This document shows, in pieces, positions 1 to 64,000 of a DNA stretch of 64,000 nucleotides (positions are counted from its first letter, which is position 1; each line of letters begins with the position of its first letter). Below the pieces are notes generated by a model. The model was not told the DNA's origin, did no database searches, and saw only the letters and a list, made by a program, of their open reading frames with translations. Position numbers and translations under genes: made by a program. The DNA comes from Streptomyces sp. ISL-87 (GTDB lineage: Bacteria; Actinomycetota; Actinomycetes; Streptomycetales; Streptomycetaceae), in assembly GCF_018614095.1 (NCBI RefSeq), contig NZ_JAGGOY010000007.1:1-64000 (forward strand). Direction: 5' to 3'.

Positions 1-354
1 GCCAAACGCAACGGTGTTGACCCACCCCTTGACCGGCCAAGCCCCTGACCTGCACGTCCCCAGCCGCAGCCCCGCAGTTCCCCGAGACTCCCCACCCACT
101 CCCACCCAACCGGGCACGCGGGGGACACGCACCGGAGGCCGGAGGTAGCGCCACCCGCCGAAGAGATGCGGCGTCGGGCACAGCTCCATCGGCTCCTCGG
201 GCCGATCCGCCCAGTGCCACCAGATCAGCTTCTCGGCGCATCGCCACAACGCCCGCCAGACTCGCTGGCCGTCCTCCTCCCGTAGGCATAGGGCGAGGCC
301 GCGGGTCTTCATCAGCTGACCGCACTTTGGGCATACGGGAGGGCCGCTAGACAT
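1..354 (-). CDS. Partial zinc-ribbon protein, AICE-type accessory
   Basis: Reading leftwards from an ATG at 354 the frame stays open to the window edge, so the C-terminus is missing. The N-terminus has a CPKCG zinc-knuckle pair, a later WRC, then the stretch WWHWADRPEEPMELCPTPHLF. That stretch is nearly the same as in the gene at 1193-1396 (WWHWADRPDEPLEVCPVPHLF), so the two are paralogues. Unlike the paralogue, which stops right after HLF, this one continues for about 50 more Arg/Gly/Pro-rich residues. Function unknown; a small metal-binding protein is inferred from the cysteines only. Confidence 0.6.
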   Translation of the reverse strand, partial: MSSGPPVCPKCGQLMKTRGLALCLREEDGQRVWRALWRCAEKLIWWHWADRPEEPMELCPTPHLFGGWRYLRPPVRVPRVPGWVGVGGESRGTAGLRLGTCRSGAWPVKGWVNTVAFG

Positions 355-408
355 GCTGGGCACGATATCTGGCACGTTCAGCACGGGGTGCGGGACAAAG
401 GGCACCGC

Positions 409-984
409 CTAGGCTCGACTCGGCTTCTTGTCGTCATTGAGGTGGGCCCGGGCGGCTTCGGTGAACGCACGAGTCGCGTTCAGGAGATCTAGTTCGTGGT
501 TGTGGCGTTCACGCAGAGGCCGCCCCTCGAGCGCGTCGAAGAGGGTGTACGGAGCCTCGCCCCGGAGCGCATTTACATGCACGTTGTGGGCATAGCTCTC
601 CATCCGCTGAGCTATCTCTGCGATGTGCTCGGGCCCTTCAAGCTGGACGACGGCTGCTGCAAGGCGCAGCGGTTCAGTCGACACCTCGGCTTGGATGCGA
701 CAGGCTTGTCGGTCGGCTTCTTCTCGCCTCTCCCCCGGGGGGTAGGAGATTCCTAGTCGGGCACAAGCCTGTACCGAGCACTCCCCCCACATGGTTTGAC
801 GTACGTAGCTGTTGGCTGCTGCAAGGAAGTCGGCATACGCGTCACGTTGGTGCTGGCGCCGCACGGCGTCCACTGGGCCCCGGTGGGCACCTCGCCCCTG
901 AACGCGGCCAGCGCTGAATGCGGCTGTGGCTGCCAGGAGGGCAACGGGGCTGGATATAAGAGCGGCTGCCACGGCGGGGTCCAT
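409..984 (-). CDS. Hypothetical protein with N-terminal membrane segment
   Basis: About 191 residues from the chosen ATG at 984. The frame is open to 1059, but the residues before this Met do not look like protein. The first 25 residues (MDPAVAAALISSPVALLAATAAF) form one hydrophobic segment, followed by Arg-rich residues and a long helical, probably cytoplasmic, domain with conserved-looking W-G-E-C and Y-P-P-G stretches. Proteins of this shape (one membrane anchor plus a helical domain) are common in Streptomyces integrative elements. No catalytic motif is seen. It lies between the two zinc-ribbon paralogues on the same strand, and the three may be co-transcribed. Start uncertain between 984 and 996. 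Confidence 0.6.
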   Translation of the reverse strand: MDPAVAAALISSPVALLAATAAFSAGRVQGRGAHRGPVDAVRRQHQRDAYADFLAAANSYVRQTMWGECSVQACARLGISYPPGERREEADRQACRIQAEVSTEPLRLAAAVVQLEGPEHIAEIAQRMESYAHNVHVNALRGEAPYTLFDALEGRPLRERHNHELDLLNATRAFTEAARAHLNDDKKPSRA

Positions 985-1192
985 GGACCAGATCATCCCT
1001 TGCTGCGGACCCGTGGGAGGCCTGCTTGGGGAAAGGGCAAGACACCTTGATGTGATCACGGGGACCGGGCTCGTGTGACCTCATTGACGCGGTACATCGA
1101 CACGACCAGACCGTCGGACACCAACTCGCTCCGGCCGCCACCAACCACCAAACGCTGCGTCTGTTCGTGCCTGTTGATGTCAGGTCTGGATG

Positions 1193-1396
1193 TCAGCGGA
1201 ACAGGTGCGGCACAGGACAGACCTCCAACGGTTCGTCCGGCCGGTCAGCCCAGTGCCACCACATGTGCTGCTTCCCCGGGCACTTCCACAGAGAGCGGCA
1301 CGTCCGCTGGTCGTCGTCTTCCCGCCTGAGGAGCACGAACCCGCCGAACTTCAGGTCCTGGCTGCAGTCAGGGCACGTCGGAGCCTCGTTCGTCAT
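1193..1396 (-). CDS. Small zinc-ribbon protein
   Basis: A 67-residue protein with CPDC near the N-terminus and WKCPG around residue 38, giving a two-knuckle zinc-ribbon pattern, followed by a Trp-rich WWHWADRP box and a C-terminal CPVPHLF. The same pattern is found in the partial gene at 1-354, which makes these two diverged duplicates. The size and cysteine spacing suggest a structural zinc site rather than an enzyme. It is placed directly downstream of the GntR regulator gene on the same strand, 45 bases after that gene's stop. Function unknown. Confidence 0.6.
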   Translation of the reverse strand: MTNEAPTCPDCSQDLKFGGFVLLRREDDDQRTCRSLWKCPGKQHMWWHWADRPDEPLEVCPVPHLFR

Positions 1397-1441
1397 CAGC
1401 CGAGCCTATAGACGGGAGAGCTGGCCTGGTCGGGGAGTCGC

Positions 1442-2200
1442 TCACTGGCGACTGATCGGGACCTCGTAGACGATCTCGCAGAGCGCGACAGGAACGACGA
1501 TGTCCGCCGTCTCCACGGGCTGCCCCTGGTCGCTGTAGTAGGTCCTCCGGATGTGGGTCACCAGGGCCGCCTTCTGGACCCCCAGGAGCGAGGCCTCCTC
1601 GGTCGTCGCCTGCCGCGGTTCCGGCTGTTCCACGGCATGGCTGACCGTGATGCCGATCTCGGCCATGCGGTTCACGACGCCAGCCCCGGCGTGCGGCCCG
1701 CCCTCAGGGAGGATGACGAGCGTGCCGGCGGTGAGCTCGTACGGCTCCCAACTCGTCGACAACTGCACCGGCCTGCCATCGGCGAGGAACTCGTACACCG
1801 TGCGCACGCACAGCTCGCCAACGGCGATACCGAGACGCGCCGCGATCTCGACCGGCGCGGGAACCTTCGCCTCGGTCCGGCTCTCCCAGTTCCCCTGCCT
1901 GCCCAGGGCATGCATGTCCGCTCGGAAAGGAGAACCGCCCGGCTGCTCCCGAGCCGATGAACGGACCACTCGTACGCGCTGACGGGGCTCCGCGACGTAC
2001 GTCCCTGAACCCGTGCGTCCTTCCAACACGCCCTGAGAGATCAGCAGCTCTTGCGCTCGGCGCACCACGTTCTCGCCGACGCCGCACTCCTCGGCGATCT
2101 GGGCCCGCGAGGGGAGCCGGTCGCCAACGGTCCACTCATGCTCCGCGATCCGCTGCCGCAGTACGTCGGCGATCCGGAGATAAGGCGGCTGCTCAGGCAT
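1442..2200 (-). CDS. GntR family regulator, HutC/UTRA type
   Basis: A 252-residue transcriptional repressor. Residues about 5-75 are the GntR winged helix (LRQRIAEHEWTVGDRLPS, then RTGSGTYVA). Residues about 90-245 are the UTRA effector-binding domain, ending VETADIVVPVALCEIVYEVP. HutC-type GntR proteins of this size are the usual master repressors (KorSA-like) of Streptomyces integrative elements, where they silence transfer and replication genes. Ten bases upstream of the ATG lie two CTAG-ended palindromes, the likely operator for autoregulation and for the divergent operon starting at 2279. The natural effector is not predictable. Confidence 0.85.
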   Translation of the reverse strand: MPEQPPYLRIADVLRQRIAEHEWTVGDRLPSRAQIAEECGVGENVVRRAQELLISQGVLEGRTGSGTYVAEPRQRVRVVRSSAREQPGGSPFRADMHALGRQGNWESRTEAKVPAPVEIAARLGIAVGELCVRTVYEFLADGRPVQLSTSWEPYELTAGTLVILPEGGPHAGAGVVNRMAEIGITVSHAVEQPEPRQATTEEASLLGVQKAALVTHIRRTYYSDQGQPVETADIVVPVALCEIVYEVPISRQ

Positions 2201-2209
2201 GTAGAAAAT

Positions 2210-2240
2210 CTAGTCCACTAGCTCTAATCTAGTTAACTAG
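2210..2240. promoter_or_regulatory. Tandem palindromic operators for the GntR repressor
   Basis: CTAGTCCACTAG (2210-2221) and the perfect palindrome CTAGTTAACTAG (2229-2240) are spaced 19 bases centre to centre, about two helical turns, so bound dimers would lie on one face of the DNA. They sit between the repressor start (2200) and the divergent operon. Their AT content contrasts with the GC-rich surroundings. Assignment to the adjacent GntR protein is inferred from position. Confidence 0.6.
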
Positions 2241-2278
2241 CTTCACTCAACGTGTTCGTCCGGCGACGGAGGTCCTCT

Positions 2279-2557
2279 GTGCCCGCTTCGAAAGCAAGGG
2301 CTGAGGACATCGCCGCCCGCCTGTCCGCCTTGGGACTGACCACGCGGGTGGAGGAACACGCCCGATACATGTCGATCGAAGCGGAGGTACCGGAAGCGCT
2401 GCCCGCCGAATCGTGGCGGGAGGTCCTGGAGGTAGTTGCGGAGGCCGACCGATTCGGACTCCTCGCCAGCAGCTTGACCGGCCGCACCCTCTGGGCCGCC
2501 GTACGTAAAGCGGTCCCCGCGACGGGCGACGTCCGGGGACCTGGCCGTCAGCGATAG
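2279..2557 (+). CDS. Conserved AICE-type small hypothetical protein
   Basis: A 92-residue soluble protein with the start chosen at GTG 2279, which has GGAGG at 2268-2272 with good spacing. The in-frame GTG at 2252 has no ribosome site. The sequence ARAEDIAARLSALGLTTRVEEH and a later WREVLEVVAEADRFGLL look like a compact alpha/beta fold. It is the first gene after the tandem operators and probably heads a five-gene operon. Similar proteins accompany GntR repressors in Streptomyces elements, as I recall them, but no function is known. Confidence 0.65.
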   Translation: MPASKARAEDIAARLSALGLTTRVEEHARYMSIEAEVPEALPAESWREVLEVVAEADRFGLLASSLTGRTLWAAVRKAVPATGDVRGPGRQR

Positions 2558-2569
2558 GAGCTGATCAGC

Positions 2570-2812
2570 GTGTTGAACCGTATGGTCCCCACCGCCGCCC
2601 GCACCAGTGGGCGCCCCCTCCGGCCGCCGTCCCCACCACCCGTCGCGGTCACCACCCCTTACCGGTCGAGCTCGTGCGCGATCGGCACCCACCACGAGTG
2701 CGCGCAGTCGTCTCCCGCCACGGCACCGGTCGGAGTGCCCGTGATCTACGAGGCCTGCGACTGTACCTGCCACACGGCGGACGCATCCGAGCCGCAGCAG
2801 GTGACCCAGTGA
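2570..2812 (+). CDS. Small cysteine-containing hypothetical protein
   Basis: Eighty residues from GTG 2570, 12 bases after the upstream stop. The N-terminal half is Pro/Ser/Arg-rich and probably disordered. The C-terminal half has CAIGTHHEC, then CDCTCHT, giving C-x6-HHxC and CxCxxCH patterns that could bind metal. The stop overlaps the GTG of the next gene by four bases, so they are translationally coupled. Function unknown. Confidence 0.55.
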   Translation: MLNRMVPTAARTSGRPLRPPSPPPVAVTTPYRSSSCAIGTHHECAQSSPATAPVGVPVIYEACDCTCHTADASEPQQVTQ

Positions 2813-3033
2813 AGGCATGGACACCCAGCGGAGCCCTCGCCACGAACATCGAGATCACCTCGACCAGCGTGCAGCGCGGCGACGTCATCCAGATCGGCGG
2901 CCAGCCGTGCCGCGTCGTTGACCTGATCCAACTGCCCACCAGCGCCAAGCGACTGTGCTTCGAATCAGGTGAGCAGCTGACCATGCACGCCCGGACTCGC
3001 CTCGTGGCCCTTCGGGTGCGGAGGCAGTGGTGA
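2809..3033 (+). CDS. Small hypothetical protein, AICE operon
   Basis: A 74-residue protein starting at GTG 2809, which overlaps the previous stop as GTGA. It reads MKAWTPSGALATNI and then a beta-rich core with DVIQIGGQPCRVVDL, reminiscent of small KOW/SH3-like barrels, although I cannot assign a family. The open frame extends further upstream, but the overlapping GTG is the natural start in this tightly packed operon. The next gene again overlaps at its stop. Confidence 0.55.
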   Translation: MKAWTPSGALATNIEITSTSVQRGDVIQIGGQPCRVVDLIQLPTSAKRLCFESGEQLTMHARTRLVALRVRRQW

Positions 3034-3758
3034 CTCATCCCGCGCCTTCCCGCCGGCACACCATCGCCGATGACCTTCGGAGCCAGATCTCGACGGGCCG
3101 TTTGAAGGCCGGCGAACGGCTCCCCTCTGAGGCCCAACTCTCCGCCCGCTACAAGGTCAGCACGCCAACGCTGCGGAACGCCCTCGCGCTCCTCCAGGGC
3201 GAAGGCCTCGTGGAGAAGATCCACGGCAGCGGTAACTTCGTGCGTCACCCCCTCCGCAGAATCACGTACGCCGACGGCGGATGGATGCTGGAGGCGCAAT
3301 CCCCAACCGAAGAGGCCCTCCGCGTCACCGTCCGTACAGCCAACCTGCAAGCACACGGCCACCTGACCGTGCTGCTGAAAGTCTCGCCCCGAAGCCCCCT
3401 GACGGAATTCCTCTGCCTCAGTCACGAGGGGAGGTCGCCGCACAGCCTGGCCCGCATCTACGTCCCCCGCGACCTGACGCCAGCCGACATCCCCGAAAGG
3501 CTGTTAGCCGCACGGCTGGCAGTGCTGAGCCCACCACTGGCCGAGGTCCAGGAAAGGGTCAGTGCCCGCCTCCCAACCCCAGACGAAGCGACGGCACTTC
3601 GAATCAGCTCGACCTTGGCCGTCCTCTCGATCACGCGCGTGGCAACCGACCCCACCGGCCGCGTAGTCGAGGCGGCCCTCCTGGTGTTGCCGGCTGACCG
3701 CGCTGATGCCGTGTTCACCACCCGCTACACGACCGGAGCCATGGGGGCGGAACGATGA
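3030..3758 (+). CDS. GntR family regulator, second copy
   Basis: About 242 residues. Residues 8-75 form a clear GntR winged helix (TIADDLRSQISTGRLKAGER, then KIHGSGNFV). The C-terminal part resembles a UTRA domain (LTEFLCLSHEGRSPHSLARI, then LSITRVATD). Either GTG 3027 or GTG 3030 may start it; the latter overlaps the previous stop as GTGA. An in-frame TTA leucine codon lies at 3504-3506, which in Streptomyces would make translation depend on the bldA tRNA. It sits fourth in the operon facing the first GntR gene, so it may be a secondary switch or an activator within the element. Confidence 0.82.
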   Translation: MTHPAPSRRHTIADDLRSQISTGRLKAGERLPSEAQLSARYKVSTPTLRNALALLQGEGLVEKIHGSGNFVRHPLRRITYADGGWMLEAQSPTEEALRVTVRTANLQAHGHLTVLLKVSPRSPLTEFLCLSHEGRSPHSLARIYVPRDLTPADIPERLLAARLAVLSPPLAEVQERVSARLPTPDEATALRISSTLAVLSITRVATDPTGRVVEAALLVLPADRADAVFTTRYTTGAMGAER

Positions 3759-4099
3759 CACCGCACAGCGAGCTACGACTCCTGCCATGGTCGGGCCCGG
3801 ACGACAAGCCCTGCTACTTGAGCGCCGACGACAACGCCGGCTACCTCTCCAGGATCGCTGACAACGCCGAAGCGGTTCAGCTTGCCTGGGGGAACGAGCT
3901 CTTGGACCATGCCCTCGAATTGCTCGCGGACAAGGAAGCCGAGCCGGATGAACTCCGCCTCTTGGCCGCAGACCTGGCCGGAGCACTGCGAGACGCAGTC
4001 CGCGTAGCAACCAGCCGAGGCCACCGTCTGGAGACACCAGCTGTATCCGTGCCCGGAACACGCGACGTTGCCCCTCCTTCGCCAATGATCTCCGGCTAG
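3755..4099 (+). CDS. Hypothetical protein, end of AICE operon
   Basis: A 114-residue acidic helical protein with ATG 3755 overlapping the GntR stop as ATGA. The middle part (DNAGYLSRIADNAEAVQL, then LLDHALELLADKEAEPDELR) predicts three or four amphipathic helices; the last 20 residues are Pro/Ser-rich. Probably co-transcribed and coupled with the regulator; a hairpin terminator follows at 4121. No known family is recognised. Confidence 0.6.
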   Translation: MTPHSELRLLPWSGPDDKPCYLSADDNAGYLSRIADNAEAVQLAWGNELLDHALELLADKEAEPDELRLLAADLAGALRDAVRVATSRGHRLETPAVSVPGTRDVAPPSPMISG

Positions 4100-4120
4100 C
4101 GACATCTACCCCCCAACGAC

Positions 4121-4157
4121 AGCAGGCCCCCAGACGATCTCTGGGGGCTTCGCTGCT
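4121..4157 (+). terminator. Hairpin terminator after the small-gene operon
   Basis: GCCCCCAG (4126-4133) pairs with CTGGGGGC (4141-4148) over a 7-base loop, extended outside by AGCAG and CTGCT. It lies 27 bases after the last stop of the operon. Confidence 0.65.
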
Positions 4158-4179
4158 CATGCGCGACTGCTGCTGACAA

Positions 4180-4623
4180 ACGGCTCCGGAGGCCCCGGCT
4201 CACGCAGGTCGGCTGGTCAAGGGCGCCGTCTTTGATCAGCCGTGGATGTCAGCTCTAGGCCCAGCTTCAATACGACCGCCGGCCACTTTCACTCGTCGTC
4301 GCACCGCTCCAAAACCAGGCTGAGAGACCCGTCCTCCAGCCCGTTGCTGTCTTCGAGGTGCAGATGACTCCCATCGGGAACACCTTCCCCGGCAAGCACC
4401 AGCAGATGACCGGCGAGCGTCCTGAGACCCGCAGCGTTCGCCTCGATCACGACCTCTCCGCCCAGGCCCCGCACCTTGATCCGCGCGTCCGCCTCCCACG
4501 TGTAGACCTGCGCGACGCCATCGGTCACGGCCGCAACTTGGGTGCTCTCAACGGGGGCGCTGCTGGATTCAGAGGTCATGGGGGCCATCATGCCGCCCTG
4601 CTCACACGGCTCCGGAGGCCCCG
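4180..4623. repeat. Pair of 18-bp direct repeats flanking the Imm32-like gene
   Basis: ACGGCTCCGGAGGCCCCG occurs exactly at 4180-4197 and 4606-4623, both preceded by a CTGCTnAC-like stretch. The repeats bracket the Imm32-like gene almost precisely, as expected for a cassette gained or duplicated by short-homology recombination. Coincidence is unlikely for 18 exact bases but no mechanism can be shown. Confidence 0.6.
4289..4591 (-). CDS. Imm32-like small protein (possible immunity protein)
   Basis: About 100 residues from the ATG at 4591, preceded by GAGCAGGG; an earlier in-frame Met at 4633 lacks a convincing site. The C-terminal half, NAAGLRTLAGHLLVLAGEG then GSHLHLEDSNGLEDGS and a final LSLVLER, fits what I remember of Imm32-type immunity proteins found singly in many Streptomyces. 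No toxin gene is adjacent, so an orphan immunity or regulatory role is possible. The gene sits alone between the 18-bp direct repeats. Confidence 0.55.
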   Translation of the reverse strand: MMAPMTSESSSAPVESTQVAAVTDGVAQVYTWEADARIKVRGLGGEVVIEANAAGLRTLAGHLLVLAGEGVPDGSHLHLEDSNGLEDGSLSLVLERCDDE

Positions 4624-4718
4624 TGCGTCTCACACGTTTCAGCAGGTCAACGGATTAGAGACCGGTCGACCGGCCGTCAGTCCACGAATAGGCCGTGGCT
4701 CTAGGATGACGATCCTGG

Positions 4719-5222
4719 TCACCCTGCGCTGATGTGAGAGCAGAGACGGCGTTGTTGGTAGCCGCCGGGCACGGCCGCACCGACCGCGGCCCAAAATGCC
4801 TTGGACTCTGCGAGGTGTCCGCCAGGGGTGTGCCATGCCATGTCGGGGTGCTCGATCCGCAGCGCTGCGAGGCCGGCCGAAGCCAGGCCGCATCGCTCGT
4901 ACTCCGGCATGGTGTACGGCTGCTCGACCCAGCCGAGTCGGCAGCGGCGGCAGAGCTGATAGTCGACGCTGAACGCGAACTCGCCGTCTAGGTTGGCCGC
5001 GCGCTGACGCCAGCCAATCCGCTCCGCTGAGATCGTGTCCTGCCAGGGCGTGTCCAACTCCGGCACGTCAGGTATGCGATGCCGTCGGCCGAGACGACCT
5101 CCGCTCATCCACAGCACCAGCTCACGCAAAGGCTCTCGCCCGGACACACGTCCTACCTCATGGGCCTGACCGGCCAAGCGTCGCGCCGCCTTCTTGCCAC
5201 CAACGACTGTCATGTCACCCAT
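4719..5222 (-). CDS. Hypothetical protein with zinc-knuckle and GNAT-like C-terminus
   Basis: About 167 residues from ATG 5222, chosen because AGGA lies eight bases upstream; the longer open frame begins with unlikely sequence. The central part has CRRCRLGWVE, a single CxxC pair. The C-terminal part (YERCGLASAGLAALR, then HTPGGH, FWAAVGAAVPGGYQQR and C.HI) matches a Streptomyces family in which a short acetyltransferase-like tail follows a Cys-rich segment. The acetyl-CoA loop is not obvious, so enzymatic activity is unproven. Divergent from the reverse transcriptase gene, with a shared 144-base intergenic region. Confidence 0.55.
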   Translation of the reverse strand: MGDMTVVGGKKAARRLAGQAHEVGRVSGREPLRELVLWMSGGRLGRRHRIPDVPELDTPWQDTISAERIGWRQRAANLDGEFAFSVDYQLCRRCRLGWVEQPYTMPEYERCGLASAGLAALRIEHPDMAWHTPGGHLAESKAFWAAVGAAVPGGYQQRRLCSHISAG

Positions 5223-5305
5223 CGTTCCTCGATTCGGTGACAGGGAGGCTCTTCCGGGGGAAGAGAAGACGACCAGAGCTCCGAAGCAAGTGCGTGCGAC
5301 ACCCC

Positions 5306-5333
5306 TTGTGACTACTCTAAGTAGCCTCAGACT
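5306..5333 (+). promoter_or_regulatory. Candidate promoter of the RT-NUDIX operon
   Basis: TTGTGA (5306-5311) and CAGACT (5328-5333) are separated by 16 bases, a plausible housekeeping-type promoter. The spacer holds an inverted repeat CTACT-CTA-AGTAG (5312-5324) that could be an operator. Transcription would begin close to 5340. Confidence 0.4.
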
Positions 5334-5366
5334 CTTGGGAGGATGCCGGCAGGGGGGCGGCAGGGG

Positions 5367-6842
5367 ATGACTCAAAGATTCTTCAGGCACCTAGACATGG
5401 CCTGGCGCCGCCTGTTTAGCGGTCGCGGCCAGTCTGAAGTTCCGGACATCGTGAACTTCGCAGACATCAATGCATCATGGATGGACGTCCGATCCGGGGT
5501 GGTCACGGCTATTAGAAGTGGGCATGTAGGCCCAGACTACGTTGAGATTCTAGATACCCCAAAGAATTCCGTTGCCGTTCGGCCAATATCCCGTCTATCA
5601 GTACACGACCGCCTGGTGTACGACACGCTCGTATTCTCTATCGCCGAGCTCATAGAACCTCAACTTCAGAGTAGCGTCTATAGTGCTCGCTGGAACAATA
5701 AGGGAAAAGGGTTCTGGAGCCCAGTCAATTCCTGGGTCTCGATGCAGAAGCGCGGCGTGGAACTCATGGGTGAAGCCGATTTTCAGCTAGCACGCACTGA
5801 CGTCGTCTCCTTCTATGAGCACATAGACGTGAACACGCTCGCTATAGACATCGAATCCGTGGGAGCCAACCGACACGTAGCCGAGCGGTTGATTACCTAT
5901 CTCCGTATGTTCCAGAATTCTAGTCACGCGTGGGGAATACCTCAAGGTCCCGATGCTTCGGCAATCCTCGCAAACCTCTACCTGCTCCCCGTCGATGAAT
6001 TCATTCACCGATCCGGTATGCATTACTTGCGCTACTCGGACGACATGATGCTGTTCGATACAGAGCGAGAGGCTCTCCGTAACGCCCTCCTGGAAGTTAA
6101 TGCGATACTTCGATCTCGCCGCCTGTCGATGTCCTCCATAAAGACCGAGATTTATGACCACGCGCATTCTCTATCTCAGCTAGAAGATCTCGAAAAGGAT
6201 GCAATCAACTACGGCATACGGGTGGGCGAGTCCGGGGCTGAGGAGAGGCTCTACAAGCTATTCACGGAAGCGGTGCACGAAGTCCAGCGGGATCGCGATG
6301 TGAAGTTTTCCCTTTTTAGAATGGGGAGATTGAAGGATGATCGTGCCATTCCTTGGGTGATCAACAACCTCAAGGAAAGTCATCACCTAGCCAGTCAGCT
6401 CCTTCAGTACCTGGAGTGCTTCCCTGAGCGCCACTTGGCCGTGGAGCGGTCGTATGTGTCGATCCTACGATTGGTTTCAGGCCACAAATATGACCACCTT
6501 GAGCAGCGGATACTTCAAGCTGCTACCAGGCAGGAGATTCGATCGATTCAGATTCGCGACCTTGCATGGGGTATTTTGCAGAATAAGAACAAGTCGAACT
6601 TGCCGAGGGAGTTTGCCGCAAGGTATCTAGGGCGAGTGAGCACGGTTGCGGATGGCCAGCTTCTCCGCCGCGAGTTTGAAAACGAGTCGAATGTTAACGT
6701 GCGCCGCGCCCTGCTGGTGGCCATGTATGAAGCTAGGTCAATTTCGAGACCGATGCTCACGAATCTGGCCACGTCTGATTCTCGACTGTCATTGATCAGT
6801 CGGTATCTGCTCAAAGACCCCCTCGTCCCGCTTCCGCGATAG
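5367..6842 (+). CDS. Reverse transcriptase of the antiviral UG/Abi-like type
   Basis: A 491-residue RNA-directed DNA polymerase from ATG 5367 (purine-rich site just upstream; ATG 5343 adds eight residues). RT motifs appear in order: VRPISRLSVHDRLVYD (71-86), the catalytic TDVVSFY (D145), WGIPQGPDAS (189-198, RT4), YSDD (223-226, metal-binding aspartates) and SSIKTEIY (RT6). The retron hallmarks NAxxH and VTG are not seen, and there is no maturase or endonuclease domain. Residues about 300-490 are helical and HEAT-like (DDRAIPWVINNL, HHLASQLLQYLE), like the helical repeat C-terminus known in many UG/Abi defence RTs. The gene is visibly AT-richer than its neighbours, uses codons rare in Streptomyces (AGA, ATA), and is coupled to the NUDIX gene, so recent transfer is likely. 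A defence role is inferred; the subfamily is not assigned. Confidence 0.85.
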   Translation: MTQRFFRHLDMAWRRLFSGRGQSEVPDIVNFADINASWMDVRSGVVTAIRSGHVGPDYVEILDTPKNSVAVRPISRLSVHDRLVYDTLVFSIAELIEPQLQSSVYSARWNNKGKGFWSPVNSWVSMQKRGVELMGEADFQLARTDVVSFYEHIDVNTLAIDIESVGANRHVAERLITYLRMFQNSSHAWGIPQGPDASAILANLYLLPVDEFIHRSGMHYLRYSDDMMLFDTEREALRNALLEVNAILRSRRLSMSSIKTEIYDHAHSLSQLEDLEKDAINYGIRVGESGAEERLYKLFTEAVHEVQRDRDVKFSLFRMGRLKDDRAIPWVINNLKESHHLASQLLQYLECFPERHLAVERSYVSILRLVSGHKYDHLEQRILQAATRQEIRSIQIRDLAWGILQNKNKSNLPREFAARYLGRVSTVADGQLLRREFENESNVNVRRALLVAMYEARSISRPMLTNLATSDSRLSLISRYLLKDPLVPLPR

Positions 6843-6852
6843 GAGCAAACGG

Positions 6853-7644
6853 TTGTCTCGGCTCGTTGCCTACTTGGCGCTGGCGCTCACTGCCGGAGTG
6901 GCTAGCTTCTTCATTACGAATTCCACAATCATCAACATGACAGCAGGACTTAGTGTTGGGCTGCTGATTCCAATTCTTGATGAGGTCGCGAAGAATTGGG
7001 GTCAACTTCGGCACGTCTGGTACTCGATTCGATACCGAAGAAAGTCCATTAGAGTCTCCACGTCGTATCTTTTTCGCATACTCGTCGACGGCAAGTACCT
7101 TCTAATTCGCGGATCTCGATATGTGAATCAATTTCAACCTGTCGGGGGGGTGCATAAGGTTTCCCCGCAGGGAAGCAGCGTGCTATCGGCAATGGGGGTT
7201 ACTGACGACGATCTGATTCCCGTGGATCCTGCTAGGTATGGAGATATTCGCGTGCGCGTACCTGGCAAGATGATTGCCAAATTCTTTCACTGGTTTGAAT
7301 CAAGGGAAGGTCGCGAAGACTCTCCTTGGAGGGAGTTCCAGGAGGAGTTGGTGGCCACAGGGATTGTGTCGGTGGTGAATTTTCCGCACATCATGCATAA
7401 TTATCTTCGGCGGGAAGTTGACGTAATTCGATTTAGCGAATATGCGGATTCCCTTGAAATTCTAGTTGCTGACATATATGAACTCGTACCCAATCAGGAT
7501 CAGCTGAATGAGTTGAGGCGGCTAGCGGCCGCAGGGAATCCCGACTTGGTATGGGTATCCGCCCAACAGATTCGACGGAGAGGTGCTACTCCGGGACAGG
7601 AGCAGGTCATCGAAATCGCGGCGCACGCTCGCAGAATCCTGTAA
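6853..7644 (+). CDS. Two-TM protein with SMODS-associated-type NUDIX domain
   Basis: A 263-residue protein starting at TTG 6853; its AGGAG ribosome site overlaps the RT stop codon, so the two genes are one coupled operon. Two hydrophobic helices occur at about 5-22 and 26-43, then a basic stretch (RYRRKSIRV). The NUDIX domain runs from about 70 to 215: YLLIRGSRY, FQPVGGV (94-100), DIRVRVP (131-137) and the box E-x7-REFQEEL (150s to 165) with both metal-binding glutamates. The first glycine of the box is replaced by His. This layout resembles the SMODS-associated NUDIX family described beside CBASS-type nucleotide-signalling genes. It may hydrolyse or sense a nucleotide product linked to the RT, acting at the membrane. 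AT-rich like the RT gene. Confidence 0.75.
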   Translation: MSRLVAYLALALTAGVASFFITNSTIINMTAGLSVGLLIPILDEVAKNWGQLRHVWYSIRYRRKSIRVSTSYLFRILVDGKYLLIRGSRYVNQFQPVGGVHKVSPQGSSVLSAMGVTDDDLIPVDPARYGDIRVRVPGKMIAKFFHWFESREGREDSPWREFQEELVATGIVSVVNFPHIMHNYLRREVDVIRFSEYADSLEILVADIYELVPNQDQLNELRRLAAAGNPDLVWVSAQQIRRRGATPGQEQVIEIAAHARRIL

Positions 7645-7674
7645 GGCGAAAGATCGACAGCCGACGTGGCCCTT

Positions 7675-7824
7675 CTGTCATCCCGTCTGCCGTCGTCCCA
7701 CACGGAGTGGTAGCAGGGCAGTCGCCAGGGGCCCAGGTGGAGCGCCCCGCTGGACGAACGACCTGGGCCCCTGGCGGCTGGTCTGCTACGGCTTGCCCTG
7801 GGACGACGGCAGGCGGGATGACAG
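7675..7824 (+). ncRNA. Candidate structured RNA: symmetrical 150-nt hairpin
   Basis: Two 64-base arms (7675-7738 and 7761-7824) pair with no bulges around a 22-base loop. Counting by eye, 53 positions are Watson-Crick, five are G.U in the plus-strand RNA (7686, 7705, 7708, 7717, 7722) and six are mismatches (7701-7704, 7709, 7718). The arms begin CTGTCATCCCG and end CGGGATGACAG; the inner stem contains CGCCAGGGGCCCAGGT. It starts 30 bases after the NUDIX stop. It could be an RNA partner or template of the RT, an unusually long terminator, or a palindromic mobile element; no T-run or clear target duplication is visible. GC-rich, unlike the RT operon. Confidence 0.5.
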
Positions 7825-7931
7825 CCCACCTCAACCACAACGAGTCGGTACTCGCCGCCAGCATCTCCCGGGACATTCAGCTGAACCGCCAGACCGCCCG
7901 CGAAGCCCTGCAAGGAGAGCAGCATGAATGA
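7818..7931 (+). pseudogene. 37-residue ORF, possible remnant of an element rep gene
   Basis: ATG 7818 lies inside the right arm of the hairpin; the frame runs MTAHLNHNESVLAASISR and ends REALQGEQHE, overlapping the excisionase start by eight bases. In AICEs the gene directly before xis is normally the replication initiator (RepSA), whose end often looks like this, a helical Asn/Arg/Ala stretch. I infer that this is the surviving C-terminus after deletion of the rep/tra core. It may not be translated. Confidence 0.35.
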
Positions 7932-8124
7932 GCGTTTCCTCAGCGTCGTCCAGGTTGCCGAACTGCTTGGCACCACCGTGCGGTTCCCCCGACGCCTCGT
8001 CGAGGAGCGGCGGATCACCTATGTGAAGGTCGGTCGGCACGTGCGCATCCCGGAGAGCGCCGTGCAGGCGTTCATCGCCGCCCACACCGTCGAGCCGCGT
8101 CGCCGCCTGGGGGTGGCTGCCTGA
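7924..8124 (+). CDS. xis: Excisionase, helix-turn-helix (MerR-like)
   Basis: A 66-residue DNA-binding protein with ATG 7924 and AAGGAG eight bases upstream. FLSVVQVAELLGTTVRFPRR is the winged-helix recognition region and YVKVGRHVRIPESAVQAFI is the wing and tail typical of element-encoded excisionases. It would bind near the attachment site and direct the integrase toward excision. Its stop overlaps the integrase ATG (TGATG). Intact, unlike the integrase after it. Confidence 0.85.
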   Translation: MNERFLSVVQVAELLGTTVRFPRRLVEERRITYVKVGRHVRIPESAVQAFIAAHTVEPRRRLGVAA

Positions 8125-9258
8125 TGGCCGGTAAGCGTCGCCCGTTCGGACGGGTGCGGAAGCTGCCCTCCGGCGCTATCAGGCGCGGTACGTCGGACCT
8201 GACGGGCAGCTCCGTCCCGCACCGGAGACCTTCCGGACCAAGCGGGACGCGGATGACTGGCTCGCCGACAGGCAGACCGAGATGCGGCGCGGGGACTGGC
8301 ACGACCCGGACGCCGGGAAGGTTCGGTTCGGTCCGTACGCCGTTGCGTGGATCAAGGAGCGCGAGCTGACCAGCACCACTCGGCAGCTCTACTCCTCGCT
8401 CCTCAAGCACCACTTGGAGCCCAACTTCGGCGCCGTCAACGTGGCGGAGATTTCGACCCTCTCGTTCGGCGCTGGCGTGCTGACAAGCTCGCCGCCGGCA
8501 CCGGGCCCACCACGGTCGCCAAGGCGTACGCCTTGCTGCGGGCCATCCTGGGTACGGCGCTGTCTGACCAGATGATCAGGCGCAATCCGTGTCAGGTGAA
8601 GGGTGCGAGCACCGTGCACACCCCGGAGCGGCCGACCGCCACGGTCGAGGAGGTCTACGCCCTGGCGGCGGCGGTCCAGCCCCGGTACAGGGCGCTCGTG
8701 TTGATGGCAGGCCTGCTCGGTCTGCGCTGGGGGGAGCTGATCGGTCTCCATCGCCGGGACATCGACCTCGACCACCAGGCCGTGCGCGTCCGCCGGGCCG
8801 TTGCCGAGCTGAGCAACGGGCAGCGGGAGATCAAGGCGCCCAAGAGCGCCGCCGGCAAGCGCACCGTCACGATTCCGGGCGTGATCGTCTCGGAGATCCG
8901 GGCCCATCTGAAGGTCTACTCCGAGCCGGGTCCGGACGGGCGGATCTTCATCGGGGCCAAGGGGGCGACTCCGCGCCGGAATCACTTCAACCGGCTGTGG
9001 CACAAGGCGTGTCGGGAGGTGGGGATCAAGGGGCTGCACTTTCATGATCTTCGGCACACGGGCAACACCCTGGCCGCGTCGACGGGCGCCAGCACCCGCG
9101 AGTTGATGGCGCGGATGGGCCACCGCACCGCCCGCGCCGCGCTGATCTACCAGCACGCCAGTGCCGACCGGGATCGGCTGATCACCGACGCGCTCAGCGC
9201 GCTCGTGGAGAAGGGCACGCGGAAGGGCAAGGGGCACGCGGGGGGCACGGGAACCTGA
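8124..9258 (+). pseudogene. int: Tyrosine-recombinase integrase with two frameshifts
   Basis: Starts MAGKRRPFGRVRKLPSG, coupled to xis. Near 8174 one base is missing (GGCGCTAT where GGCCGCTAT keeps the frame), shifting to the frame of RYQARYVGPDGQLRP and MRRGDWHDPD. Near 8464 a second base is missing (TCGTTCGG for TCGGTTCGG), shifting into the frame of VRRWRADKLAAG, which then runs intact to the end. The catalytic domain is complete: GLRWGEL with the first Arg, HDLRHTGN, the later MGHRTARA and the Tyr in LIYQHA. Full length would be about 378 residues. The two losses do not cancel, so a whole protein cannot be made unless these are sequencing errors. Confidence 0.85.
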
Positions 9259-9279
9259 TCACGGGTCCCGGGAACGACT

Positions 9280-9318
9280 AAGGGCCAGGCGGAGGAAACG
9301 TCCTCTGACCTGGCCCTT
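9280..9318 (+). terminator. Terminator between integrase and tRNA-Gly
   Basis: AAGGGCCAGG (9280-9289) pairs with CCTGGCCCTT (9309-9318), with a second inner GGAGGA/TCCTC pairing, followed by a short T-run. It separates the integrase from the tRNA gene and could serve both directions. Confidence 0.6.
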
Positions 9319-9328
9319 TGTGCTTCAG

Positions 9329-9375
9329 AGCGGGTGACGGGAATCGAACCCGCGTAGCTAGTTTGGAAGACTAGT
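9329..9375. other. Probable attachment half-site in the 3' part of tRNA-Gly
   Basis: The integrase end is 70 bases from the 3' end of tRNA-Gly, and the 3' end points at the integrase, the classic geometry of tRNA-targeting elements. The core would be the 3' half of the tRNA. I found no matching copy elsewhere in the window, so the other end of the element should lie left of position 1. Exact limits are a guess. Confidence 0.35.
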
Positions 9376-9399
9376 GCTCTACCATTGAGCTACACCCGC
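9329..9399 (-). tRNA. tRNA-Gly (TCC)
   Basis: Seventy-one bases read on the minus strand: acceptor GCGGGTG pairs with CACCCGC, the anticodon loop is CTTCCAA giving TCC, and the T-arm holds GGTTCGATTCC. The CCA end is not encoded. Its 3' end faces the integrase pseudogene, marking it as the insertion target of the element on the left. The 190 bases between this gene and tRNA-Pro show no gene. Confidence 0.95.
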
Positions 9400-9589
9400 A
9401 ACACGCGCGCCGCAGGTCGAAGACCGCGGCACGGACAGCATCCTAGCGGGTCGCGCCGGGGGAGTGCACACCACATTCGAGGCCGCCGCGCGGATCCGGT
9501 TCGTATGCCCGTCCCCGCACTCCCGGGATTCGCGCGCGGCCGCGGCATGTCGGAGGGCGTTCGGGCATGTACCCTACGTGTCGCACCGA

Positions 9590-9666
9590 CGGGGTGTGGC
9601 GCAGCTTGGTAGCGCGTCCGCTTTGGGAGCGGAAGGTCGTCGGTTCGAATCCGGCCACCCCGACCA
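9590..9666 (+). tRNA. tRNA-Pro (TGG), CCA encoded
   Basis: Acceptor CGGGGTG pairs with CACCCCG, the anticodon loop CTTTGGGAG gives TGG, the T-arm is GTTCGAATC, and CCA is encoded at 9664-9666. It is the first core gene right of the element. Confidence 0.95.
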
Positions 9667-9830
9667 CCAGCCTTCTTCCACGAAGATCGCGTTGTGGGCT
9701 GATTGCCGCTTGCGGTTACTATGCAAGCTGCGTGCCCGTGTGTCTGATGTACCGGGCCGAAGTCCGCTGAACCGCTGAACCGCAGCGTGACGGCAGAACC
9801 CCCAGCAGTCAGCCACAAGGAGACCGAACC

Positions 9831-11234
9831 GTGAAGAGCGCCGTGGAGACCCTGAACCCGACTCGGGTTCGGCTCACTGTTGAGGTGCCCTTCGAGGAGC
9901 TCAAGGACAGCCTCGACGCGGCGTACAAGAAGATCAACCAGCAGGTCACGGTGAAGGGCTTCCGCAAGGGCAAGATCCCGGCCCGCGTCATCGACCAGCG
10001 CTTCGGCCGCGGTGCGGTGCTGGAGGAGGCCGTCAACGACGCCCTCCCGAAGTTCTACACCGAGGCGGTCAACGAGGCCGACCTGAACCCGCTGGGCCAG
10101 CCCGAGGTCGACATCACGGAGCTGAAGGACGGCGAGCTGCTCGCCTTCACCGCCGAGGTGGACGTCCGCCCCGAGATCGAGATCCCGGACTACTCCGGCA
10201 TCGAGGTCGAGGTCGACGCCATCGAGGTCTCGGACGAGGACGTCGAGAAGTCGGTCGAGCAGCTGCGCGCCCGCTTCGCGTCCACCAAGGACGTCGAGCG
10301 CGCGGCCGAGGACGGCGACGTCGTCACCATCGACCTCGAGGCCAAGGTCGACGGCGAGGTGCTGCCCGACGGCGTCGCCTCCGACGTCTCCTACACCATC
10401 GGCTCGGGCGAGCTCCTCGAGGGCATCGACGAGGCCGTCAAGGGCCTGGAGGCCGGTGGCGAGGCCACCTTCACCTCCCAGCTGAAGGGCGGCTCCGCCG
10501 AGGGCAAGGACGCCGAGGTCACCGTCAAGGTCACCAAGGTCTCCGCCCGCGAGCTGCCGGAGCTGGACGACGAGTTCGCGCAGATGGCGAGCGAGTTCGA
10601 CACCCTTGAGGACCTCAAGGCGGACAGCCGCAAGCGCCTCGAGAACATGAAGCAGTACGACCAGGCCACCCAGGCCCAGGAGCGCGTCCTGGAGAAGTTC
10701 CTGGAGCTCGCGGAGATCCCCGTCCCCGAGAAGCTGCTCGCGGACGAGGTCCAGACCCGCAAGCACAACCTGGAGCACCACCAGCTCGGCCAGATGGGTC
10801 TGACCATCGAGAAGTACCTGGAGTTCCAGGGCAAGACGGTCGAGGAGTTCGACGCCGAGACCTCCGAGCAGGCGATCAAGGGCATCAAGACCCAGTTCCT
10901 GCTGGACGCCCTGGTCAACAAGGAGAAGCTGGGCGTCAACCAGGAGGAGCTCACCGAGCACCTCATGCGCCGCGCGCAGTCCTCCGGCATGTCCCCCGAC
11001 CAGTTCGCCCAGGCGGTCGTCGAGGGCGGCCAGGTCCCGATGCTGGTCGGCGAGGTCGCTCGCGGCAAGGCCCTCGCGGTCGTCGTCGAGAAGGCCAAGG
11101 TCGTCGACACCAACGGTGACGTCGTGGACCTCTCCGACGACGAGGACGAGCTGGAGATCGCCGCCGAGACCGTCGAGGCGGCAGTCGAAGGCGCCGCCGA
11201 CGAGGACGAGGCGAAGGCCGACGAGGCCAAGTAA
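9831..11234 (+). CDS. tig: Trigger factor, ribosome-bound chaperone and PPIase
   Basis: A 467-residue cytosolic chaperone that meets nascent chains at the ribosomal exit. The N-terminal domain carries the ribosome signature [13 protein letters not shown] (residues about 44-56). The FKBP-type PPIase domain follows (about 160-245: [36 protein letters not shown]). The helical C-terminal chaperone domain runs to about 425, and the tail is very acidic ([14 protein letters not shown], ending [11 protein letters not shown]), as in other Streptomyces. AAGGAG precedes the GTG start. It stands upstream of the clpP genes, the usual tig-clpP-clpX order, but a strong terminator separates it from them. Confidence 0.97.
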
Positions 11235-11266
11235 CACCCCGGGCAACGCCCACTGAGCAATGCCCC

Positions 11267-11300
11267 GAAGGGCCCGGACGCAGCCGCGTCCGGGCCCTTC
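11267..11300 (+). terminator. Terminator after tig
   Basis: GAAGGGCCCGGACGC (11267-11281) pairs perfectly with GCGTCCGGGCCCTTC (11286-11300) over a four-base loop. Confidence 0.85.
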
Positions 11301-11337
11301 GCGGCAGTCGCGCCGTGCTCGTACCGGGGCTTCGTAC

Positions 11338-11355
11338 CTTGCGCTCCGAGCGAAC
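11338..11355. promoter_or_regulatory. ClgR-like operator upstream of clpP1
   Basis: CTTGCGCTCCGAGCGAAC contains CGC-N5-GCGAAC, matching the published ClgR consensus (CGC-YNANR-GCG) at all but one spacer base. It is centred near 11347, about 50 bases before a TAGGGT -10-like hexamer (11394-11399) and 173 before clpP1. ClgR is the known activator of clp genes in Streptomyces and Corynebacterium. Confidence 0.6.
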
Positions 11356-11519
11356 AGTTCGGGAAGCGGGATGGCGTTGTCCGACCTGCGCGTTAGGGTC
11401 CATGAATACGAGGGCACGGGAGTACCCGACGCCGGTGGGCTTCGCCCGCACGGCTGGTCCGCGCCCCAGAACGAGACGCTGAGACGGCATGTGGCCGTCG
11501 GAGACGAGCAGGTGGATAC

Positions 11520-12137
11520 GTGACGAATCTGATGCCTTACGCCGCGGGTGAGCCGTCCATCGGTGGCGGCCTCGGCGACCATGTCTACAACCGGCTGCTC
11601 GGCGAGCGCATCATCTTCCTCGGCCAGCCGGTCGACGACGACATCGCGAACAAGATCACGGCGCAGCTCCTCCTCCTGGCCGCCGAGCCGGAGAAGGACA
11701 TCTACCTGTACATCAACAGCCCCGGTGGCTCCGTGACGGCCGGCATGGCGGTCTACGACACCATGCAGTACATCAAGAACGACGTCGTCACCATCGGTAT
11801 GGGCATGGCCGCCTCGATGGGCCAGTTCCTGCTCACCGGCGGCACCGCCGGCAAGCGCTTCGCGCTCCCGAACACCGACATCCTGATGCACCAGGGCTCC
11901 GCCGGCATCGGCGGCACCGCCTCGGACATCAAGATCCAGGCCCAGTACCTGCTGCGCACGAAGCAGCGCATGGCCGAGATCACGGCCCACCACTCCGGCC
12001 AGACCGTGGAGGCGATCATCCGCGACGGCGACCGCGACCGCTGGTTCACGGCGGAGGAGGCCAAGGGGTACGGCCTCATCGACGAGATCATCTCCGCCGC
12101 GTCGCTGGTTCCCGGCGGCGGCGGCACCGGGGCCTGA
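11520..12137 (+). CDS. clpP1: ATP-dependent Clp protease proteolytic subunit ClpP1
   Basis: A 205-residue serine peptidase forming the Clp proteolytic barrel with ClpP2. The catalytic Ser sits in [11 protein letters not shown], the catalytic His in [10 protein letters not shown], and the Asp in the GDRDRW region. [17 protein letters not shown] is the handle and entry strand. GTG 11520 is used here; an in-frame ATG at 11532 is an alternative and both lie before the processed N-terminus. It is followed 69 bases later by clpP2 with no terminator, so they form one operon, probably under ClgR. Confidence 0.97.
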
Positions 12138-12206
12138 TCCCGGCGAGCGACCTCCCGTAGCGCCCGCCCGTACCGGGCAAGCCTCAGCACGCAGAACGCC
12201 ACCAGG

Positions 12207-12875
12207 ATGGTGAACACCCAGATGCAGAACAACTTCTCCGCTAGCGGCCTCTACACCGGCCCGCAGGTGGACAACCGCTACGTCATCCCGCGCTTCGTCG
12301 AGCGCACGTCGCAGGGCGTGCGCGAGTACGACCCGTACGCGAAGCTCTTCGAGGAGCGCGTGATCTTCCTCGGCGTGCAGATCGACGACGCCTCGGCCAA
12401 CGACGTCATGGCGCAGCTGCTGTGCCTGGAGTCGATGGACCCGGACCGCGACATCTCCATCTACATCAACAGCCCCGGCGGCTCCTTCACCGCGCTGACG
12501 GCGATCTACGACACGATGCAGTTCGTGAAGCCGGACATCCAGACGGTCTGCATGGGCCAGGCGGCCTCCGCCGCCGCGGTCCTGCTCGCCGCCGGCACCC
12601 CCGGCAAGCGCATGGCCCTGCCGAACGCCCGCGTGCTGATCCACCAGCCGTCCGGCGGCACGGGCCGTGAGCAGCTCTCCGACCTGGAGATCGCGGCCAA
12701 CGAGATCCTGCGCATGCGCGACCAGCTGGAGACCATGCTGGCCAAGCACTCGACGACGCCGATCGAGAAGATCCGCGACGACATCGAGCGCGACAAGATC
12801 CTGACGGCCGAGGACGCGCTCGCGTACGGCCTGATCGACCAGATCGTCTCGACCCGCAAGAACAGCACGGTCTGA
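12207..12875 (+). CDS. clpP2: ATP-dependent Clp protease proteolytic subunit ClpP2
   Basis: A 222-residue ClpP paralogue with an N-terminal extension that is probably removed on maturation. Ser is in [13 protein letters not shown], His in VLIHQPSGG, and Asp in [13 protein letters not shown]. In Actinobacteria ClpP1 and ClpP2 assemble as mixed heptamer rings and need both subunits for activity. The stop is followed by a GC hairpin at 12934, separating it from clpX. Confidence 0.96.
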
Positions 12876-12933
12876 TCCTTGCCGCCAGTTGGCGTGGGCA
12901 CGTCGCCGCATTGAGCGATGTGAACCACGTCAA

Positions 12934-12955
12934 GGGGGCCCCGCACGGGGCCCCC
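12934..12955 (+). terminator. Terminator between clpP2 and clpX
   Basis: GGGGGCCCCG (12934-12943) pairs with CGGGGCCCCC (12946-12955), a very tight perfect hairpin. It implies that clpX is expressed at least partly from its own promoter. Confidence 0.75.
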
Positions 12956-13028
12956 GGCAAGGTACCGTCGGATATGAGGCACCAGGAGCGCTGAACCAGG
13001 CGTCTCCCAGGCGAAGGGGAAGCACCTC

Positions 13029-14315
13029 GTGGCACGCATCGGTGACGGCGGCGACCTGCTCAAGTGCTCGTTCTGCGGAAAGAGCCAGAAGCAGGTGAAG
13101 AAGCTCATCGCAGGACCCGGTGTGTACATCTGCGACGAGTGCATCGACCTCTGCAACGAGATCATCGAAGAGGAACTCGCGGAGACCTCCGAGGTGCGGT
13201 GGGAGGAACTCCCCAAGCCTCGCGAGATCTACGAGTTCCTGGAGAGCTACGTCGTCGGCCAGGAGCCGGCGAAGAAGGCGCTCTCCGTAGCGGTGTACAA
13301 CCACTACAAGCGGGTCCAGGCCGGCGAGAACGGCGGCGCGCAGGGCCGGGACGACGCGATCGAGCTCGCGAAGTCCAACATCCTGCTGCTGGGCCCGACG
13401 GGCTCCGGCAAGACCCTCCTCGCGCAGACGCTCGCCCGCATGCTGAACGTCCCGTTCGCCATCGCCGACGCGACGGCGCTGACGGAGGCCGGGTATGTCG
13501 GCGAGGACGTCGAGAACATCCTGCTCAAGCTGATCCAGGCGGCCGACTACGACGTCAAGAAGGCCGAGACCGGGATCATCTACATCGACGAGATCGACAA
13601 GGTCGCCCGCAAGAGCGAGAACCCGTCGATCACCCGCGATGTGAGCGGCGAGGGCGTCCAGCAGGCCTTGTTGAAGATCCTGGAAGGCACCACGGCCTCC
13701 GTACCGCCGCAGGGCGGCCGGAAGCACCCTCACCAGGAGTTCATCCAGATCGACACGACGAACGTGCTCTTCATCGTGGGCGGCGCCTTCGCCGGCCTGG
13801 AGAAGATCATCGAGTCGCGGGCGGGCGCCAAGGGCATCGGCTTCGGGGCGACGATCCGCTCGAAGCGCGAGATCGAGGCGAGCGACCAGTTCCAGGAGGT
13901 CATGCCGGAGGACCTGGTGAAGTTCGGGATGATCCCCGAGTTCATCGGCCGCCTCCCCGTCATCACCTCCGTGCACAACCTGGACCGCGAGGCCCTGCTC
14001 CAGATCCTCATCGAGCCGCGTAACGCGCTGGTGAAGCAGTACCAGCGGCTGTTCGAACTCGACGGTGTCGAGCTGGACTTCGAGCGCGAGGCCCTTGAAG
14101 CCATCGCGGACCAGGCGATCCTCCGCCAGACGGGCGCGCGCGGCCTGCGCGCCATTATGGAGGAGGTCCTGATGTCGGTGATGTACGAGGTGCCGTCTCG
14201 CAAGGACGTGGCCCGCGTGGTCATCACCTCGGACGTGGTCCGCTCCAACGTCAACCCGACACTGGTCCCCCGCATCGTCCCGAAGGACCAGGGCCCGCAG
14301 GAGAAGTCGGCGTAG
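13029..14315 (+). CDS. clpX: ATP-dependent Clp protease ATP-binding subunit ClpX
   Basis: A 428-residue AAA+ unfoldase that feeds substrates to ClpP1P2. The N-terminal zinc-binding domain has CSFC (residues 15-18) and CDEC (37-40). Walker A is [12 protein letters not shown], Walker [10 protein letters not shown], and sensor motifs include [13 protein letters not shown] and [11 protein letters not shown]. The IGF-type loop for docking on ClpP reads KGIGFGA. Starts at GTG 13029. A long perfect terminator follows. Confidence 0.97.
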
Positions 14316-14332
14316 CCGCAGCACACAAACAC

Positions 14333-14370
14333 GCAGAAGGGGCGCCCCCGGTCGGGGGCGCCCCTTCTGC
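14333..14370 (+). terminator. Terminator after clpX
   Basis: GCAGAAGGGGCGCCCCCG and its exact complement form an 18-bp stem with a two-base centre; it may be read in both directions, serving the converging secreted-protein gene as well. Confidence 0.85.
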
Positions 14371-14475
14371 GCAAGATGGCTGGAACAAGCGAGCGGTACG
14401 CGGCCAACTTTCTGGGCACACACCCGCCATCCAGGCAACGACTTGCGCTAGGCGGTCTTCAGCAATGCCTGATTG

Positions 14476-14775
14476 TCACGCCTGGAGGCAAATACCGTAC
14501 CGGTGGTTCCAGTTGCTGATGCCAGCGCTTTCAAGGCGGTTCATGCACCCAGGGCTGGGCTTGGGACCAGGAATAGAGGGGAAGCTGGGCGAGTACGCCG
14601 AGAAAGTGCAGGCGAGCTTTACCTTGGGTCCGACTGCGTAGTTCAGCGCCTTCGCCATCGCCACGCAGTCCTTTGCCTCTGCCGATGCGGGCGCTGCAGC
14701 GGCCAGCGGCGTGATGACGACTGCCGCCGTCAAGAAAAATGATGCAACGAGTCGTTTGGTCTTTACATGCGCCAC
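14476..14775 (-). CDS. Small secreted protein with four cysteines
   Basis: About 99 residues from GTG 14775, which has GGGGG seven bases upstream; the longer frame has no ribosome site. Residues about 1-33 form a Sec signal peptide (KTKRLVASFFLTAAVVI, then ending in APASAEA). The mature part of about 65 residues has four Cys (KDC, LAC, PGC, GIC), which could make two disulphides, plus a Pro/Ser-rich middle. No family is recognised. It lies alone between clpX and the Gln/Pro-rich membrane protein, a spot that is usually short, so it may be a strain-specific insertion. Confidence 0.6.
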   Translation of the reverse strand: MAHVKTKRLVASFFLTAAVVITPLAAAAPASAEAKDCVAMAKALNYAVGPKVKLACTFSAYSPSFPSIPGPKPSPGCMNRLESAGISNWNHRYGICLQA

Positions 14776-15061
14776 AGGTGCCCCCGGTGAATTGTTGATC
14801 AAGAGTGGTCGAGCGGGTCGCATTAGATCACATGATCGATTAAAGGGGCCAGTCGCTGCGGCCTGGATGGCTGATTCGCTGAGACCGCGCGCGATAGGTG
14901 GCGGGAACCGCTAGGTACGCTCAGGCGGCAAGTTCAAGCGGGTGGTGATTGCGAGCCGGCGGCGTGGGTCCCGCGCGCCTCGGTGATACAGGTGTCCGTG
15001 AAGTGGGATGACGCCCGTGAGGCGTGATATCAGGCCTCGCGTAGCTGACGTCAAATGCCCC
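14776..15061. other. Intergenic stretch without a recognisable gene
   Basis: Together with the hairpin that follows, this leaves about 320 bases with no plausible coding frame. It includes an AT-richer segment (ATTAGATCACATGATCGATT near 14822) that may hold the promoter of the secreted-protein gene, and otherwise shows nothing notable. Confidence 0.5.
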
Positions 15062-15087
15062 GGGGGCCCAGTGCACACTGAGCCCCC
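15062..15087 (-). terminator. Terminator of the Gln/Pro-rich membrane protein gene
   Basis: GGGGGC and GCCCCC enclose CAGTG/CACTG with single-base bulges, just beyond the stop of the minus-strand gene at 15097. Confidence 0.6.
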
Positions 15088-15096
15088 ACCGGTTGA

Positions 15097-16017
15097 TCAG
15101 GCCTTGGTGCGCGAGGTGTTGTAGAGCTTCGCGGCCACCTTGGACACGTCCTCAAGACTGCCGCTGCTGCCGCCGGTGAGGCCTGCGACCTGGTCGATGA
15201 CGTTGATTCCGGTCATGGTGGAGTAGTCACCCCAGGCGCAGCTCGGGATCTTCATCTCCTTCGGCATCCCGGGCTTGGCTTCCTTGATCAAGGTCATCTT
15301 GATCTCGGCGCACTTCATCACGGCGCCCTTGAAGCCACTCGGGGTGAATGCCTTCGGCGTGCCGACCAGCTCGTACTTGAAGCCGAGCTTCTCAGCGTCC
15401 TTGTTCAGGCCGATGCTGGCGTAGTACGTGTCGACGGCCTTCTCTGGGTCGGCGATCTCGCCCCACAGTCCGTTGGCGCTGAGAATCTTGCCCTTGCGGT
15501 CCGGGGAATTCGAGTACGAAGCGGTCGAGTTGTGCGAGTTCTTCACCCCGATGGCCTCGGCCTTCGTCTTTGCTTCCCCGTCCAGCGGGGTTTCGGGCGA
15601 CGGCTTCGCGCCCTCCTTCTGTGCATACGCATCGACCGTCGCCGGGAAGACCAGCTTGTAGCCCTTGGTGTCCGCGGAGACGCTGCCGCCGGCGCCGCCG
15701 TTCATGAAGTACCAGCCGCCGCCCGCGATCACCGCGACCGCCACGACCACGGCGATGACGACTCCGGCCTTCGACTTCTTCGGCTGCTGGGGCATTCCGC
15801 CGTACGGGGCCTGCTGGGGCATGCCCGGCTGCTGCTGGTAGTAGCCCGGCTGCGGGGGCTGCTGGGGGTAGCCCTGCGGCGGGACGCCCTGCGGGGGCTG
15901 CTGCGGGTAGCCGTACCCGGGCTGCGGCTGCTGCCCGTACGGTCCCGGCTGCGGCCCTCCGTAGGGCCCCGGCTGCTGCGGCTGCTGCCCGTACGGTCCC
16001 GGCTGGTTGTAACTCAT
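15097..16017 (-). CDS. Gln/Pro/Gly-rich single-pass membrane protein
   Basis: A 306-residue protein of a type common in Streptomyces. Residues 1-80 are a disordered cytoplasmic tail built from QPGPYGQQ-like repeats. One membrane helix follows (AGVVIAVVVAVAVIAGGGWYF, 86-106). The outside domain of about 200 residues has two cysteines (KCAEIKM and SCAWGDYST) that probably form a disulphide, and STMTGINVIDQ-like sequence resembling other predicted lipid-side actinobacterial domains. Enzymatic residues are not visible. Divergent from valS with only 128 bases between. Confidence 0.7.
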   Translation of the reverse strand: MSYNQPGPYGQQPQQPGPYGGPQPGPYGQQPQPGYGYPQQPPQGVPPQGYPQQPPQPGYYQQQPGMPQQAPYGGMPQQPKKSKAGVVIAVVVAVAVIAGGGWYFMNGGAGGSVSADTKGYKLVFPATVDAYAQKEGAKPSPETPLDGEAKTKAEAIGVKNSHNSTASYSNSPDRKGKILSANGLWGEIADPEKAVDTYYASIGLNKDAEKLGFKYELVGTPKAFTPSGFKGAVMKCAEIKMTLIKEAKPGMPKEMKIPSCAWGDYSTMTGINVIDQVAGLTGGSSGSLEDVSKVAAKLYNTSRTKA

Positions 16018-16145
16018 GCCCGCGTCCCCCTTCAGGAATCCTTATGCGTTCCAGACATCCTGGCGGAAGCCCGTCGGCCGGGTGGCGCTGGGTCCCCTGA
16101 TTACCGGTTTCATGACTGGACTGTTACCGCTCTAAACTGTGGCCC

Positions 16146-18767
16146 GTGACCGAGAACACGCAGACACCCAGCAGCCCCAACTCCGAACTGCCGACCCAGT
16201 ACGCGCCGGCCGAGGTAGAGGGGAAGCTCTACGAGCGTTGGGTAGAGCGTGGGTACTTCGAGGCGGATGAGAAGAGCGAGAAGCCTCCGTACACCATCGT
16301 CATCCCGCCGCCGAACGTCACCGGAAGCCTCCACCTGGGGCACGCCTTCGAGCACACGCTGATCGACGCCCTCACCCGCCGCAAGCGCATGCAGGGCTAC
16401 GAGACCCTGTGGCAGCCCGGCATGGACCACGCGGGCATCGCCACCCAGAACGTCGTCGAGCGCGAGCTCGCCAAGGAGGGCAAGTCCCGCCACGACCTGG
16501 GCCGTGAGGCGTTCGTCGAGCGCGTCTGGCAGTGGAAGGGCGAGTCCGGCGGGCAGATCTCCGGCCAGATGCGCCGTCTCGGCGACGGCGTCGACTGGTC
16601 GCGCGAGCGCTTCACCATGGACGAGGGACTCTCCGAGGCCGTCCAGACCATCTTCAAGAAGCTCTACGACGACGAGCTGATCTACCGCGCCGAGCGCATC
16701 ATCAACTGGTGCCCGCGCTGCCTGACGGCCATCTCCGACATCGAGGTCGAGTACCAGGACGACGACGGCGAGCTCGTCTCGATCCGGTACGGCGAGGGCG
16801 ACGCCTCCATCGTCGTCGCGACGACCCGCGCCGAGACGATGCTGGGTGACACGGCCGTCGCCGTCCACCCCGAGGACGAGCGCTACAAGCACCTCGTCGG
16901 CACCGAGATCGAGCTGCCGCTCACCGGCCGCCGCATCCCGGTCGTCGCCGACGAGCACGTCGACCCCGAGTTCGGCACCGGCGCCGTCAAGGTGACCCCG
17001 GCGCACGACCCGAACGACTTCGAGATCGGCCAGCGCCACAACCTGCCGAACCTCGCCGTCATGGACGAGCACGCGATCATCACCGCCCACGGCCCCTTCC
17101 AGGGCCTGGACCGGCTGGAGGCCCGCTCCGCCATCGTCGGGGCGCTGCGCGCCGACGGCCGGATCGTCGCCGAGAAGCGCCCGTACACGCACTCGGTCGG
17201 CCACTGCTCGCGCTGCAAGACCACCATCGAGCCGCGCCTGTCCATGCAGTGGTGGGTCAAGGTCGGCCCGCTCGCCAAGGCCGCCGGTGACGCGGTCCGC
17301 GACGGCAAGGTCAAGATCCACCCGCAGGAGATGGAGAAGCGGTACTTCGACTGGGTCGACAACCTCCACGACTGGTGCATCTCGCGCCAGCTGTGGTGGG
17401 GTCACCGCATCCCGGTCTGGTACGGCCCGAACGGCGAGATCGTCTGCGTCGGCCCGGACGAGCAGCCGCCGAGCGGCGAGGGCTGGACCCAGGACACGGA
17501 CGTCCTGGACACCTGGTTCTCCTCCGGCCTGTGGCCGTTCTCCACGCTCGGCTGGCCGCGGCAGACCGAGAGCCTGGCGAAGTTCTACCCGAACTCCGTC
17601 CTGGTCACGGGCTACGACATCCTCTTCTTCTGGGTCGCCCGGATGATGATGTTCGGGCTCTACGCGATGGACGGCACCCCGCCGTTCCACACCATCGCCC
17701 TGCACGGCATGGTCCGCGACGAGCGCGGCAAGAAGATGTCCAAGTCCTTCGGCAACGCGGTCAACCCGCTGGACTGGATGGACAAGTACGGTTCCGACGC
17801 GGTCCGCTTCACCCTGGCGCGCGGCGCCAACCCGGGCGTCGACGTCCCGATCGGCGAGGACTGGGTCCAGGCTTCCCGGAACTTCGCCAACAAGATCTGG
17901 AACGCCACCCGCTTCGCGCTGATGAACGGCGCCACGATCGAGGGCGAGCTGCCGGCCCCCGAGCAGATGTCGGCGACCGACCGGTGGATCCTGTCGCGGC
18001 TCAACAAGACCGTGGCCGAGGTCGACGCGTTCTACGAGGACTACCAGTTCTCGAAGCTGTCGGACTCCCTCTACCACTTCGCGTGGGACGAGGTCTTCGA
18101 CTGGTACGTCGAGCTGTCGAAGACGACGTTCTTCGCGGGCGGCGAGGGCGCCAAGGTCTCCGGCCGGGTCCTGGGCGAGGTCCTGGACACCACCCTGCGG
18201 CTGCTGCACCCGGTGGTCCCCTTCGTCACCGAGACGCTGTGGACCACGCTGACCGGCCGTGAGTCCGTGGTCATCGCCGAGTGGCCGAAGGACAGCGGTT
18301 TCCGCGACGAGGCCGCCGAGGCCGAGATCGAGAACCTCCAGGCGGTCGTCACCGAGGTCCGCCGCTTCCGCGCCGACCAGGGGCTGCAGCCCGGCCAGAA
18401 GGTCCCGGCCCGCCTGGACCTGGCCGGTACGCCGCTGGCGGCGCACGAGGGGGCCATCCGGCAGCTGCTTCGCCTCCAGCCGGAGGGCGACTCCTTCAGC
18501 GCCACCGCGACCCTCCCGGTCGCCGGGGCCACGGTCGCGCTGGACCTGTCGGGCACGATCGACGTGGCCGCCGAGCGCAAGCGGCTCTCCAAGGACCTCG
18601 GCGCCGCCGAGAAGGAGAAGCAGCAGGCCGAGGCCAAGCTGGGCAACGAGGCGTTCCTCGCCAAGGCTCCCGACAACGTCGTGGACAAGATCAAGGGCCG
18701 TCTGGCCAAGGCCGAGGCGGACATCGCCCGGATCCAGGCCCAGCTGGACGCGCTGCCCGCCGCCTAG
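16146..18767 (+). CDS. valS: Valyl-tRNA synthetase
   Basis: An 873-residue class I synthetase that charges tRNA-Val. The HIGH motif appears as [12 protein letters not shown] (about 61-72), the CP1 editing domain lies around 190-350 ([16 protein letters not shown]), and the KMSKS loop is exact in [10 protein letters not shown]. The C-terminal 70 residues are a coiled coil ([20 protein letters not shown], then [15 protein letters not shown]), the valS-specific tRNA-binding arm. GTG 16146 start. No T-box or other leader is evident in the short upstream region. A long terminator follows. Confidence 0.97.
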
Positions 18768-18816
18768 CGGCATCTGACACACGGCATCCGGCACCTGGCA
18801 GCGCCGGGTGCCACAG

Positions 18817-18860
18817 GCGAAGGCCCCCACACCGTCGGTTTCCGGTGTGGGGGCCTTCGC
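18817..18860 (+). terminator. Terminator after valS
   Basis: GCGAAGGCCCCCACACCG pairs with CGGTGTGGGGGCCTTCGC, an 18-bp stem with an 8-base loop. Confidence 0.88.
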
Positions 18861-19029
18861 CGCAGGAGCGCACGGGGAGCCCACTGGGGCTCATTCGTAC
18901 TGGCCTGCGGCATTTGTTCCGCGATCTCCTGCCCGCAAGACTGCATAACGATCCGGTGGACTTTCACGCCGAAGGTCCTGAAACGGCCGTGCCGGAAGAC
19001 CTCCGGGCCCTCGTCCGTAGACTGGGCGT

Positions 19030-20544
19030 GTGAGTGAGCAGCAGCCCGAGAGTCACGATGACCGCTTCGACGAGTTCGACCAGATCGTGGCCGAAGAGTC
19101 CGACCGCGACCCCGACCTGGCGGTGATCGAGGCCGGCAGCCGCACCCTGCGCGCACACGGCGGAGCCCCGCAGGCCGACCAGGTGCCCGCCGTCCCCACC
19201 GATCCGGAGGTGGCGAAGGCGCTGCGCGAGGTGGAGCAGGAGCTCGCCACCCGCTGGGGCGAGACCAAGCTGGAGCCGTCCGTCGCGCGGATCGCCGCGC
19301 TGATGGACGTACTGGGCGAGCCGCAGCGCGCGTACCCCTCCATCCACATCACCGGCACCAACGGCAAGACCAGCACCGCCCGCATGATCGAGGCGCTGCT
19401 GAACGCCTTCGAGCTGCGTACCGGCCGCTACACCAGCCCCCACGTGCAGTCGATCACCGAGCGAATCAGCCTGGACGGGGCGCCGATCAGCGCCGAGCGT
19501 TTCATCGAGACGTACCACGACGTCAAGCCGTACGTGGAGATGGTCGACGCCGCCGAGGAGTACCGGCTGTCCTTCTTCGAGGTGCTCACCGGGATGGCCT
19601 ACGCGGCCTTCGCGGATGCCCCGGTCGACGTGGCCGTGGTCGAGGTCGGCATGGGCGGCAGCTGGGACGCGACCAACGTGATCGACGCCGTGGTCGCGGT
19701 GGTCACCCCGATCAGCCTGGACCACACGGACCGGCTCGGCTCCACGCCCGCCGAGATCGCCCAGGAGAAGGGCGGCGTCATCAAGCAGGACGCCACCGTC
19801 ATCCTGGCGCAGCAGCCGGTGGACGCGGCGCAGGTGCTGTTGAAGAAGGCCGTCGAGGTCGACGCGACCGTGGCCCGCGAGGGCATGGAGTTCGGCGTCG
19901 TCTCCCGCGAGGTGGCGGTCGGCGGGCAGATGCTGACGCTGCGCGGTGTGGGCGGCGAGTACGACGGCATCTTCCTGCCGCTGTACGGGGCCCACATGGC
20001 GCACAACGCGGCGGTGGCCCTGGCGGCGGTCGAGGCCTTCTTCGGCATCGGCGGGCAGCAGGCCCGGATGCTGGACGCGGACACCGTGCGCAAGGCCTTC
20101 GCCTCGGTGACCTCGCCGGGCCGGATGGAGGTCGTCCGGCGCAGCCCGACCGTGGTCCTGGACGCCGCGCACAACCCGGCGGGGGCGCAGGCCACCGCGG
20201 AGGCGGTCACCGAGGCCTTCGGGTTCAGCCGGCTGATCGGGGTCGTGGGCGCGAGCGACGGCAAGGACGTGAAGGGGGTCTTCGAGGCCTTCGAGCCGAT
20301 CTTCGCGGAGGTCGTCGTCACGGAGAACTCCAGCCACCGGGCCATGGGCGCGGACGAGCTGGCGGCCATCGCGGTCGAGGTCTTCGGCCCGGACCGGGTG
20401 CAGGTGGAGCCGCGGCTGGACGACGCCCTGGAGGCGGCGATCACCCTGGCGGAGGAAGAGGCCGAGTACGGAGGGGCCGGGGTCCTGGTGACCGGGTCCG
20501 TGATCACGGTGGGCGAGGCTCGCCTGCTGTTCAAGAGGGGCTGA
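19030..20544 (+). CDS. folC: Dihydrofolate synthase / folylpolyglutamate synthase
   Basis: A 504-residue Mur-ligase-family enzyme that adds Glu to dihydropteroate and to folates. The P-loop is ITGTNGKTSTARM (about 111-123), followed by HITG-type contacts and a C-terminal Rossmann domain with VVLDAAHNPAGAQAT. An N-terminal acidic extension of about 60 residues precedes the domain. Starts at GTG 19030. The next gene begins eight bases after the stop, forming the usual folC-DUF4233-ndk operon. Confidence 0.95.
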   Translation: MSEQQPESHDDRFDEFDQIVAEESDRDPDLAVIEAGSRTLRAHGGAPQADQVPAVPTDPEVAKALREVEQELATRWGETKLEPSVARIAALMDVLGEPQRAYPSIHITGTNGKTSTARMIEALLNAFELRTGRYTSPHVQSITERISLDGAPISAERFIETYHDVKPYVEMVDAAEEYRLSFFEVLTGMAYAAFADAPVDVAVVEVGMGGSWDATNVIDAVVAVVTPISLDHTDRLGSTPAEIAQEKGGVIKQDATVILAQQPVDAAQVLLKKAVEVDATVAREGMEFGVVSREVAVGGQMLTLRGVGGEYDGIFLPLYGAHMAHNAAVALAAVEAFFGIGGQQARMLDADTVRKAFASVTSPGRMEVVRRSPTVVLDAAHNPAGAQATAEAVTEAFGFSRLIGVVGASDGKDVKGVFEAFEPIFAEVVVTENSSHRAMGADELAAIAVEVFGPDRVQVEPRLDDALEAAITLAEEEAEYGGAGVLVTGSVITVGEARLLFKRG

Positions 20545-20551
20545 GGGATCG

Positions 20552-20917
20552 ATGCGCACGCTCTGCGCGAGCACGCTGATCGGTGAATTCTTCATCGTCG
20601 GCTTCGCGGGCCTGGTGGCCATGAAGAACCCGGATCTGACCCAGGCCCAGGTCTGGAGCGTCTGCGGGGTGACCATGCTGCTGGCGGTGCTGCTGTGCGG
20701 GATGCTGTCGCGCCCGGGCGCGGTGCAGCTCGGCTGGGCGCTGCAGATCGGCCTGATCGCGAGCGGGTTCGTGGTCCCGACGATGTTCTTCCTGGGTGTG
20801 ATGTTCGCGGGGCTGTGGTGGTCCTCGGTGCACTTCGGCCGCAAGGGTGACGCCATCAAGGCCCGGTGGGCCGCCCAGGCCGAGGCCGAGGCGGCCGCTG
20901 CCCCTGACGCTGCGTGA
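20552..20917 (+). CDS. DUF4233 membrane protein
   Basis: A 121-residue integral membrane protein with four predicted helices: about 7-24 (LIGEFFIVGFAGLVAM), 37-54 (VCGVTMLLAVLLCGML), 60-78 and 80-98 (VVPTMFFLGVMFAGLWW). The C-terminus is Ala/Glu-rich. The family is defined by its fixed position between folC and ndk in Actinobacteria; its role is unknown, possibly in folate or wall metabolism. Spacing of eight bases to folC supports co-transcription. Confidence 0.9.
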   Translation: MRTLCASTLIGEFFIVGFAGLVAMKNPDLTQAQVWSVCGVTMLLAVLLCGMLSRPGAVQLGWALQIGLIASGFVVPTMFFLGVMFAGLWWSSVHFGRKGDAIKARWAAQAEAEAAAAPDAA

Positions 20918-20982
20918 CGGGGTCCCCGTAGCAGCCCTGTAGATTCGTCCTACCGCACCCGTTTGCCGCAAGGAGTTACCAC

Positions 20983-21393
20983 ATGACCCAGCGCACGCTC
21001 GTCATCCTCAAGCCCGACGCCGTCCGTCGCGGCCTGATCGGCGAGATCATCGGCCGTATCGAGCGGAAGGCCGGCTGGACCGTTCCCGCGCTGGAGCTGC
21101 GCACGCTGGACCAGGAGACCCTGGAGACCCACTACGGCGAGCACAAGGGCAAGCCGTTCTACGAGCCCCTCATGGGCTTCATGGCCAGCGGCCCGGTCGT
21201 GGTCCTGGTCGTGGAAGGGGAACGCGTGATCGAGGGTGTCCGCCAGCTGGCCGGACCCACTGACCCGATCGCCGCGGCGCCCGGCTCCATTCGGGGTGAC
21301 TTCGGGTCCATCACCCGGGAGAACCTGATCCACGCCTCGGACTCCGAGGAGTCCGCCGAGCGTGAGCTGAAGCTGTTCTTCCCCTCCCTCTGA
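20983..21393 (+). CDS. ndk: Nucleoside diphosphate kinase
   Basis: A 136-residue enzyme transferring the gamma phosphate between NTPs and NDPs. The active-site His is in ENLIHASDS (about 116-120), with TLVILKPDAVRRGLIGEI at the N-terminus and RGDFGS before the His. AAGGAG lies upstream of the ATG. It ends the folC operon and is followed by a terminator; mreB then has its own promoter region. Confidence 0.97.
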   Translation: MTQRTLVILKPDAVRRGLIGEIIGRIERKAGWTVPALELRTLDQETLETHYGEHKGKPFYEPLMGFMASGPVVVLVVEGERVIEGVRQLAGPTDPIAAAPGSIRGDFGSITRENLIHASDSEESAERELKLFFPSL

Positions 21394-21439
21394 TGACTCC
21401 TTCCTGACGTAACATCAGCCAAATAGCGCTCATGACCTG

Positions 21440-21466
21440 GGGCGACCGAAGTAATTTCGGTCGCCC
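21440..21466 (+). terminator. Terminator after ndk
   Basis: GGGCGACCGAA (21440-21450) pairs with TTCGGTCGCCC (21456-21466). Confidence 0.8.
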
Positions 21467-21689
21467 TTCGGTATTTCTGGGTACTTGAGGGAACGCAAGG
21501 ACAGGACAAAACGTCACCACTATGGGGGCGGGTATCCGTTCCGGCGGGATTACCGGAGTCCCGTCGCGCGGTGTCCGTACCTGCGGCACTACGATGGGGC
21601 CTCCACCCACACACCCACCTCGCCGACCTGACAGCAGCCGCTATCAACTGGAAGGCCAGACGCTCCTCATGGGGAACAAGGGGAACAAC

Positions 21690-22709
<1,020 letters not shown>

Positions 22710-22746
22710 TAAAGACCCCCTGCCAGGGGGCCATGCGGAACACAAG

Positions 22747-22786
22747 GATCCGCCGTACGGGTGCTACCGAGCCCGTGCGGCGGATC
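22747..22786 (+). terminator. Hairpin between mreB and mreC
   Basis: GATCCGCCG-T-ACGGG pairs with CCCGT-G-CGGCGGATC (22747-22786), including one G.U pair. It may end mreB transcripts or attenuate read-through into mreC. Confidence 0.7.
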
Positions 22787-22882
22787 GTTGATATACAGGC
22801 ACAGTCCGGTGTGAGCCGCGGCTCCACCGGAGCGCGGGCTCGCGCCGCGCGAATCTCTACGAGGAAGGCACGGCCGCCGCAC

Positions 22883-23824
22883 GTGAGGGACACACGAGAG
22901 AGCCGGCTGCTCCTGGTGCTTCTGATCGCCATCGCGTTCGCACTGATCACGGTGGACATCAGAACGGGCGAGGAGTCACCGGTCGACGGTGCCCGACAGG
23001 CCGCCGCAGCGGTCTTCGGCCCGGTCGAGAAGGGCGTGTCGACTGCGGTCGATCCCGTCGCCAACGCCATAGGGGCGGTACGGGACTCGGGCGAGCGCCA
23101 CAACCGCATCGCCGTCCTGGAGCGCGAGAACGCGGCCCTGAAAGCCAAGCTGGGCAGCGACGACCAGACCCGCAGCCGGATCCGCGAGCTCGACGAGATG
23201 CTCAAGCGGGCCGGCGCCGGACAGTACGGCATCAAAGGCGCCGAGGTCATCGCCATAGGAGCGGCCCAGGGCTTCTCCTGGACCGTGACCATCGACGCCG
23301 GCAGCAAGGACGGCATCGAGCGCGACATGACCGTCCTCAACGGCGACGGCCTCGTCGGCCGGGTCGCCACCGTCGGCCCGGACACCGCCACCGTGGTGCT
23401 GGCCAACGACCCCGACTTCACCGTCGGCACCCGCCTGGAGAAGACCGGCGAACTCGGCTTCGCCACCGGTCAGGGCGACCGCGCCCTGTCCGTCCAGATG
23501 CTCAACGGCAAGGCCAAGATCAACCCCGGGGACCGGCTCGTCACCTTCGGCTCGCGCGGCAACAAGCCCTTCGTGCCCGGCGTCCCCATCGGCGAGGTGG
23601 TCAAGGTCGACCCCTCCCGCGGCGACCTCACCCGCACCGTGTGGGTCCGTCCCTTCGTCGGCTTCTCCCGCCTGGACATCGTCGGCGTCGTGGTCATGCC
23701 GCCGCGCGACGACCCGCGGGACGCCGTCCTGCCGCCCAAGCCCGAGCCCGCCAAGCCCACCCCGACGGTCACCGTCACGGTCACCCCGTCCGCGAGCGTG
23801 TCCGGCAAGCCGGCCGACGAGTAG
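22883..23824 (+). CDS. mreC: Cell-shape protein MreC
   Basis: About 313 residues from GTG 22883, matching the family N-terminus MRDTRESRLLLVLL; the open frame runs upstream into mreB but is not coding. One membrane helix at about 8-25, a coiled coil at about 65-100 (HNRIAVLERENAALKAKLG), then the two beta domains of MreC (WTVTIDAGSKDGIERDMTV, GLVGRVATVG). The C-terminal 35 residues are Pro/Thr/Val-rich and disordered. It scaffolds the elongation/spore-wall complex outside the membrane. mreD follows after 12 bases. Confidence 0.95.
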   Translation: MRDTRESRLLLVLLIAIAFALITVDIRTGEESPVDGARQAAAAVFGPVEKGVSTAVDPVANAIGAVRDSGERHNRIAVLERENAALKAKLGSDDQTRSRIRELDEMLKRAGAGQYGIKGAEVIAIGAAQGFSWTVTIDAGSKDGIERDMTVLNGDGLVGRVATVGPDTATVVLANDPDFTVGTRLEKTGELGFATGQGDRALSVQMLNGKAKINPGDRLVTFGSRGNKPFVPGVPIGEVVKVDPSRGDLTRTVWVRPFVGFSRLDIVGVVVMPPRDDPRDAVLPPKPEPAKPTPTVTVTVTPSASVSGKPADE

Positions 23825-23836
23825 GAGCTGACCGTC

Positions 23837-24550
23837 ATGCGCTTCAACCGGATCCTGCTCTCGGCCACGCTGGTCGTGGTCGCCCTCGTCGTCCAGGTCA
23901 CCATCCTGGGCCGGCTCCAGCTGCCCGGCGCCGTGCCCGACCTGGTGCTGCTCACCGTCGTCGCCCTCGCCCTCGTGTACGGGCACCTCAGCGGCGCCCT
24001 CATCGGGTTCGGCGCCGGCCTGCTCGCCGACCTGGCCCCGCCCGCCGACCACGCCGCCGGGCGGTACGCCCTCGTGCTGTGCCTCATCGGCTACCTCGTC
24101 GGCCTGGCCCGGCCCGACGGCGGGCGGTTCCGCTCCGCCTGGGGCCCGATGCTCACCGTCGTCGCCGCCGCGATCGGCTCCACCCTGCTGTACGCCGGCG
24201 TGGGCGCCCTCGTCGGCGACACCGCCGCCCGCCACGTGGGCCTGTCCGGCCTGCTGTTCACGGCGACCCTCTACGACCTGCTGCTCGCGCCGTTCACCGT
24301 GCCGTTCATCATGGCCCTGGCCCGGCGCGCCGAGAACGACCCGATGGCCGTCGATGCCAACGGCGGCGCCCCGCAGGGCAAGGACGTCGCCTCCGGCTGG
24401 CTGGCCGGCGGCACGGGCCTGCGGATCGGCAGCCAGCGCGGCGGCCTGCGGCTGAAGACCGCACGCGGGCGGGCAAACCGGGCCGGCCGGATAAAGGGTG
24501 TCAAAGGAGTCAAAGGTGTAAAAGGTGTGAAGAGCATCAAGAAGCTGTGA
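23837..24550 (+). CDS. mreD: Membrane protein MreD with Lys/Gly/Val tail repeats
   Basis: A 237-residue integral membrane protein with about five helices (ILLSATLVVVALVVQVTIL at the start, LYDLLLAPFTVPFIMALA near 160). It links MreC to the PBP2/RodA synthase. The C-terminal cytoplasmic tail is odd: KGV repeated four times (codons at 24494-24532), written largely with AAA, GTA and GGA codons that are rare in this DNA. The next gene (PBP2) starts 14 bases later. Confidence 0.92.
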   Translation: MRFNRILLSATLVVVALVVQVTILGRLQLPGAVPDLVLLTVVALALVYGHLSGALIGFGAGLLADLAPPADHAAGRYALVLCLIGYLVGLARPDGGRFRSAWGPMLTVVAAAIGSTLLYAGVGALVGDTAARHVGLSGLLFTATLYDLLLAPFTVPFIMALARRAENDPMAVDANGGAPQGKDVASGWLAGGTGLRIGSQRGGLRLKTARGRANRAGRIKGVKGVKGVKGVKSIKKL

Positions 24551-24563
24551 AGGGGGAGCGGGC

Positions 24564-26741
24564 GTGACCAACATTCCGGAGACCGGCCGCACCTCCCGGG
24601 TGCAGATCCGGCTCGTCATCATCCAGGTGCTCGTCTTCTCACTGCTGTTCACCCTCGGCGGGCGCCTGTGGTACCTCCAGATCCGCAACGGCGACGAGTA
24701 CTCCGACGAGGCCAAGAACAACCACGTCCAGCAGGTCGTCCAGCCCGCCGTGCGCGGCTCGATCCTGGACGCCCGCGGAGTCCCGCTCGCGGACAACGAG
24801 ACCCGCCTCGTCGTCTCCGCCAGCCGCACGGCGCTGATGAAGATAAAGGACAAAGGCAAGGGCGTCCTGGCCCGGCTCGCCGTGGTGCTGGACATGAAGC
24901 CGCAGGAGGTCGGGGACAAGGTCCGCATCTGCGACTCCCAGACTCCCAAGCCCTGTTGGAACGGCTCCCCGTACCAGCCCATCCCGGTCACCGCCGAAGC
25001 CACCACCCAGCAGGCCCTGCAGATCCGCGAGCGTCCCGAGGAATTCCCCGGCATCACCGCCGAGCCCACCGCCGTACGCCGCTACCCGGCACCCGCCGGC
25101 GCCAACACCGGCCAGGTGCTCGGCTACCTCTCCCCGGTCACCGACGAGGAGATCACCAAGGCGAAGGACACCAACTCGCCCTTCCTGCGCTCCGACCAGG
25201 TCGGCCGCTTCGGCCTGGAGCGCACCTACGACAAGGAGCTGCGCGGCAAGTCCGGCGTCACCCGCTACGAGGTGGACAACCTCGGCCGGGTCATCGGCCA
25301 GGCCGCCAACGACCCGGCCGTCCCCGGTTCCAACCTCGTCACCAGCATCGACGCCCGCGTCCAGGGCGTGGCCGAGTACGAACTGAACGCGGCCATGGTC
25401 GAGGCGCGCAAGCAGATCGACCGCAACACCGGCGTCCCCTACAAGGCCGACGCCGGCGCCATCGTCGTCCTGGAATCCAAGACCGGCCGCGTCGTGGCGA
25501 TGGCCTCCAATCCGACGTACGACCCGAACGTCTGGGTCGGCGGGATCTCCGGCAAGGACTACGCCAAGCTCACCGCCAAGGAATCCAACGTCCCGCTGAT
25601 GAACCGGGCGATCCAGGGCCAGGCGGCCCCGGGCTCCATCTTCAAGGTCATCCCGACCACGGCAGCGGTGAACGCCGGGTACGAGTTCGACGGCGAATAC
25701 CCCTGCCCCAGCTCGTACTCCATCGGCGGCCAGGTCTTCAAGAACTTCGAATCCCAGGGCCACGGTTCCATCACCCTCGGCCAGGCCCTGGAGGTCTCCT
25801 GCGACACCGTCTTCTACGCCCTGGCCCACCAGCAGTGGCTGAAGGACGGCGCTCTCAAGCCGGTGAAGAACCCGGGAGACATCTTCTTCAAGACCGCCCA
25901 CCTCTTCGGCCTCGGCGCCGAGACCCAAGTGGACCTGCCGGGCGAGGAGAAGGGCCGCGTCCCCGACCGCCAGTGGAAGCAGCGGTTCTGGGCGGCCAAC
26001 AAGGACTCGTGGTGCAAGACCGGCAAGAAGGGCGGCACCTACCTGGAGCTGCTCGCCTACGAGAATTGCCTCGAAGGCAACCTCCTGCGCGCCGGTGACG
26101 CCGTCAACTACTCCATCGGCCAGGGCGACACGCTGGTCACCCCGATCCAGATGGCCACCATCTACGCGGCCATCTGCAACGGCGGCACCATGTGGAACCC
26201 CACCATCGGCAAGGCCGTCATCAGCGCCGACGGCAAGCGGATCGAGGAGATCAAGCCGCAGGCCCACGGCCGGCTGCCCATGGACGAGACCACCAGGCGG
26301 AAGATGGTCGGGGCGCTGGAGGGTGTCGCCACCCGCGGTACCGCCGCCTGGCGCTTCGGCGGCTGGCCGCAGAAGCAGATCCCGATGCACGCCAAGACCG
26401 GCACCGCCGAGGTCTACGGCAAGCAGACGACCTCCTGGTTCGCCACATTCACCGAGGACTACACGATCGTGATGACGATCTCCCAGGGCGGCACCGGCTC
26501 CGGAGCCTCCGGCCCCGCCGTCCGCAACGTCTACAACGCCATCTACGGCCTCGACATGGCCGGCAAGCAGGACGTCAAGAAGGCCCTGCTGCTCAAGCCG
26601 GAGGCGAAACTGCCCACCATCCAGCCCGACGGCTCCATCGACGCCCCCGACGTCAAGCGGTACGTACCCCCGTCCCCGGAGGAATCGGCGCCGCCCGCGC
26701 TCGCCGGTCCGCCCGCACCGCCCGCCGCGCGGCAGGACTGA
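24564..26741 (+). CDS. mrdA: Penicillin-binding protein 2, transpeptidase
   Basis: A 725-residue class B PBP that cross-links peptidoglycan for the MreB-directed machinery. Short cytoplasmic N-terminus, one helix at about 16-34 (LVIIQVLVFSLLFTLGG), a dimerisation domain of about 50-270, then the transpeptidase: SxxK in APGSIFKV, a SxD motif in EVSCDTVFYAL, and KTG in HAKTGTAEVYG. The last 45 residues are Pro/Ala-rich. GTG 24564 start. Its SEDS partner RodA begins eight bases after its stop. Confidence 0.95.
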   Translation: MTNIPETGRTSRVQIRLVIIQVLVFSLLFTLGGRLWYLQIRNGDEYSDEAKNNHVQQVVQPAVRGSILDARGVPLADNETRLVVSASRTALMKIKDKGKGVLARLAVVLDMKPQEVGDKVRICDSQTPKPCWNGSPYQPIPVTAEATTQQALQIRERPEEFPGITAEPTAVRRYPAPAGANTGQVLGYLSPVTDEEITKAKDTNSPFLRSDQVGRFGLERTYDKELRGKSGVTRYEVDNLGRVIGQAANDPAVPGSNLVTSIDARVQGVAEYELNAAMVEARKQIDRNTGVPYKADAGAIVVLESKTGRVVAMASNPTYDPNVWVGGISGKDYAKLTAKESNVPLMNRAIQGQAAPGSIFKVIPTTAAVNAGYEFDGEYPCPSSYSIGGQVFKNFESQGHGSITLGQALEVSCDTVFYALAHQQWLKDGALKPVKNPGDIFFKTAHLFGLGAETQVDLPGEEKGRVPDRQWKQRFWAANKDSWCKTGKKGGTYLELLAYENCLEGNLLRAGDAVNYSIGQGDTLVTPIQMATIYAAICNGGTMWNPTIGKAVISADGKRIEEIKPQAHGRLPMDETTRRKMVGALEGVATRGTAAWRFGGWPQKQIPMHAKTGTAEVYGKQTTSWFATFTEDYTIVMTISQGGTGSGASGPAVRNVYNAIYGLDMAGKQDVKKALLLKPEAKLPTIQPDGSIDAPDVKRYVPPSPEESAPPALAGPPAPPAARQD

Positions 26742-26748
26742 TGCACTG

Positions 26749-27948
26749 ATGCAGACCGCGAACAAATTCTCCGTATCCCGCTACACCCCCCAGCGCGGGC
26801 CCATCGCCAGGCTCACCTCCCGCGACTCGGTGGTGCGCCGGCTCGACTGGCCGATATTGCTGTCCGCGCTCGCGCTGTCCGGCATCGGCTGCCTGCTGGT
26901 GTGGTCGGCGACCCGCAACCGGACCTCCCTGAACCAGGGCGACCCGTACTACTTCCTGTTCCGGCACGCCATGAACACCGGCATCGGCCTGGTGCTGATG
27001 ATCGGCACCATCTGGCTCGGCCACCGCACCCTGCGCGGTGCGGTGCCGATCCTGTACGGGCTCTCGCTCCTGCTGATCCTGGCCGTGCTCACCCCGCTCG
27101 GCGCCACCATCAACGGCGCCCACGCGTGGATCGTGATCGGCGGCGGATTCTCGCTCCAGCCCTCCGAGTTCGTGAAGATCACGATCATCCTGGGCATGGC
27201 CATGCTGCTGGCGGCCCGGGTGGACGCGGGCGACCTCACCCACCCCGACCACCGCACCGTGGTCAAGGCGCTGTGCCTGGCGGCCGCCCCGATGGGCATC
27301 GTCATGCTGATGCCCGACCTCGGCTCCGTCATGGTCATGGTCATCATCGTGCTCGGCGTACTGCTGGCCTCCGGCGCCTCCAACCGCTGGGTGCTCGGAC
27401 TGCTGGGCTCGGGCGCGGGCGGCGCCATCCTGATCTGGCAGCTCGGCATCCTCGACGAGTACCAGATCAACCGGTTCGCGGCCTTCGCCAACCCCGAACT
27501 CGACCCGGCCGGCGTCGGCTACAACACCAATCAGGCGCGCATCGCGATCGGTTCCGGCGGACTGACCGGTTCCGGGCTCTTCAAGGGCTCGCAGACCACC
27601 GGCCAGTTCGTGCCGGAGCAGCAGACCGACTTCGTCTTCACGGTCGCGGGGGAGGAGCTGGGCTTCGTTGGGGCCGGGCTGATCCTCGTACTGCTAGGCG
27701 TGGTGCTGTGGCGGGCCTGCATGATCGCCCGCGAGACCACCGAGCTGTACGGGACGATCGTGTGCGCCGGGATCATCGCCTGGTTCGCCTTCCAGGCCTT
27801 CGAGAACATCGGGATGACGCTGGGGATCATGCCGGTGGCGGGGCTGCCGCTGCCGTTCGTGTCCTACGGAGGGTCCTCGATGTTCGCGGTCTGGGTGGCC
27901 GTCGGGCTGTTGCAGTCGATCAGGGTGCAACGGCCGATGTCGGCTTAG
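26749..27948 (+). CDS. rodA: SEDS peptidoglycan polymerase RodA (Sfr type)
   Basis: A 399-residue protein with about ten membrane helices. SEDS landmarks are present: LQPSEFVKI, LMPDLGSVMVM, QQTDFVFTVAGEELGF with the essential Asp region, and GLPLPFVSYGGSS. SEDS proteins polymerise glycan strands in pair with a class B PBP, here the PBP2 just upstream. In S. coelicolor the equivalent (sfr) is required for normal spore walls. A perfect palindromic terminator ends the operon. Confidence 0.96.
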   Translation: MQTANKFSVSRYTPQRGPIARLTSRDSVVRRLDWPILLSALALSGIGCLLVWSATRNRTSLNQGDPYYFLFRHAMNTGIGLVLMIGTIWLGHRTLRGAVPILYGLSLLLILAVLTPLGATINGAHAWIVIGGGFSLQPSEFVKITIILGMAMLLAARVDAGDLTHPDHRTVVKALCLAAAPMGIVMLMPDLGSVMVMVIIVLGVLLASGASNRWVLGLLGSGAGGAILIWQLGILDEYQINRFAAFANPELDPAGVGYNTNQARIAIGSGGLTGSGLFKGSQTTGQFVPEQQTDFVFTVAGEELGFVGAGLILVLLGVVLWRACMIARETTELYGTIVCAGIIAWFAFQAFENIGMTLGIMPVAGLPLPFVSYGGSSMFAVWVAVGLLQSIRVQRPMSA

Positions 27949-27968
27949 GGGGTGTCCGCGGACACCCC
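27949..27968 (+). terminator. Terminator after rodA
   Basis: A perfect 20-bp palindrome GGGGTGTCCG/CGGACACCCC immediately after the stop, followed by TT. Confidence 0.75.
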
Positions 27969-28042
27969 TTGGCCGTGACCGATCCACAGTCGATTCGTCG
28001 TTCACCCTGCCTTCGTGATCCGTTCAGGACTAAGTTCGGTCT

Positions 28043-29566
28043 ATGGCGGACACGAAGCGCGAGATCGAGCGGAAATTCGAGTTCACTAAGGCCAAAGCGA
28101 CCCGGCGCGGGGTGCCGGACCTGACGGGCACGGCCGCGATCGCGGCCGTCCTCGACCAGGGCACCGTCGACCTCGACGCCGTCTACTACGACACCCCCGA
28201 CCAGCGGCTCGCCGCCGACGGCCTGACCCTGCGGCGCAGGACCGGCGGCAAGGACGCGGGCTGGCACCTCAAACTGCCCGTCTCCCCGGGCGTCCGCGAC
28301 GAGATCCAGGCCGACCTGAGCGACACCGTCCCGCGCTCCCTCACCGCGCTGCTCCGCTCCCGGATCAGGGACACCGGCCTCCAGCCCCAGGTACGGCTGC
28401 TCTCCTCGCGCCGGATCAGTCACCTCCTCGACGCCGACGGGGCCCTGCTCGCGGAGCTGTCCACCGACACCGTCCGGGCCGAGCGGGAGGAGGCCACCGC
28501 CGGCTGGACCGAGGTCGAGGTGGAACTCGCCGACGGGGTGGACCCCGAGCTGCTCGACGCCGTCGAGAAGACCTTCCGCAAAGCCGGGCTCCGGGTTTCC
28601 GACGCCCCCTCGAAACTCGCCCGGGCACTCGCGGAGACGGACGCCGAGCCGCCGGCCCGCCCCGGGCCCGGCCCCGCCGACGGCACGGCGGGTACGCACG
28701 TCCTCTCGTACCTGCGCGAACAGCGCGACGCCGTGATCGCGCAGGACCCCGCCGTACGCCGGAACCTGCCGGACTCCGTCCACCAGCTGCGGGTCGCCAC
28801 CCGCCGGATGCGCAGCGCCTTCAAGACCTACCGCCGGGTGCTGGACCGGGACGTCACCGACCCGATCGGCGAGGAACTGCGCTGGCTGGCCGGCGAACTC
28901 GGCGTCGACCGAGACCAGGAGGTCCTGATGGAGCGGCTCCAGACCCGGCTCGCCGAGATCCCCGGCACGCTGGCGCTGGGCCCGGTCCGCCGCCGGCTGA
29001 AGGTGTGGAACGCCACCCGCCGTTCCAGCTCCCGGCGGCGCGCCCTCGCCGTACTCGACAGCAAGCGCTACCTCACCCTGCTGGACTCCCTCGACGCCCT
29101 GCTGGCCGGGCCCCCGCTGCTGGAAGCCGCCGCCGACCCCGCCGAGGACGTCCTGCCGAAGGCGGTGCTGCACGACTACGAGCGCCTCGCCGGGCGGGTC
29201 GAGGGCGCGCTGGCCCTGGAGCCGGGCGAGGAGCGCGACCTGGCCATGCACGACGCCCGCAAGGCCGCCAAGCGGGCCCGCTACGCGGCGGAAGCGGCCG
29301 TACCGGCCCTCGGGAAGCCCGCCAAACGCCTGGGCAAGGCCGTGAAGGCGGTCCAGACCCTGCTCGGCGACCACCAGGACAGCGTGGTGGCCCGCGAAGC
29401 CCTGCGCGGCCTCGCCATCCAGGCGCACGGGGCGGACGAGTCGGCCTTCACCTGGGGCGTGCTCTACGCCCGCGAGGAGGCGCTGGCGGAGCGGCGCGAA
29501 CGGGAGCTCGTCGACGTATGGGCGAAGACCTCGGCTCCTGGGCTGAGGGCGCCGCTCGGCGGCTAA
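28043..29566 (+). CDS. CYTH-CHAD domain protein
   Basis: A 507-residue cytosolic protein. The CYTH domain spans about 4-205, opening with EIERKFEF, the ExExK metal/triphosphate signature, with YDTPDQRLAADGLTLRRR following. The CHAD domain spans about 225-490: VHQLRVATRRMRSAFKTYRR and HDARKAAKRARYAAEA, with the conserved His and Arg/Lys that bind polyphosphate. The combination suggests triphosphatase activity targeted to polyphosphate, though the substrate is unproven. The gene stands alone between the mre cluster and the radical SAM genes. Confidence 0.93.
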   Translation: MADTKREIERKFEFTKAKATRRGVPDLTGTAAIAAVLDQGTVDLDAVYYDTPDQRLAADGLTLRRRTGGKDAGWHLKLPVSPGVRDEIQADLSDTVPRSLTALLRSRIRDTGLQPQVRLLSSRRISHLLDADGALLAELSTDTVRAEREEATAGWTEVEVELADGVDPELLDAVEKTFRKAGLRVSDAPSKLARALAETDAEPPARPGPGPADGTAGTHVLSYLREQRDAVIAQDPAVRRNLPDSVHQLRVATRRMRSAFKTYRRVLDRDVTDPIGEELRWLAGELGVDRDQEVLMERLQTRLAEIPGTLALGPVRRRLKVWNATRRSSSRRRALAVLDSKRYLTLLDSLDALLAGPPLLEAAADPAEDVLPKAVLHDYERLAGRVEGALALEPGEERDLAMHDARKAAKRARYAAEAAVPALGKPAKRLGKAVKAVQTLLGDHQDSVVAREALRGLAIQAHGADESAFTWGVLYAREEALAERRERELVDVWAKTSAPGLRAPLGG

Positions 29567-29653
29567 TTAGCCGGTGATCTCGGCGGCGGGGGGCGCCTGA
29601 GCCTCGGGGTACGCTTGAGAGCTGCCCCCTGCCCGCTTCACGAAAGTCGCGTG

Positions 29654-31594
29654 ATGTCCGAGTCGGTCTTCCCACAGCTCGAAGCTCTGCTCCCGCATGT
29701 GCAGAAGCCCATCCAGTACGTCGGTGGTGAGCTCAACTCCACCGTGAAGCCGTGGGAGAGCGCGGACGTCCGCTGGGCGCTCATGTACCCGGACGCGTAC
29801 GAGGTCGGGCTGCCCAACCAGGGCGTCATGATCCTGTACGAGGTGCTCAACGAGCGCGAGGGCGTGCTCGCCGAGCGTACCTACAGCGTGTGGCCGGACC
29901 TCGAAGAGCTCATGCGTGAGCACAAGGTCCCGCAGTTCACCGTCGACAGCCACCGCCCCGTCGGCGACTTCGACGTGTTCGGGCTCTCCTTCTCCACCGA
30001 GCTCGGCTACACCAACATGCTCACGGCGCTGGACCTCGCGGGCATCCCGCTGGAGGCCCGCAACCGTACCGTCGACCACCCGATCGTCCTCGCGGGCGGC
30101 CACGCGGCCTTCAACCCCGAGCCGATCGCGGAGTTCATCGACTGCGCGGTCATCGGCGACGGCGAGCAGGCCGTGCTCGACATGACCGAGATCATCCGCG
30201 CCTGGAAGGCGGAGGGCCGGCCGGGCGGCCGCGAGGAGGTCCTCCTGCGCCTCGCGAAGACCGGCGGCGTCTACGTGCCGGGCTTCTACGACGTCGAGTA
30301 CCTGCCGGACGGCCGCATCGGCCGTGTCGTGCCGAACCGCTCCGGTGTGCCGTGGCGCGTGTCCAAGCACACCGTCATGGACCTCGACGAGTGGCCGTAC
30401 CCCAAGCAGCCGCTGGTCCCGCTCGCCGAGACCGTCCACGAGCGGATGTCCGTCGAGATCTTCCGCGGCTGCACCCGCGGCTGCCGTTTCTGCCAGGCCG
30501 GCATGATCACGCGCCCCGTGCGGGAGCGAAGCATCACCGGCATCGGCGAGATGGTCGAGAAGGGTCTCAAGGCGACGGGCTTCGAGGAGGTCGGCCTCCT
30601 CTCCCTCTCCTCCGCGGACCACACGGAGATCGCGGACATCGCCAAGGGCCTGGCCGACCGCTACGCGGACGACAAGGTGGGCCTGTCCCTGCCCTCCACC
30701 CGCGTGGACGCGTTCAACGTGGACCTGGCCAACGAGCTGACCCGCAACGGCCGTCGCTCGGGCCTGACCTTCGCCCCCGAGGGCGGCTCCGAGCGCATGC
30801 GCAAGGTCATCAACAAGATGGTCTCGGAAGAGGACCTGATCCGCACCGTCGCCACCGCGTACGGCAACGGCTGGCGCCAGGTGAAGCTGTACTTCATGTG
30901 CGGCCTGCCGACCGAGACCGACGAGGACGTCCTCCAGATCGGCGACATGGCGGTCAACGTCATCGCCAAGGGCCGCGAGGTCTCGGGCCAGAACGACATC
31001 CGCTGCACGGTGTCGATCGGCGGCTTCGTCCCCAAGCCGCACACCCCCTTCCAGTGGGCGCCGCAGCTGTCGGCCGAGGAGACGGACGCCCGTCTGACGA
31101 AGCTGCGCGACAAGATCCGCGGCGACAAGAAGTACGGCCGCTCCATCGGCTTCCGCTACCACGACGGCAAGCCGGGCATCGTCGAGGGCCTGCTCTCCCG
31201 CGGCGACCGCCGCATCGGCGACGTCATCCGCGCGGTGTACGAGTCCGGCGGCCGCTTCGACGGCTGGCGCGAGCACTTCTCGTACGACCGCTGGATGCAG
31301 GCAGCGGAGAAGACGCTCCCCGCCTACGGCGTGGACGTGGCCTGGTACACGACGCGTGAGCGCACGTACGAGGAGGTCCTCCCCTGGGACCACCTGGACT
31401 CCGGTCTCGACAAGGACTGGCTCTGGGAGGACTGGCAGGACGCCCTCGACGAGACCGAGGTCGACGACTGCCGCTGGACCCCGTGCTTCGACTGCGGCGT
31501 GTGCCCGCAGCTCGGCCTGGATATTCAGATCGGCCCGACGGGCAAGAAGCTGCTTCCGCTGAGTGTGGTTGGCGGCGGCCCCCAGAAGGCGTGA
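29654..31594 (+). CDS. B12-binding-type radical SAM protein, TIGR03960 family
   Basis: A 646-residue enzyme from ATG 29654 (GTG 29651 is possible). An N-terminal cobalamin-binding-like region (PDAYEVGLPNQGVMILYE) precedes the radical SAM core with the cluster motif RGCTRGCRFCQAG, a C-x3-C-x2-C. The C-terminus has CFDCGVCP, a further Cys cluster. Its partner TIGR03936 gene is often fused to it or adjacent; here they are separated by a membrane-protein gene. Known members sit beside RNase E/G, rplU and rpmA, as here; a role in RNA or ribosome modification is guessed from that context. Confidence 0.92.
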   Translation: MSESVFPQLEALLPHVQKPIQYVGGELNSTVKPWESADVRWALMYPDAYEVGLPNQGVMILYEVLNEREGVLAERTYSVWPDLEELMREHKVPQFTVDSHRPVGDFDVFGLSFSTELGYTNMLTALDLAGIPLEARNRTVDHPIVLAGGHAAFNPEPIAEFIDCAVIGDGEQAVLDMTEIIRAWKAEGRPGGREEVLLRLAKTGGVYVPGFYDVEYLPDGRIGRVVPNRSGVPWRVSKHTVMDLDEWPYPKQPLVPLAETVHERMSVEIFRGCTRGCRFCQAGMITRPVRERSITGIGEMVEKGLKATGFEEVGLLSLSSADHTEIADIAKGLADRYADDKVGLSLPSTRVDAFNVDLANELTRNGRRSGLTFAPEGGSERMRKVINKMVSEEDLIRTVATAYGNGWRQVKLYFMCGLPTETDEDVLQIGDMAVNVIAKGREVSGQNDIRCTVSIGGFVPKPHTPFQWAPQLSAEETDARLTKLRDKIRGDKKYGRSIGFRYHDGKPGIVEGLLSRGDRRIGDVIRAVYESGGRFDGWREHFSYDRWMQAAEKTLPAYGVDVAWYTTRERTYEEVLPWDHLDSGLDKDWLWEDWQDALDETEVDDCRWTPCFDCGVCPQLGLDIQIGPTGKKLLPLSVVGGGPQKA

Positions 31595-31728
31595 CGTAGT
31601 GCGCATGTCCCCTCGTCGGAAGGCGGGGGGACATTCGCGTCTCCGGAGGCCGACGGCGAACTCGTCTCCCCTCGTCACGGGTCGGAGACCGCTGCAACGG
31701 CGGGGGACTTCCGGGTGTCCTTACGGGC

Positions 31729-32631
31729 ATGGAACTCGACAAGCCGCAGCCACCGCAGGGTGAGGGATGCCTCGTGGGGGTCGTGCGGATCCCCGTGAAG
31801 ATCATGGCTGTTCTCGTCATATTGCCCGTACGGGTGGTTTGGGACCTGCTTGTCACCTTCGGGCGGATGCTGAACCGGCGGGTGCTCCGTCCGGTGGGGC
31901 AGGGGCTGCTCTGGTTCTACGCGCGGGCCGTGCGGCCTGTGCTGCGCGGGCTCGGGTGGGTAGCGGCGGCGCTGCTGAAGCTGGTGTTCGTCTGGCCGTG
32001 GGTGGGGCTGTGGCGGTACGTGCTGACGCCTGTCGGACGGGGGCTGGCATGGCTGGGGCGCTGGGCGCACACGTACCTCTTCCGCCCGGTGTGCGAGGCG
32101 GTCGCCTGGCTCCTGCGGTACGTGCTTGTCCCGCTGGCCGAGGGCATTCTCCGGGTCGGCCGTGTGCTGGGGATGGTGCTCACGCCCATAGGGCGCGGTC
32201 TGGCCTGGCTGGGTCGCGGGGTCGCGGCCGTGCTCGCGTGGTCGGCCAGGGCGCTTTTCGTGTGGCCGTGGGTCGGTTTGTGGCGGTACGTCGTCACGCC
32301 GGTCGCGTTCGCCGCGTACCGCTACCTGCTCCGGCCGCTCGGCCTCGGCGTCCTGTGGCTCGCGCGTGAGCTGTACGTGTACGTGCTCACGCCCCTCGGG
32401 CATCTGCTGCTCGGCGCCTGGCGCGTGGCCGGCCGGATCAGCAGGGCCCTCGGGCGCGGAATCCTCTGGCTGTGGCGCGGGCTCGTCGCGCGGCCGGCCG
32501 CGTGGGTCTACCGGCACGTCGCCACCCCCGTCGGGCACGCCGCCCGCGAGGCGTGGCGTACCGCACGCGCCGCGGTGCGGGAGGTGCGGGGTGAGGTGCG
32601 GCGGGTGTTGTTCGGTGCGGCGCAGCGGTAG
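31729..32631 (+). CDS. Repetitive multi-helix membrane protein
   Basis: A 300-residue Trp/Arg/Leu-rich protein built from a loosely repeated unit of about 20-30 residues: PVGQGLLWFYAR, TPVGRGLAWLGR, TPIGRGLAWLGR, RPLGLGVLWLAR, TPLGHLLLGAWR, TPVGHAAREAWR. The segment FVWPWVGLWRYVxTPV occurs twice. Each unit is an amphipathic to hydrophobic helix ending in Arg, so it may lie on or cross the membrane many times; it is very basic. No catalytic residues are visible. Inserted between the two radical-SAM-related genes. No family name is recognised. Confidence 0.7.
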   Translation: MELDKPQPPQGEGCLVGVVRIPVKIMAVLVILPVRVVWDLLVTFGRMLNRRVLRPVGQGLLWFYARAVRPVLRGLGWVAAALLKLVFVWPWVGLWRYVLTPVGRGLAWLGRWAHTYLFRPVCEAVAWLLRYVLVPLAEGILRVGRVLGMVLTPIGRGLAWLGRGVAAVLAWSARALFVWPWVGLWRYVVTPVAFAAYRYLLRPLGLGVLWLARELYVYVLTPLGHLLLGAWRVAGRISRALGRGILWLWRGLVARPAAWVYRHVATPVGHAAREAWRTARAAVREVRGEVRRVLFGAAQR

Positions 32632-32839
32632 GCGGGGGAGGCCGCCGCGGGAACCGGCGAGGTCACGGGCGCGTACTCTGGGTAGTACGACAGCCGCAGG
32701 CAACGCGCCCGCCGAGCCCTCCCCGGAGAGCCCCCTGCCCCAGCGGCAGGGGTGAGCCGACGGGCGCGTATGGCCCGCAGGCCCCACAGACCTCAGGGCG
32801 ACGCGCGAGCCGCGGAGCCCCGCACAAGGAGAAGAACCA

Positions 32840-33661
32840 CTGGGCAAGCGACAGCCCGAAGGCCCGCCCCCCGCACCGGTGGTGCAGCGCATCCGACTGC
32901 GCTACACCAAGCGCGGCCGCCTCCGGTTCACCAGCCACCGAGACTTCCAGCGCGCGTTCGAGCGGGCACTGCGCCGCTCCGAGGTGCCCATGGCGTACTC
33001 GGCGGGCTTCACCCCGCACCCGCGCGTCTCGTACGCGAACGCCGCCCCGACCGGGACCGGCAGCGAGGCCGAGTACCTGGAGATCGCCCTCTCGGAGCCC
33101 CGCGACCCCGCGAAGCTCCGTGATCTGCTCGACGAGTCGATGCCGGTGGGCCTCGATATCGTCGACGCCGTCGAGGCCCGGACGTCCGGGCTCGCCGAGC
33201 GGCTCACCGCCTCCGTGTGGGAGCTGCGCCTGGACGGCGTGGAGCCCGCCGACGCCGAGCGGGCCGTGGCGGCGTTCCTCGCCGCCGAGACCGTGGAGGT
33301 CCAGCGCCGCACCAAGAACGGCATGCGGACCTTCGACACACGGGCCGCTGTAGTCAGTCTGGAGGCGCTTCCTGCTCCGGCTGATAGGCCCCTGGACAAT
33401 GCCTGTGCGATACTGCGGCTGGTTGTTCGGCATTTGACACCTGCCGTGCGACCCGACGACGTCCTGTCCGGTCTCCGAGCTGTGGCCGACCTGGCGCCGC
33501 CGGTCCCCGCAGCGGTGACCAGGCTGGCGCAGGGGCTCTTCGACGAGGAGTCCGGCACGGTGACCGACCCGCTCGCGCCCGACCGCGAGGCTGTCACGGC
33601 CGCCCCACCCACGGCCGCCGTAGCCGCCGACGCGAAGGCGCCGGAAGGTCCCGCCGCGTAG
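32840..33661 (+). CDS. Radical SAM-associated protein, TIGR03936 family, CTG start
   Basis: About 273 residues. The conserved core begins VQRIRLRYTKRGRLRFTSHR and continues with YSAGFTPHPRVSYANAAPTG. Relatives I recall begin MGKRQPEGPP, and here that sequence is present in frame but opens with CTG at 32840; AAGGAG at 32826-32831 is correctly spaced for that CTG, while GTG 32879 has no site. So a CTG start is preferred. The protein is thought to help the TIGR03960 enzyme upstream. The C-terminal 60 residues are Ala/Pro-rich. Confidence 0.85.
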   Translation: MGKRQPEGPPPAPVVQRIRLRYTKRGRLRFTSHRDFQRAFERALRRSEVPMAYSAGFTPHPRVSYANAAPTGTGSEAEYLEIALSEPRDPAKLRDLLDESMPVGLDIVDAVEARTSGLAERLTASVWELRLDGVEPADAERAVAAFLAAETVEVQRRTKNGMRTFDTRAAVVSLEALPAPADRPLDNACAILRLVVRHLTPAVRPDDVLSGLRAVADLAPPVPAAVTRLAQGLFDEESGTVTDPLAPDREAVTAAPPTAAVAADAKAPEGPAA

Positions 33662-33897
33662 GGATCGTCGTTGCAGCGCCGCCCTGGCACTCGGGAGCCA
33701 CCTGGGTCGGGCAGCGCAACTGACCTGAAGACTTCCGCCAGGCCGTACGGACCATACGTACGGAACCGGCGGCCATGGACTACAGCTCCCGTGTGGCGAA
33801 CGCGCCCCGGAGGCCGGTTCCGCGCTCATTACGCGGAGCCGTGCCGGACCGGATGTCAGCCGCGGCGCCCGGGGGCGTGACGGGAGAACCGCCCGCA

Positions 33898-36800
33898 ATG
33901 CCCAACAACGAAATCGAAAACCCCGACACCACTGCCGCCGGCAGCAGCCCCAGCGACAACCTGCCTCCGCGCAGGCGTCGCCGTGCGGCTTCCCGGCCCG
34001 CCGGTCCGCCCGGTGCGACCGCCGCCGTTTCCGCTGCCTCCGCTGCATCTGAAGAGGCCCCCGCCGCCGCTCCGGTCGAGGAGGCGGCTCCGGCTGCCGC
34101 TCCGGCCCGTGCCCGCCGTCGCGCGACCCGCGCCGTGGCCGCTCCGGCCGCCGAGGCCGCCGAGGCCCTCGTCGTAGAGGCCCCCGCCGCTGCTGCGGCC
34201 GAGGAGGCTCCGGCCGCTCCTGCCCCGCGTGCCCGCCGTCGCGCCACCCGCGCCGTCGCCGCTCCGGAGGCTCCGGCTGCCGCGGAGGCCCCGGCCGCCG
34301 CTGAGCCCGCGTCCCCCGTGGTCGAGGAGGAGGCTCCGGCCGCTCCCGCTCCGCGTGCCCGCCGTCGCGCCACCCGCGCCGTCGCCGCTCCGGCCGCCGA
34401 GGCCGCCGCCGAGGCCCCGGCCGCCGCTGAGCCCGCGTCCCCCGTGGTCGAGGAGGAGGCTCCGGCCGCTCCGGCCCCGCGTGCCCGTCGCCGTGCCACC
34501 CGCGCCGTCGCCGCTCCGGCCGCCGAGGCCGCCGCCGAGGTCGTCGTGGAGACCCCGGCCGCTGCCGTGGCCGAGGAGGCTCCGGCCGCTGCGGCTCCGC
34601 GTGCCCGTCGTCGTGCCACCCGCGCCGTGGCCGCTCCGGCCGCGGAGGCCGCCGAGGCTCCGGCCGTCGTGGAGGAGCCCGCGAAGGCCACCGTCACGGT
34701 CGCCGACGCCGTGGACTCCCCGAAGCGCGGCGGCCGCCGCCGTGCCACCCGCTCCGCTGCCCCGGCCGCCCCGGCCGCCGCGCAGCCTGCCGCGCCCGCC
34801 GCCGAGGCCGAGGCGCCTGCCGCCCCGGTTCGGGGCCGCCGCGCCGCGCGTCCCGCCGTGGCCGTGTTCCAGGCCCCGGTCTTCGCCGAGCCGATGTTCC
34901 AGACCCCGGAGACGGCCGCCATGGCCGCCGCGGCCGCTGCCGCAGCCGGGCAGGCCGAAGAGGCCGAGGAAGAGGAAGAGGCCGAGCTGGAGGCCGAGGT
35001 CGTGCAGACCCCGGCCCCGCAGCCGGCCGGCCGTCGCCGCCGCCGCGGCCGTGGCGCCGTAGAGCCCGCGCCCGTCGCCGAGGCCGCGCCGTCCGCGCCC
35101 GTGTCGCTGGCCGACGTGGAGCTCGTAGAGGAAGAGGCCGAGGCCGAGCTGGAAGAGGAAGAGGCCGACGAGTCGGGCGAGCGTCCCTCCCGTCGCCGTC
35201 GTCGCGGTGGCCGTCGTCGCCGCCGCGGTGAGGCCGCCGACCTCGACGAGTCCGCCGAGGAGGAGGCCGAGGCCGAGGCCGCCGAGCAGGAGGCCGAAGA
35301 GGAAGAGGCCGACGAGGAAGAGGAGGACGGGGCCCTCGGCTCCAGCTCCAGCCGTCGTCGCCGTCGCCGTCGCCGCCGCAGCGGTGACTCCGGTGCCGAG
35401 GGCGAAGCGGGCGAGGAGGACGGTGTACGCACCGTCGTCAAGGTCCGCGAGCCGCGCCCGGCGCGCGAGAAGGCCGAGCCGTCCGACGAGGTGCAGTCCA
35501 TCAAGGGCTCGACCCGTCTGGAGGCGAAGAAGCAGCGCCGCCGCGAGGGCCGCGAGCAGGGCCGCCGCCGCGTGCCGATCATCACCGAGGCCGAGTTCCT
35601 GGCCCGCCGCGAGGCCGTCGAGCGCGTGATGGTCGTCCGCCAGAGCGGCGAGCGCACGCAGATCGGCGTCCTTGAGGACGACGTGCTCGTCGAGCACTAC
35701 GTCAACAAGGAAGAGGCCACCTCGTACGTCGGCAACGTCTACCTGGGCAAGGTCCAGAACGTGCTGCCGTCGATGGAGGCCGCCTTCATCGACATCGGCA
35801 AGGGCCGCAACGCGGTCCTGTACGCCGGTGAGGTCAACTTCGAGGCGCTCGGCATGGCCAACGGGCCGCGCCGCATCGAGTCCGCCCTCAAGTCCGGCCA
35901 GTCGGTCCTGGTGCAGGTCACCAAGGACCCGATCGGCCACAAGGGTGCCCGCCTGACCAGCCAGGTCTCGCTGCCCGGCCGCTACCTGGTCTACGTGCCC
36001 GAGGGCTCGATGACCGGTATCAGCCGCAAGTTGCCCGACACCGAGCGCGCGCGCCTGAAGACCATCCTCAAGAAGATCGTCCCCGAGGACGCGGGCGTCA
36101 TCGTGCGCACCGCCGCCGAGGGCGCGAGCGAGGACGAGCTGCGCCGCGACGTCGAGCGTCTGCAGGCCCAGTGGGAGGACATCCAGAAGAAGTCGAAGCA
36201 GATCTCGACCTCTTCGCCGAGCCTCCTGTACGGCGAGCCGGACATGACCGTCCGCGTCGTGCGCGACATCTTCAACGAGGACTTCTCGAAGGTCATCGTG
36301 AGCGGTGACGGTGCCTGGGAGACCATCCACGGCTACGTGAACCACGTCGCCCCGGACCTGGGCGGCCGGCTGTCGCGCTGGACCTCCGAGGTCGACGTCT
36401 TCGCGACGTACCGGATCGACGAGCAGCTCGCCAAGGCGCTCGACCGCAAGGTGTGGCTGCCCTCGGGCGGCTCGCTTGTGATCGACAAGACCGAGGCGAT
36501 GATCGTCATCGACGTCAACACCGGCAAGTTCACCGGTCAGGGCGGCAACCTCGAGGAGACCGTCACCAGGAACAACCTGGAGGCGGCCGAGGAGATCGTG
36601 CGCCAGCTGCGGCTGCGCGACCTGGGCGGCATCGTCGTCATCGACTTCATCGACATGGTCCTGGAGTCCAACCGCGACCTGGTCCTGCGGCGCATGCTGG
36701 AGTGCCTGGGCCGTGACCGCACCAAGCACCAGGTGGCCGAGGTCACCTCGCTGGGCCTGGTCCAGATGACCCGCAAGCGGGTGGGCCAGGGTCTGCTGGA

Positions 36801-37902
36801 GTCCTTCTCCGAGAGCTGTGTCCACTGCAACGGGCGTGGCGTCATCGTGCACATGGAGACCCCGACCGTGATCGGCGGTGGCGGCAACGGCAAGCGCGCC
36901 AAGCGCCGCGGTGGCCGTGCCCAGGAGCACGAGCACGAGATCGAGGGCGTCGAGACCGAGGCCTACGAGGTCGAGGCCGAGACCGAGGCGGAGGTGGCCG
37001 CCGAGGCCGCCGCGCCGGTGGCGCTGCCCGAGCCGGAGTTCGTCCCGGACGAGGAGCTGTACAGCAGCCCGGCGGAGGCGGAAGCCGCTGCCGGTCTGAG
37101 CGGCCGCCGCAACCGGCGCCGTGCCACCCGCAAGGCGACCGCTCCGGCGGGCGCCCCGCGCGGTGCGGCTGCCGCCGAGGCGCCAGCGCCGACCCCCGTG
37201 GTCGAGGCCGAGCCGGTCACCGAGCCCGCCGAAACGGTCCTGGAGCCGGCCGCCGAGGTCGTCTCCGAGGCCATCGAGGCCGCGGAGACCGTCGAGGCGG
37301 CCCCCAAGGGCCGTACGCGTCGCCGTGCCACCCGTAAGGCCACCGCCCCGGCGGGCGCCCCGGCCCCTGCGGCCGAGGTGGCCCCGGAGCCGGAGCCCGT
37401 CGTCGAGGCTGCGCCGGTCGTCGTCGAGGCCGCGCCGGCTGTCGTCGAGCCCGAGCCCGAGCCCGCGCCGGTCGTCGTCGAGACCCCGGCCGAGCCCGTC
37501 GCGGAGGCCGCCCCGGCCCGCCCGCGTCGCCGTGCCACCCGTAAGGCCACCGCACCCGCCGGTTCCCCGGCGGGCGCGGCCGAGGCGGCCATCCTGGTCG
37601 TCGAGTCGGCCCCGGCGGCGGAGCCGCAGCCCGAGGCGGCCCCGGCCGAGGCGGAGACGGCCGAGGCCGAGACCGAGGCGCCGGTCAAGAAGGCCGCCCG
37701 CAAGGCTCCGGCCAAGAAGGCGGCCACCACGGCGAAGAAGGCCCCGGCCAAGAAGGCGGCGGCTGCCAAGACGGCCGCGAAGAAGACCGTCGCCAAGAAG
37801 GCCGCCCCGGCCAAGAAGGCGCCGGCCAAGCGGGCTACGAAGAAGACCGCGGCGGCGGAGCAGCAGGCGCTCCCGTCCGTCTCGGCTCCGACCGAAGCCT
37901 GA
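33898..37902 (+). CDS. rne: RNase E/G family endoribonuclease with long Ala/Glu/Arg arms
   Basis: About 1334 residues from ATG 33898; the frame is open to 33775 and other starts cannot be ruled out. The catalytic half occupies about 560-1000: S1 domain NVYLGKVQNVLPSMEAAFID, the DNase-I-like site with MIVIDVNTGKFTG and VVIDFIDM (two metal aspartates), and the zinc link SCVHCNGRG. Both arms are low-complexity. The N-arm has five copies of RARRRATRAVAAP at 40-42 residue spacing plus acidic blocks. The C-arm has three RRRATRKATAPAG copies and a histone-H1-like KKAPAKKAA tail. The arms likely bind RNA and partners such as PNPase, as the corresponding arms of Streptomyces RNase ES do. Confidence 0.93.
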   Translation: MPNNEIENPDTTAAGSSPSDNLPPRRRRRAASRPAGPPGATAAVSAASAASEEAPAAAPVEEAAPAAAPARARRRATRAVAAPAAEAAEALVVEAPAAAAAEEAPAAPAPRARRRATRAVAAPEAPAAAEAPAAAEPASPVVEEEAPAAPAPRARRRATRAVAAPAAEAAAEAPAAAEPASPVVEEEAPAAPAPRARRRATRAVAAPAAEAAAEVVVETPAAAVAEEAPAAAAPRARRRATRAVAAPAAEAAEAPAVVEEPAKATVTVADAVDSPKRGGRRRATRSAAPAAPAAAQPAAPAAEAEAPAAPVRGRRAARPAVAVFQAPVFAEPMFQTPETAAMAAAAAAAAGQAEEAEEEEEAELEAEVVQTPAPQPAGRRRRRGRGAVEPAPVAEAAPSAPVSLADVELVEEEAEAELEEEEADESGERPSRRRRRGGRRRRRGEAADLDESAEEEAEAEAAEQEAEEEEADEEEEDGALGSSSSRRRRRRRRRSGDSGAEGEAGEEDGVRTVVKVREPRPAREKAEPSDEVQSIKGSTRLEAKKQRRREGREQGRRRVPIITEAEFLARREAVERVMVVRQSGERTQIGVLEDDVLVEHYVNKEEATSYVGNVYLGKVQNVLPSMEAAFIDIGKGRNAVLYAGEVNFEALGMANGPRRIESALKSGQSVLVQVTKDPIGHKGARLTSQVSLPGRYLVYVPEGSMTGISRKLPDTERARLKTILKKIVPEDAGVIVRTAAEGASEDELRRDVERLQAQWEDIQKKSKQISTSSPSLLYGEPDMTVRVVRDIFNEDFSKVIVSGDGAWETIHGYVNHVAPDLGGRLSRWTSEVDVFATYRIDEQLAKALDRKVWLPSGGSLVIDKTEAMIVIDVNTGKFTGQGGNLEETVTRNNLEAAEEIVRQLRLRDLGGIVVIDFIDMVLESNRDLVLRRMLECLGRDRTKHQVAEVTSLGLVQMTRKRVGQGLLESFSESCVHCNGRGVIVHMETPTVIGGGGNGKRAKRRGGRAQEHEHEIEGVETEAYEVEAETEAEVAAEAAAPVALPEPEFVPDEELYSSPAEAEAAAGLSGRRNRRRATRKATAPAGAPRGAAAAEAPAPTPVVEAEPVTEPAETVLEPAAEVVSEAIEAAETVEAAPKGRTRRRATRKATAPAGAPAPAAEVAPEPEPVVEAAPVVVEAAPAVVEPEPEPAPVVVETPAEPVAEAAPARPRRRATRKATAPAGSPAGAAEAAILVVESAPAAEPQPEAAPAEAETAEAETEAPVKKAARKAPAKKAATTAKKAPAKKAAAAKTAAKKTVAKKAAPAKKAPAKRATKKTAAAEQQALPSVSAPTEA
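34108..34638 (+). repeat. Tandem coding repeats in the RNase E N-arm
   Basis: Five copies of a 120-126-bp unit encode RARRRATRAVAAP plus an Ala/Glu/Pro spacer (protein positions 71-83, 111-123, 153-165, 195-207, 235-247), with a degenerate sixth near 279. Copies three and four are almost the same at the DNA level, so length variation between strains is likely. Confidence 0.85.
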
Positions 37903-37925
37903 TCGCCGCACCTGAAGAAGCATGA

Positions 37926-37957
37926 CCGTGGGCCCCGCCGAGAGACGGGGCCCACGG
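37926..37957 (+). terminator. Terminator after the RNase E gene
   Basis: CCGTGGGCCCCG (37926-37937) pairs with CGGGGCCCACGG (37946-37957). Confidence 0.85.
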
Positions 37958-38165
37958 CCCAGCGGGACCCGGTTTGACCCCCTGCAACCGGCCCCGTAAC
38001 CTAGACCGTCGGCGTGTCTTAGTGCGCGTCGCGCTCCTGAGCACCTTCCTCCCGCCTCGTTCGCGTGCGGGAGAGGCCGCTCGTCCATTCCGGATCACCG
38101 TGGGCCCCGGCCCGTGTGAGCGGCTGGCTTCAGGAGCATCCGTCCCGAGTGAGAGAGAGATCCGC

Positions 38166-38486
38166 GTGTACGCCATCGTGCGCAGCGGTGGTCGCCAGCA
38201 CAAGGTTGCTGTTGGTGACATCGTTGAGGTTGACAAGATTTCCACTGCCAAGGTTGGCGACACGGTCGAGCTCTCGACCCTGCTCGTTGTCGACGGCGAC
38301 GCCGTGACCAGCGACCCGTGGGTCCTGGCCGGTATCAAGGTCACGGCTGAGGTCGTGGACCACCACAAGGGCGCCAAGATCGACATCCTGCGCTACAAGA
38401 ACAAGACCGGCTACCGCCGTCGCCAGGGTCACCGCCAGCAGTACACGGCGATCAAGGTCACCGGTATCCCCGCGGCTGCGAAGTAA
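38166..38486 (+). CDS. rplU: Ribosomal protein L21
   Basis: A 106-residue 50S subunit protein from GTG 38166; the longer open frame upstream is leader. [24 protein letters not shown] and the C-terminal [17 protein letters not shown] are standard L21. Thirteen bases separate it from rpmA, and the pair forms the usual rplU-rpmA operon. The upstream 208 bases after the RNase E terminator hold its promoter; no clear leader structure was identified. Confidence 0.97.
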
Positions 38487-38499
38487 GAGGGACTGAGAC

Positions 38500-38754
38500 A
38501 TGGCACACAAGAAGGGCGCATCGTCCACCCGGAACGGGCGCGACTCCAATGCCCAGCGGCTCGGCGTGAAGCGCTTCGGCGGTCAGGTCGTTTCCGCTGG
38601 TGAGATCCTCGTCCGCCAGCGCGGCACGCACTTCCACCCGGGCGCGGGCGTCGGCCGTGGCGGCGACGACACGCTGTTCGCGCTGCAGGCCGGTGCCGTG
38701 CAGTTCGGCACGCACCGTGGCCGCAAGGTCGTCAACATCGTTCCGGCCGCCTGA
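38500..38754 (+). CDS. rpmA: Ribosomal protein L27
   Basis: An 84-residue 50S protein, [21 protein letters not shown] then [22 protein letters not shown]. The N-terminus reaches the peptidyl-transferase centre. No Firmicutes-type cleaved extension is present. A large hairpin follows, so read-through to obgE is probably limited. Confidence 0.98.
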
Positions 38755-38790
38755 TTCAGCTTCTGCTGATTCTCAGGCGTTCGTAACTTC

Positions 38791-38846
38791 CCGAGGGCGG
38801 ATCTCAGCTCTTCCCGGCGCAAGCCGGGAAGAGAGGTCCGCCCTCG
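38791..38846 (+). terminator. Large two-part hairpin between rpmA and obgE
   Basis: Outer arms CCGAGGGCGGA and TCCGCCCTCGG enclose an inner stem CTCTTCCCGGC/GCCGGGAAGAG with a GCAA tetraloop. A strong terminator or RNA-processing barrier. Confidence 0.8.
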
Positions 38847-38924
38847 GCGCGTTTGCACGTACAGACGTTTAATGGGCAGCAAGGCCTGCCCGGGACATTC
38901 CCGCATGTAACTGGAGGAACAACC

Positions 38925-40370
38925 ATGACCACCTTCGTGGACCGCGTCGAGCTGCATGTCGCCGCGGGTAACGGAGGCCACGGCTGCGCCTCCGTTCACC
39001 GGGAGAAGTTCAAGCCGCTCGGCGGCCCCGACGGCGGCAACGGCGGCCGTGGCGGCGACGTGATCCTGGTGGTGGAGCAGGCGATCACCACCCTGCTCGA
39101 CTACCACCACAGCCCGCACCGCAAGGCCACCAACGGCAAGCCCGGCGAGGGCGGCAACCGCTCCGGCAAGGACGGCCAGGACCTGGTCCTGCCGGTCCCG
39201 GACGGCACCGTCGTCCTCGACAAGGAGGGCAACGTCCTCGCCGACCTCGTCGGCCAGGGCACCACCTACGTCGCGGCCGAAGGCGGCCGTGGCGGTCTCG
39301 GCAACGCCGCGCTGTCCTCCGCCCGCCGCAAGGCGCCCGGCTTCGCCCTGCTCGGCGTCCCCGGCACCACCGGCGACATCGTCCTGGAGCTCAAGACCGT
39401 CGCCGACGTGGCGCTGGTCGGCTTCCCGAGCGCCGGCAAGTCCTCGCTGATCTCGGTGCTCTCCGCCGCCAAGCCGAAGATCGCGGACTACCCCTTCACC
39501 ACGCTGGTCCCGAACCTGGGCGTGGTCACCGCCGGCTCGACCGTCTACACGATCGCCGACGTCCCGGGTCTGATCCCCGGCGCCAGCCAGGGCAAGGGCC
39601 TCGGCCTGGAGTTCCTGCGCCACGTCGAGCGCTGTTCGGTGCTCGTGCACGTCCTGGACACCGCCACCTTGGAGTCCGACCGCGACCCGGTGGCCGACCT
39701 CGACGTGATCGAGGAGGAGCTCAAGATCTACGGCGGCGGTCTGGAGAAGCGCCCGCGCCTGGTCGTCCTCAACAAGGTCGACATCCCGGACGGCCAGGAC
39801 CTCGCCGATATGGTCCGCCCCGACCTGGAGGCCCGTGGCTACAAGGTCTTCGAGGTCTCCGCGGTCGCCCGTACGGGCCTCAAGGAGCTCTCGTACTTCC
39901 TCGCCGAGGTCGTCGCCAAGGCGCGCGCCCGCAAGCCGAAGGAGGAGGCGACCCGGATCGTCATCCGCCCGAAGGCCGTGGACGACGCCGGCTTCACCGT
40001 CACCTACGACGAGGTCGAGGACGTCTACAACGTGCGCGGCGAGAAGCCGGAGCGCTGGGTCCGCCAGACCGACTTCAACAACGACGAGGCCGTCGGCTAC
40101 CTCGCCGACCGCCTCAACCGCCTCGGTGTCGAGGACGCGCTGAAGAAGGCGGGCGCCCGTGCGGGTGACGGCGTGGCCATCGGCTCCGACGAGAACGCCG
40201 TCGTATTCGACTGGGAGCCGACCATGATGGCCGGCGCCGAGATGCTGGGCCGCCGCGGTGAGGACCACCGTATGGAGGCTCCGCGCCCGGCCACGCAGCG
40301 CCGCAAGGAGAAGGACGCCAAGCGCGGCGACTCGGCTCAGCAGGAGTACGACGAGTTCCGTCCGTTCTAA
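38925..40370 (+). CDS. obgE: Ribosome-assembly GTPase Obg
   Basis: A 481-residue GTPase from ATG 38925 with GGAGGAA upstream. The Gly-rich Obg fold ([25 protein letters not shown]) covers about 1-158. The G domain has G1 [12 protein letters not shown]3 DVPGLIPGA and G4 NKVD. The C-terminal OCT domain begins near 345 ([20 protein letters not shown]) and the tail is charged. In Streptomyces Obg also influences the onset of aerial growth. Conserved next to rplU-rpmA. Confidence 0.97.
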
Positions 40371-40436
40371 TCCTGTCCATGTCATCGTCCCTTCGCCTTG
40401 GATCCGTCCACAGCCAGGTCGCCTAGGATCCACCGG

Positions 40437-42053
40437 GTGAGCAGCTGCCCTTCCCCCTCGGTCACCGTTGTGGTGATCGCGTTCAACGACGCCGGGCTCG
40501 TGGGCGAGGCCGTCTCGTCGGCTCTCGCCCAGGGCCCGGTGGTCGCCGAGGTCGTCGCGGTGGACGACGCCTCCACGGACGGCACCACGCGGGTACTGGA
40601 CGGGCTGGCGGCCGTCCACCCGCGCCTCAAGGTGGTGCACCGGGCGGAGAACAGCGGTGGCTGCGGAACGCCGCGCAACGACGGGATAGCGGCTGCGACC
40701 GCCCCCTACGTCATGTTCCTGGACAGTGACGACGTCCTGCCGCCGGGCGCGGCCGACGCCCTGGTGCGCGCCGCCGAGCAGCACAAGGCTCCGGTCGCGG
40801 TCGGCGCGTGTGTCCGGCGTGAGCTGCCGCAGGGCCACGACGTGCCGTGGGTACCCGGGCTCTACACGCCGGGCGAAGTCATCGAGCAGCCTGCCGACCG
40901 GCCCGCACTGGTCCGGGACACCCTCTGTGTCAACAAGCTGTACGACCGCTACTTCCTGGACAAACATTCGATCCGCTTTCCGGATGGGCCGTTCGTCTAC
41001 GAGGATTTCGTCTTCACGGCCCAGGTCCTTGCCGCCTCCCCGCGCATCGCCGTCGTGGGCGACCTCGTCTACGTGTGGAACGTGCGCCGCGCCGCCGCCC
41101 AGGTGTCGATCTCCCTGGACCGCAAGGACGTCGGCAACTGGCGCTCCCGTATCGAGGCCCACCGCGAGGCCACCCGGATCATCGGCGGGGCCTCACCGGA
41201 GCTAGGCCGCGCCTGCCAGGTCAAGTTCCTGGAGTACGACCTGCGCATGTACCTGCGCGAGCTGGTCAAGGACCCCGGGTACCAGGCCGCGTGGTGGACC
41301 CTGACCCGGGACAGCCTCGACGGCTTCGCCGAGGCCGACATCAAGGCGGCCGGGGCACACGCCCGCTGGATCGTCCGGTTGCTGCGGGCCAGTGCAACAC
41401 CGCCCGCCGACATGGACCGGCTCACCCGGTTCGCCTTCGACCCGCCGTGCCTGCTGCCCCCGTACGCGACCGGCGCCGACGGGGTGCCCGTGTGGAGCCG
41501 GGAACTCCCGGTCGAGCTGGACGGGCTGGCCGAACTGCCGCTCCACCAGCTGCCCGTCACCGTCGACGTCGAGAAGGCCGGCCGCGCCGCGGTCCGGATC
41601 CGCGTACACGATCTGTACGGGCGCCTCGCCGCCGCCGGGGCGGACACCGCGCAGCTGCGCTTCCTGCCCCGCGAGGGCGGTGAGCCGGTGCTCGCCCGGC
41701 CGGTGCCGCTGCGGCCCGCGGCGGCCGACGGCTGGGAGGCCGAACTGCCGCTGCGCCTCCCCGCCCTGGCCGTCGCCGGGCGCCGCCGGGGGCTGCGAGG
41801 GATGCAGGCCTGGGACGTCCGGGTGGGCGTGCGGTGCGCGGACGGGACCTCGCTGGAGACCGCCCTGCGCCCCTTCGGCGGCCTGCTCGGCCGCCGGGTC
41901 CGGCTCAGCAGCCGGTACGGTGTTCTGCTGGTGCAGCCGTACCGCACGGCGGCCGGGTCGCTGGCGGTGCGCCTCGCGCCCGGTGTGAAGGGCGTGCTGG
42001 CCCTCGTACGCAGCCGATTCGACCGGGTCCGGGCGGGTTGCGGGCCTGGTTGA
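40437..42053 (+). CDS. Family 2 glycosyltransferase
   Basis: A 538-residue enzyme from GTG 40437. The GT2 (GT-A) domain fills about 1-250: VTVVVIAFNDAGLVGEAV, VDDASTDGT and FLDSDDVLPPGA with the metal-binding DxD. The second half is beta-rich (LPVTVDVEKAGRAAVRI), like the non-catalytic middle part of the TagF-like fusion encoded at 44473-47343, to which it looks related. No membrane segment. It probably adds sugars to a wall glycopolymer and opens the cluster running to 48955. Confidence 0.85.
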   Translation: MSSCPSPSVTVVVIAFNDAGLVGEAVSSALAQGPVVAEVVAVDDASTDGTTRVLDGLAAVHPRLKVVHRAENSGGCGTPRNDGIAAATAPYVMFLDSDDVLPPGAADALVRAAEQHKAPVAVGACVRRELPQGHDVPWVPGLYTPGEVIEQPADRPALVRDTLCVNKLYDRYFLDKHSIRFPDGPFVYEDFVFTAQVLAASPRIAVVGDLVYVWNVRRAAAQVSISLDRKDVGNWRSRIEAHREATRIIGGASPELGRACQVKFLEYDLRMYLRELVKDPGYQAAWWTLTRDSLDGFAEADIKAAGAHARWIVRLLRASATPPADMDRLTRFAFDPPCLLPPYATGADGVPVWSRELPVELDGLAELPLHQLPVTVDVEKAGRAAVRIRVHDLYGRLAAAGADTAQLRFLPREGGEPVLARPVPLRPAAADGWEAELPLRLPALAVAGRRRGLRGMQAWDVRVGVRCADGTSLETALRPFGGLLGRRVRLSSRYGVLLVQPYRTAAGSLAVRLAPGVKGVLALVRSRFDRVRAGCGPG

Positions 42054-42121
42054 CGGTCGCCTTACGGCGACCGCGCTACAGCTATAGATGATCGCGAACA
42101 GAGATACAGAGATACAGGACT

Positions 42122-42147
42122 GTCCCCCAGACTTCGTCCGGGGGGAC
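42122..42147 (+). promoter_or_regulatory. Hairpin in the galE leader (Streptomyces repeat type)
   Basis: GTCCCCC-A-GAC pairs with GTC-C-GGGGGAC, ending 15 bases before the galE ATG. Hairpins of this exact style recur widely between Streptomyces genes; here it could limit read-through or cover the ribosome site AGGGAGA. Confidence 0.5.
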
Positions 42148-42162
42148 CCCAGGGAGATACGC

Positions 42163-43164
42163 ATGACGTTTCTGATCACCGGTGGCGCCGGCTACATCGG
42201 CGCACACGTCGTCCGCGCGATGCTGCTCGCAGGCGAAAAGGTCGTCGTCCTGGACGACCTGTCCACGGGCAACGAGGACCGCGTTCCGGAGGGCGTCCCG
42301 CTGGTGGTCGGCTCCGTCCTGGACCGGCTGATCCTGGACGAGACCATTGCCCGCCACAAGATCACCGGCGTGGTGCACCTCGCGGGCAAGAAGCAGGTCG
42401 GCGAGTCCGTCGAGAAGCCGATGTACTACTACCACGAGAACGTGGAGGGGCTTCAGGTCCTGCTGGGCGCGGTGGCCGCCGCCGGCATCCGCAACTTCCT
42501 CTTCTCCTCCTCCGCCTCCGTGTACGGGATGCCCGACGTGGACTCGGTCACCGAGGAGACCCCGTGCGCGCCGCTGAGCCCCTACGGCGAGACCAAGCTG
42601 GCCGGCGAGTGGCTGGTCCGCGCCGCCGGCAGGGCGCACGGCATCTCCACCGCCTGCCTGCGCTACTTCAACGTGGCGGGCGCCGCGACCCCCGAGCTCG
42701 CGGACACCGGCGTCTTCAATCTGGTCCCGATGGTCTTCGAGCGCTACGACAAGGGTGAGGGCGCACGAATCTTCGGCGACGACTACCCGACCCCGGACGG
42801 CACCTGCATCCGCGACTACATCCATGTCGAGGACCTGGCGGACGCCCACGTGGTGGCGGCCCGCAAGCTCGCCGAGTGGGGTGCGGCGGGGGAGTACAAG
42901 GACCTCACCGTCAACATCGGCCGCGGTGAGGGCGTCTCCGTCCGCGAGATGGTCGAGCTGTTGAACGAGAACACCGGGCACACCTACGCCCCCGTGGTCA
43001 CCCCGCGCCGGCCCGGCGACCCGGCGAAGGTCGTGGCCTCGGCCGACCGGATCGCCGCCGAGCTGGGCTGGAAGGCCCGCCACGACGTCCGCGAGATGAT
43101 CACCTCGGCCTGGGCGGGCTGGGAGGCCAACCGCAAGGGCGTTCTCCACCACGTGGAGCGCTAG
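42163..43164 (+). CDS. galE: UDP-glucose 4-epimerase
   Basis: A 333-residue NAD-dependent short-chain reductase from ATG 42163. The NAD motif is TGGAGYIGAHV, the catalytic Ser region SSSASVYG, the Tyr-x3-Lys pair YGETK, and the substrate loop RYFNVAGA. It interconverts UDP-Glc and UDP-Gal (or the N-acetyl sugars) and would supply the surrounding glycosyltransferases. Its stop converges on the GT4 gene with a long bidirectional terminator between. Confidence 0.95.
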   Translation: MTFLITGGAGYIGAHVVRAMLLAGEKVVVLDDLSTGNEDRVPEGVPLVVGSVLDRLILDETIARHKITGVVHLAGKKQVGESVEKPMYYYHENVEGLQVLLGAVAAAGIRNFLFSSSASVYGMPDVDSVTEETPCAPLSPYGETKLAGEWLVRAAGRAHGISTACLRYFNVAGAATPELADTGVFNLVPMVFERYDKGEGARIFGDDYPTPDGTCIRDYIHVEDLADAHVVAARKLAEWGAAGEYKDLTVNIGRGEGVSVREMVELLNENTGHTYAPVVTPRRPGDPAKVVASADRIAAELGWKARHDVREMITSAWAGWEANRKGVLHHVER

Positions 43165-43198
43165 GCGCCATTCGGCTGCATTCGACACATTTTTGCTC

Positions 43199-43244
43199 CA
43201 TGAAGCCGCCCGCCCCGGACACGACCGGGGCGGGCGGCTTCATG
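43199..43244. terminator. Bidirectional terminator between galE and the GT4 gene
   Basis: A perfect 20-bp stem (CATGAAGCCGCCCGCCCCGG and its complement) with a 6-base loop sits between two convergent genes. It is followed by three short TTCATGTGTG-like repeats up to 43281. Confidence 0.88.
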
Positions 43245-43288
43245 TGTGTGACTTCATGTGTGCGGCCTCATGTGTGCGGCGAGGGGGA

Positions 43289-44476
43289 TCACCGCTCCAG
43301 GAAGGCCATCAGCTCTTCCCAGCGGTCGGTGATCTCGTCGCTGGAGTACCGCTGCACCGCGCGGAAGGCGGTGTCGCCGAGCCGGTCGCGCAACGCGCCG
43401 TCCGACATCAGCGCCTCCAGGTGACCGGCGAGCTCCATCGTGTTGCCCAGCCGGGCCAGCAGCCCGTCCTGCCCGTGGTCCACGATCTCCCGTACGCCCG
43501 GCGCGCAGTCGAAGGCGACCACCGGAAGGCCCGCCGCCATCGCCTCCAGCAGCGTGATCGGGAACCCCTCGGCCCGTGAGGCCTGCGCGAAGACCGAGGC
43601 CTTGCGCAGTGCGCCCAGCACATCGTCGGTCCGGCCCATCCACTCGACCGAGTCGTCCAGCCCGAGCGAGGTGCAGTGCGCCCGCAGCGTCGGCTCCTCC
43701 AGGCCCGCCCCGTAGATCCGCAGGACCCAGTCGGGGTGGTGCGGGGCGGCGTCCGCCCAAGCGTCGAGCAGCAGGTCCACCCCCTTCTCGAACGACAGCC
43801 GGCCGACGCTCGCCACGACCTTCCCGGTGCGCGGAGCGGGGGAGTCCGGCATGAACGGCAGCGGGTTCGGCATGCTCGCCACGTTCTCCATGCCGGAGCG
43901 GATCCACAGGTCCGCGTCCTCGGGGGTCAGCGCCAGTAGCCGGTCGACCTCCCGGTAGTGGCGCCGGACCCGGGCGGCGCGCGAGGACTTGTGGCTGGCC
44001 TCGTACGATTCGTGGCTCATGCCGATGACGCTGAGGCCTTTGGTGTCGGAGAGCGCCACCCACTCCATCGCCCACACCTGGGTGACGATCACGACGGCCC
44101 CCGGCCCGGCCGCCCGGAACATCGCGCTCAGTTTCTCCGCCTGCGCCCGCATCCCGGCCCGCCGGGAAGCCTGGCGACGGCGCTCGGGAGCGTTCAGCCG
44201 GCCCTTGATCCCGTGCAGCTGCCGGGCCTGCGGCGGGTGGGCGTCGTAGAGGGTGGTCGTCGCGTAGGGCAGGTCCTGCGGGAGCTTCTGCCGGAGCTCC
44301 TCGGCGACCGGCGCGATGCCGACGATGTGCACCCGGTGCCCGCGGTCGGTGAACAGCCTCGCCATCTGGTGCGACCAGGTGGTCACGCCGCCGAGCTCGT
44401 CCACGCTGTTGGAGACGAGGAAGATGTCACGGCCGCCGGACGGGGCGCCCGGCTCGGTGGCGGTCTGCTGGCTCAC
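43289..44476 (-). CDS. Family 4 glycosyltransferase
   Basis: A 395-residue GT-B retaining glycosyltransferase. The N-terminal Rossmann domain begins IFLVSNSVDELGGVTTWSHQ; the donor domain has SVGRLSFEKGVDLLLDA and the E-x7-E motif in EGFPITLLEAMAAGLP. No membrane helix. Its ATG overlaps the stop of the upstream TagF-like gene by four bases, so both are made together and probably act in sequence on the same polymer. Confidence 0.92.
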   Translation of the reverse strand: MSQQTATEPGAPSGGRDIFLVSNSVDELGGVTTWSHQMARLFTDRGHRVHIVGIAPVAEELRQKLPQDLPYATTTLYDAHPPQARQLHGIKGRLNAPERRRQASRRAGMRAQAEKLSAMFRAAGPGAVVIVTQVWAMEWVALSDTKGLSVIGMSHESYEASHKSSRAARVRRHYREVDRLLALTPEDADLWIRSGMENVASMPNPLPFMPDSPAPRTGKVVASVGRLSFEKGVDLLLDAWADAAPHHPDWVLRIYGAGLEEPTLRAHCTSLGLDDSVEWMGRTDDVLGALRKASVFAQASRAEGFPITLLEAMAAGLPVVAFDCAPGVREIVDHGQDGLLARLGNTMELAGHLEALMSDGALRDRLGDTAFRAVQRYSSDEITDRWEELMAFLER

Positions 44477-47343
44477 TTGCAGCTCCTGGTGAAGAACTTC
44501 TCGACGATCTGGCGCGCCGCGTCCCCGCGGTCGTACTCGCCGAACTCGGTGAGGAAACGCTGCCGGGCCTCCGCGTATTTGGCGTCCGCCTCCTCGAAGG
44601 CGGCGACGGCCTGGAGGAGTTCGTAGGCCGTGGCCACCACCGGTCCCGGGGCCTTGTCCTTCAGGTCGAAGTAGGTGCCGCGGATGTCGGTCGAGTACGC
44701 GTCGTAGTCGTACGCGAAGAACAGCATCGGCCGGTCCAGCACCGCGTAGTCGAACATCACGGACGAGTAGTCGGTGATCAGCCCGTCGGCGAGCGCCAGC
44801 AGCGGGGTGATGTCGTGGTACCGGGACACGTCGATCACCCGGCCCGCTACCGACGGCGGCAGCGAGACGCTGTTGAGGTAGTGCGTCCGCACCAGCAGCG
44901 TGAAGCGGTCGCCGAGCCGGTCCGCGAACTCCTCCACGTCGAAGGGGAACTCGAAGCCCTCGACCGCGCCGTCCGTACCCGCTCGGAAGGTGGGCGCGTA
45001 CAGCAGCACCCTCTTCTCCGGGTCGATGCCCAGCTCGGCGGCGAGCGGTCCGCGGACCCGCTCCCCGCTGGCCGACTCGGCGCGGTGCGCCGCGACCAGG
45101 GCGTCGTTGCGCGGGTACCCCGTGCGCAGCAGCACCTCGTCGCGCAGCCGGAAGGCCTTGGCGAGGGTGCGCGCGTCGTGCTCGGAGCGGATCAGGAAGT
45201 GGTCGAAGCGGTTGACGGCCGCCTGGAAACGGTCCTGTCCCGCCTTGCCCTGCGCCTTGGTGCGGGGCTCGTGGAAGCCCATCCGCTTGAGCGCGGAGCC
45301 GTGCCAGGTCTGGATGTACGTGGTCCCCGGGCGCTTGGCCAGGGCCAGCGGGAAGCCCTGGTTGTCGACCCAGTACTCGGCCTGCGCCAGCGCCCGCAGG
45401 TACGCCCAGCCCCAGCGTCTGACGAGGGTCGCCTCCGTGGGGAAGCCGGTGGGCCTGCCGCCCGCGTACGACCAGATCGCCTGGAAGGGCACGCCCTGGC
45501 GCACCATCTCCTCGTAGATGGCCTTCGGGCTGTCGCTGTACTGCTTGCCCATGTGGCTCTCGAAGACGACCGTGCCCTTCTTGACGGGCAGTTTCGAGAA
45601 GACCTCGTGGTAGACCTTCACCTTCTGTTCACCTGAGCCGAGGTTCCGGCGGGCCTTCAGCGCCCGGCGCAGACTCCGCTTGACCACGCCCGCGGCCTTG
45701 CCGTGCATCGCGTTGTTGATCAGCGCCTGGGTGCGTACCGCGGCGGCGCCCTCGGCCGTCAGAACGTAGGAGAGGTTGCCCTTCTTGGTCATCTCCGGCT
45801 CGAAGCGGTCGGAGACCAGCCGGGTCAGCCGCGGGCGTACGCGCAGGCGGGCCGCGTTCTCCAGATCGACGCCGCCGACCGCGACGCGGGTGGTGATCCG
45901 GTCGCCGCCCGCCGTCAACTTCAGGCGGACGTCCCAGACGGCGTCGATGATCCCGAGCGGGCGGACGGTACTGCCGACGTCGGCCGTCGCAGTCCACTCG
46001 ATCGTGTCACCGGCGTGGCGCACGGTTGCCACCGGAAAGCTGAACGACCGCACGCCGATCTGCCGGCGGGCCCGGAATTCGAGCGCGGCCTTGAGCTCCG
46101 CGTCGGGCTGGATCCGGCCCAGCGGATTCACCACGGCGCCGGACAGCGTGACCGTCCCGCGCCCGTCGTCGGCGTAGGAGGTCAGGCGGTTGCCGAGCTG
46201 GAGGGAGGAGAGCGGGGCGGTGTGGAAGCCCTGCTCGGTGACGTCCAGTATCCGGCGGCCCTCGGCGTCGTCGAGATGCTCGGCGCACCAGTAAACCCGG
46301 CCGTCGCGCTCGGCCAGCGGGGAGGACAGCCGGCCCTTGTTGGCCATCGCGTCGGCGGCCGGCAGCAGGTTGTCCCAGTCCTCCTTGCCCAGCAGGTAGG
46401 CGCAGATCGCCTGGAGGTGGTTGACACTCTCGTACGCGACCGGGTCGATGCCGGCCAGGTAGCCGTTCGCGAGCCGGGCGAACTCCTGGCGGTACGCGTC
46501 GCCCAGAAGTGGCAGGTCACGCAGGTGCAACACCAGGTCGTGCTTGAGGAACTTGGCGTCCTTGGCCGACTTGATCGCGGTGTGGCCCTTGGCGGCCAGC
46601 AGGTCGTCGACGCGACGGTGGATCTCCATCCGGTGGACGAAGTTCTCGATCTCGTGGCGGCGGTTGCTGATCGACTTCGCCGCGGCCTTCTCGATCACGT
46701 TCCAGAAGTAGACGTGGTTCGGGATCAGCGTGATGCGGCGGGCGGCTACGTACGCCTGTGCGGAGAACAGAAGGTCCTCGTAATGGATCCCGACCGGGAA
46801 TTGCAGACCCTGTTCGAGCAGGAATGCGCGCCGATAGCACTTGTTCGTGGAGAGGGTGTCGTAAACCAGCAGGTCGGGGTACTCGGTGATCGATTCCAGC
46901 GTACGCGTGCGCGAATAGATCCAGGGGTACCACTCGGTGGTCTTGTTCCACCGGTTGTCGAGGTGCACGCGCACGCACATGCCCGAAACCAGGTCGGAGC
47001 CGGTCCGCTCGGCGGCGGCCAGCATGTTCCGGCAGGCGTTGCGCTCCAGCACGTCGTCGCTGTCGAGGAACATGACGTACGCGCCGGTGGCCTGCTGGAT
47101 GCCGTGATTGCGCGGGGCTCCGCAGCCGCCGCTGTTCTCCGGCAGTTGGTACGCGCGCACTCTCCCCGGATGCGCCTTCTCCAGTTCCTGGGCGATCGCG
47201 TAGGACCCGTCCTTGCTGCAGTCATCGACGATCACGACTTCGACGCCGTGCAGGGTCTGGTCCAAAACCGACTGGACGGCTGTCGGCAGACGCTCTGCGT
47301 CGTTGTAGACGATGACGACCACGGAGACGTCAGGCACGTGCAC
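44473..47343 (-). CDS. Bifunctional GT2 / CDP-glycerol glycerophosphotransferase (TagF-like)
   Basis: A 956-residue fusion starting at GTG 47343 with AAGGGA upstream. Residues about 1-330 are a GT2 domain (VSVVVIVYNDAERLPTAVQS, VDDCSKDGS, FLDSDDVLERN). A beta-rich middle follows. Residues about 580-950 are a glyphos-transferase domain: YIQTWHGSALKRMG, LLYAPTFRAG, and DITPLLALADGLITDYSS with FDYAVLDRPMLFF. It would polymerise glycerol-phosphate units and add a sugar, as in wall teichoic acid or related polymers. Divergent from the DPM-like gene; this spacer probably has both promoters. Confidence 0.93.
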   Translation of the reverse strand: MHVPDVSVVVIVYNDAERLPTAVQSVLDQTLHGVEVVIVDDCSKDGSYAIAQELEKAHPGRVRAYQLPENSGGCGAPRNHGIQQATGAYVMFLDSDDVLERNACRNMLAAAERTGSDLVSGMCVRVHLDNRWNKTTEWYPWIYSRTRTLESITEYPDLLVYDTLSTNKCYRRAFLLEQGLQFPVGIHYEDLLFSAQAYVAARRITLIPNHVYFWNVIEKAAAKSISNRRHEIENFVHRMEIHRRVDDLLAAKGHTAIKSAKDAKFLKHDLVLHLRDLPLLGDAYRQEFARLANGYLAGIDPVAYESVNHLQAICAYLLGKEDWDNLLPAADAMANKGRLSSPLAERDGRVYWCAEHLDDAEGRRILDVTEQGFHTAPLSSLQLGNRLTSYADDGRGTVTLSGAVVNPLGRIQPDAELKAALEFRARRQIGVRSFSFPVATVRHAGDTIEWTATADVGSTVRPLGIIDAVWDVRLKLTAGGDRITTRVAVGGVDLENAARLRVRPRLTRLVSDRFEPEMTKKGNLSYVLTAEGAAAVRTQALINNAMHGKAAGVVKRSLRRALKARRNLGSGEQKVKVYHEVFSKLPVKKGTVVFESHMGKQYSDSPKAIYEEMVRQGVPFQAIWSYAGGRPTGFPTEATLVRRWGWAYLRALAQAEYWVDNQGFPLALAKRPGTTYIQTWHGSALKRMGFHEPRTKAQGKAGQDRFQAAVNRFDHFLIRSEHDARTLAKAFRLRDEVLLRTGYPRNDALVAAHRAESASGERVRGPLAAELGIDPEKRVLLYAPTFRAGTDGAVEGFEFPFDVEEFADRLGDRFTLLVRTHYLNSVSLPPSVAGRVIDVSRYHDITPLLALADGLITDYSSVMFDYAVLDRPMLFFAYDYDAYSTDIRGTYFDLKDKAPGPVVATAYELLQAVAAFEEADAKYAEARQRFLTEFGEYDRGDAARQIVEKFFTRSCK

Positions 47344-47501
47344 CTCGATCCCTTTGTTTCATTGCTCTTAACCCGTCAAAGCTACCGTGCGCCGCGGACG
47401 ACCCAGGAAGGCTGAACCTCGCCGTGCATACTTCTAATGAAGAGGTGAGTGACACGTCTGGTCGCCGACAATCACCCGATCGGACCCAGCAGGATGTGTT
47501 C

Positions 47502-48479
47502 ATGACGAAGCTGTCTGTAGTCGTCCCTTGCTACAACGAAGAAGCCGTCATCGATAGCTTCGACGTCGAGATCCGCAAGGTTCTGGACGCCCTCCCTGTC
47601 GAGTACGAGGTCTGCTACGTCGACGACGGAAGCCGCGACGGCACCCTCGGAAAGCTCCGCAAGATCGCCGCGGTGTACGGGGAGCAGACCCGGTACGTGT
47701 CCTTCAGCCGGAACTTCGGCAAGGAGGCCGGCATGCTCGCCGGCTTGCGCGAAGCCACCGGCGACGCGGTCGTGATCATGGACGCGGACCTCCAGCACCC
47801 GCCGGAGCTCATCGCGACCATGCTCGACTACTACCAGCAGGGCCACGACCAGATCATCGCCCGCCGCACCCGCGACGGCGACAAGAAGCTCCGCACCGCC
47901 CTCAGCCGCCTCTACTACCGGGGCATCAACCGCTGGGTCGACGTGGAACTCGCCGACGGTGTCGGCGACTTCCGCCTGCTGTCCCGTCCGGCCGTGGACG
48001 CGCTGCTGTCGCTGCCCGAGTACAACCGCTTCTCCAAGGGGCTCTTCTCCTGGATCGGCTTCGACACCGTCCACTTCGACTACCGCAACGCCCAGCGCGA
48101 GGCGGGCGAGACGAAGTGGAAGTTCGGCTCCCTGCTGAACTACGGCATGGACGGCCTGATCTCCTTCAACAACCGGCCGCTGCGCATCGGCATCTGGTTC
48201 GGCGTGTCGCTGGTCGCCCTGACCGGCCTGTACGCCCTGTGGATCACCGTCATGGCGATGACCAACGGCGTCGACTCGCCGGGTTACGTCACCCTCGTCG
48301 CGATCATCACGGGCATCGGCGGCGTCCAGATGATCATGCTGGGTCTGATCGGCGAGTACATCGGACGCATCTACTACGAGACGAAGCGCCGCCCGCACTT
48401 CCTGGTCAAGGAGGCGCACGGGGCGGCGCCGCTGCCCGGCGAGACCGACGCGGTGATCGCGGAGCACAGCCGCCGATGA
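47502..48479 (+). CDS. Polyprenyl-phosphate glycosyltransferase (DPM1/ArnC-like GT2)
   Basis: About 325 residues from ATG 47502, the conserved N-terminus MTKLSVVVPCYNEEAV; the frame is open to 47424. GT2 motifs: YVDDGSRDGT, SRNFGKEAGM, MDADLQHPPELI. Two C-terminal membrane helices (FGVSLVALTGLYALWITVMA and VALIITG-like GIGGVQMIMLGLIGEYIGR). It would load a sugar from a nucleotide donor onto a lipid carrier. The GtrA flippase gene overlaps its stop as ATGA. Confidence 0.93.
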   Translation: MTKLSVVVPCYNEEAVIDSFDVEIRKVLDALPVEYEVCYVDDGSRDGTLGKLRKIAAVYGEQTRYVSFSRNFGKEAGMLAGLREATGDAVVIMDADLQHPPELIATMLDYYQQGHDQIIARRTRDGDKKLRTALSRLYYRGINRWVDVELADGVGDFRLLSRPAVDALLSLPEYNRFSKGLFSWIGFDTVHFDYRNAQREAGETKWKFGSLLNYGMDGLISFNNRPLRIGIWFGVSLVALTGLYALWITVMAMTNGVDSPGYVTLVAIITGIGGVQMIMLGLIGEYIGRIYYETKRRPHFLVKEAHGAAPLPGETDAVIAEHSRR

Positions 48480-48955
48480 CGAAGAACAGGAAGGGCGGGC
48501 ACGAGCAGCTCCGCCAGATCGTCCGGTTCGCCCTCGTGGGCGGGGTCAACACCGGCACCTTCTTCGGCATCTACCTGCTCCTGCACCCGTGGATGCCGTA
48601 CTTCGCCGCGTACACCCTCGCTTTCGTGCTGTCGATGGTCGGCTCGTTCTTCATGAACACCTACTTCACCTACCGCACGCGTCCGACGTGGAAGAAGTTC
48701 CTGCTCTTCCCGCTGACGAACATCACGAACTACGTGATCCAGTCGGTCGGTCTCTACGCCCTGGTGACGTGGGCCGGGACGGACACCCGGATCGCGCCGC
48801 TGGTAGCGGCCGTCGTGGCCATCCCGTTCACCTTCCTGCTGTCCCGCAAGATCCTCGTCCCCGGCGGCCGCGCCGGGGCCGGGGGTGGGGCCGCAGGCGG
48901 GGCCGAGGACGGGGGCGGCGAACCGGAGCGCAGGCCCAGCTCGTCCACGGTCTGA
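48476..48955 (+). CDS. GtrA family membrane protein
   Basis: A 159-residue protein with four helices typical of GtrA (IVRFALVGGVNTGTFFGIYL, AAYTLAFVLSMVGSFFMNTY with the conserved Asn/Tyr-Phe region, NITNYVIQSVGLYALV, LVAAVVAIPFTFLLSRK). It is believed to flip lipid-linked sugars made by the enzyme just upstream, to which it is coupled by a four-base overlap. The last 30 residues are Gly/Ala/Glu-rich and unusual. Confidence 0.92.
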   Translation: MTKNRKGGHEQLRQIVRFALVGGVNTGTFFGIYLLLHPWMPYFAAYTLAFVLSMVGSFFMNTYFTYRTRPTWKKFLLFPLTNITNYVIQSVGLYALVTWAGTDTRIAPLVAAVVAIPFTFLLSRKILVPGGRAGAGGGAAGGAEDGGGEPERRPSSSTV

Positions 48956-49031
48956 AACCGGAGGGCGGACCTTCCGGGCCACCCCTTAGATTGAGCGGGC
49001 AGGCTTTCCGGCAAGGGGCAAGGGGACAGAA

Positions 49032-50159
49032 GTGTCAGCGGCTAGGCAAGGTGTCGTGGACGCCCGCAGGATCGTGGTCAAGGTCGGCTCCTCCTCCTTG
49101 ACCACCGCGGCGGGCGGGCTCGACGCCGACCGGGTGGACGCGCTGGTCGACGTACTGGCCAAGGCCCGCAGCGGCGGTGAGAAGGAGATCGTCCTGGTCT
49201 CCAGCGGCGCCATCGCCGCCGGGCTCTCCCCGCTCGGCCTGCGCCGCCGCCCCAAGGACCTGGCCAGGCAGCAGGCCGCTGCCAGCGTCGGGCAGGGCCT
49301 GCTCGTCGCCCGGTACACCGCCTCCTTCGCCCGCTACGGAGTCCGCGTCGGCCAGGTGCTGCTGACCACCGACGACACCAGCCGGCGCGCGCACTACCGC
49401 AACGCGTACCGGACCCTGGACCAGCTGCTCGCCATGGGCGCCCTGCCGGTCGTCAACGAGAACGACACCGTCGCCACCGACGAGATCCGCTTCGGCGACA
49501 ACGACCGGCTCGCCGCCCTGGTCGCGCACCTGGTCCGCGCCGACCTCCTCGTCCTGCTGTCCGATGTGGACGGCCTCTACGACGGCGACCCCTCCCTCCC
49601 CGGCACCACCCGCATCGACGAGGTGCGCGGCCCCGAGGACATCGCGCACGTCTCGATCGGCAGCGCCGGCAAGGCGGGCGTGGGCACCGGCGGCATGGTC
49701 ACCAAGGTCGAGGCGGCGCGGATCGCGGCGGCGGCGGGCATCCCGGTGGTCCTGACCTCGGCGAGCCAGGCGGCCGACGCCCTGGCCGGGCGCCGGACCG
49801 GCACCCACTTCCACGCCACGGGACGCCGCTCCGCGGACCGGCTGCTGTGGCTCCAGCACGCGTCCACCCCGCAGGGGCACCTCGTACTGGACGACGGCGC
49901 GGTGCGCGCGGTGACCGAGCGCGGCAGCTCGCTGCTGGCCGCCGGTATCGCGGCGGTCGAGGGTGACTTCGTCGCCGGGGACCCGGTGGAACTGCGCTCC
50001 ACCGACGGCCGCGCCGTGGCCAGGGGCCTGGTCAGCTTCGACGCGAAGGAGCTCCCGCAGCTCCTGGGCCGCTCCACCCGCGAGCTCGCCCGGGAACTCG
50101 GACCCGCGTACGAGCGGGAGGTCGTCCACCGCGACGATCTGGTCCTGCTGCAGGGCTGA
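49032..50159 (+). CDS. proB: Glutamate 5-kinase
   Basis: A 375-residue enzyme for the first step of proline synthesis. The amino-acid-kinase domain has IVVKVGSSSLTT, LVSSGAIAAGLSPL, NENDTVATDEIRFGDND and GTGGMVTKVEAA; a PUA domain fills about 285-365 (LVLDDGAVRAVTERGSSLL). GTG 49032 with AAGGGGA before it. proA lies 860 bases downstream, after an unrelated gene and a repeat region. Confidence 0.97.
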   Translation: MSAARQGVVDARRIVVKVGSSSLTTAAGGLDADRVDALVDVLAKARSGGEKEIVLVSSGAIAAGLSPLGLRRRPKDLARQQAAASVGQGLLVARYTASFARYGVRVGQVLLTTDDTSRRAHYRNAYRTLDQLLAMGALPVVNENDTVATDEIRFGDNDRLAALVAHLVRADLLVLLSDVDGLYDGDPSLPGTTRIDEVRGPEDIAHVSIGSAGKAGVGTGGMVTKVEAARIAAAAGIPVVLTSASQAADALAGRRTGTHFHATGRRSADRLLWLQHASTPQGHLVLDDGAVRAVTERGSSLLAAGIAAVEGDFVAGDPVELRSTDGRAVARGLVSFDAKELPQLLGRSTRELARELGPAYEREVVHRDDLVLLQG

Positions 50160-50243
50160 GGTTCGGTAAAACCGCCGCGCGGTGGCCCGGGGACTGGTCA
50201 ACTGTGAGGGGCGGACACGCGTAGCGCAGACAGGAGGCGGCTG

Positions 50244-50654
50244 GTGAGACGAGCGCTGACCAGCGTCGGTACCGGGGACGGTGACGGCGGCGGAAGCGGC
50301 GAAGAGCACGGCGCCTCCCGCCTCTGGCACATCACCCTGAGCGTCTCCGGCAAGCCGGCGCCACTGTCCGAGGTGCGGCGCGGGCTGGAGCAGCTGGCCT
50401 ACGACCACCCCTTCCTGCTGACGAGCCGGTACGCCGACGACCACGCGGAGATCCGGTACTGGGAGGAGGCCCGCGACCTCCATGACGCGGCGGCCGTCGC
50501 CCTGCGGCTGTGGGGCGAACACCGCTCTTCGGCGCAGCTCCCGCCGTGGGAGATCGTCGGCCTGGAGGTCATCGACCGCGCCACGTACCACCAACGAGTC
50601 GCAGAGGGCTACGGCCCACCCCCGGCCCACCCGGTCGGCGTCCACCCGTACTGA
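50244..50654 (+). CDS. Conserved Streptomyces hypothetical protein
   Basis: A 136-residue protein starting at GTG 50244 with an ideal AGGAGG nine bases upstream. The first 25 residues are Gly/acidic-rich. The core is alpha/beta (LWHITLSVSGKPAPLSEVRR, LEQLAYDHPFLLTSRYADDH, AEIRYWEEARDLHDAAAVAL) and the tail is Pro/His-rich. No catalytic motif is seen. Sits between proB and proA, but its spacing suggests its own expression or read-through from proB. Confidence 0.75.
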   Translation: MRRALTSVGTGDGDGGGSGEEHGASRLWHITLSVSGKPAPLSEVRRGLEQLAYDHPFLLTSRYADDHAEIRYWEEARDLHDAAAVALRLWGEHRSSAQLPPWEIVGLEVIDRATYHQRVAEGYGPPPAHPVGVHPY

Positions 50655-50673
50655 CCGAACTAAGCCCTTCCAC

Positions 50674-50817
50674 ATCCCATCCCCGCCGGCACCACCCATC
50701 CCCACCGGGACCACCCATCCCCGCCGGGACCACCCATCCCCACCAGCACCGCTTAGCCTCGCCGGGACCACCCAGCCTCGCCGGCGTTTGAGGCGCGGGT
50801 CCGGGCAGCGCCCGGGG
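50674..50817. repeat. Six 19-bp tandem repeats running into a common Streptomyces repeat
   Basis: Units of the form CACCCATCCCCGCCGGGAC run from 50674 to 50787 (six copies, one G/A position alternating, the last two drifting to CAGCCTCGCCGG). The last unit merges into CCTCGCCGGCGTTTGAGGCG, a short sequence that I recognise as recurring between many Streptomyces genes, then a GC hairpin CCGGGCAGCGCCCGG. The remaining bases to proA hold no gene. Confidence 0.75.
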
Positions 50818-51018
50818 AACGGTGGAAGGGCGGGTAGGGGACAAGCCCCGCAGGGTCGAACCAGCCGCACCCGGCCCGCCGGCACCGCCCCCCAGACGGC
50901 GATGGCGATGGCGGCCCCGCCGACCAGCCCCCGCCGGACGGAGTCCGCCGTCAAGCGCAAACGTCTCGCGGGGTGAAACCCCATCGGCCGGGGACGGGCC
51001 GGGGACTACCCTGGCCGC

Positions 51019-52308
51019 ATGACCTCGCTCGACGCCACCGGCACCACCGGCACCTCCCCCGTCACCGCCACCGCGCAAGCCGCCCGCACCGCCGCGGCGG
51101 CCATCGCCCCGCTCCCGCGGTCCGCCAAGGACACCGCCCTCCTGGCCATCGCGGACGCGCTGGAGGCCCGTACGGCCGAGATCATCGAGGCCAACGCCAT
51201 CGACACCGCCAAGGCAGCCGCGGCCGGCACCAGTGAGACCGTCATCGACCGCCTCACCCTCACCCCCGAGCGGGTGAAAGCCATCGCCTCGGACGTCCGC
51301 GACGTCGCCGCCCTCCCCGACCCCGTCGGCGAAGTCGTCCGCGGCTCCACCCTCCCCAACGGCATCGACCTCCGCCAGATCCGCGTCCCGCTCGGCGTCG
51401 TCGGCATCATCTACGAGGCCCGCCCCAACGTCACCGTCGACGCCGCCGCGCTCTGCCTCAAGTCCGGCAACGCCGTCCTCCTGCGCGGCAGCTCCTCCGC
51501 CTACGCCTCCAACACCGCCCTCGTCGCCATCCTCCGCGACGCCGTCGAGTCCGCCGGCATCCCCGCCGACGCGATCCAGCTCGTCCCCGGCGAGTCCCGC
51601 GACTCCGTCCGCGAACTGATGCGCGCCCGCGGCCTGGTCGACGTACTCATCCCCCGCGGCGGCGCCTCCCTCATCAAGACCGTGGTCGAGGAATCCACCG
51701 TCCCGGTCATCGAGACCGGTACCGGCAACTGCCACGTCTACGTCGACGCGCAGGCCGACCTCCACATGGCCGTGGACATCCTCATCAACTCCAAGGCCCA
51801 GCGGCCCTCCGTCTGCAACTCCGCCGAGACCCTCCTGGTCCACCGCGACATCGCCGACACCTTCCTGCCGCTCGCCCTCGACGCGCTCGCCGACGCCGGC
51901 GTCACCGTCCACGGCGACGACCGCGTCCTCGCCGCGGCCGAGAACTCCAAGGTGGCCGCCCTCCGCGCCACCGACGAGGACTGGGCCGCCGAATACCTCT
52001 CCTACGACATCGCCGCAGCCGTCGTCGACTCGCTCGACGAAGCCGTCGCCCACATCCGCCGCTGGACCTCCGGCCACACCGAGGCGATCGTCACCACCTC
52101 GCAGGCCGCCGCCCGCCGCTTCACCCAGCTGGTCGACTCGACCACGGTTGCCGTGAATGCGTCCACCCGGTTCACGGACGGTGGCCAGTTCGGCTTCGGT
52201 GCCGAGATCGGGATCTCCACCCAGAAGCTGCACGCCCGCGGCCCCATGGGCCTTCCGGAGCTCACCTCCACCAAGTACATCGTCACCGGCGACGGTCACA
52301 TCCGGTAG
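51019..52308 (+). CDS. proA: Gamma-glutamyl phosphate reductase
   Basis: A 429-residue NADPH-dependent enzyme for the second proline step. Aldehyde-dehydrogenase fold: [31 protein letters not shown], and the catalytic Cys in [14 protein letters not shown]. The end has [18 protein letters not shown] 51019. The pathway partner is proB upstream. Confidence 0.97.
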
Positions 52309-52384
52309 CCACTGACTGAACACCGTGTGGCCGGATTTCGGCCATCGGCTGCCCAAAGCAGCCCCCCAGGTCTACCCTGGTGCT

Positions 52385-52927
52385 GTGCCGGACGACGTGG
52401 GGGGCAAGCCGTTCCCGGACGACGGGGAGCCCGACGACGACCGCGGAGGCGCGGAAAATGACTTCGCCTCCGTGGTATTCGACGAGGACTTCGTCCGGAA
52501 CGCCGAGATCCATGAACCGAGCGCGGCGGAACGCCAGCGGGCCGCCGACCGGGCGCGCGCGGAGGCCGAGGCCGCCCGCGCCGTCGCGGGTGCCTGGCCG
52601 GGCGACGACGACTACGACACCTACGGGTACGCGTACGGCCTCGACGACCACGGCTGGGAACGCGACCGCGCCCACGACTACCCGGACGGCCCGTACGGGG
52701 CCTACGGCGGCAGCCTGCGCCCCTACCGCGGCCGCTCGCCCTGGCTGCGCCCCGTCGCCTGGGTACTCGCCTTCGTGATGGGCCTCGGCATGGTCGCGCT
52801 CGCCTTCAGCGCCGTCTACCGCAGTGCCTCGGGGGCGGCGGACCCCGCTCCGGCGCCCGCCAGCACCCCGCTCAGGGAAGTCACCGGCGCCGGAGCGTTT
52901 ACCTACCCCGTCGGCCGCCAACCCTGA
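52385..52927 (+). CDS. SCO2583-family membrane protein
   Basis: About 180 residues from GTG 52385. The acidic N-terminus contains DFASVVFDEDFVRNAEIHE, a segment shared with the next gene. The middle is Tyr/Asp-rich (DDDYDTYGYAYGLDDHGW), then one membrane helix (WLRPVAWVLAFVMGLGMVAL), and a short outer Ala/Pro tail. The family name is recalled from Streptomyces annotation; the partner SCO2584 protein belongs to the spore-wall complex with the mre gene products. It probably sits in the same membrane assembly. Confidence 0.8.
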   Translation: MPDDVGGKPFPDDGEPDDDRGGAENDFASVVFDEDFVRNAEIHEPSAAERQRAADRARAEAEAARAVAGAWPGDDDYDTYGYAYGLDDHGWERDRAHDYPDGPYGAYGGSLRPYRGRSPWLRPVAWVLAFVMGLGMVALAFSAVYRSASGAADPAPAPASTPLREVTGAGAFTYPVGRQP

Positions 52928-52995
52928 AGGTACGACCCCACTCGCATACGTCGGAGCTGGGGGCTTCTCTGAAGCGGGGACAGCGGGGAGAAGCA

Positions 52996-54135
52996 ATGGC
53001 CGTGCCAGGAGATCCACCCAACGGCACCCCCGAGGGCATCGGCGGGGGCGACGACGAGTTCCGGTCGGACGAGTACCGGTCGGTGGTGTTCGACGAGGAC
53101 TTCGTCCGGGCTGCCCGGCTCCAGGAGTACTCCGCGCAGGAACGCATGGGCGAGCACGCCCGGGCCGTGCGCAGCCGCTCCATCTGGTCCGGCTCCGCGG
53201 GGACCCGCGCAGGCTCCCCCGGCCGGGGCGCCCGGCAGGGCATGCTGCTCGTGCTGCTCATCGCCACGGCCTTCGCCGCCGCCGTCTACATGGGGCTGCG
53301 CAACCCCTACGTGCCCCCGCCCGTCGGCCACGCCGAGCCGCTCAGCAGCACGGTCGTCCCGCTCGCGCCGGCCGGCACCGTGCCCGGCGGGCGGCCCGCC
53401 GACCTGTACGCGCAGAGCCCCGCCGCCGAGTACCGCATCGGGGCGGCCGGGATCATCCTGCCCGCCGTGCGCCGCACCCACCACTACACCGACAGCCAGG
53501 TCCTGACCGCACTGTCCATCGCCAAGGACTACCTGGTGCAGTCCTCGCTCGACCCGGACGTCCTGGCCGGCGCCGCCTCCCGGCCCGTGCGGGTGCTGCT
53601 CGACCCCGACCAGCTGGCCCAGTTCGACAGCAGCATGACCTCGCCCTCCGGTGACGGCCGCCACGCGGCCACCGGCTGGCTGGTCCGCTTCGACCCGGCG
53701 ACCACCGTCGTCGCCGACTCGCGGGTCCGGGTCAGCGGCACCCTCGCCTACGAGGAGGTGGCCCCGGACGTGCTGCAAGTGACCACCGACCACACCTTCG
53801 TCTACGCGGTACGCCCCGCCACCGGGTCCCCGGCCGCCGCCGACGGGGCCTCGCTGTTCACCGTCCGCCGCGAGCTGCGGCTGCGCTTCGACCGGGACGA
53901 CCTCACGGCCCGCCGGGCGGAGCTGGCCTCGGCCTATGTGATGGCCGGGCCGCTGGACTGCTCCGTCGAGCCCGCCGAAGGCTTCCGCCCGCTGCCGGCC
54001 GGGGCCGGCCCCACCACCGTGGGCCCGGCCGCGAGCGACCCGTACGCCAGCGGCCACCCGAGGCGCACGGCCGGACTGTGCGGCGTACTGGCGACGCCGC
54101 AGCCCCCGGTGAACTCCGTCAGCCCTGCTCCGTAG
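52996..54135 (+). CDS. SCO2584-family spore wall biosynthesis protein
   Basis: A 379-residue protein. Cytoplasmic tail with RSVVFDEDFVRAARLQEYSA, one membrane helix at about 82-98 (GMLLVLLIATAFAAAVYMGL), then an extracellular beta-rich domain of about 270 residues (YRIGAAGIILPAVRRTHHYT, VSGTLAYEEVAPDVLQVTTD). In S. coelicolor the homologue interacts with the MreB-associated spore-wall machinery. The last 17 bases overlap, tail to tail, with the M48 peptidase gene. Confidence 0.85.
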   Translation: MAVPGDPPNGTPEGIGGGDDEFRSDEYRSVVFDEDFVRAARLQEYSAQERMGEHARAVRSRSIWSGSAGTRAGSPGRGARQGMLLVLLIATAFAAAVYMGLRNPYVPPPVGHAEPLSSTVVPLAPAGTVPGGRPADLYAQSPAAEYRIGAAGIILPAVRRTHHYTDSQVLTALSIAKDYLVQSSLDPDVLAGAASRPVRVLLDPDQLAQFDSSMTSPSGDGRHAATGWLVRFDPATTVVADSRVRVSGTLAYEEVAPDVLQVTTDHTFVYAVRPATGSPAAADGASLFTVRRELRLRFDRDDLTARRAELASAYVMAGPLDCSVEPAEGFRPLPAGAGPTTVGPAASDPYASGHPRRTAGLCGVLATPQPPVNSVSPAP

Positions 54136-55231
54136 CCCCGCCCTTGCCCTCGGTACCCGAGCCGCCGCCGGTGCCGCCGCCGCCCCCGCTGCCCGCGGCT
54201 CCGGTGGTGGCCGCTCCCGTGAACTTCTCGCGGAGCCTGCCGCCCAGGTCGCCCGCGCCGCCCGCGATGTCGCCCACCAGCTTCATCAGCGGGTCCTTGC
54301 TGGTGCGCACCGTGTCGGCGTAGTGCGAGGCGGACTCCCGGAAGGAGTCGCTCACCGAGGTGTCCTTGTCCTCGTCCCGGCGCGGGTAGTGGCCGTCCAT
54401 GATCCGCTGGTAGTCCCGGTTCTGCGACCACTTCCTCAGCTCGGCCGCCCGGACCGTGGTGAAGGGGTGCGTACGAGGCAGCACGTTGAGGATCTTCAGC
54501 ACGGAGTCGCGCAGGTCGCCGCTCGACTCGTACTCATCGGCCTGGGCGAGGAAGGCGTCCACATTCATCTCGTGCAGGTGGTTGCCGCCCGCGATCTTCA
54601 TCAGCCCGCGCATCGAGGCGTTCACATCCTGCCCCACCAGCAGTCCGGCCCGGTCCGCCGACAGCTCCGACTTACGGAACCACTCCCGCAGCGCGGTCAC
54701 GATCGCCATGATCGCCACATTGCCCAGCGGGATCCACGCCACCTTCAGCGCCAGATTCGTCAGGAACAGCAGCACCGTGCGGTACACGGAGTGCCCGGAC
54801 AGCGCGTGGCCCACCTCGTGGCCCACGACCGCCCGCATCTCCTCCTCGTCGAGCAGCTCGACCAGCCCCGTCGTCACCACGATGATCGGCTCGTCCAGCC
54901 CGATGCACATGGCGTTCGGCTTCGGGTCCTGCTGCACGTACATCTGCGGGACCTTCTCCAGGTCCAGGATGTAACAGGCGTCGCGGAGCATCGCGTACAG
55001 GTGCGGGAACTGGGTCTCGCCCACCCGCACCGAGTCCGACAGGAACAGCAGCCGCAGGCTGCGCTCCGGGAGCAGGCCGCTCAGGGCCTTGAACGCCGTG
55101 TCGAAACCGCTCAGCTTCCGCAGCGCCACCAGCGCCGAGCGGTCCGCCGGGTGCTCGTACGCCCGCGAGGAAATACCGGGGAACCTCCTGCGGTCCCGCG
55201 CCGGTGCCTTCTCGAATCCCGTGCCCGTCAT
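54119..55231 (-). CDS. M48 family zinc metallopeptidase
   Basis: A 370-residue HtpX-like membrane peptidase. The zinc site is HEVGH with the third ligand Glu in ELSADRAG, between hydrophobic helices (YRTVLLFLTNLALKVAWI, NVAIMAIVTAL). The C-terminal 60 residues are Gly/Thr-rich. Likely in membrane-protein quality control. It is convergent with the SCO2584-type gene. Confidence 0.93.
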   Translation of the reverse strand: MTGTGFEKAPARDRRRFPGISSRAYEHPADRSALVALRKLSGFDTAFKALSGLLPERSLRLLFLSDSVRVGETQFPHLYAMLRDACYILDLEKVPQMYVQQDPKPNAMCIGLDEPIIVVTTGLVELLDEEEMRAVVGHEVGHALSGHSVYRTVLLFLTNLALKVAWIPLGNVAIMAIVTALREWFRKSELSADRAGLLVGQDVNASMRGLMKIAGGNHLHEMNVDAFLAQADEYESSGDLRDSVLKILNVLPRTHPFTTVRAAELRKWSQNRDYQRIMDGHYPRRDEDKDTSVSDSFRESASHYADTVRTSKDPLMKLVGDIAGGAGDLGGRLREKFTGAATTGAAGSGGGGGTGGGSGTEGKGGATEQG

Positions 55232-55373
55232 TGCGCCCTCCCCCTTGATCGGCCTGCCTTGCTCTTGCGTCTATCCTCTCCAACGCCTGAGTCGGCGTGA
55301 GCGTGCCCCAGGCCCCCGCATACGATGTGAGCGAAGTCTCCGCTCGCTCCCCGACTCGATAGGTACCTGCCTG

Positions 55374-55541
55374 ATGAGCCTCTCCTCCACCGCCCACAAT
55401 CTGGTCGTCCTCGCCTCGGAGGGGGCCGAGCAGCACGGCGGCAACCATGACAGCCTCAGCCCGTACCTGACCGGCGGCGGCGCGTTCTTCGTCCTGCTCC
55501 TGCTGCTGTGGGTGACCACGCGCCTGAACCGCGACCGCTGA
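55374..55541 (+). CDS. Small single-pass membrane protein
   Basis: Fifty-five residues from ATG 55374, [15 protein letters not shown], then a helix [19 protein letters not shown] and a basic end. Such a gene is conserved before nadD in Streptomyces, which supports it as real. Role unknown. Confidence 0.7.
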
Positions 55542-55608
55542 GCCGCTCTCGCGCACGTGCTCGAATGCGGGTCCGGACCGCTCCGCCGGGCCAGTAGGCT
55601 CTGCGCTC

Positions 55609-56226
55609 ATGGGAGAGCAGGAAGTGCCTACCGGCCCGGTCAAGCGCCGGCTCGGCGTGATGGGCGGGACATTCGACCCGATCCACCACGGACACCTGGT
55701 GGCCGCCAGTGAGGTGGCCGCCCTTTTCCACCTCGACGAGGTGGTGTTCGTACCGACCGGCGAGCCGTGGCAGAAGTCGCAGCGCGCCGTGTCACCCGCC
55801 GAGGACCGCTACCTCATGACGGTCATCGCGACGGCCTCGAACCCCCAGTTCTCGGTGAGCCGCATCGACATCGACCGCGGCGGGCCGACGTACACGATCG
55901 ACACCCTGCGGGATCTGAGCACACTCAACCCCGACTCCGACCTGTTCTTCATCACGGGTGCCGACGCCCTCGCGCAGATCCTGACCTGGCGCAACGCCGA
56001 CGAGCTCTTCTCGCTCGCCCACTTCATCGGAGTCACCCGGCCGGGCCATGTGCTCACCGACGACGGACTGCCCAAGGGCGGCGTCTCCCTCGTCGAGGTG
56101 CCCGCGCTGGCGATCTCGTCCACGGACTGCCGCGCTCGGGTGGCCACGGGAGAGCCTGTCTGGTACCTGGTACCGGACGGTGTGGTGCGCTACATCGACA
56201 AGCGTGAGCTGTACCGGGGAGCCTGA
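55609..56226 (+). CDS. nadD: Nicotinate-nucleotide adenylyltransferase
   Basis: A 205-residue enzyme making deamido-[23 protein letters not shown] carries the GxxxPxHxxH nucleotide site and [12 protein letters not shown] the SSTxxR motif. First gene of the conserved nadD-LCP-rsfS-phosphatase run. Confidence 0.97.
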
Positions 56227-56250
56227 GCTTCCGGAGAGAGGGGCCCCGCG

Positions 56251-57969
56251 GTGAACGACCGACAGGAGCCGTACGACCCGTACGCCGCACAGGAGCAGCA
56301 GCTCATCGGCTACGACGTGTACGGGCGGCCGGTGTACGGCCAGGTGCCCGCCCGGCCTGCCCCCGCGCCTGCCCCCCAGTACGAGCAGCAGTACGGCTAC
56401 GACTACCAGGGGTACGACCAGCAGCCACAGCAGCCGCAGCCACAGCAGCCGCCGCAGCAGCAGTACTACGCGCCGCAGCCCCCCGCCCAGGCGTATGGGC
56501 AGCAGCAGTACGCCCAGGGCCCCGGCTACGGGTACGACACGCGGCAGAACCAGCAGTGGATCCCTCAGCAGCCCGCCCCGGAGGCCCCGGCTGCCCAGGC
56601 CCGAGCCCAGGCCCCAGCCCCGGCGGCGGAACCGGAACCGGAGTCCCGGCGGCCGGCCGCGCGGGTCCCCGAGCCGCGCCGGCCCGAACCGGCGGCCGGC
56701 GGCGGCGACTACCGCACCGAGCAGTTCGCCTTCATCGATCAGCCCGACGAGGACTCCGAAGACGTCATCGACTGGCTCGCGTTCACCGAGAGCCGCACCG
56801 AACGCCGCGAGGAGGCCCGCCGCCGCGGCCGCAACCGGGTGGTCGCGCTGATCGTCGTACTCGCCCTGTTCGTCGTCGGAGGCGCCGGATACCTCTGGTA
56901 CGCCGACAAGCTGCCTTTCCTCGCGGGCCCCGCGCAGAAGAAGGGCGGCGCCGCCGCCGCGGACGGCCCGCAGAAGCGCGACATGATCGTCGTCCACCTG
57001 CACAACACCAAGAAGGGCGGCACCTCCACGGCGCTGCTCGTCGACAACGTCACCACCCAGCAGGGCGCCACCGTGCTGCTGCCCAACACCCTCGCCGTCC
57101 CCCAGCAGGACGGCTCCGGCCTCGCCCTCGGCAAGGCGGTCGAGGAGGGCGGCCTAGGCACCCGGGAGTCCCTCGACACGGTGCTCGGCACCAGCATCGG
57201 CGGCACCTGGCGCCTGGACACCCCCTTCCTGGAGCGCCTGGTCGAGCTCGTCGGCGGCATCGAGGTGGACACCGACACCGCGGTCCCGGCCGACGAGCAG
57301 GCCAGGACCCCGGCCGTGGCCCAGGGCCAGAAGCAGAGCCTGAGCGGGGCCATGGCCGTCGCGTACGCCACCCACCGCGCCCAGGGCGAGCCGGAGGCCA
57401 AGCAGCTGGAGCGGATGGGCAAGGTGCTGTACGCCGTACTGCGCAAGATCCCCGCCGATCCGAAGTCCGCGGCGGTGACGATCGAGAGCATGGGCCAGAT
57501 CCTGGACCCCGCGCTGAACGCCCAGACCCTCGGCGCCCTGCTGTCCAAGATCGGCGAGCACGCCAAGGTGGGCGCGTACCGCACCGAGCTGCTCGCGGTG
57601 AAGGCGGACGGCGGCCTCACCGACGACGCGAACAAGAAGGTCGTCAAGGAGATCCTCGGCGGCTCCTTCACCGCGGCGCAGGCCACGGGCGCGCCCAGGG
57701 TCGGTCTCAAGGACGCCACCGGCGACGCGAAGACGCAGGTCGCGGCGAAGGCGGCGCTGCTGAACGGCGGCTACACCTTCGTGGACGGCGGCAAGGCCGA
57801 CAAGACCCAGGCCGCCTCGCAGATCACGTACCAGGACGACGTCCAGCGGGACAAGGCCATCGAGGTCGCCAAGACGCTGGGGCTGGCCGAGACGGTCGTG
57901 AAGAAGGCCGAGAACGCCGTCAACGCGGACGTCGTGGTGACCCTGGGCAAGGACTACAAACCGTCCTGA
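56251..57969 (+). CDS. LCP (LytR-CpsA-Psr)-like membrane protein
   Basis: A 572-residue protein from GTG 56251. The first 190 residues are a Gln/Tyr/Pro-rich cytoplasmic tail, followed by one helix (VVALIVVLALFVVGGAGYLW). The LCP-like domain has RDMIVVHLHNTKKGGTSTAL and TPFLERLVELVGGIEVDTD; a LytR_C-like domain ends the protein. The usual IPRDT motif with its Arg reads LPNTLAVP, so catalysis is uncertain. By position it corresponds to S. coelicolor SCO2578 (PdtA), linked to wall polymer transfer and sporulation; this is from memory. Confidence 0.8.
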   Translation: MNDRQEPYDPYAAQEQQLIGYDVYGRPVYGQVPARPAPAPAPQYEQQYGYDYQGYDQQPQQPQPQQPPQQQYYAPQPPAQAYGQQQYAQGPGYGYDTRQNQQWIPQQPAPEAPAAQARAQAPAPAAEPEPESRRPAARVPEPRRPEPAAGGGDYRTEQFAFIDQPDEDSEDVIDWLAFTESRTERREEARRRGRNRVVALIVVLALFVVGGAGYLWYADKLPFLAGPAQKKGGAAAADGPQKRDMIVVHLHNTKKGGTSTALLVDNVTTQQGATVLLPNTLAVPQQDGSGLALGKAVEEGGLGTRESLDTVLGTSIGGTWRLDTPFLERLVELVGGIEVDTDTAVPADEQARTPAVAQGQKQSLSGAMAVAYATHRAQGEPEAKQLERMGKVLYAVLRKIPADPKSAAVTIESMGQILDPALNAQTLGALLSKIGEHAKVGAYRTELLAVKADGGLTDDANKKVVKEILGGSFTAAQATGAPRVGLKDATGDAKTQVAAKAALLNGGYTFVDGGKADKTQAASQITYQDDVQRDKAIEVAKTLGLAETVVKKAENAVNADVVVTLGKDYKPS

Positions 57970-57989
57970 CACGGCCTTCAGCAGTGCCT

Positions 57990-58019
57990 CCGCCCGCGCG
58001 GAACGTTCCGCGCGGGCGG
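57990..58019 (+). terminator. Terminator after the LCP-like gene
   Basis: A perfect 30-bp palindrome, arms CCGCCCGCGCGGAAC and GTTCCGCGCGGGCGG, with no unpaired loop bases. Confidence 0.75.
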
Positions 58020-58077
58020 TGTCGGCGGTACATGAGACCCTTGTAAGGATCTGCCCGCCAACCCGAAAGCATGGCCA

Positions 58078-58524
58078 GTGACCGCCACGGACCGCTCCAT
58101 CGAGCTCATCACCGCCGCCGCCCAGGCCGCGGCCGACCGGCTCGCGCACGACATCATCGCCTACGACGTCAGCGACGTGCTGTCGATCACCGACGCCTTC
58201 CTGCTCGCCTCGGCCCCCAACGACCGCCAGGTCAAGTCGATCGTGGACGAGATCGAGGAGCGCCTGCTCAAGGAGCTCGGCGCCAAGCCGGTGCGCCGCG
58301 AGGGCGACCGCGACGCCCGCTGGATCCTGCTCGACTACATCGACATCGTTGTGCACGTCCAGCACAGCGAGGAGCGGGTCTTCTACGCGCTGGAGCGCCT
58401 GTGGAAGGACTGCCCCGAGATCGAGCTCCCCGAGGACGCCAAGCTCACCAAGGGCAAGGCGGAGGAGCACGCCAAGCTGCGTGAGGCGGCGGGGGACGAC
58501 GAACTGGACGGTGATCTGTTCTGA
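58078..58524 (+). CDS. rsfS: Ribosome silencing factor RsfS (Iojap)
   Basis: A 148-residue protein that binds L14 and blocks subunit joining under starvation. AHDIIAYDVSDVLSITDAFL and GDRDARWILLDYIDIVVHV are the family core. The tail is acidic. Starts GTG 58078. Its TGA overlaps the next gene's CTG as CTGA. Confidence 0.96.
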   Translation: MTATDRSIELITAAAQAAADRLAHDIIAYDVSDVLSITDAFLLASAPNDRQVKSIVDEIEERLLKELGAKPVRREGDRDARWILLDYIDIVVHVQHSEERVFYALERLWKDCPEIELPEDAKLTKGKAEEHAKLREAAGDDELDGDLF

Positions 58525-59219
58525 GCGCGACCAACAGCAGCACCGGCGCGTCCCGTGCGTCCGGCGCGACCCGCGCGTCCGGCAAGAACGGCAGGAAGAT
58601 CGTCCTCTGGCGGCACGGCCAGACCTCCTGGAACCTGGAGCGCCGCTTCCAGGGCTCCACGGACATCGCGCTGACCGAGACGGGTGTGGCGCAGGCGCGC
58701 CGCGCCGCTCGGCTGCTCGCCTCGCTGAAGCCGGACGCCATCGTGGCCTCCGATCTCCAGCGGGCCTCCGCCACGGCCGCCGAGCTCGCCGCCATCACGG
58801 GCCTGCCCGTGGAGCACGACGAGTCGCTGCGCGAGACGTACGCGGGTGAGTGGCAGGGCCTGACGCACGACGAGATCCTCGAGAAGTACGGCGAGCAGTA
58901 CGCGGCGTGGAAGCGCGGCGAGCCCGTGCGCCGCGGCGGCGGCGAGCTGGAGACCGAGGTCGCCGACCGGGCCGCTCCGGTGGTGCTGATGCACGCCGGC
59001 CGGCTGCCGGAGGGTGGCACGCTCGTGGTGGTCAGCCACGGCGGGACCATCCGTACGACCATCGGCCGCCTGCTGGGCCTGGAGTCGTACTACTGGGAGG
59101 GCCTCGGCGGGCTGTCCAACTGCTGCTGGTCCGTCCTCGGCGAGGGCGCGCGCGGCTGGCGTCTGATGGAGCACAACGCCGGCACGCTGCCGGAGCCGGT
59201 GCTCGGCGACGACGACTGA
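58521..59219 (+). CDS. Histidine phosphatase (phosphoglycerate-mutase-like), CTG start
   Basis: About 232 residues. An in-frame stop at 58512 and absence of ATG, GTG or TTG before the catalytic RHG motif (LWRHGQTSWN, about 29-38) leave CTG 58521, overlapping the rsfS stop as CTGA, as the only sensible start; the first ATG/GTG-type codon (58686) would lose the active-site His. The second His is in VSHGG. The N-terminus has a Ser/Ala/Gly/Arg repeat (RASGATRASG). Acts on a phosphorylated small molecule, not identified. Confidence 0.85.
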   Translation: MSATNSSTGASRASGATRASGKNGRKIVLWRHGQTSWNLERRFQGSTDIALTETGVAQARRAARLLASLKPDAIVASDLQRASATAAELAAITGLPVEHDESLRETYAGEWQGLTHDEILEKYGEQYAAWKRGEPVRRGGGELETEVADRAAPVVLMHAGRLPEGGTLVVVSHGGTIRTTIGRLLGLESYYWEGLGGLSNCCWSVLGEGARGWRLMEHNAGTLPEPVLGDDD

Positions 59220-59248
59220 GCCCGCCTCAGTGCGGCTCCCACCCGGAT

Positions 59249-59277
59249 TTCACTTTCCGGCTGGTCACAGGCTAGAG
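59249..59277 (+). promoter_or_regulatory. Candidate promoter of the first tRNA-Ala
   Basis: TTCACT and TAGAGT, 17-18 bases apart, end about 55 bases before the tRNA. The -35 box is weak. Confidence 0.35.
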
Positions 59278-59331
59278 TTCTTCTTGTTCGCAGCGCAGAA
59301 CGCCGGAAACGGGGGGAGCGTCGCGGAGAGC

Positions 59332-59404
59332 GGGGCTATAGCTCAGTTGGTAGAGCGCCTGCATGGCATGCAGGAGGTCAGGAGTTCAATTCTCCTTAGC
59401 TCCA
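59332..59404 (+). tRNA. tRNA-Ala (GGC), copy 1
   Basis: Seventy-three bases: acceptor GGGGCTA with TAGCTCC, anticodon loop ATGGCAT giving GGC, T-arm GGAGTTCAATTCTCC. CCA is not encoded. The same as the copy at 59942. Confidence 0.95.
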
Positions 59405-59409
59405 CAATC

Positions 59410-59441
59410 AGGATCCCGTCCCCAATAGGGGGCGGGATCCT
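59410..59441 (+). terminator. Terminator after tRNA-Ala copy 1
   Basis: AGGATCCCG (59410-59418) pairs with CGGGATCCT (59433-59441), with an inner CCCC/GGGG, then a T-rich run. Confidence 0.8.
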
Positions 59442-59547
59442 TGTGTTTGTTCCCTTTGTGCTTGCTGACCCGGCCCGTACCGGCATGGCAGAATCGGACG
59501 GCCGGAGGGGGACACGACGGCCCGACGCGGGAGGGAGTCGCTGACGG

Positions 59548-59781
59548 ATGGGTGCACACCGGCGGCGGTGCGACTGGTGCAACAACGGCACGCCGATCGT
59601 GCGGGACATGGACCCGGTCAACCCCGACTACCAGTACTGGTGCGAGGAATGCGCGCGGGCGCTGATCATAAAAGGCGACCCGATCGAGACCTACCGCGAG
59701 CTGGAGGGGGAGCCGATCTACGGCCGCCTGCTCGACGAGCACTGCACGCTCAAGCGGTTCTACCAGTTCGCGAGAGCGTGA
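59548..59781 (+). CDS. Small zinc-ribbon-like protein between the tRNA-Ala genes
   Basis: Seventy-seven residues with CDWCNNGTPIV and WCEECARALIIKG, two CxxC knuckles forming a zinc ribbon, then an acidic helical part ending CTLKRFYQFARA. ATG 59548. A conserved Streptomyces protein of unknown function by my recollection. Its stop falls inside an 18-bp direct repeat (59767-59806). Confidence 0.75.
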   Translation: MGAHRRRCDWCNNGTPIVRDMDPVNPDYQYWCEECARALIIKGDPIETYRELEGEPIYGRLLDEHCTLKRFYQFARA

Positions 59782-59806
59782 CCTGACGTTCGCGAGAGCG
59801 TGACCT
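59767..59806. repeat. 18-bp direct repeat over a stop codon
   Basis: TTCGCGAGAGCGTGACCT occurs at 59767-59784 and again at 59789-59806. The first copy encodes the last residues and stop of the zinc-ribbon gene, indicating a small tandem duplication of its end. Confidence 0.9.
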
Positions 59807-59860
59807 ACGGGGCGCAACAGGACGAAGCGGGCATGGTCCTTGGTCGGTGGAAACCGATTT

Positions 59861-59888
59861 TTGGACAAGGGCCATGACCGTGTAATGT
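59861..59888 (+). promoter_or_regulatory. Candidate promoter of the second tRNA-Ala
   Basis: TTGGAC (59861-59866) and TAATGT (59883-59888) with a 16-base spacer, in an AT-richer patch 54 bases before the tRNA. Confidence 0.5.
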
Positions 59889-59941
59889 TTGGGACGTCGC
59901 CAAGGGGAACCGGCAAGGAAACCAGGCGGCAGGCAAGACAA

Positions 59942-60014
59942 GGGGCTATAGCTCAGTTGGTAGAGCGCCTGCATGGCATGCAGGAGGTCAGGAGTTCAAT
60001 TCTCCTTAGCTCCA
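59942..60014 (+). tRNA. tRNA-Ala (GGC), copy 2
   Basis: The same 73 bases as the copy at 59332, with no similarity in the flanks beyond the tRNA itself. Followed by its own terminator. Confidence 0.95.
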
Positions 60015-60021
60015 CAGTGAA

Positions 60022-60058
60022 GAGAAGCGGGCCACCCGGATCGGGTGGCCCGCTTCTC
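60022..60058 (+). terminator. Terminator after tRNA-Ala copy 2
   Basis: GAGAAGCGGGCCACCCG pairs with CGGGTGGCCCGCTTCTC around a short loop. Confidence 0.85.
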
Positions 60059-60061
60059 GTT

Positions 60062-60150
60062 GTGCCGCTTCGCGCTCGAGAGTGCCGCTTCGTGCCCCGT
60101 GTGTGCCGCTCGTGCTCGTGTGTGGCGCTCGGGCTCGTGGGTGCTTCTCG
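60062..60150. repeat. Imperfect tandem repeats upstream of the leuS leader
   Basis: Four copies and a bit of a 19-21-bp unit GTGCCGCTTCGTGCTCGTGT (starts at 60062, 60082, 60103, 60122, 60141). Degenerate, non-coding, directly before the leuS promoter region. Confidence 0.65.
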
Positions 60151-60201
60151 TTGCGTGGAACGGCCGAGCGGCTGTAGGGGCCGCTGCGGTACCCTGACGC
60201 C

Positions 60202-60240
60202 ATGCGTGCCGTACGCCTTCTGCTTACCGAGCCGCGCTGA
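60202..60240 (+). CDS. Leucine-rich leader peptide of leuS
   Basis: A 12-residue ORF MRAVRLLLTEPR with three Leu codons in a row (CTT CTG CTT; CTT is rare here). It is followed by an inverted repeat and an intrinsic terminator before leuS, the layout of ribosome-mediated attenuation. Slow Leu-tRNA supply would stall the ribosome on LLL and favour read-through. Confidence 0.65.
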   Translation: MRAVRLLLTEPR

Positions 60241-60245
60241 TCAGA

Positions 60246-60304
60246 GCCGACCTTCGAGACGGTCGGCATCGGCGCGGCGTCCCCTCCTGTGCGAGGGGTT
60301 TTTT
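60246..60304 (+). promoter_or_regulatory. Attenuator hairpins of leuS
   Basis: GCCGACC (60246-60252) pairs with GGTCGGC (60261-60267), and further down CCCCTC (60281-60286) pairs with GAGGGG (60293-60298) followed by six T, a true intrinsic terminator, rare in such GC-rich DNA. The competing antiterminator fold was not computed. Confidence 0.6.
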
Positions 60305-60354
60305 CGTTTGGGCAGGCAGAGACGGCGAAGACGATCGATGGAGCTTCAGAAATC

Positions 60355-63237
60355 ATGAGCGAGACGAACACCCCGGCCCCCGAGGCGGCCGAGGCGCACC
60401 GCTACACGGCTGCCATGGCCGCCGACATCGAGGCACGCTGGCAGGACGTATGGGACGCGGAGGGCACGTACGAGGCCCCGAACCCGACCGGTGACCTGGC
60501 CGGGGACGCGGCGGTCGTCGCGCGGCCCAAGAAGTTCATCATGGACATGTTCCCGTACCCGTCCGGCGCGGGGCTGCACGTCGGCCACCCGCTCGGGTAC
60601 ATCGCCACCGATGTCTTCGCCCGCCACCAGCGGATGACCGGCCACAACGTCCTGCACACCCTGGGCTTCGACGCCTTCGGCCTGCCGGCCGAGCAGTACG
60701 CCGTGCAGACCGGTACACACCCGCGCGTGTCGACCGAGGCGAACATCGAGAACATGAAGGTCCAGCTGCGCCGGCTGGGCCTGGGCCACGACAAGCGCCG
60801 GTCGTTCGCGACGATCGACCCGGACTACTACAAGTGGACCCAGTGGATCTTCCTGCAGATCTACAACTCCTGGTACGACGCGGACGCGAAGAAGGCCCGG
60901 CCGATCGCCGAGCTGGTCGCCGCCTTCGAGGACGGCTCCCGTGAGGTTCCCGGTGGCGTCGCGGACGGGCGTGCCTGGGCCGAGCTGACCGCGGGCGAGC
61001 GGGCCGACGTACTGAACGAGCACCGGCTGGCGTACGCCTCGGACGCGCCGGTGAACTGGTGCCCGGGGCTGGGCACCGTACTGGCCAACGAGGAGGTCAC
61101 CGCGGACGGCCGGTCCGAGCGCGGCAACTTCCCGGTGTTCAAGGCCAAGCTGAGCCAGTGGAACATGCGGATCACGGCCTACGCCGACCGCCTGCTGGAC
61201 GACCTGGACGGGCTGGACTGGCCCGACGCCATCAAGCTGCAGCAGCGCAACTGGATCGGGCGCAGCGAGGGCGCGCGCGTCGACTTCGCGGTCGGCGACG
61301 ACGCCATCACGGTGTTCACCACGCGCCCCGACACGCTGTTCGGCGCCACGTACATGGTGCTGGCGCCGGAGCACGAGCTGGTCGAGAAGATCGTCCCGGC
61401 CGAGTGGCCGAGCGGCACGCGCCAGGTGTGGACCGGTGGCGCCGCCACCCCGGGTGAAGCCGTCAACGAGTACCGCAAGCAGGCCGCCTCGAAGTCGGAC
61501 GTCGAGCGCCAGGCCGAGGCCAAGGACAAGACCGGCGTCTTCACCGGCGCGTACGCGACCAACCCGGTCAGCGGTGACCAGGTCCCGGTCTTCATCGCGG
61601 ACTACGTGCTGATGGGCTACGGCACCGGCGCGATCATGGCCGTCCCGGCGCACGACACCCGTGACTTCGCGTTCGCGCAGGCCTTCGAGCTGCCGATGCG
61701 CTGTGTCGTGGAACCCTCGGACGACCGCGACGCCGACCCGGCCGAGTGGGACGACGCGTTCTCCTCGTACGACGGCACCATCGTGAACTCGACGGGCGAG
61801 GGCATCTCGCTGGACGGCCTGGGCGTCGTCGAGGCGAAGGCCGCGATCACCTCGTGGCTGGCCGAGCAGGGCATCGGCGAGGGGACGGTCAACTTCCGCC
61901 TGCGCGACTGGCTGTTCAGCCGTCAGCGCTACTGGGGCGAGCCCTTCCCGATCGTCTACGACGAGGACGGCGTCGCGCACTCGCTGCCCGAGTCGATGCT
62001 GCCGCTGGAGCTGCCCGAGGTCGAGGACTACTCGCCGCGCACCTTCGAGCCGGACGACGCGCTGTCGCAGCCCGAGACCCCGCTGTCCCGCAAGGGGGAC
62101 TGGGTCAACGTGGAGCTGGACCTGGGCCGTGGCGAGGGCGTCAAGCGCTACCGCCGCGAGACCAACACCATGCCGAACTGGGCCGGCTCCTGCTGGTACG
62201 AGCTGCGCTACCTGGACCCGAACAACGCGTCGGCCCTGGTGGACCCGGAGATCGAGCAGTACTGGATGGGCCCGCGCGAGGGCGCGCCGCACGGCGGTGT
62301 CGACCTGTACGTGGGCGGCGCCGAGCACGCGGTGCTGCACCTGCTGTACGCGCGCTTCTGGTCGAAGGTGCTGTTCGACCTGGGTCACGTCTCGTCGGCC
62401 GAGCCGTTCCACAAGCTGTTCAACCAGGGCATGATCCAGGCGTATGCGTACACCGACTCGCGCGGTGTGTACGTCCCGGCGGCCGAGGTCGAGGAGCGCG
62501 ACGGCGGCTACTTCTACCAGGGCGAGCCCGTCAAGCGTGAGCACGGCAAGATGGGCAAGTCCCTGAAGAACGCCGTCACGCCGGACGAGATCTGCGAGGA
62601 GTACGGCGCGGACACCCTGCGCCTGTACGAGATGGCGATGGGTCCGCTGGACGTCTCGCGTCCGTGGGACACCCGCGCCGTCGTCGGCCAGTACCGGCTG
62701 CTGCAGCGTCTGTGGCGCAACATCGTGGACGAGGAGTCGGGCGCGGTGACGGTCGTCGACGCCGAGCCCGGCGAGGACACCCTGCGCGCGCTGCACAAGG
62801 CGATCGACGGGGCCGGCGCGGACCTGGCGGGGCTGCGCTTCAACACCGCCATCGCGAAGATCACCGAGCTGAACAACGCGCTGACGAAGGCGGGCCGCCC
62901 GCTGGAGCGCTCGGTGGCCGAGCGGCTGGTGCTGCTGGTCGCGCCGCTGGCCCCGCACATCGCGGAGGAGCTGTGGCACCGCCTGGGCCACACCGACTCG
63001 GTCGTCCACCAGGACTTCCCGGTCGCGGACCCGGCGTTCGTCGTGGACGAGAGCGTGACGTGTGTCGTTCAGATCAAGGGCAAGGTCAAGGCCCGGCTGG
63101 AGGTCCCGCCGGCGATCTCCGAGGGTGACCTGGAGCAGCTGGCGCTGGCCGACGAGGCGGTCGTGGCGGCGCTGGGCGGCGCGGAGATCCGCAAGGTGAT
63201 CGTGCGCGCGCCGAAGCTGGTGAACATCGTCGTCTGA
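60355..63237 (+). CDS. leuS: Leucyl-tRNA synthetase
   Basis: A 960-residue class I synthetase from ATG 60355; the frame is open to 60289 but that part is the leader. HIGH appears as [14 protein letters not shown], the editing domain around 250-430 ([19 protein letters not shown], the GTG-type [12 protein letters not shown]), and the KMSKS loop as [10 protein letters not shown], so KMGKS replaces KMSKS. The C-terminal anticodon domain follows. Expression is probably set by the leader above. Confidence 0.97.
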
Positions 63238-63264
63238 CGGCTGTCTGACGGCTGTCTGACGGCT
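63232..63264. repeat. Three 11-bp tandem repeats across the leuS stop
   Basis: GTCTGACGGCT three times without interruption; the first copy includes the TGA stop. Each copy supplies another TGA. Confidence 0.9.
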
Positions 63265-63279
63265 AGGGGTATTCCCGTA

Positions 63280-63320
63280 CGGGCAGGTTGGGGGTTCGAT
63301 TGGAACCCCTGACCTGCCCG
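63280..63320 (+). terminator. Terminator after leuS
   Basis: Outer CGGGCAGGT/ACCTGCCCG and inner GGGGTTC/GAACCCC stems form a long hairpin. Confidence 0.8.
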
Positions 63321-63367
63321 TGGCGTTTACGGTGGAGGGGACGGAAAAAGCAGGGGAAGGGAGCCTC

Positions 63368-64000
63368 ATGGAGGCGGGCGCGGTGGTTCTTGTCTTTGCC
63401 CTGTTGGTGCTGATCGCCCTCTTGGGGCTGGGGGTGTGGGCCACGGTGAAGGTGGTCGGCGCGGCGAAGCGCGGCGTGGACCGGACCGTCACGCAGGCCC
63501 GCCGGGCCGTGGAGGACACCACCTTGAAGGCGAAGAGCTTCGGCCAGGTCGGGGTCACGGCGGCGCTGGCGCAGCTGCGGCTGGACCTGCGGGGGTCGAT
63601 GCGGGCCACGCAGCAGGCGCTGTACCAGGGGGTGCAGGCGGACCCCTCGCTGAAGGAGTCGATCGGGCTGTTCGAGCGGCTGAGCGCGCACGGGCGCGAG
63701 CTGGACGACGAGCTGAAGCGGCTGGAGCAGGAGCCGGATCGCAAGCGGATAGCCGACCGTCTGCCTGACCTGCGGGAACGGACCGCCAAGATCACCGAGT
63801 CGGCGGACTCCCTGCGATGGGCCGCCCGCGACCGCGCCCGCCGTTTCGCGGAGGACGACCTGTCGGCGCTGTCGGCACAGATCGAGGTCGAGTCCGGGGC
63901 GCTGCGGGACTGGTCGCGGGAGTCGGTGGACGACCTGACCGCTGCCGCCGCGGCGTGGGACGCCAGTCAGCCGCCGCCGGCCCAGGCGCCTCCCGCAGCA
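63368..64000 (+). CDS. Partial membrane-anchored coiled-coil protein
   Basis: Open from ATG 63368 (GGGAGC upstream) to the window edge, 211 residues so far. A first hydrophobic helix (VVLVFALLVLIALLGLGVWA) is followed by a long charged helical region (DRTVTQARRAVEDTTLKAKS, LFERLSAHGRELDDELKRLE, and so on) likely to be coiled coil, and then an Ala/Pro-rich part. Family not recognised; conserved next to leuS in Streptomyces from memory. Confidence 0.75.
   Translation, partial: MEAGAVVLVFALLVLIALLGLGVWATVKVVGAAKRGVDRTVTQARRAVEDTTLKAKSFGQVGVTAALAQLRLDLRGSMRATQQALYQGVQADPSLKESIGLFERLSAHGRELDDELKRLEQEPDRKRIADRLPDLRERTAKITESADSLRWAARDRARRFAEDDLSALSAQIEVESGALRDWSRESVDDLTAAAAAWDASQPPPAQAPPAA

Follow-up and report, generated by a model that had tools for sequence, protein, structure and literature searches.

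The question raised by positions 5367-7644 of the window, the stretch of 64,000 nucleotides analyzed here, which is the start of its contig in the 8.14-Mb genome of Streptomyces sp. ISL-87, is whether a UG/Abi reverse transcriptase (RT) and the second gene found 10 nt after it form a defense system, whether such a system is new, and how an RT could govern the protein encoded next to it. An earlier note, made from the sequence alone, had read the two genes as a translationally coupled operon of an RT with a helical-repeat C-terminus and a two-helix membrane protein with a SMODS-associated NUDIX domain, and had put the pair forward as a candidate undescribed system whose NUDIX part may act on a nucleotide or polymer made by the RT.

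An RT-NUDIX operon of a catalogued kind

The gene pair was present as read, both of its proteins being matched by PADLOC and Pfam profiles (Table 1). The RT open reading frame extends from 5343 to 6842 on the forward strand; a start at the in-frame ATG at 5367 would agree with the 491 aa that many close homologues have. The RT stop codon, a TAG at 6840-6842, is overlapped by the AGGAG that precedes the TTG start at 6853, in agreement with the proposed translational coupling. No promoter-like or terminator-like site at the operon rose above the shuffled expectation. Given such profile scores and the conservation described below, the pair cannot be a product of chance; we conclude that the RT-effector operon is real, conserved and probably functional.

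Table 1. Features of the operon and of the DNA to its right, in window coordinates. RT residues are counted from the alternative upstream ATG at 5343.
Feature	Position	Strand	Basis
UG23-type reverse transcriptase	5367..6842	+	PADLOC RT_UG23 717 bits; PF00078; start from homologue length
Motif A catalytic Asp (D153)	5799..5801	+	D in 32/32 loci aligned
YSDD catalytic motif, residues 231-234	6033..6044	+	YSDD in 32/32 loci aligned
C-terminal all-helical, HEAT-like repeat region, residues 273-490	6159..6812	+	AlphaFold2 model; fold match to Class 1 Abi/DRT enzymes; HEAT_2 in homologues
Ribosome-binding sequence AGGAG, in overlap with the RT stop	6841..6845	+	Sequence
Membrane protein of 263 aa with two helices and a SMODS-associated NUDIX domain, start codon TTG	6853..7644	+	PADLOC RTasNUDIX 378 bits; 'Effector, 2TM' 269 bits; PF18167 235 bits
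Transmembrane segments predicted at residues 5-21 and 26-42	6865..6978	+	Hydropathy; model helices 2-17 and 24-36
NUDIX core REFQEEL, residues 160-166	7330..7350	+	R160, E161, E164, E165 invariant
Long inverted repeat with arms of 73 nt, downstream of the operon and outside the system	7675..7824	.	Match in 104/199 genus genomes
Excisionase-like HTH_17 gene	7924..8124	+	PF12728 41 bits
Phage-type integrase ORF; N-terminal part seemingly in other frames	8347..9258	+	PF00589 67.7 bits

The claim of novelty had to be given up, as PADLOC-DB 2.0.0 (2023) already models both halves of the pair: the best matches of the two proteins, RT_UG23 and RTasNUDIX, are both labelled DRT. This lies near one of the refuting outcomes named in the earlier note, that the exact pair already be a named DRT/UG type, although RT_UG23 is numbered in the UG series and not among the DRTs, and PADLOC-DB itself does not pair UG23 with RTasNUDIX. 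Judged by these profiles, the window pair is another member of a catalogued kind, with nothing different at the family level. PADLOC offers no mechanism for RT_UG23 or RTasNUDIX, and our literature search found, among the matches listed, neither a text on a UG23 RT with NUDIX or on DRTs with NUDIX nor a phage-protection experiment on any UG23 system. The excerpted table of the myRT paper gives UG17 with SLATT_5 and holds no UG23 partner (PMC8934634), and the available portion of PMC7159879 mentions RT, SLATT and NUDIX and is not about UG23.

A predicted Class 1 fold for the RT

Assignment of the first protein to the UG/Abi RTs held, with 49.2 bits against Pfam PF00078 (RVT_1, cut-off 29.6) and 717 bits against RT_UG23 over positions 3-489 of 489, the runner-up, UG32, reaching 246 bits. 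The helical-repeat C-terminus was likewise recovered: the AlphaFold2 model (pLDDT 91.5) consists of consecutive helices from residue 273 to residue 490, and HEAT_2 (PF13646) is annotated, as a precomputed match, in the RT homologues P0033 and P0096. The model could be aligned to the Class 1 Abi/DRT enzymes DRT6, DRT4, AbiK, AbiP2 and AbiA over 374-450 of 499 residues, the C-terminal region included, at sequence identities of 10-14%. Group II intron RTs obtained a higher Z than the Class 1 enzymes, over the RT domain; among the 50 entries listed in the structure comparison, only Class 1 enzymes aligned with the C-terminal region. Foldseek ranked DRT9 second, with a TM of 0.40 and an rmsd of 18.8, and gave a TM of 0.52-0.56 for DRT4 and DRT6. 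By its RT domain and HEAT-like helical repeats, the enzyme is thus predicted to belong to the Class 1 UG/Abi type.

A two-helix NUDIX protein as putative effector

The second protein has the two hydrophobic segments and the domain ascribed to it, and the profile check that had been suggested against PF18167 (Sa_NUDIX) gave 235 bits over residues 65-263, for a cut-off of 25. Its best PADLOC match, RTasNUDIX at 378 bits, was accompanied by matches to four 'Effector, 2TM' models, among them PDLC00667 with 269 bits over residues 3-263. Some of its homologues carry the name CD-NTase-associated protein 16, and a sequence search of the PDB returned nothing credible (best E 0.15). A simple hydropathy scan detected both transmembrane segments in 11 of 14 RT-paired NUDIX proteins, and in 8 of 18 of the SLATT-type proteins introduced below.

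The full NUDIX box reads Gx5Ex7REUxEExGU, REUxEE being its catalytic core. R160, E161, E164 and E165 of this core were invariant in 14/14 RT-paired NUDIX proteins and in 40/40 aligned homologues. The leading Gx5E was unmatched, the 14 proteins having S, R, N, A, H or Q at residue 146 and varying at residue 152 too.

Two alternative partners for UG23 RTs

A scan of genome contigs with the RT alignment yielded 78 loci, 25 of which were clear relatives (>540 bits to our own RT profile); the other 53 (L026-L078), whose RTs are distant and score 34-107 bits, with L076 giving no match, were excluded, and none of these 53 had the NUDIX gene. RT_UG23 proved rare in whole-genome samples, being found in 9/394 genomes of the family, 16/392 of the genus and 1/396 of the phylum, where the window's own genome is counted in each and the family and genus samples overlap. 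Removing 12 duplicates with identical RT C-termini from 46 loci with an RT left 34 distinct loci. The RT was uninterrupted in 32 of these, and an effector-type gene lay directly downstream in all 32: a NUDIX gene in 14 and a SLATT-type gene in 18. The RT-NUDIX pair, whose conservation in other genomes the earlier note had left to be established, thus occurs in 14 of the 34 distinct loci; what that note overlooked is that the partner of a UG23 RT can be either of two kinds, NUDIX or SLATT-type.

The close spacing of the two genes recurs across the loci: an effector start is possible over the RT stop or at most 20 nt from it in 29/32 loci, within 30 nt in two more, and at 46 nt in L019, where an early TAG leaves the RT about 17 residues shorter than its sisters. 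In L118 (genome G074) both the RT and the NUDIX gene are broken, which is consistent with joint decay of the pair. L130 holds a divergent RT (222 bits to RT_UG23, with the last part of the profile missing) and no partner was seen there. Four SLATT-type partners submitted to PADLOC all matched RTasSLATT (156-244 bits), and of nine submitted to Pfam, seven matched SLATT models below the cut-off and two matched none.

Sa_NUDIX matches occurred in 10/394 family genomes, one of them (G298) a fragment below the cut-off. Only four of these genomes (G000, G217, G222 and the broken G074) have Sa_NUDIX beside a UG23 RT, so that the domain must serve other contexts too. At L133 (7429-10871) and L134 (4072-8332), a Sa_NUDIX gene is immediately followed by a large gene of 881 and 1160 aa, respectively; the two large proteins are 52-55% identical to each other, have no PADLOC match and no Pfam match above the cut-off, and together with Sa_NUDIX possibly constitute a different NUDIX-effector system. 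At L132 (3749-7758), the Sa_NUDIX gene adjoins a 960-aa open reading frame that matches TCAD9 at 70 bits and contains an APH-like stretch scoring 28.7 bits.

A single partner change

In an RT tree of the 32 loci, the NUDIX loci fell on one side of a supported branch, corresponding to a single change of partner; support for this branch was 100/99 with one outgroup and 95/99 with five other outgroup RTs. In the one-outgroup tree, whose base holds a flagged long-branch join, the NUDIX clade is nested among the SLATT loci; if that rooting held, NUDIX would have replaced SLATT. The five-outgroup tree does not resolve the basal fork. RT and effector distances were correlated at 0.969 for the NUDIX loci (n=14) and 0.931 for the SLATT-type loci (n=18), a co-divergence in these sequences which shows the two genes to have travelled together since the swap and which, being expected from joint descent, is no proof of contact. 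No RT alignment column was fixed differently between the two partner groups.

This exchange bears directly on which part of the effector would deliver the outcome. If the NUDIX domain were the killing enzyme, the RT product would switch on hydrolysis of an NDP-X substrate (e.g. NAD, ADP-ribose or a dNTP-like compound) and the helices would only anchor the protein. We consider this unlikely: SLATT-type partners devoid of a NUDIX domain occupy the same slot, the conservation of the core could reflect ligand binding, the leading part of the classical box is not retained, and Cap16 is reported to stay toxic with its NUDIX domain mutated (review PMC10419184, in excerpt). The filling of one slot by proteins with and without NUDIX is the strongest pointer to the membrane, rather than NUDIX chemistry, as the output.

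Search for an RNA template

An RNA-templated RT, as in DRT9 and DRT10, would offer another account of the operon, in which the 5' region of roughly 150 nt would hide an ncRNA serving as the template for a repeat cDNA that gates the membrane effector. DRT10 does comprise an RT, a SLATT protein and an ncRNA (excerpt of PMC12632851). When the 500 nt upstream of the RT were compared, close pairs of loci had 61-324 nt in common, and all 500 were alike among L014, L015 and L021, but no similarity was found between the main clades. The mean fold z of the upstream stretches was -0.77 versus -0.30 for coding controls, with values below -2 in 8/32 upstream stretches versus 2/32 controls, a weak excess that is compatible with an RNA in some clades. 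Rfam searches of eight loci gave two tRNAs as the only matches above threshold, and between 4700 and 8200 of the window there was a single match, far below threshold. Moreover, with an effector able to start that close to the RT stop in 29/32 loci, there is no intergenic room for an RNA, and the Class 1-only alignment of the C-terminal region also speaks against templating. Our search of the 32 loci thus found no family-wide ncRNA for UG23, and we regard RNA templating as improbable.

The inverted repeat downstream of the operon was considered separately as an ncRNA of the system, a 301-nt stretch dominated by it folding with a z of -11.4, and was rejected. At 104/199 genus genomes for the hairpin and 63/101 for a companion element, against 16/392 for RT_UG23, it is far commoner in the genus than the RT, and hence a common genus repeat rather than a system RNA. 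The companion is a second element of about 110 nt (context of L138-L156); in G405, G459, G450, G452 and G301 the two elements share a strand, their starts being separated by about 240-320 bp. Some NUDIX- and SLATT-type loci share the DNA downstream of the operon at 75-93%.

An apparent integrative-element remnant around the operon

The earlier note had described a base composition and rare codons contrasting with the neighbors, as in mobile defense cargo. The low GC stood, at 0.533 for the RT and 0.514 for the NUDIX gene against 0.667 and 0.677 for the flanks; codon usage, examined through GC3 (0.62 and 0.54) and TTA codons, revealed no TTA codon in either gene. A mobile-element neighborhood was also found. 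The HTH_17 gene and, next to a tRNA-Gly, a phage-type integrase lie to the right of the operon, which thus seems to sit within what is left of an integrative element. The coding sequence of the integrase is apparently split over overlapping frames (8124-8369, 8282-8575 and 8347-9258), so that either the element may have lost its mobility or the assembly may contain errors. Used as a query at up to 3 mismatches, the first 24 nt of the tRNA-Gly end had no attachment-site repeat elsewhere in the window, and no record in the plasmid and phage collections matched over 80% of the RT. To the left of the operon, we observed an Imm32 immunity-protein domain (63 bits, 4289-4633, reverse strand) and two GntR-UTRA regulators, at 1442-2200 on the reverse and 3027-3758 on the forward strand; such regulators are frequent in Streptomyces integrative elements.

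A seemingly split integrase next door and the rarity of the RT in the family, genus and phylum samples are what one would expect if the operon were ordinary mobile-element cargo without a defense role, or a decaying copy. However, both genes are uninterrupted with their catalytic residues present, and pairs whose RTs have diverged to about 40% identity keep those residues, which makes this explanation very unlikely.

A proposed mechanism

Our best explanation, to which we give even chances, is that this UG23-type operon, with its Class 1-like predicted RT fold and 2TM-NUDIX partner, acts against phages by abortive infection, with RT-made DNA controlling a membrane effector. Its basis in the sequence lies in the intact RT catalytic residues, the two hydrophobic segments, the intact REFxEEL core, the ribosome-binding sequence across the RT stop, the exchangeable downstream effector and the co-divergence of RT and effector. 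Class 1 enzymes are described as making untemplated, often protein-linked DNA (PMC13174585 and PMC13275509, available sections). Such DNA need not act via an effector, since the ssDNA product of DRT4 is itself reported to be toxic (PMC13213688, excerpt). By analogy with the tested Class 1 enzymes, the UG23 RT, in which no priming residue could be pinpointed, would polymerize dNTPs without a nucleic-acid template and stay joined to its product. The RT and its DNA would hold the NUDIX effector silent, as a guard, until phage replication altered or removed the RT-bound DNA; the freed effector might then oligomerize and break the inner membrane, killing the cell before phage release. In the relatives, the SLATT-type protein would do the job of the NUDIX protein.

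The least certain step is the sign of this control. We prefer a guard because the RT would be made first and is coupled to the effector, and because restraint of this kind is attributed to retrons and to DRT10 in the model proposed for it. The opposite sign, in which RT-made DNA activates the effector in the manner of CBASS ligand signalling, we would place well below even chances for the same reasons of gene order and precedent, even though the partner matches the 'Effector, 2TM' models, has homologues named after a CD-NTase-associated protein, and would have a parallel in the DRT1 nitrilase, which is activated by DNA synthesis (PMC13275509, excerpt). These readings overlap, RNA templating and a guard being compatible, and the likelihoods attached to the best explanation and its rivals accordingly sum to more than one.

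A wider reading would be that UG23 is a DNA-signalling immunity, in which untemplated, RT-attached DNA is the ligand read by CBASS-type membrane effectors and a 2TM-NUDIX pore could replace a SLATT pore at a single step without loss of function. One-step exchange would be tolerated because the signal is a generic polymer. We hold this wider reading to be rather doubtful.

Comparison with known systems

The closest known entry is PADLOC's RT_UG23 with RTasNUDIX, both window proteins covering their profiles almost completely (717 and 378 bits). UG23 RTs with a SLATT partner (PADLOC RTasSLATT) share the RT family (607-720 bits for the three RTs submitted) and the gene order, but their partner is a SLATT-type protein of 160-170 aa without a NUDIX domain and their RTs form a separate clade.

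The effector resembles that of CBASS, whose Cap16 (TM + NUDIX) likewise combines two N-terminal TM helices with a SMODS-associated NUDIX, the 'Effector, 2TM' models scoring up to 269 bits. Unlike CBASS with Cap16, the window genome lacks a SMODS-family CD-NTase and has an RT in its place. A search for CD-NTase (SMODS, PF18144) gave 0 matches in the 8.14 Mb, and CBASS was rejected for this genome.

DRT10 (UG17 RT, SLATT and ncRNA) also joins an RT to a predicted membrane effector, and its RT-SLATT idea fits the sister loci. According to the excerpted text of PMC12632851, its defense requires both the RT and the SLATT protein, and it has a Class 2, ncRNA-templated RT with the ncRNA upstream of SLATT in the operon. 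The window operon differs in its helical-repeat RT, in an effector directly downstream and in that no family-wide ncRNA was found.

The RT domain with helical repeats is shared with the Class 1 enzymes DRT4/UG15, DRT6, AbiK, AbiP2 and AbiA. DRT4 and DRT6 are described as single-gene systems in the available part of PMC13213688, whereas in the window operon the effector has a gene of its own. The way in which untemplated Class 1 DNA defends the cell is called unresolved in the excerpts of PMC12632851 and PMC13275509. UG23 thus offers a Class 1-like RT with a separate effector gene and, within one family, two unlike effectors in the same place; the single effector swap is a useful point from which a clean experiment on the role of the DNA made by Class 1-type RTs could be designed.
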